From contig OMQS01000035.1 of NCBI GenBank assembly GCA_900313295.1, positions 1-12,709 of the forward strand: 12,709 nucleotides of DNA. Reading direction: 5' to 3'. This DNA is from an uncultured Eubacteriales bacterium (GTDB lineage: Bacteria > Bacillota > Clostridia > Oscillospirales > Oscillospiraceae). Made by a program: the position numbers and the translations under genes. Of this stretch, positions 1 through 12,709 are shown piece after piece. How positions within the stretch are numbered: position 1 is the first letter of the stretch; each line of letters begins with the position of its first letter. The notes beneath the pieces were generated by a model. The model was given only the letters and a program-made list of their open reading frames with translations, ran no database searches and was not told the origin of the DNA.

Positions 1-659
1 ATGCCCTTGAGAGGCAGGTAGTAGTTCATCATGGAGAACATGCCCTTCTTCATCTCGCCGCCGTACCAGGTGTTGATGATGACCTGCTCGCGGGAGGTGA
101 TGTTGAAGGCCACGCAGGTCTCGGAGTTGAGACCCAGCTCCTTGTAATTTTCCACCTTGGCCTTGGAGGCGTTATACACCATAAAGTCCGGCTCGAAGTT
201 CGCCAGTTCCTCCTCGGAGGGCTGGATGAACATATTCTTAATAAAGTGTGCCTGCCAGGCCACCTCCACGATGAAGCGCACGGCCATGCGGGTGTCCTTG
301 TTGGCGCCGCAGAAAGCGTCCACCACGAACAGGCGCTTGTTGCACAGCTCGCTGACGGCCAGCTTCTTCACCTGCGCCCAGACGTCCTCGCTCATGGGGT
401 GGTTGTCGTTTTTATATCCCTCGCTGGTCCACCACACGGTGTCCTTGGAGTTTTCGTCCATGACAATGTACTTGTCCTTGGGAGAGCGGCCGGTGTAGAT
501 GCCGGTCATCACGTTCACGGCGCCCAGCTCAGTAACCTGACCGACCTCATAGCCCGTCAGCTCAGCCTTGGTCTCCTCTGCAAACAGCGCGTCATAAGAC
601 GGATTGTGCACGATCTCCGTGGTGCCGGAAATACCATACTTGCTCAGATCAATGGCCAT
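1..659 (-). CDS. pckA: Phosphoenolpyruvate carboxykinase (ATP), N-terminal part, cut by the window edge
   Basis: Cytosolic enzyme that interconverts oxaloacetate + ATP and PEP + CO2 + ADP. In fermenting anaerobes it often runs toward oxaloacetate. The first 219 residues are visible, about 40% of the usual 530-540, and the frame is open to the window edge. They read as typical [16 protein letters not shown] at residues 56-63 (R58 is the substrate-binding Arg of the family) and [16 protein letters not shown] at 199-214, with the catalytic-site Lys pair K204/K205. The nucleotide-binding and metal-binding half lies off the left edge. The start is the ATG at 659-657, preceded by AAAGGAG with an 8-nt spacer. 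It is transcribed leftward from its own extended -10 promoter, diverging from the ModE-like gene. No frameshift is seen in the visible part. Confidence 0.97.
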
Positions 660-734
660 AATTATTTCTCCTTTTCATAAAATTAATACGGGAATCGTTT
701 GAAATAAACATCCTCCCATTATTTCAGTATCTGC

Positions 735-743
735 ATTATACCA
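735..743 (-). promoter_or_regulatory. Extended -10 promoter for pckA
   Basis: Read on the minus strand the sequence is TGGTATAAT: a perfect -10 hexamer (735-740) with the TG of an extended -10. The -35 region at about 17 bp (TGGATT) is poor, as is common for extended -10 promoters. Predicted transcription starts near 728, giving a leader of roughly 70 nt before the pckA start. Confidence 0.7.
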
Positions 744-814
744 CAGGAAAACATAAGAATCCACTGTCTTTCTCCACTAATTTTACAAAAAAATTTAGCC
801 ATCCTAACAAAAAG

Positions 815-834
815 TGTGTTTATTGGATAACACA
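815..834. promoter_or_regulatory. Inverted repeat in the pckA / ModE-like intergenic region, Rex-like
   Basis: TGTGTT and AACACA form 6-bp arms around an 8-bp centre. The core TGTT-N8-AACA has the same spacing as the clostridial Rex consensus (TTGTTAA-N4-TTAACAA) and matches about 10 of its 14 fixed positions by eye. It lies about 75 bp upstream of the pckA -10 and 46 bp upstream of the -35 of the rightward gene, so it overlaps neither promoter core. It could be an operator for a redox regulator or a chance repeat. Confidence 0.3.
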
Positions 835-879
835 GACCGCCCCTGAAAAAACTATTTGTGTGGGCAGCCCTCTGCTCCA

Positions 880-907
880 TTGACATTTTTCAGAATGCTG
901 GTAAAAT
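880..907 (+). promoter_or_regulatory. Near-consensus sigma-A promoter of the ModE-like gene
   Basis: TTGACA at 880-885, a 16-bp spacer, and TAAAAT at 902-907. Transcription would start about 6-8 nt later, at 913-915, which is where the ATG at 914 lies. The predicted mRNA therefore has no or almost no 5' leader. Confidence 0.75.
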
Positions 908-913
908 GAACCT

Positions 914-1258
914 ATGAATACTATGAATCTGAAAATGACCCTCCGTTTTTATGTGGAGGATAATAAGGTTTTCGGCCCCGGGGTCGCCCAGCTGCTGCAC
1001 AGGGTGCAGGAGCTGCATTCCCTGCGGGCAGCCGCGCTAAGCATGAACATGGCGTATTCCAAGGCGTGGACGATGCTGCGCAGCGCCGAAAGGGAGCTGG
1101 GCCTCAAGCTGCTGCACTCCTCTACCGGCGGCAAAGGCGGCGGCGGTGCCGTGCTCACGGAGGAAGGAGCGCAGCTTCTGGCGCGGTATGACGAGCTGTG
1201 CCGCCGGATGCAGGCTTACGGCCGCCGGCAGTTTGAGGAGCTGTTTGGAGAAGAATAA
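914..1258 (+). CDS. ModE-like winged helix-turn-helix DNA-binding protein, single domain
   Basis: A 114-residue protein that matches the N-terminal DNA-binding domain of the molybdate regulator ModE. Features are GPGVAQLLHRVQ at 21-32, the helix-turn-helix LRAAALSMNMAYSKAWTMLR at 37-56, and the wing with a Gly-rich turn and LTEEG at 71-85 (the family pattern is GG..GGGA.LT..G). The C-terminal molybdate-binding (TOBE/MOP) domains of full ModE are absent, so any effector must act elsewhere or there is none. No molybdenum uptake or cofactor gene is in the window. There are in-frame ATGs at 914 and 923, neither with a convincing Shine-Dalgarno sequence, and the promoter -10 ends at 907, so translation may be leaderless from 914. 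A terminator follows directly, so the gene is probably monocistronic. The family call is good; the regulated genes are unknown. Confidence 0.88.
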   Translation: MNTMNLKMTLRFYVEDNKVFGPGVAQLLHRVQELHSLRAAALSMNMAYSKAWTMLRSAERELGLKLLHSSTGGKGGGGAVLTEEGAQLLARYDELCRRMQAYGRRQFEELFGEE

Positions 1259-1262
1259 CGGG

Positions 1263-1291
1263 AAAGCGGAGGCGTCTGTCTCCGCTTTTTT
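1263..1291 (+). terminator. Intrinsic terminator of the ModE-like gene
   Basis: A 9-bp stem AAAGCGGAG / CTCCGCTTT (1263-1271 with 1280-1288), an 8-nt loop, and six T residues at 1286-1291. It begins 5 nt after the stop codon. Confidence 0.88.
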
Positions 1292-1435
1292 GCTCGCCGC
1301 CCAAGCACCTGTTTGCCCCGCGGGAGCCTGCTTCGGCGGCTGTGGAAATTCAATTCTCCTTCTGCCCTCCGCAGAAAGTAGATTCTTGCATACAAATTTA
1401 CCAAAAAAATGTTGTAATGTTGTGCAATATGACCG
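1292..1435. other. Non-coding stretch upstream of the transporter promoter
   Basis: No plausible gene is seen here. The left part is GC-rich and the right part AT-rich. The only notable element is a direct repeat of ATGTTGT at 1409-1415 and 1417-1423 (8-bp period), ending about 12 bp before the -35 box. It could be a regulator site. Confidence 0.4.
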
Positions 1436-1464
1436 TTGACTTTAGAGGTTTAAAGTTCTATAGT
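1436..1464 (+). promoter_or_regulatory. Sigma-A promoter of the leader peptide and ABC transporter operon
   Basis: TTGACT at 1436-1441, a 17-bp spacer, and TATAGT at 1459-1464. Transcription is predicted to start near A1471, 42 nt upstream of the leader-peptide ATG. Confidence 0.85.
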
Positions 1465-1503
1465 ATGTCCATCAAAACAAATCGCCGCCAGACGGCAGAA
1501 AGG

Positions 1504-1558
1504 AGCCCCGATATGCGTACCGTTTCTCGTTCCAATTCCATCCTCTCCCGTCGGGGCT
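1504..1558 (+). promoter_or_regulatory. Long-range helix over the leader Shine-Dalgarno
   Basis: AGCCCCGA (1504-1511) is perfectly complementary to TCGGGGCT (1551-1558). This 8-bp, GC-rich helix takes up the last two bases of the leader's AAAGGAG and ends at the first base of the first Tyr codon. It could tune how often the leader is translated, or help synchronise the ribosome with polymerase. Confidence 0.45.
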
Positions 1559-1638
1559 ACTATTACGGCTTTATGGCTCGCTATTTTGCGGGTTATTTTT
1601 GCTGCAACAAATGCATAAAGCCGTCCGTATCACAATAG
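1513..1638 (+). CDS. Aromatic-residue-rich attenuator leader peptide, 41 aa
   Basis: A small ORF with a strong ribosome binding site (AAAGGAG at 1499-1505, 7-nt spacer) just downstream of a good promoter. Residues 15-29 read GYYYGFMARYFAGYF, with five Tyr and three Phe in 15 positions, followed by a Cys cluster (C30, C31, C34). There is no Trp. Such a run of cognate codons, followed by a terminator and then biosynthetic or transport genes, is the hallmark of leader peptides such as PheL. Here the ribosome would stall on codons 16-18 (1558-1566) when charged tRNA-Tyr is scarce, or on the Phe codons when Phe is scarce. The stop codon (1636-1638) lies inside the proposed antiterminator arm. The first ten residues are unremarkable, with no signal peptide. 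The peptide itself probably has no function beyond being translated. Confidence 0.82.
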   Translation: MRTVSRSNSILSRRGYYYGFMARYFAGYFCCNKCIKPSVSQ

Positions 1639-1662
1639 AGTTTCCGTTCTTTTCCCGTTAAG

Positions 1663-1702
1663 AAGAGGGCGCTCTGTTTCCGGACAGAGCGCCCTCTTTT
1701 TT
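1663..1702 (+). terminator. Attenuator terminator hairpin
   Basis: A 15-bp uninterrupted stem (1663-1677 with 1684-1698), loop TTCCGG, and T1697-T1702. It lies between the leader-peptide stop and the ribosome binding site of the substrate-binding protein, so it must be read through for the transporter to be made from the 1436 promoter. Confidence 0.93.
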
Positions 1703-1745
1703 ATACAAAAACAAAAAACAATACACAGCAAAGGAGAAAAACACC

Positions 1746-2720
1746 ATGAAAAAGTTACTGACACTGATCCTTGCGCTGGCAATGGCTCTTTCCCTTGTAG
1801 CCTGCGGCAGCAGCGACAAAAAAGACGATTCCGGCGAAAAGACCTATACCGTAGGCGTTGTGCAGCTGGTGCAGCATGAGGCACTGGATGCCGCCACCAA
1901 GGGCTTTACCGACGCGCTGAAGGAAGCACTGGGCGACAAGGTGAACGTTGTTGTGAAGAACGCCTCCGGCGATTCCAACACCTGCGGCACCATTGTCAAC
2001 GGCTTCCTGGCCGACAACGTAGACCTCATCATGGCCAATGCCACGCCGGCTCTGCAGGCCGCCGCCTCCGCCACCAGCACCGTGCCTATCCTGGGTACCT
2101 CCGTCACCGACTACGCCACCGCTCTGGAGATCGCCGACTGGACAGGCACCGTGGGCGGCAACATCTCCGGCACCTCCGATCTGGCACCTCTGGATCAGCA
2201 GGTCGCCATGCTGCAGGAGCTGTTCCCCAACGCCAAGAAGGTGGGTATGCTCTTCTGCTCCAGCGAGCCCAACAGCAAATACCAGGTCGATGAGGTGACG
2301 AAGCTGCTCTCCAACGCCGGCATCACCTGCACCGAGTTCGCCTTCACCGACAGCAACGACGTTTCCTCCGTCACCCAGAAGGCGTGTGACGCGTCCGACG
2401 TGCTCTTCATCCCCACCGACAACACCGCCGCTTCCAACACCGAAGCCATCGCCAACGTAGTTCTGGCCTCCAACACCCCCGTCATCGCCGGTGAGTCCGG
2501 TCTCTGCAAAGGCTGCGGCGTGGCCACCCTCTCCATCGACTACTACGAGCTGGGCAAGATCACCGGCCAGATGGCCGCCAAGATCCTCACGGGCGAGGCC
2601 GATGTTTCCACCATGCCCATCCAGTTCGCCCCCTCTGTGACCAAGCAGGCCAACATGGCCAACTGCCAGAAGCTGGGCATCACCATTCCCTCTGATTACA
2701 CCGCTCTGGCCACCGAGTAA
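1746..2720 (+). CDS. ABC transporter substrate-binding lipoprotein, TrpX/CD0873 family (predicted Tyr/Phe binding)
   Basis: Extracellular lipoprotein that delivers substrate to the permease encoded next. It is 324 residues long. The signal peptide ends in the lipobox LVAC with C20 as the lipidated Cys, followed by a Ser/Asp/Lys-rich linker. The mature part (from about residue 33, TYTVGVVQLVQHEALDAATKGF) is typical of the ABC_sub_bind family (PF04392), including VDLIMANATPALQAAA and VPILGTSVTDY. From established knowledge, streptococcal TrpX is a predicted tryptophan binder, and C. difficile CD0873 of this family has been reported to bind and import tyrosine. The Tyr/Phe-rich leader in front favours tyrosine or phenylalanine here, which is inference. 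The start ATG has AAAGGAG at 1730-1736 with a 9-nt spacer. It is first in a three-gene operon. Confidence 0.92.
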   Translation: MKKLLTLILALAMALSLVACGSSDKKDDSGEKTYTVGVVQLVQHEALDAATKGFTDALKEALGDKVNVVVKNASGDSNTCGTIVNGFLADNVDLIMANATPALQAAASATSTVPILGTSVTDYATALEIADWTGTVGGNISGTSDLAPLDQQVAMLQELFPNAKKVGMLFCSSEPNSKYQVDEVTKLLSNAGITCTEFAFTDSNDVSSVTQKACDASDVLFIPTDNTAASNTEAIANVVLASNTPVIAGESGLCKGCGVATLSIDYYELGKITGQMAAKILTGEADVSTMPIQFAPSVTKQANMANCQKLGITIPSDYTALATE

Positions 2721-2732
2721 GCTGACAACATC

Positions 2733-2788
2733 GGGAGGGAACTTCTGTCCCCTCCCTCGTGACACCGAGCTGCCCGTAACAAGGCAGC
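2733..2788 (+). promoter_or_regulatory. Two intercistronic hairpins between binding protein and permease
   Basis: Hairpin A: GGGAGGG (2733-2739) with CCCTCCC (2750-2756) and a 10-nt loop. Hairpin B: GCTGCC (2769-2774) with GGCAGC (2783-2788) and an 8-nt loop. Neither has a T-tract, so they are not ordinary terminators. They may stabilise the upstream mRNA or slow 3' exonucleases, which would keep the lipoprotein more abundant than the membrane components. Transcription probably continues into the permease gene. Confidence 0.55.
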
Positions 2789-2807
2789 CGTTTGAGGAGA
2801 ATAGAAA

Positions 2808-3728
2808 ATGGCTTTCCTGACTTCACTGCTCAATGCGCTGCCCGGTGCGGCGGCGCAGGGACTCATCTGGGGCATAATGGCCATCGGCGTCTACATCACC
2901 TTCCGCGTGCTGGACGTAGCCGATCTGACCGTGGACGGCTCCATCGCCACCGGCGGCGCCGTGGCCGTAATGCTGATCCGCGGCGGCATGAACTGCTGGC
3001 TGGCGCTGCTGTGTGCCTTCGCCTCCGGCCTGTTGGCTGGGCTCGTCACCGGCCTGTTCCATACCAAGTGCGGCATCCCCGCCATTCTGGCCGGCATTCT
3101 GACGCAGCTGGCTCTGTACTCCGTGAACCTGCGGATCATGGGCGGCAAGGCGAACCAGGCCGTAGGCGTGGATAAGTACCAGCTGGCCGTTTCCCAGCGC
3201 TATGTGCGGGAGCTGGCTCTGAATAATCCCCTGCCCCTGCTGCTCATCATCGTTGTGATCGTGGTCATCGCCCTGTACTGGTTCTTCGGCACGGAGCGTG
3301 GCTGTTCCGTCCGCGCCACCGGCGCCAACGCCAACATGGCTCGGGCGCAGGGCATCAACACCAACGCCAACATCGTGCTGGGGCTTATGCTCTCCAACGG
3401 TCTGGTGGCTCTGTCCGGCGGCCTGCTGGCGCAGTTCCAGGGCGCAGCCGACGTGGGCATGGGGCGCGGCGCCATCGTCATCGGTCTGGCAGCCGTCATC
3501 ATCAGTGAAGTGACCTTCGGCAAGATCTTCCGCAACTTCGGTCTGAAAATGTTTGCCGTGGCGCTGGGCGCCGTGATCTATTTCTTCGTGCTGCAGATCG
3601 TGCTGCAGCTTGGCCTGAACACCAACGATCTGAAGCTGATCTCCGCCCTGATCGTGGCCGTTTTCCTCTCCGTGCCCTACTGGAAGGGCAAGCTGATCCA
3701 TAAGAAAGGAGGCGTGCACCATGCTTGA
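2808..3728 (+). CDS. ABC transporter permease, TrpY-type
   Basis: Integral membrane subunit that forms the translocation path with the adjacent ATPase. It is 306 residues long, with about nine hydrophobic segments (near 17-33, 43-58, 63-84, 90-108, 142-160, 187-208, 220-236, 248-269, 276-290). The stretch DVADLTVDGSIATGGAVA at 36-53 is characteristic of this branch of the BPD_transp_2 permeases (PF02653). The loop RATGANANMARAQGIN at 169-184 is the likely coupling region that contacts the ATPase. The start ATG has GAGGAG with an 8-nt spacer. It follows the binding-protein gene by 87 bp and overlaps the ATPase gene by 8 bp, so the last two are probably translationally coupled. The substrate is inferred from the operon's regulation, not from this protein. 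Confidence 0.92.
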   Translation: MAFLTSLLNALPGAAAQGLIWGIMAIGVYITFRVLDVADLTVDGSIATGGAVAVMLIRGGMNCWLALLCAFASGLLAGLVTGLFHTKCGIPAILAGILTQLALYSVNLRIMGGKANQAVGVDKYQLAVSQRYVRELALNNPLPLLLIIVVIVVIALYWFFGTERGCSVRATGANANMARAQGINTNANIVLGLMLSNGLVALSGGLLAQFQGAADVGMGRGAIVIGLAAVIISEVTFGKIFRNFGLKMFAVALGAVIYFFVLQIVLQLGLNTNDLKLISALIVAVFLSVPYWKGKLIHKKGGVHHA

Positions 3729-4515
3729 GCTGCGGAATATTTCCAAGACCTTCTTCCCCGGCACCGTGCATGAAAAAACCGCGCTGGATAACCTGAGTCT
3801 GACCCTGCACGAGGGTGATTTTGTCACCGTCATCGGCGGCAACGGCGCCGGAAAATCCACCATGCTCAATGCCATTGCAGGCACCTTCACCGTGGACAGC
3901 GGCTCCATTCTCATTGACGGAATAGACGTGACCAGGCTGCCCGAATACAAGCGGGCGGCGCTGCTGGGTCGTGTGTTCCAGGATCCCATGATGGGCACCG
4001 CGCCCACCATGCAGATTCAGGAAAATCTGGCTCTGGCCGCCCGCAGAGGCCAGCATCGCGGTCTGAAATGGGGCATCACCCAGCAGGAGCAGCAGGAGTA
4101 TTTCCGGCGGCTCAAGGAACTGGATCTGGGTCTGGAGGACCGGATGAAGGCGAAGGTCGGCCTGCTCTCCGGCGGCCAGCGTCAGGCGCTGACGCTTCTG
4201 ATGGCGGCCATGCAGAAGCCCAAGCTCCTGCTTCTGGACGAGCATACCGCCGCTCTGGATCCCCGCACGGCCGCCAAGGTTCTGGAGCTGAGTGACCGGA
4301 TCGTGGAGGAAAATCATCTGACAACGCTGATGATCACCCACAACATGAAGGACGCCATTGCCCACGGCAACCGTCTCATCATGATGGATGCCGGCCACAT
4401 TGTGCTGGACATCTCCGGCGAGGAGAAAAAGAAGCTCACCGTCACCGACCTGCTCACCCTGTTCAGCAAGGCCAGCGGCACAGAGGCCAACGACGACAAA
4501 CTCCTCCTCTCTTAA
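3721..4515 (+). CDS. ABC transporter ATP-binding protein, TrpZ-type
   Basis: Cytoplasmic ATPase that powers the importer. It is 264 residues long with every core motif: Walker A GGNGAGKST at 39-47, Q-loop Q87, signature LSGGQ at 149-153, Walker B LLLLDE at 169-174 (E174 catalytic), D-loop AALD at 177-180, and switch His H207 in LMITHN. The start ATG has AAAGGAGG at 3705-3712 with an 8-nt spacer, inside the end of the permease gene. It is the last gene of the operon; a hairpin follows 34 nt after the stop. Confidence 0.95.
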   Translation: MLELRNISKTFFPGTVHEKTALDNLSLTLHEGDFVTVIGGNGAGKSTMLNAIAGTFTVDSGSILIDGIDVTRLPEYKRAALLGRVFQDPMMGTAPTMQIQENLALAARRGQHRGLKWGITQQEQQEYFRRLKELDLGLEDRMKAKVGLLSGGQRQALTLLMAAMQKPKLLLLDEHTAALDPRTAAKVLELSDRIVEENHLTTLMITHNMKDAIAHGNRLIMMDAGHIVLDISGEEKKKLTVTDLLTLFSKASGTEANDDKLLLS

Positions 4516-4549
4516 ATTCGCTGTATTGATTTACCTTTCTCATACCGGA

Positions 4550-4584
4550 AAAACGGACGAGCGCCAACTGTGCCCGTCCGTTTT
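4550..4584. terminator. Hairpin between convergent operons, probable bidirectional terminator
   Basis: A 10-bp stem AAAACGGACG / CGTCCGTTTT (4550-4559 with 4575-4584) and a 15-nt loop. Rightward it ends in only four T residues followed by CC; leftward it has five. It therefore looks stronger for the leftward Nudix/DUF523 operon, though it can serve both. Confidence 0.7.
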
Positions 4585-4637
4585 CCTATATAGCGGCCTA
4601 TATAGCAGCCTATATAATTTCCTAAATAGCCTATAAG
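4585..4637. repeat. Short degenerate tandem repeat, unit CCTATATAGCRG
   Basis: Successive units begin at 4585 (CCTATATAGCGG), 4597 (CCTATATAGCAG), 4609 (CCTATATAATTT), 4621 (CCTAAATAG) and 4630 (CCTATAAG). The first two differ at one base and the rest decay. The core CTATATAG is self-complementary. The array fills the gap between the terminator hairpin and the stop codon of the DUF523 gene and is much more AT-rich than its surroundings. Confidence 0.75.
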
Positions 4638-5072
4638 TTATTCCCGCAAAAATGCCTCCAGCTCGCTCTCCCCCAGCACCCGAATGCCGTTTTCAGCCAG
4701 CAGCTCCGCCGCCACGCCGAACCCGTCCACCACCGTGTGGGTAAACGTTCCGTCGTAAATTTCTCCGGAGCCGCAGGCGGGGCTTCGCTCCTTCAAAACG
4801 GCGGCGGTGCAGCCGTAGAGCCGCGCCAACCGCAGCACCTCCTGCGCCCCTTTCCGGTACTGCTCGGTGACATCGGCACCGTCCTTGGTGACAACGCCGC
4901 TCCCCCGCCGCTCCGAAGGCGCGCGGGGCGTGGACAGCCCGCCCAATATCTCCGGACAGACTGGAATGGCCGTGTGTTTTTTCAGCAGCTCTCCGGCAAG
5001 TGGATGGCCTTTACTCCTCCCGTCATAGCGGCAGGAAACGCCCAGCAGACAGGCGCTGACAAGGACGTTCAT
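4638..5072 (-). CDS. DUF523 family protein, TudS-like (Fe-S thiouracil desulfurase family)
   Basis: A 144-residue protein that starts with the family hallmark VSACLLGVSCRYDG (5-18), continues with IPVCPE at 36-41 and a Gly-rich STPRAPSERR, and has LKERSPACGSGEIYDG at 93-108. Cys8, Cys39 and Cys100 are at the positions I expect for the cluster ligands; C14 and C88 are additional. Family members studied as TudS remove sulfur from 2-thiouracil using a [4Fe-4S] cluster. Whether this member does so is inferred, and the traditional label is DUF523 (PF04463). Its ATG overlaps the Nudix stop by 4 bp (ATGA), with AAGGAG inside the end of the Nudix gene, so it is the second gene of a two-gene operon. 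Confidence 0.87.
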   Translation of the reverse strand: MNVLVSACLLGVSCRYDGRSKGHPLAGELLKKHTAIPVCPEILGGLSTPRAPSERRGSGVVTKDGADVTEQYRKGAQEVLRLARLYGCTAAVLKERSPACGSGEIYDGTFTHTVVDGFGVAAELLAENGIRVLGESELEAFLRE

Positions 5073-5539
5073 AGCGCAAGCTCCTTCCCATTTAGCGCCG
5101 CGAAGGTCAGTCGGTCGCCCTTATAGCACAGCTTCAGAGAGAAGAACGGTGCTTTCTCCTCCAGCAGCCGCAGGAATATCTTATCCCCCTCCCACTGGGG
5201 CAGCGATTTCATTTTTTCCCAGCCGACCCACTCCAGCACGCCCTCGTCGCACTCCTTCAGCGTGCCCGTCCAGCCGGTGGCGGTGTAGAGGTGCATATAC
5301 TCCCCCTCCCACTCGTCGGAAACGAAGGTAACGATACCTCGATAATCATAATCCGTGAGAATGAGGCCGGTCTCCTCCCAGGCCTCCCGCAGCAGGCACT
5401 CCTCGGGGCTTTCCCCCTCCTCAAACTTGCCGCCGATGCCGATCCACTTGTCGTGGTTCAAATCATTTTTCTTTTTGATCCGGTGCAGCAGCAGCACCTC
5501 GTCCCCTTGCAGCAGGTAGCACAGGGTCGTGTTTTTCAC
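5069..5539 (-). CDS. Nudix hydrolase, MutT/8-oxo-dGTP diphosphatase-like
   Basis: Hydrolyses a nucleoside diphosphate linked to another moiety. By resemblance it may clean oxidised dGTP from the nucleotide pool, but the substrate is not certain. The complete Nudix box GX5EX7REUXEEXGU spans residues 37-59 (R51, E52, E55 and E56 present). Using the GTG at 5539-5537 gives 156 residues. This start sits behind AGGGGG with a sensible spacer and keeps the N-terminal strand MKNTTLCYLL typical of the family. A longer ATG start at 5647 would run through the promoter region and is rejected. It is the first gene of the leftward operon with DUF523, which it overlaps by 4 bp. Confidence 0.9.
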   Translation of the reverse strand: MKNTTLCYLLQGDEVLLLHRIKKKNDLNHDKWIGIGGKFEEGESPEECLLREAWEETGLILTDYDYRGIVTFVSDEWEGEYMHLYTATGWTGTLKECDEGVLEWVGWEKMKSLPQWEGDKIFLRLLEEKAPFFSLKLCYKGDRLTFAALNGKELAL

Positions 5540-5569
5540 GGCGCATTCCCCCTCTTTTTTGTTGCCGCC

Positions 5570-5598
5570 AGTATACCACATTTTTTTGCATTTTGAAA
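5570..5598 (-). promoter_or_regulatory. Promoter of the Nudix/DUF523 operon
   Basis: Read on the minus strand: TTTCAA or TTCAAA as -35 (5592-5598), a 16-17 bp spacer, and the extended -10 TGGTATACT with the hexamer at 5570-5575. Transcription is predicted from about 5563. Its -35 abuts that of the opposite promoter. Confidence 0.75.
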
Positions 5599-5614
5599 GG
5601 GAATATGCTATACT
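5586..5614 (+). promoter_or_regulatory. Promoter of the DUF1653/YgjP operon
   Basis: TTGCAT at 5586-5591, a 17-bp spacer, and TATACT at 5609-5614 preceded by TGC (extended -10). The predicted start is near 5621, directly in front of the ribosome binding site (5622-5628), giving a very short leader. The two divergent promoters overlap, so polymerase probably cannot occupy both at once. Confidence 0.75.
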
Positions 5615-5637
5615 TTCCGGCAAAGGAGCGATGCAGA

Positions 5638-5853
5638 ATGGAAACAATCAAGGCCGGCGTGTACCGCCACTTCAAGGGAAATTTATATCGGGTGCTGTTC
5701 ACCGCCCACCACAGCGAAACAGGAGAGGAAATGGTTGTGTATCAGGCGCTTTACGGCGAAAAGGGCTGCTGGGTGCGCCCCGCCGCCATGTGGCAAGAAG
5801 TTGTAAAGCGGGAAAACTATACAGGCCCCCGTTTCACATGGGTGGAGCCATGA
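5638..5853 (+). CDS. DUF1653 domain protein
   Basis: A 71-residue protein made up of one DUF1653 domain (PF07866): GVYRHFKGNLYRVLFTAHHSET at 7-28, MVVYQALYGEKGCWVRP at 32-48, with the conserved WVRP and a C-terminal FTWVEP. Its function is not established; the fold is small and beta-rich. The start is the ATG at 5638, with AAAGGAG and a 9-nt spacer. An upstream in-frame ATG at 5593 lies between the -35 and -10 boxes and cannot be used from this promoter. Its stop overlaps the start of the metallopeptidase gene (ATGA), so the two are translationally coupled. Confidence 0.88.
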   Translation: METIKAGVYRHFKGNLYRVLFTAHHSETGEEMVVYQALYGEKGCWVRPAAMWQEVVKRENYTGPRFTWVEP

Positions 5854-6362
5854 TAGAGTACACTGTGCTCCGCTCCCGCCGGCGCACTATTGCGCTGCAG
5901 GTGACGCGGGAGGCGCAGGTGGTGGTGCGGGCGCCGCTGTATGCCGCCGAGGCGGACATCCGCCACTTTGTGCTGGCGCATGAGGACTGGCTGAGCTGCC
6001 AGCTTGCGCGGCAGCGAGAGCGGCTCTCCGCCCATCCGCCCCGCTCTCCGGAGGAGCAGGAGGCTCTGCGGCGACAGGCCAAGGCGCAGCTGCCGGACAT
6101 GGTGCGCCACTGGGCGCAGGAAATGGGCGTCACGCCCACGGGACTGAAGATCACCTCCGCCCGCACCCGCTTTGGCAGCTGCAGCGGGAAAAACAGCCTG
6201 TGCTTTTCCCTGTATCTCATGGAATACCCGCCGGAGGCCATCGAGGCCGTGGTGGTGCATGAGCTGGCGCACATCCGCCACAAAAATCACGGATCGGAGT
6301 TTTACACTCTGGTGCGGCAGTACCTGCCGGATTATGACCGACAGATCAAATTACTGAAATGA
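5850..6362 (+). CDS. YgjP-like metallopeptidase domain protein (DUF45/M48-like)
   Basis: A probable zinc-dependent peptidase of the YgjP/DUF45 family (PF01863), cytoplasmic with no signal peptide or membrane segment. It is 170 residues long. The N-terminal region IEYTVLRSRRRTIALQVTREAQVVVRAP matches the usual start of the family. The zinc site is HELAH at 137-141 (H137 and H141 ligands, E138 catalytic) with the third ligand H147 in HGSEFY, the HExxHx5H pattern. TRFGSCSGKNSLCFSLYL (106-123) is the conserved segment before it. The start is the ATG at 5850, overlapping the DUF1653 stop; the GGAG lies very close (2-nt spacer), so translation likely depends on re-initiation. The physiological substrate is unknown for this family. 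Confidence 0.92.
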   Translation: MIEYTVLRSRRRTIALQVTREAQVVVRAPLYAAEADIRHFVLAHEDWLSCQLARQRERLSAHPPRSPEEQEALRRQAKAQLPDMVRHWAQEMGVTPTGLKITSARTRFGSCSGKNSLCFSLYLMEYPPEAIEAVVVHELAHIRHKNHGSEFYTLVRQYLPDYDRQIKLLK

Positions 6363-6365
6363 ATA

Positions 6366-6401
6366 AAAAAACAGCGGAGCCGACACGCTCCGCTGTTTTT
6401 T
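6366..6401. terminator. Bidirectional intrinsic terminator
   Basis: A 15-bp perfect stem AAAAAACAGCGGAGC / GCTCCGCTGTTTTTT (6366-6380 with 6387-6401) and loop CGACAC. The flanking A and T runs give a T-tract in both directions. It sits between the stop of the metallopeptidase gene and the stop of the convergent phosphoesterase gene. Confidence 0.95.
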
Positions 6402-6406
6402 GCTAT

Positions 6407-6952
6407 TTAGAACATGTACCGATGATACTCCGTGCCGTCCAGCTCCTTAAATACCGCACCGGTGTCATCCAGCAGGATGTAGCCCCTACGCTTCTGCTCG
6501 TCCTTGGGCAGGGACACGGAGCCGGGATTCAGGTACACGAAGTCCGGATAGACATCGCAGGCCGGCACATGGGTGTGGCCTGTCAGCAGGATGCCGCCCT
6601 TGGCCAAGGGGGGCAGATTCTCGGGGTTATACACGTCGCCGTGGGTGGCGAAGACCAGCTTCTCCCCCAGCTGCAGCAGCATGTAGTCCGCCAGCACGGG
6701 AAACTGCAGCACCATCTGATCCACTGCCGCCTCGCAGTTGCCCCGCACCGCGGCAATGTGATCCCGATACCCGTTCAGCAGGCGGATGCACTCCTTGGGG
6801 TCGTGCCCCTCCGGCAATGGGTTGCGGGGGCCGTGGTACAGCAGGTCGCCCAGCAGCAGGAGCTTGTCCGCTTTTTCCCGCTCGAAAGCCTCCAGCACAC
6901 GGCGGCAGGCCGCGGCGCTGCCGTGGAGGTCGGATGCCGCCAGCCATCTCAT
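6407..6952 (-). CDS. yfcE: YfcE-like metallophosphoesterase
   Basis: A dimetal phosphodiesterase of the YfcE family, 181 residues, close to the about 184 of E. coli YfcE. All five metal and active-site blocks are visible: SDLHG at 7-11 (D8, H10), GDLLYHGPRNPLP at 35-47 (D36), GNCE at 71-74 (N72), HGD at 104-106 (H104), and GHTHVP at 125-130 (H126, H128). The natural substrate is unknown; family enzymes hydrolyse model phosphodiesters. The ATG at 6952-6950 overlaps the stop of the aminotransferase gene (ATGA), so it is translationally coupled and second in that operon. A longer in-frame reading upstream only adds shadow sequence. Confidence 0.92.
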   Translation of the reverse strand: MRWLAASDLHGSAAACRRVLEAFEREKADKLLLLGDLLYHGPRNPLPEGHDPKECIRLLNGYRDHIAAVRGNCEAAVDQMVLQFPVLADYMLLQLGEKLVFATHGDVYNPENLPPLAKGGILLTGHTHVPACDVYPDFVYLNPGSVSLPKDEQKRRGYILLDDTGAVFKELDGTEYHRYMF

Positions 6953-8223
6953 ACGCCCAGCTTCTCCAAAGCGGCCAGCTTCACGCAGACGCAGAAGACG
7001 GCGATGGCCTGCTGCAGCTCCTCCACGGGGGGCAGCGAGGGGGCGATACGGATGTTGCTGTCCTCCGGATCCACGCCATAGGGGAAGGTGGCGCCGGCGC
7101 CGGTCATGGTGACGCCCGCCTCCTTGCACAGCGCCAGAGCGCGCTTTGCGGTGCCGGACATGGCGTTATAGGACACGAAGTAGCCGCCCTTGGGGCGCTT
7201 CCACTCGCCGATGCCCAGAGGCGCGATCTCCCGATCCAGCGCATCCAGCACGGCGTGGAACTTGGGCCGCAGAATGGCGGCGTGACGCTGCATCAGCGCC
7301 AGCGTGTGCTCCTTATCCTGCAAATACTTCACATGGCGCAGCTGGTTGATCTTGTCAAAGCCGATGGTCTGGATATTGATAAGGGGCATGAGATAGGCGA
7401 GGTTTGCCTCGCTGGTGGCCATGACGGCCACGCCTGCGCCGGGGAAGGTCACCTTGCTGGTGGAGGCGAACTCATACACCATGTCGGCGTTGCCGTTTTC
7501 GGCGCAGAGGGAGAGGATGTCCGCAAAGGGGACAAACTCGCCGTCGAACTCATGGATGCAGTAGGCGTTATCCCACATGAGCATGAAGTCCGGCGCCGCC
7601 GGCTTCATGGCGGCGATGCGGCGAATGGTCTCATCGGAATAAATGATGCCGTCGGGGTTGGAGTACTTGGGCACGTTCCACATGCCCTTCACGGCGGGAT
7701 CCTTGATAAGCTCCTCCACCACGTCCATGTCGGGGCCGTTTTCCGTCATGGGGACGGTGATAAGCTCCGCGCCGAAGGACTGCGTTACCTTGAAGTGGCG
7801 GTCGTAGCCGGGGGCGGGGCACAGCCACTTCACCTTCTCCAGCTTGCTCCAGGGCTTTTCGGAGTGGAGCAGGCCGTTGGAATAGGCCTTGGCCACGGTG
7901 TCATACATGAGCTGGAGGCTGGCGTTGCCGCCCACGAAGCACTGCTCCGGCTTGCAGCCCAGAATGTCGGCAAACAGCGCCTTGGCGGCGGGCAGGCCGT
8001 CCACATTGCCGTAGTTGCGGCTATCGATGCCGTCGGAGATAAAGTCCTCGGGCTTCACCAGAATATTGCACAGATCCGTGACCATGTCCAGCTGCTCCCG
8101 CCCGGGCTTGCCCCGCGCCATGTTCAGCTTCAGCCCCAGCGCCTTCTGCTTTTCATACTCCGCCAGCACGGCGGCATACTCCGCCTTGCGCTGCTGGGCG
8201 GTCATGTCCGTATATTTCATCAT
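6949..8223 (-). CDS. PLP-dependent aminotransferase, aspartate aminotransferase-like (fold type I)
   Basis: A cytoplasmic enzyme that moves an amino group between an amino acid and a 2-oxo acid. It is 424 residues long and resembles the clostridial and actinobacterial Asp aminotransferase group (PF12897). Visible landmarks are ARGKPG at 36-41, SRNYGNVDGLP at 68-78, SNPDG at 188-192, the cofactor-binding D218 in WDNAY, the Schiff-base lysine K257 in STSKVTFPGAG, and the carboxylate-binding R392 in SNIRIAPS. The amino donor cannot be read from the sequence. The start ATG at 8223 has AAAGGAGG with an 8-nt spacer; a second ATG follows directly. It has its own promoter and leads a two-gene operon with the phosphoesterase. 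Confidence 0.92.
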   Translation of the reverse strand: MMKYTDMTAQQRKAEYAAVLAEYEKQKALGLKLNMARGKPGREQLDMVTDLCNILVKPEDFISDGIDSRNYGNVDGLPAAKALFADILGCKPEQCFVGGNASLQLMYDTVAKAYSNGLLHSEKPWSKLEKVKWLCPAPGYDRHFKVTQSFGAELITVPMTENGPDMDVVEELIKDPAVKGMWNVPKYSNPDGIIYSDETIRRIAAMKPAAPDFMLMWDNAYCIHEFDGEFVPFADILSLCAENGNADMVYEFASTSKVTFPGAGVAVMATSEANLAYLMPLINIQTIGFDKINQLRHVKYLQDKEHTLALMQRHAAILRPKFHAVLDALDREIAPLGIGEWKRPKGGYFVSYNAMSGTAKRALALCKEAGVTMTGAGATFPYGVDPEDSNIRIAPSLPPVEELQQAIAVFCVCVKLAALEKLGV

Positions 8224-8258
8224 TTGCAGTTCCTCCTTTGCAAATTTAAATTTTTTTA

Positions 8259-8287
8259 ATTATAACATGGGCTAAAAAATGCCGCAA
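8259..8287 (-). promoter_or_regulatory. Promoter of the aminotransferase operon
   Basis: Read on the minus strand: TTGCGG (8282-8287), a 17-bp spacer, and TATAAT (8259-8264) preceded by TGT, an extended -10. It starts 24 bp beyond the stop codon of the upstream hydrolase gene, and no terminator hairpin lies between them, so some read-through from the Smr/hydrolase operon is likely. Confidence 0.8.
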
Positions 8288-8311
8288 GAGATAAATACCA
8301 CAGACTTTTCC

Positions 8312-9142
8312 TCACTTTTGCCCCACGGAATAGACATCTTCACGCCGCGCCGAGAGAATGGGCAGCTGCCGCCGCACCGACTCTATGCGGGTGAGGTCAA
8401 GCGCCGTGACGGCCACCTCCTCCCCCGCCCCGCATTGGTGCAGGACGCTCCCCCAGGGATCGCAGACGATGGAGTGTCCCCACGCCACATAGGTCTCCTT
8501 TTCGTTTCGTGCTGGGGACGTGCCCACGGTGTAGAGCTGGTTGTCCACCGCCCGCTGACGAAACAGCAGCTCCCAGTGGGCAGGGCCGGTGGTCATGTTG
8601 AAGGCCGCCGGCACAAGCAGCACTCTCGCGCCCTGTAAAGCCATCACCCTTGCCAGCTCCTCGAACCGCAAGTCAAAGCAGATGCAAAGCCCCATCTTCC
8701 CCCACGGGGTATCAAAGACGGTGACGTCGTGCCCCGAGGTGAGGGTGTCGGACTCCCGAAAGCTTTGGCCGCCCTCCACGCTGATGTCAAAAAGGTGCAT
8801 CTTCCGGTGCCTTGCCACCTGCTGGCCGGCGCTGTCATAAACAAAAGATGTGTTATACACCCGCGCCCCCTCCAGCTCCGGCAAAGAGCCACCGACAATC
8901 CAGACGCCAAGCTCCCGCGCGAGAGCCGCCAGCGCCTTCTGCGCTTCGCCGCCCACAGCCTCGCCATAGGGGCGGAAAGCGCTGTTTTCATAGGGACAGC
9001 AGAACATCTCCGGCAGCATCACCAGCTCCGCCTCCCGCTGCGCCGCCTCGCGGATCAGGCGCTCGGCGTGGGCGATATTCGCCCCCTTGTCCCGCGCCAC
9101 CTGCATCTGGATCTGGGCAATGATCAATGTGTTTCGTTCCAT
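8312..9142 (-). CDS. Carbon-nitrogen hydrolase, omega-amidase (Nit2)-like
   Basis: A nitrilase-superfamily amidase, 276 residues. The catalytic triad is visible: E45 in LPEMF, K114 in RKMHLFD, and C155 in GLCICFDLRF. The KMHLFDI and CFDLRF motifs and the length fit the omega-amidase/Nit2 branch, which hydrolyses 2-oxoglutaramate and 2-oxosuccinamate, the products of glutamine or asparagine transamination. The adjacent downstream aminotransferase gene makes such a two-step pathway plausible, but the exact substrate is inferred. The start ATG has AAGGAG with a 6-nt spacer. The gene follows the Smr-domain gene by 26 bp on the same strand. Confidence 0.9.
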   Translation of the reverse strand: MERNTLIIAQIQMQVARDKGANIAHAERLIREAAQREAELVMLPEMFCCPYENSAFRPYGEAVGGEAQKALAALARELGVWIVGGSLPELEGARVYNTSFVYDSAGQQVARHRKMHLFDISVEGGQSFRESDTLTSGHDVTVFDTPWGKMGLCICFDLRFEELARVMALQGARVLLVPAAFNMTTGPAHWELLFRQRAVDNQLYTVGTSPARNEKETYVAWGHSIVCDPWGSVLHQCGAGEEVAVTALDLTRIESVRRQLPILSARREDVYSVGQK

Positions 9143-9168
9143 ATCGTTCTCCTTATCACTCCCACAGC

Positions 9169-9414
9169 TTACAGCTCCCGCAGCACCAGATCGGTCGTGC
9201 CGCCGTCGGCGCTGGTTTCCAGCCGCAGGATCCGCGGGTGGCGGGCGTACTCCGTGCGGATCATGTCCCGCAGCGCCGTGCCGCCGTGGCAGCCGTGGAT
9301 GCAGCGGATGCGGTAGGTGCCGCCCCTGGCTCGGCGCAGGGCGGCCTCCAGCGCAACGCGTGCCTGATAGGCGTTTTTCCCGTGGAGATCTATTTTCACG
9401 ATGCTCTCATACAT
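9169..9414 (-). CDS. Small Smr-domain protein
   Basis: An 81-residue stand-alone Smr domain (small MutS-related, PF01713). DLHGKNAYQA at 9-18 and TYRIRCIHGCHGGTALRD at 33-50 carry the two conserved blocks, DLHG and the HGxG-type loop (here IHGCHGG). Smr domains bind nucleic acids and some are nucleases; stand-alone versions have been linked to cleavage of stalled or collided translation complexes, but the role of this one is unknown. The start ATG at 9414-9412 has AAGGGGG and a 7-nt spacer. An upstream ATG at 9471 would begin inside the promoter and is rejected. It is the first gene of the leftward operon with the amidase. Confidence 0.87.
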   Translation of the reverse strand: MYESIVKIDLHGKNAYQARVALEAALRRARGGTYRIRCIHGCHGGTALRDMIRTEYARHPRILRLETSADGGTTDLVLREL

Positions 9415-9436
9415 AGCAGCGCCCCCTTTTCCCTTT

Positions 9437-9465
9437 ATTGTAGCCGTAAATCGTTGAATTTTCAA
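9437..9465 (-). promoter_or_regulatory. Promoter of the Smr/amidase operon
   Basis: Read on the minus strand: TTGAAA (9460-9465), a 17-bp spacer, and TACAAT (9437-9442). Its -35 directly abuts the -35 of the divergent promoter. Confidence 0.75.
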
Positions 9466-9466
9466 C
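9453..9466. promoter_or_regulatory. Palindrome spanning both divergent -35 boxes
   Basis: GTTGAA-TT-TTCAAC is an inverted repeat with 6-bp arms and a 2-bp centre. One arm holds most of the rightward -35, the other most of the leftward -35. It may be an operator, or simply the result of two adjacent TTGAA-type -35 boxes. Confidence 0.55.
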
Positions 9467-9482
9467 TGCATCCTGCTATAAT
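9454..9482 (+). promoter_or_regulatory. Promoter of the phosphoesterase / membrane protein operon
   Basis: TTGAAT at 9454-9459, a 17-bp spacer, and a perfect TATAAT at 9477-9482 preceded by TGC (extended -10). Transcription is predicted near 9489, about 25 nt before the ATG. Confidence 0.82.
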
Positions 9483-9513
9483 TCGGGTATACTATGATAT
9501 AAAGAGGTTCTGT

Positions 9514-9978
9514 ATGCGGATCTTGGTTTTATCGGATTCCCACGGAAATGTGGAAAATATGGTTCGCTGCGTGGAGCTGACGGATCCCAATGTTATTCTG
9601 CATCTGGGGGACTGCCGGCGCGACGCCGAGGCACTGCAGCGGCGCTTTCCGTCCGTCCCCATGCAGACCGTGCCGGGCAACTGCGACTGGGGCTCCGTGG
9701 ATGCGCCGGAGGTGCTCACGGAATACGGCGGAGTGCGCATCCTCATGATGCACGGGCACACAAGGAATATGAAGGCAAGCACCTTGTCAGCCGTTTACGC
9801 CGCCCGCGAGATGGGCGCGCAGATTTTGCTCTTTGGCCACACCCACCGGCCGCTGGTGGACTACGACGGCTCCCTGTGGGTCATGAATCCAGGCTCCGTG
9901 GGGCGCGGCGTCCCCTGCACCTACGGCGTCGTCACCATCGCCGGCGGCAAAATAGACTGCTCCACCTATCGGATATGA
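9514..9978 (+). CDS. YfcE/MJ0936-type metallophosphoesterase
   Basis: A second small dimetal phosphodiesterase, 154 residues. Motifs are SDSHGN at 7-12 (D8, H10), LGDCRRD at 31-37 (D33), GNCD at 55-58 (N56), MHGH at 79-82 (H80) and GHTHRP at 108-113 (H109, H111), followed by MNPGSVGRG. It is shorter than the family member at 6407-6952 and only modestly similar to it outside the motifs, so the two look like distinct subfamilies rather than a recent duplication. The start ATG has AAAGAGG with a 7-nt spacer; an in-frame upstream extension is not supported by a ribosome binding site. It is the first gene of a two-gene operon; its substrate is unknown. Confidence 0.9.
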   Translation: MRILVLSDSHGNVENMVRCVELTDPNVILHLGDCRRDAEALQRRFPSVPMQTVPGNCDWGSVDAPEVLTEYGGVRILMMHGHTRNMKASTLSAVYAAREMGAQILLFGHTHRPLVDYDGSLWVMNPGSVGRGVPCTYGVVTIAGGKIDCSTYRI

Positions 9979-9991
9979 AGGAGGAAACGCA

Positions 9992-10645
9992 ATGACCCCT
10001 CTCCGGCTTTCGGCGCTGTTTCTGTTCCTGATGAACACCGCCGGCCTGCTGCTGCACTCCCAGCTCATCCCCCGCGGGCGCATACGGGCGGGGATGTTCT
10101 GCTTTTACACGAATCTCAGCAACCTCCTGCTCACGGTTTATGAGCTGCTGCTGTTCTGCGCCGGCTTTGCCCCCGACGGGCGGCTGTGGGCGGCGCTCAC
10201 CGACGTGCGGCTCTCCTGCGCCATGGCTCTGTGCATCTGGGTGACGCATTTAATCTATCAATTCGTTTTAGTGCCCTATGAAAAGCGGAAAGGGCTGAAA
10301 TTTGCGGATTTCGGCGGCAATTTCGGCAATATATGCGTGCATTATCTCACGCCGCTGCTGGCGGTGGCGCAGTGGCTGTTTCTGGCAGACAAAACGGGGC
10401 TTTCCCTGCTGTGCGCCGTGTGGTGGCTGGCGCTGCCCCTTCTGTACGCCGCCTTTTCCCTGCTGCGCGCCTCCGGCGGAAAGCCCATCGGCCACACGGG
10501 GCTGCTGTACCCCTATCCGTTTCTGGATCTGAAGCGGCTGGGCTGGGGCGGGCTGCTGCGCAACACCGCCGTACTGCTGGTTCTGTTTTTCCTGCTGGGC
10601 TGCGTGCTGGTGGGGCTTGGCGCTTTAATTGGTCAATCATTATAA
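9992..10645 (+). CDS. Pr6Pr family six-helix membrane protein
   Basis: An integral membrane protein of 217 residues with about six hydrophobic segments (near 6-22, 34-58, 73-94, 114-132, 137-158, 189-213). Family motifs are FYTNLSN at 38-44, HYLTPL at 117-122 and YPYPFLDL at 173-180, which I associate with the Pr6Pr family. Its function is unknown. The start ATG has AAGGAGG with a 7-nt spacer and lies 13 bp after the phosphoesterase stop, so the two are co-transcribed. A terminator follows 10 bp after the stop. Confidence 0.85.
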   Translation: MTPLRLSALFLFLMNTAGLLLHSQLIPRGRIRAGMFCFYTNLSNLLLTVYELLLFCAGFAPDGRLWAALTDVRLSCAMALCIWVTHLIYQFVLVPYEKRKGLKFADFGGNFGNICVHYLTPLLAVAQWLFLADKTGLSLLCAVWWLALPLLYAAFSLLRASGGKPIGHTGLLYPYPFLDLKRLGWGGLLRNTAVLLVLFFLLGCVLVGLGALIGQSL

Positions 10646-10655
10646 TTTTTATAAT

Positions 10656-10685
10656 AAAAAACGGGTACAGATGTACCCGTTTTTT
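10656..10685. terminator. Bidirectional intrinsic terminator
   Basis: A 13-bp stem AAAAAACGGGTAC / GTACCCGTTTTTT (10656-10668 with 10673-10685) and a 4-nt loop. A/T runs on both sides give a T-tract in either direction. It lies between the stops of the convergent membrane-protein and surface-protein genes. Confidence 0.95.
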
Positions 10686-10704
10686 ATGGTTTTTGGCTTA
10701 AAGA

Positions 10705-12709
10705 TCAGATCTTCTTTCTGCGGACGGCGGGAATCATAGCCAGACCCAGCAGGGCGGCCACGCTCAGGCCGGCATAGAGCATAACGCCCTTATCGCCGGT
10801 CTTGACGCCGCCGGTGGCGGGAATCGTCTTGCTGTCCAGCACATGGCCGCAGTTGTCGCAAATAAGCTCCTCCAGACCGTCCTTGGCAGCGGTGGCGGGA
10901 GTTGTGACCTTCCAGGTGCCCTTGTGGTCGATCTTATCCAGACCCTTCAGCGCTGCCTGCAGCTTGGCGTAGTTGCTGATGCGGCTGATGGCCACGGGGC
11001 TGAGATACCGCACGGCGTCCTCAGCAGCCTTGATGGTGCGGCAGTCGGTGGCGACGACGGCGTCAATGGCCTTCTCAGCGCTGTCCACATAGGCCAGGCT
11101 GTAGTCATCCTCGAAGTACAGGCAGAGCTTGGCGCCGTCCGTCAGGGCAGTAGCGTCCACGGTGGTCATGGGCATGGTGCCGTTCACGGAGAACATCCAA
11201 CCGCAGTAACTCTTGCCGTCGGAAGCCTTGTTGGAGCTGTCGGTGAGGGCAACGCCGGCGGCAGAAGTGACAGAATTGATATACTTTCCGCCGTAGCTGC
11301 TGTCCATGACGCCCAACTTGATGCCCTGGGCGGAGCAGGCCTTGACCAGCGCGTCCAGCACGGTGGCGCCCTTATCCAGGGTAACGGTCAAATCGGTGAC
11401 CCAGGGGGTCAGATTGCCGGCAGCCAGCGTGTGGCACCGGTCTGCCGTCAGCTCGTGAAGGGTATCACCCAGCACGGAAACGGAAACGGTAACGGTGTCC
11501 ACCTCAGAGGGAGCGGTGCCGCCCGTTACGATATTCACACCGAACACCAGAGAATAGCCGTTATAGCTGATGGTGCAAAGCTGGTAGCCCGTCTTGGTCA
11601 GATCCAGTCCGGTAAGAGCGCAGTCCTTAACCATTATCTCCTCCGTGGAAGCATCGGAATAAGTAACCGTGACTTTTTTGCTCAGAATGGTCTGCAAGGC
11701 ACCTCCCTGCTTGATCTTGGAAGCGGTCATGGTATTCAGATCAGGGCAGGAGAGGCGAACAACGCGCTTTTCGCCGGAGAGAACAGGGGCGGACTCGCCC
11801 TGCTTCCAAGGGCTGCTGATGACGGCGGCGTTGAGCTTGGAAACGAGGGATCCGTTGGTCAGCTCGTCCGCAGTAAAGGCGGCCGTCAGCTTTTCGGCGT
11901 CGGCGCCCAGCGGATCATCTACGCGCTTATACTCATCGCTCTTGGTTTCCACATTGACTTCATTCACGGAGCCGATCCCCTTGTCGGCAGAACCGTTCAG
12001 GTAATAGTTATTTGCGATCACATTGTAGCGATCCAGAGAGTTCATGTAGCCGATGATACCGCCCTTGACGCCGTCTTTGTCCGTAGCGGTGATGGTGCCG
12101 GTGGAGTAATTGCCGCGGATGTAGCCGATGCCGTTGTTCCAGCACTGCTTCAGCAGCTCCTCGCCGCCGAAGATGCCGCCCACATTGGTGGCGCCGGTGA
12201 CCTTACCGGTGAAAACGCAGGCCTCCACGGTGGTGGCGGGGGTGTTGGGTGCGGAAACGGCGGAATAGCCGCCGCCCACGATGCCGCCGGCGAACTTGCC
12301 GCTGGCGTACACTTCGCCGGTGAAGGAACAGTTGCGGGTGATGCAGTCTCCCATGGACTGACCCTTGAAGCCCGTGATGCCGCCCACATAGTTGCGGCCA
12401 TAGACCTTGGCGGCGCTGGTGCAGTTTTCAATGGTGCCGTTGACGCAGCCGCCGAAAGAGCCGATCATGTCGTTCATCTTCAGGCCGGTGGGGCCCCAGG
12501 GATAGTTGAAATCGCCCTTCAGCTCCTCCGCCCACTCGGGATAGGTGCCGTCATCGCCGATGACAACGCCCGCTTCCACGGTGCTGTTGCGAATGATGAC
12601 CACGTCCACGCCGGAGGCATAGCCGCCGATGAATCCGGAATACTTGGTGTGGGTGCCGGATTTCAGGGTCACATTGTCGATCTCCACCTTCACGGGGTTA
12701 GCGCGATCC
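10705..12709 (-). CDS. Large cell-surface protein, C-terminal part: GLUG-like repeats, DUF4430-like domain, membrane anchor
   Basis: The frame is open through the right edge, so the true start and N-terminus are missing; about 667 residues are visible. From the N-side: four to five degenerate Gly-rich repeats (about 12060-12709) of the form ..C.FTGKV.G..NVGGI.G, resembling GLUG motifs and probably a beta-solenoid; a Big-like segment (about 11520-11760, KKVTVTYSDASTEEIMV); a DUF4430-like domain (about 11075-11505, with TVLDALVKACSAQGI and GWMFSVNGTMP); and a terminal module with CDNCG (about 10845-10860). The end has IPATGG and VKTGD, a hydrophobic helix (VMLYAGLSVAALLGLAMIPAV) and RRKK, the layout of a sortase or membrane-anchored wall protein. 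A GTG at 12693-12691 is in frame but has no ribosome binding site. The role is likely adhesion or binding of host or food glycans or proteins, which is inference. Confidence 0.87.
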   Translation of the reverse strand, partial: DRANPVKVEIDNVTLKSGTHTKYSGFIGGYASGVDVVIIRNSTVEAGVVIGDDGTYPEWAEELKGDFNYPWGPTGLKMNDMIGSFGGCVNGTIENCTSAAKVYGRNYVGGITGFKGQSMGDCITRNCSFTGEVYASGKFAGGIVGGGYSAVSAPNTPATTVEACVFTGKVTGATNVGGIFGGEELLKQCWNNGIGYIRGNYSTGTITATDKDGVKGGIIGYMNSLDRYNVIANNYYLNGSADKGIGSVNEVNVETKSDEYKRVDDPLGADAEKLTAAFTADELTNGSLVSKLNAAVISSPWKQGESAPVLSGEKRVVRLSCPDLNTMTASKIKQGGALQTILSKKVTVTYSDASTEEIMVKDCALTGLDLTKTGYQLCTISYNGYSLVFGVNIVTGGTAPSEVDTVTVSVSVLGDTLHELTADRCHTLAAGNLTPWVTDLTVTLDKGATVLDALVKACSAQGIKLGVMDSSYGGKYINSVTSAAGVALTDSSNKASDGKSYCGWMFSVNGTMPMTTVDATALTDGAKLCLYFEDDYSLAYVDSAEKAIDAVVATDCRTIKAAEDAVRYLSPVAISRISNYAKLQAALKGLDKIDHKGTWKVTTPATAAKDGLEELICDNCGHVLDSKTIPATGGVKTGDKGVMLYAGLSVAALLGLAMIPAVRRKKI

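Follow-up and report, generated by a model that had tools for sequence, protein, structure and literature searches.

A probable tyrosine/phenylalanine leader-peptide attenuator in front of a predicted tyrosine ABC importer in Oscillospiraceae

The window, i.e., the whole analyzed stretch of 12,709 nucleotides from an uncultured Eubacteriales bacterium, carries on its forward strand a three-gene ABC importer of the CD0873 type, as an earlier note on this DNA had described; it is composed of a substrate-binding lipoprotein (1746-2720, PF04392), a permease (2808-3728, PF02653) and an ATPase (3721-4515, PF00005). The region in front of the importer, on the same strand, begins with a sigma-70-type promoter at 1436-1464 (-35 TTGACT at 1436-1441, 17-nt spacer, -10 TATAGT at 1459-1464; 10 of 12 matches), the only one in 1200-1900 compared with a mean of 0.5 in shuffles, and the promoters of relatives look alike by eye. 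An operator-like palindrome without strand assignment, CTTTA-N6-TAAAG (1440-1455), lies over this promoter and matches the published TTTA-N6-TAAA consensus of HisR, a TrpR-family regulator. The Shine-Dalgarno sequence AAAGGAG (1499-1505) precedes a leader ORF at 1513-1638, which runs from ATG 1513 to TAG 1636-1638 and comprises 41 codons plus stop, MRTVSRSNSILSRRGYYYGFMARYFAGYFCCNKCIKPSVSQ. An intrinsic terminator with a T-tract occupies 1660-1702, 43 bases upstream of the lipoprotein ATG.

Codons 16-29 of the leader ORF (1558-1599, forward strand) contain five Tyr and three Phe codons (Y16, Y17, Y18, F20, Y24, F25, Y28, F29), the totals for the whole ORF being Tyr 5, Phe 3 and Trp 0, and the promoter, strong ribosome binding site and codon content given in the earlier note were confirmed. 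An equally aromatic-rich, Shine-Dalgarno-led ORF appeared in 0 of 100 dinucleotide shuffles of the 450-nt upstream region, and in 1 of 200 under a looser Shine-Dalgarno rule. Within this run, a small forward-strand hairpin, GCTCGC-TATTTT-GCGGGT (1576-1593), holds one Tyr and one Phe codon in its loop and codes for ARYFAG.

Folding of 1471-1702 yielded a structure more stable than expected (z = -5.41; none of 200 shuffles equally stable), with a terminator hairpin of -32.9 kcal/mol followed by the T-tract. The 15-bp terminator described earlier is present; its stem, however, folds as up to 19 pairs with the A/T flank. The helices proposed at 1565-1575/1614-1624, 1623-1627/1681-1685 and 1634-1641/1671-1678 are all able to form. 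The first is the 1:2 helix (1565-1624, forward strand), and the other two belong to a forward-strand antiterminator at 1623-1685 that combines 1623-1627/1681-1685 and 1634-1640/1672-1678 with an additional third helix, 1645-1654/1662-1671, and that crosses the leader stop codon, in agreement with the earlier reading. Terminator and antiterminator are mutually exclusive folds. Antiterminator and 1:2 helix do overlap, at the two bases 1623-1624, but calling them incompatible overstated the case.

The dependence of this choice on ribosome position was modeled with the transcript cut just before the terminator 3' arm and the ribosome-covered bases blocked. In the window, pairing of the terminator 5' arm with the antiterminator stood at 0.92 for all ribosome positions up to codon 36 and dropped to 0.61 once the ribosome was at codon 38 and to 0.05 once it was at codon 41; the antiterminator is retained in silico with the ribosome at each Tyr/Phe codon and lost at the last codons. 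It also forms in the shortened transcript without a ribosome, and the full-length transcript without a ribosome folds with the terminator. In classical trp attenuation, an untranslated leader leads to termination, a behavior that need not apply to every attenuator. The outermost antiterminator helix scored 0.79 without a ribosome versus 0.86 to 0.99 with one at a Tyr/Phe codon, and this small difference is the size of the 1:2 helix effect in the model. The decisive event in the model would be the arrival of the ribosome at the last codons, where it covers the antiterminator, the 1:2 helix being minor.

To analyze recurrence, 32 genomes of the genus were searched, giving 14 orthologous binding-protein genes (L009-L022, L022 being a fragment) and six paralogs of about 30% identity (L023-L028). 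A leader was called when at least 5 Tyr plus Phe fell within 12 residues and no more than 10 out of 200 shuffles equaled it, with expected false leaders of up to about 5% before the terminator requirement. Leader and terminator were called in 10 of the 14 orthologs (L009-L011, L014, L016-L020, L022), and no Tyr/Phe leader was found in the other four (L012, L013, L015, L021); the aromatic leader ORF, whose absence from homologous operons the earlier note had named as counting against its reading, is kept in most orthologs of the genus. The analysis was extended to named contigs, where the best 80 of at least 576 confirmed loci comprised 19 with leader and terminator, 2 with a leader and no terminator found, 55 without a leader and 4 too short. 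A family search covered 300 genomes, of which 146 matched at E 1e-60 or better among the matches listed, and contributed 27 new loci and 80 further stretches; the latter come from matches listed down to about E = 1e-109, weaker ones and a few at contig ends being omitted. Two of these 107 loci were excluded, L157 because its start lies within a tandem gene and L204 for want of a start, and the remaining 105 divided into 26 with leader and terminator, 8 with a leader only, 69 with none and 2 too short. The named and family sets share species, and their counts are not independent; six upstream regions shorter than 250 nt were left out.

The caller is strict, and some loci scored as lacking a leader show a recognizable R-[YF]-A-G leader. 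By eye, L129, L142, L149, L161, L195, L206 and L222 are probable true leaders scored negative, and L136, L156 and L089 are examples of probable false calls. Profile A3 was used to look for other operons under this leader. Of the 32 genus genomes, 7 gave a single clear match apiece, always at this importer, and four more gave weak matches only (E 0.38 or worse); the profile fails to recover the diverged leaders known in G001, G003 and G010, so diverged leaders may exist elsewhere. In three loci (L131, L134, L053), the leader is very short and contains Phe and YYYYY runs, the caller found no terminator, and control there might be exerted at the level of translation. One Tyr/Phe leader (L052) lies on a contig labelled Spirochaetaceae, a metagenome bin, which may reflect transfer or misbinning.

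Ribosome masking was applied to 30 leaders, i.e., a set of 31 less L053, which has no proper terminator; the set includes L041, L045, L082 and L106, all scored negative by the caller. Subtracting the value for a ribosome at the stop codon from that for a stall in mid-run gave 0.53 on average, versus 0.18 in shuffles, and in 27 of 30 leaders the result lay above the mean of the leader's own shuffles. In 20 leaders, no more than 5 of 100 shuffles were as high, in the other 10 more than 5 of 100 were, and L010 (a close relative), L014 and L019 did not exceed their own shuffle means. Folding with and without ribosome-covered segments, the check that the earlier note had proposed, thus separates stall from stop in the window and in most of the leaders folded.

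Covariation was assessed in alignment A2 of 13 more distant relatives, from which L059 had been dropped as a near copy of L057, and it revealed compensatory changes in both alternative structures. In the terminator stem, 95.6% of cells are paired and 12 changed on both sides, a number reached by 0 of 500 shuffles, with further pair types unexceptional (reached by 140 of 500). The A2 antiterminator, formed by the last leader codons with the terminator loop and 3' arm, is 88.9% paired (6 of 500) and shows two-sided changes in four cells (13 of 500); its covariation score (4 of 500) stands well above all slid versions, and its pairs changed on both sides and further pair types were reached by 41 and 446 of 500 shuffles, respectively. 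Terminator and antiterminator share a strand and their covariation signals are not independent; the alignment supports the predicted terminator strongly and the predicted antiterminator moderately. RNAalifold on A2 predicted the terminator and another small helix, and not the antiterminator. For L010 and L011, the close relatives of the window, similarity is too high for this test; their 1:2 helix arms are nearly identical to those of the window, and by eye the two share one compensated terminator change.

The composition of the 55 called leaders bears on what the switch may read. Their densest 12 residues hold 148 Tyr, 212 Phe and 1 Trp, an excess that reflects selection, as these windows were picked for Tyr plus Phe; Trp occurs anywhere in the leader in 5 of 55, and 7 of 55 are Phe-only in the densest 12 residues. 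Tyr and Phe swap freely at the same positions between close relatives, leader lengths differ in whole codons, and the peptide outside the aromatic run varies between groups by eye. Because the leaders mix Tyr and Phe, the signal is read from their codons as "Tyr and/or Phe". The earlier expectation that regulation alone would predict the transported substrate was not borne out, given this mixed signal and the Phe-only leaders.

The predicted substrate follows mainly from the binding-site residues. In the accessible text of PMC6816091, CD0873 of C. difficile is described as binding Tyr through Glu263, with Tyr279 excluding Trp. The lipoprotein is related to CD0873 (profile E-value 3.3e-63), and its Glu250 and Tyr266 align with these two residues, as is characteristic of CD0873-type proteins. 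Of 121 loci, 98 yielded an orthologous protein, and every one of these 98 has Glu and Tyr at the two selectivity positions (a tally without L022 and most of L120-L146, for which no full protein was extracted), and all six paralogs have Ala and Tyr, Ala replacing the Tyr-binding Glu. The match to the TrpX equivalog NF041285 (247.2 bits) falls under the curated cut-off of 390. Tyrosine is the most likely substrate on these residues. The Tyr-specific look of the binding site contrasts with the free exchange of Tyr and Phe in the leaders and with the Phe-only leaders, which counts against the attenuator reading.

The paralogs also differ in regulation. A T-box motif precedes all six, with Rfam scores over the cut-off in four of five tested and a specifier that reads UGG (Trp) by our reading of the alignments, and ahead of tyrS in this genome (TIGR00234, 396.6 bits vs. 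113.8) lies a T-box (L002) whose specifier position reads UAC. Such T-boxes would favor control of the operon by a T-box or other known riboswitch, with the aromatic ORF incidental, but the T-box motif was found in 0 of 193 ortholog upstream regions. Rfam searches near 1436-1745 gave no plus-strand match even at E up to 5, and two minus-strand matches (E 1.2 and 4), far below gathering scores, lie on the terminator hairpin; no Rfam family reached its gathering score in 20 related loci either. Control by a known riboswitch, which the earlier note had listed as grounds against its reading, can hardly be the explanation here. As T-boxes precede the paralogs and tyrS and none was found on this importer, the genus appears, as far as seen, to use them elsewhere. 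If the attenuator reading is true, one genus splits the job, with T-boxes for tyrS and the Trp-type paralogous importer and a translated leader for the Tyr-type importer.

The small hairpin at the control codons recurs as well. The motif X-R-[YF and similar](1-3)-A-G is encoded in 22 distinct rows, which exceeds what a plain codon run needs and could suggest that the nascent peptide itself is the sensor, stalling the ribosome on free Tyr/Phe or another small molecule and not via uncharged tRNA. The TnaC leader peptide stalls in this manner in response to Trp. The recurrence nevertheless has its explanation in the RNA: all 22 rows encode the Ala of the motif by GCG, a codon that makes up 16% of Ala codons in a small background set (five binding-protein genes), and all six hairpin pairs form in 17 of 22 rows. 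The constraint on the motif thus looks to be on the RNA, with the Tyr/Phe codons in the loop. In L018, which lay outside the motif search, TGC can pair with GCA by eye. No R-[YF]-A-G motif was seen by eye in the leaders of the A2 group, which show aromatic runs only, and this further argues against a peptide sensor, which we regard as unlikely. A translating ribosome would open this putative pause hairpin.

A second layer of control may act at the promoter. The accessible text of PMC9413887 gives the Firmicutes HisR consensus as cacTTTAnnnnnnTAAAgtg, which the box matches, and names the YerC family HisR. TrpR-family genes (PF01371) occur in 30 of 32 genus genomes, and the copy in this genome is YerC-type (TIGR02531, 115.4 bits vs. 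a cut-off of 42.2); the assembly thus combines TTTA-N6-TAAA in the promoter with a YerC-family gene, the two marks of a HisR/YerC regulon. This assembly, which is 77% complete, contains no exact copy of CTTTA-N6-TAAAG apart from the one at 1440-1455. In a relaxed form, the box is present in 39 of 193 ortholog upstream regions (mean 1.4 and maximum 5 in 50 shuffle rounds) and overlaps a -35 in 28 of these 39. It is equally frequent without a leader (26 of 128) as with leader and terminator (12 of 55), and is found, e.g., at the four genus orthologs without a called leader (L012, L013, L015, L021). Genome-wide, the promoter motif is not enriched, with 1, 4 and 3 sites in G000, G002 and G025 compared with 4, 6 and 2 in the reversed control, and the five non-importer sites have no common function by eye. 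A TrpR-family repressor, of the HisR/YerC type as suggested by the box and gene family, probably adds a second layer at the promoter. Box frequency independent of the leader would also suit regulation at the promoter only, in which the terminator would do no more than lower expression and the ORF would encode a functional micro-protein. Against this stand the joint recurrence of aromatic runs, antiterminator and terminator and the divergence of the peptide outside the run, which make a promoter-only arrangement very unlikely.

The aromatic amino acid physiology of the genus was examined with profile searches. Prephenate dehydratase (PF00800) was detected in none of the 10 leader genomes, one of which is 100% complete, in 2 of 4 genomes with an ortholog and no leader and in 6 of 18 without an ortholog; the control search was positive in 14 of 14 known genomes. 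The absence of the enzyme goes with the presence of the leader in a pattern that is suggestive only, given the relatedness of the species and the 77-84% completeness of three leader genomes. Among the 10 leader genomes, only G010, with 2 Tyr and 4 Phe in its leader, has prephenate dehydrogenase (PF02153) above the cut-off, and G001 has a match below it. Across the genus genomes (G000-G031), both enzymes are patchy within one genus. Judged by gene content, the leader-bearing bacteria of the genus probably cannot make Phe by this route and in most cases cannot make Tyr by it, in keeping with a switch that reads both.

Taken as a whole, the locus has the organization of an attenuator: a Shine-Dalgarno-led ORF with a run of control codons lies between promoter and operon, an intrinsic terminator precedes the first gene, the antiterminator excludes the terminator in the fold, and the choice of fold tracks ribosome position in silico. 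The leader-peptide interpretation of the earlier note is supported by leader recurrence, ribosome-mask folding and covariation in relatives, and we consider it very probable that this is a ribosome-mediated transcription attenuator sensing the charging of tRNA-Tyr and/or tRNA-Phe and controlling an aromatic amino acid importer, most likely for tyrosine. With Tyr and Phe plentiful, the ribosome would pass the Tyr/Phe codons to the stop at 1636-1638 and cover the antiterminator 5' strands (1623-1654), and the terminator at 1660-1702 would form. With charged tRNA-Tyr or tRNA-Phe scarce, the ribosome would stall within codons 16-29, the antiterminator would form before the terminator 3' arm is made, and RNA polymerase would read through into the importer genes. 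The TrpR-family repressor at the promoter would probably constitute the second layer of this scheme.

The class of attenuator is classical, and its own features here are the conserved loop hairpin and the mixed Tyr/Phe reading. In the trp and pheA/pheL systems of E. coli, a control-codon leader peptide likewise governs alternative antiterminator and terminator folds, and in the trp operon TrpR acts at an operator over the promoter in addition to the trpL attenuator. In contrast to these systems, the present element belongs to a Firmicute, has mixed Tyr and Phe codons, precedes an importer and not a biosynthetic operon, and places its antiterminator across the leader stop codon. More tentatively, and with rather less than even confidence, we hypothesize a trp-operon-like double control, TrpR-family repressor plus attenuation, for uptake and not synthesis in aromatic-auxotrophic Firmicutes, in which one leader integrates Tyr and Phe via the codons in the conserved hairpin loop, perhaps with read-through if the leader is untranslated.

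Ribosome-stalling attenuators are not as unusual in Clostridia as the earlier note had supposed: candidate His leader-peptide attenuators in Firmicutes, including Peptostreptococcaceae, appear in the accessible text of PMC9413887, and they share the Gram-positive leader-peptide type and differ in their His codons, his biosynthesis operons and taxa. The uORFC-13-1 element, known from 24 sequences of Acholeplasma and environmental DNA, resembles the present one, as far as the accessible part of PMC8632094 describes it, in that a uORF containing one or more Phe codons precedes a terminator in front of a gene for aromatic amino acids, and differs in that this gene is aroF. The Streptococcus suis trpXYZ operon encodes a related ABC importer whose uptake is also under tRNA-charging control, there through a Trp T-box riboswitch with a UGG specifier (PMC9382623, accessible text). 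The C. difficile tyrosine importer shares a related binding protein with the same Glu and Tyr selectivity residues, and its regulation is not described in the accessible part of PMC6816091. In the open papers searched on Tyr/Phe leader peptides, tyrosine-transporter leaders and Firmicutes/Ruminococcaceae attenuators, the element was not found. If the attenuator reading holds, it would represent a recurrent, apparently undescribed Tyr/Phe attenuator family in Firmicutes, where T-boxes are the expected control, tie an importer class linked to gut tyrosine metabolism to a testable regulatory signal, and provide a natural example of a single leader that may respond to two amino acids.

Several further elements of the window were recorded. 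A hairpin that would sequester the leader Shine-Dalgarno sequence (1503-1511/1551-1558) was considered and is not claimed, scoring 0.69 in the window versus 0.76 in shuffles and 0.64 versus 0.52 across 45 leaders. Directly upstream of the importer unit lies a ModE-like winged-helix gene (914-1258, under the NCBIfam cut-off); it was rejected as a cognate regulator since, among the loci compared, it adjoins the importer only in L009, L010, L011 and same-place loci and is thus not part of the recurring unit. On the minus strand, 10705-12708 encodes a large protein with a DUF4430 domain and Gly-rich repeats, whose C-terminal hydrophobic stretch and basic tail look surface-anchor-like by eye. A strong hairpin with A/T flanks at 10643-10689, for which the Rfam match is sub-threshold only, lies between converging genes and is likely their shared terminator.
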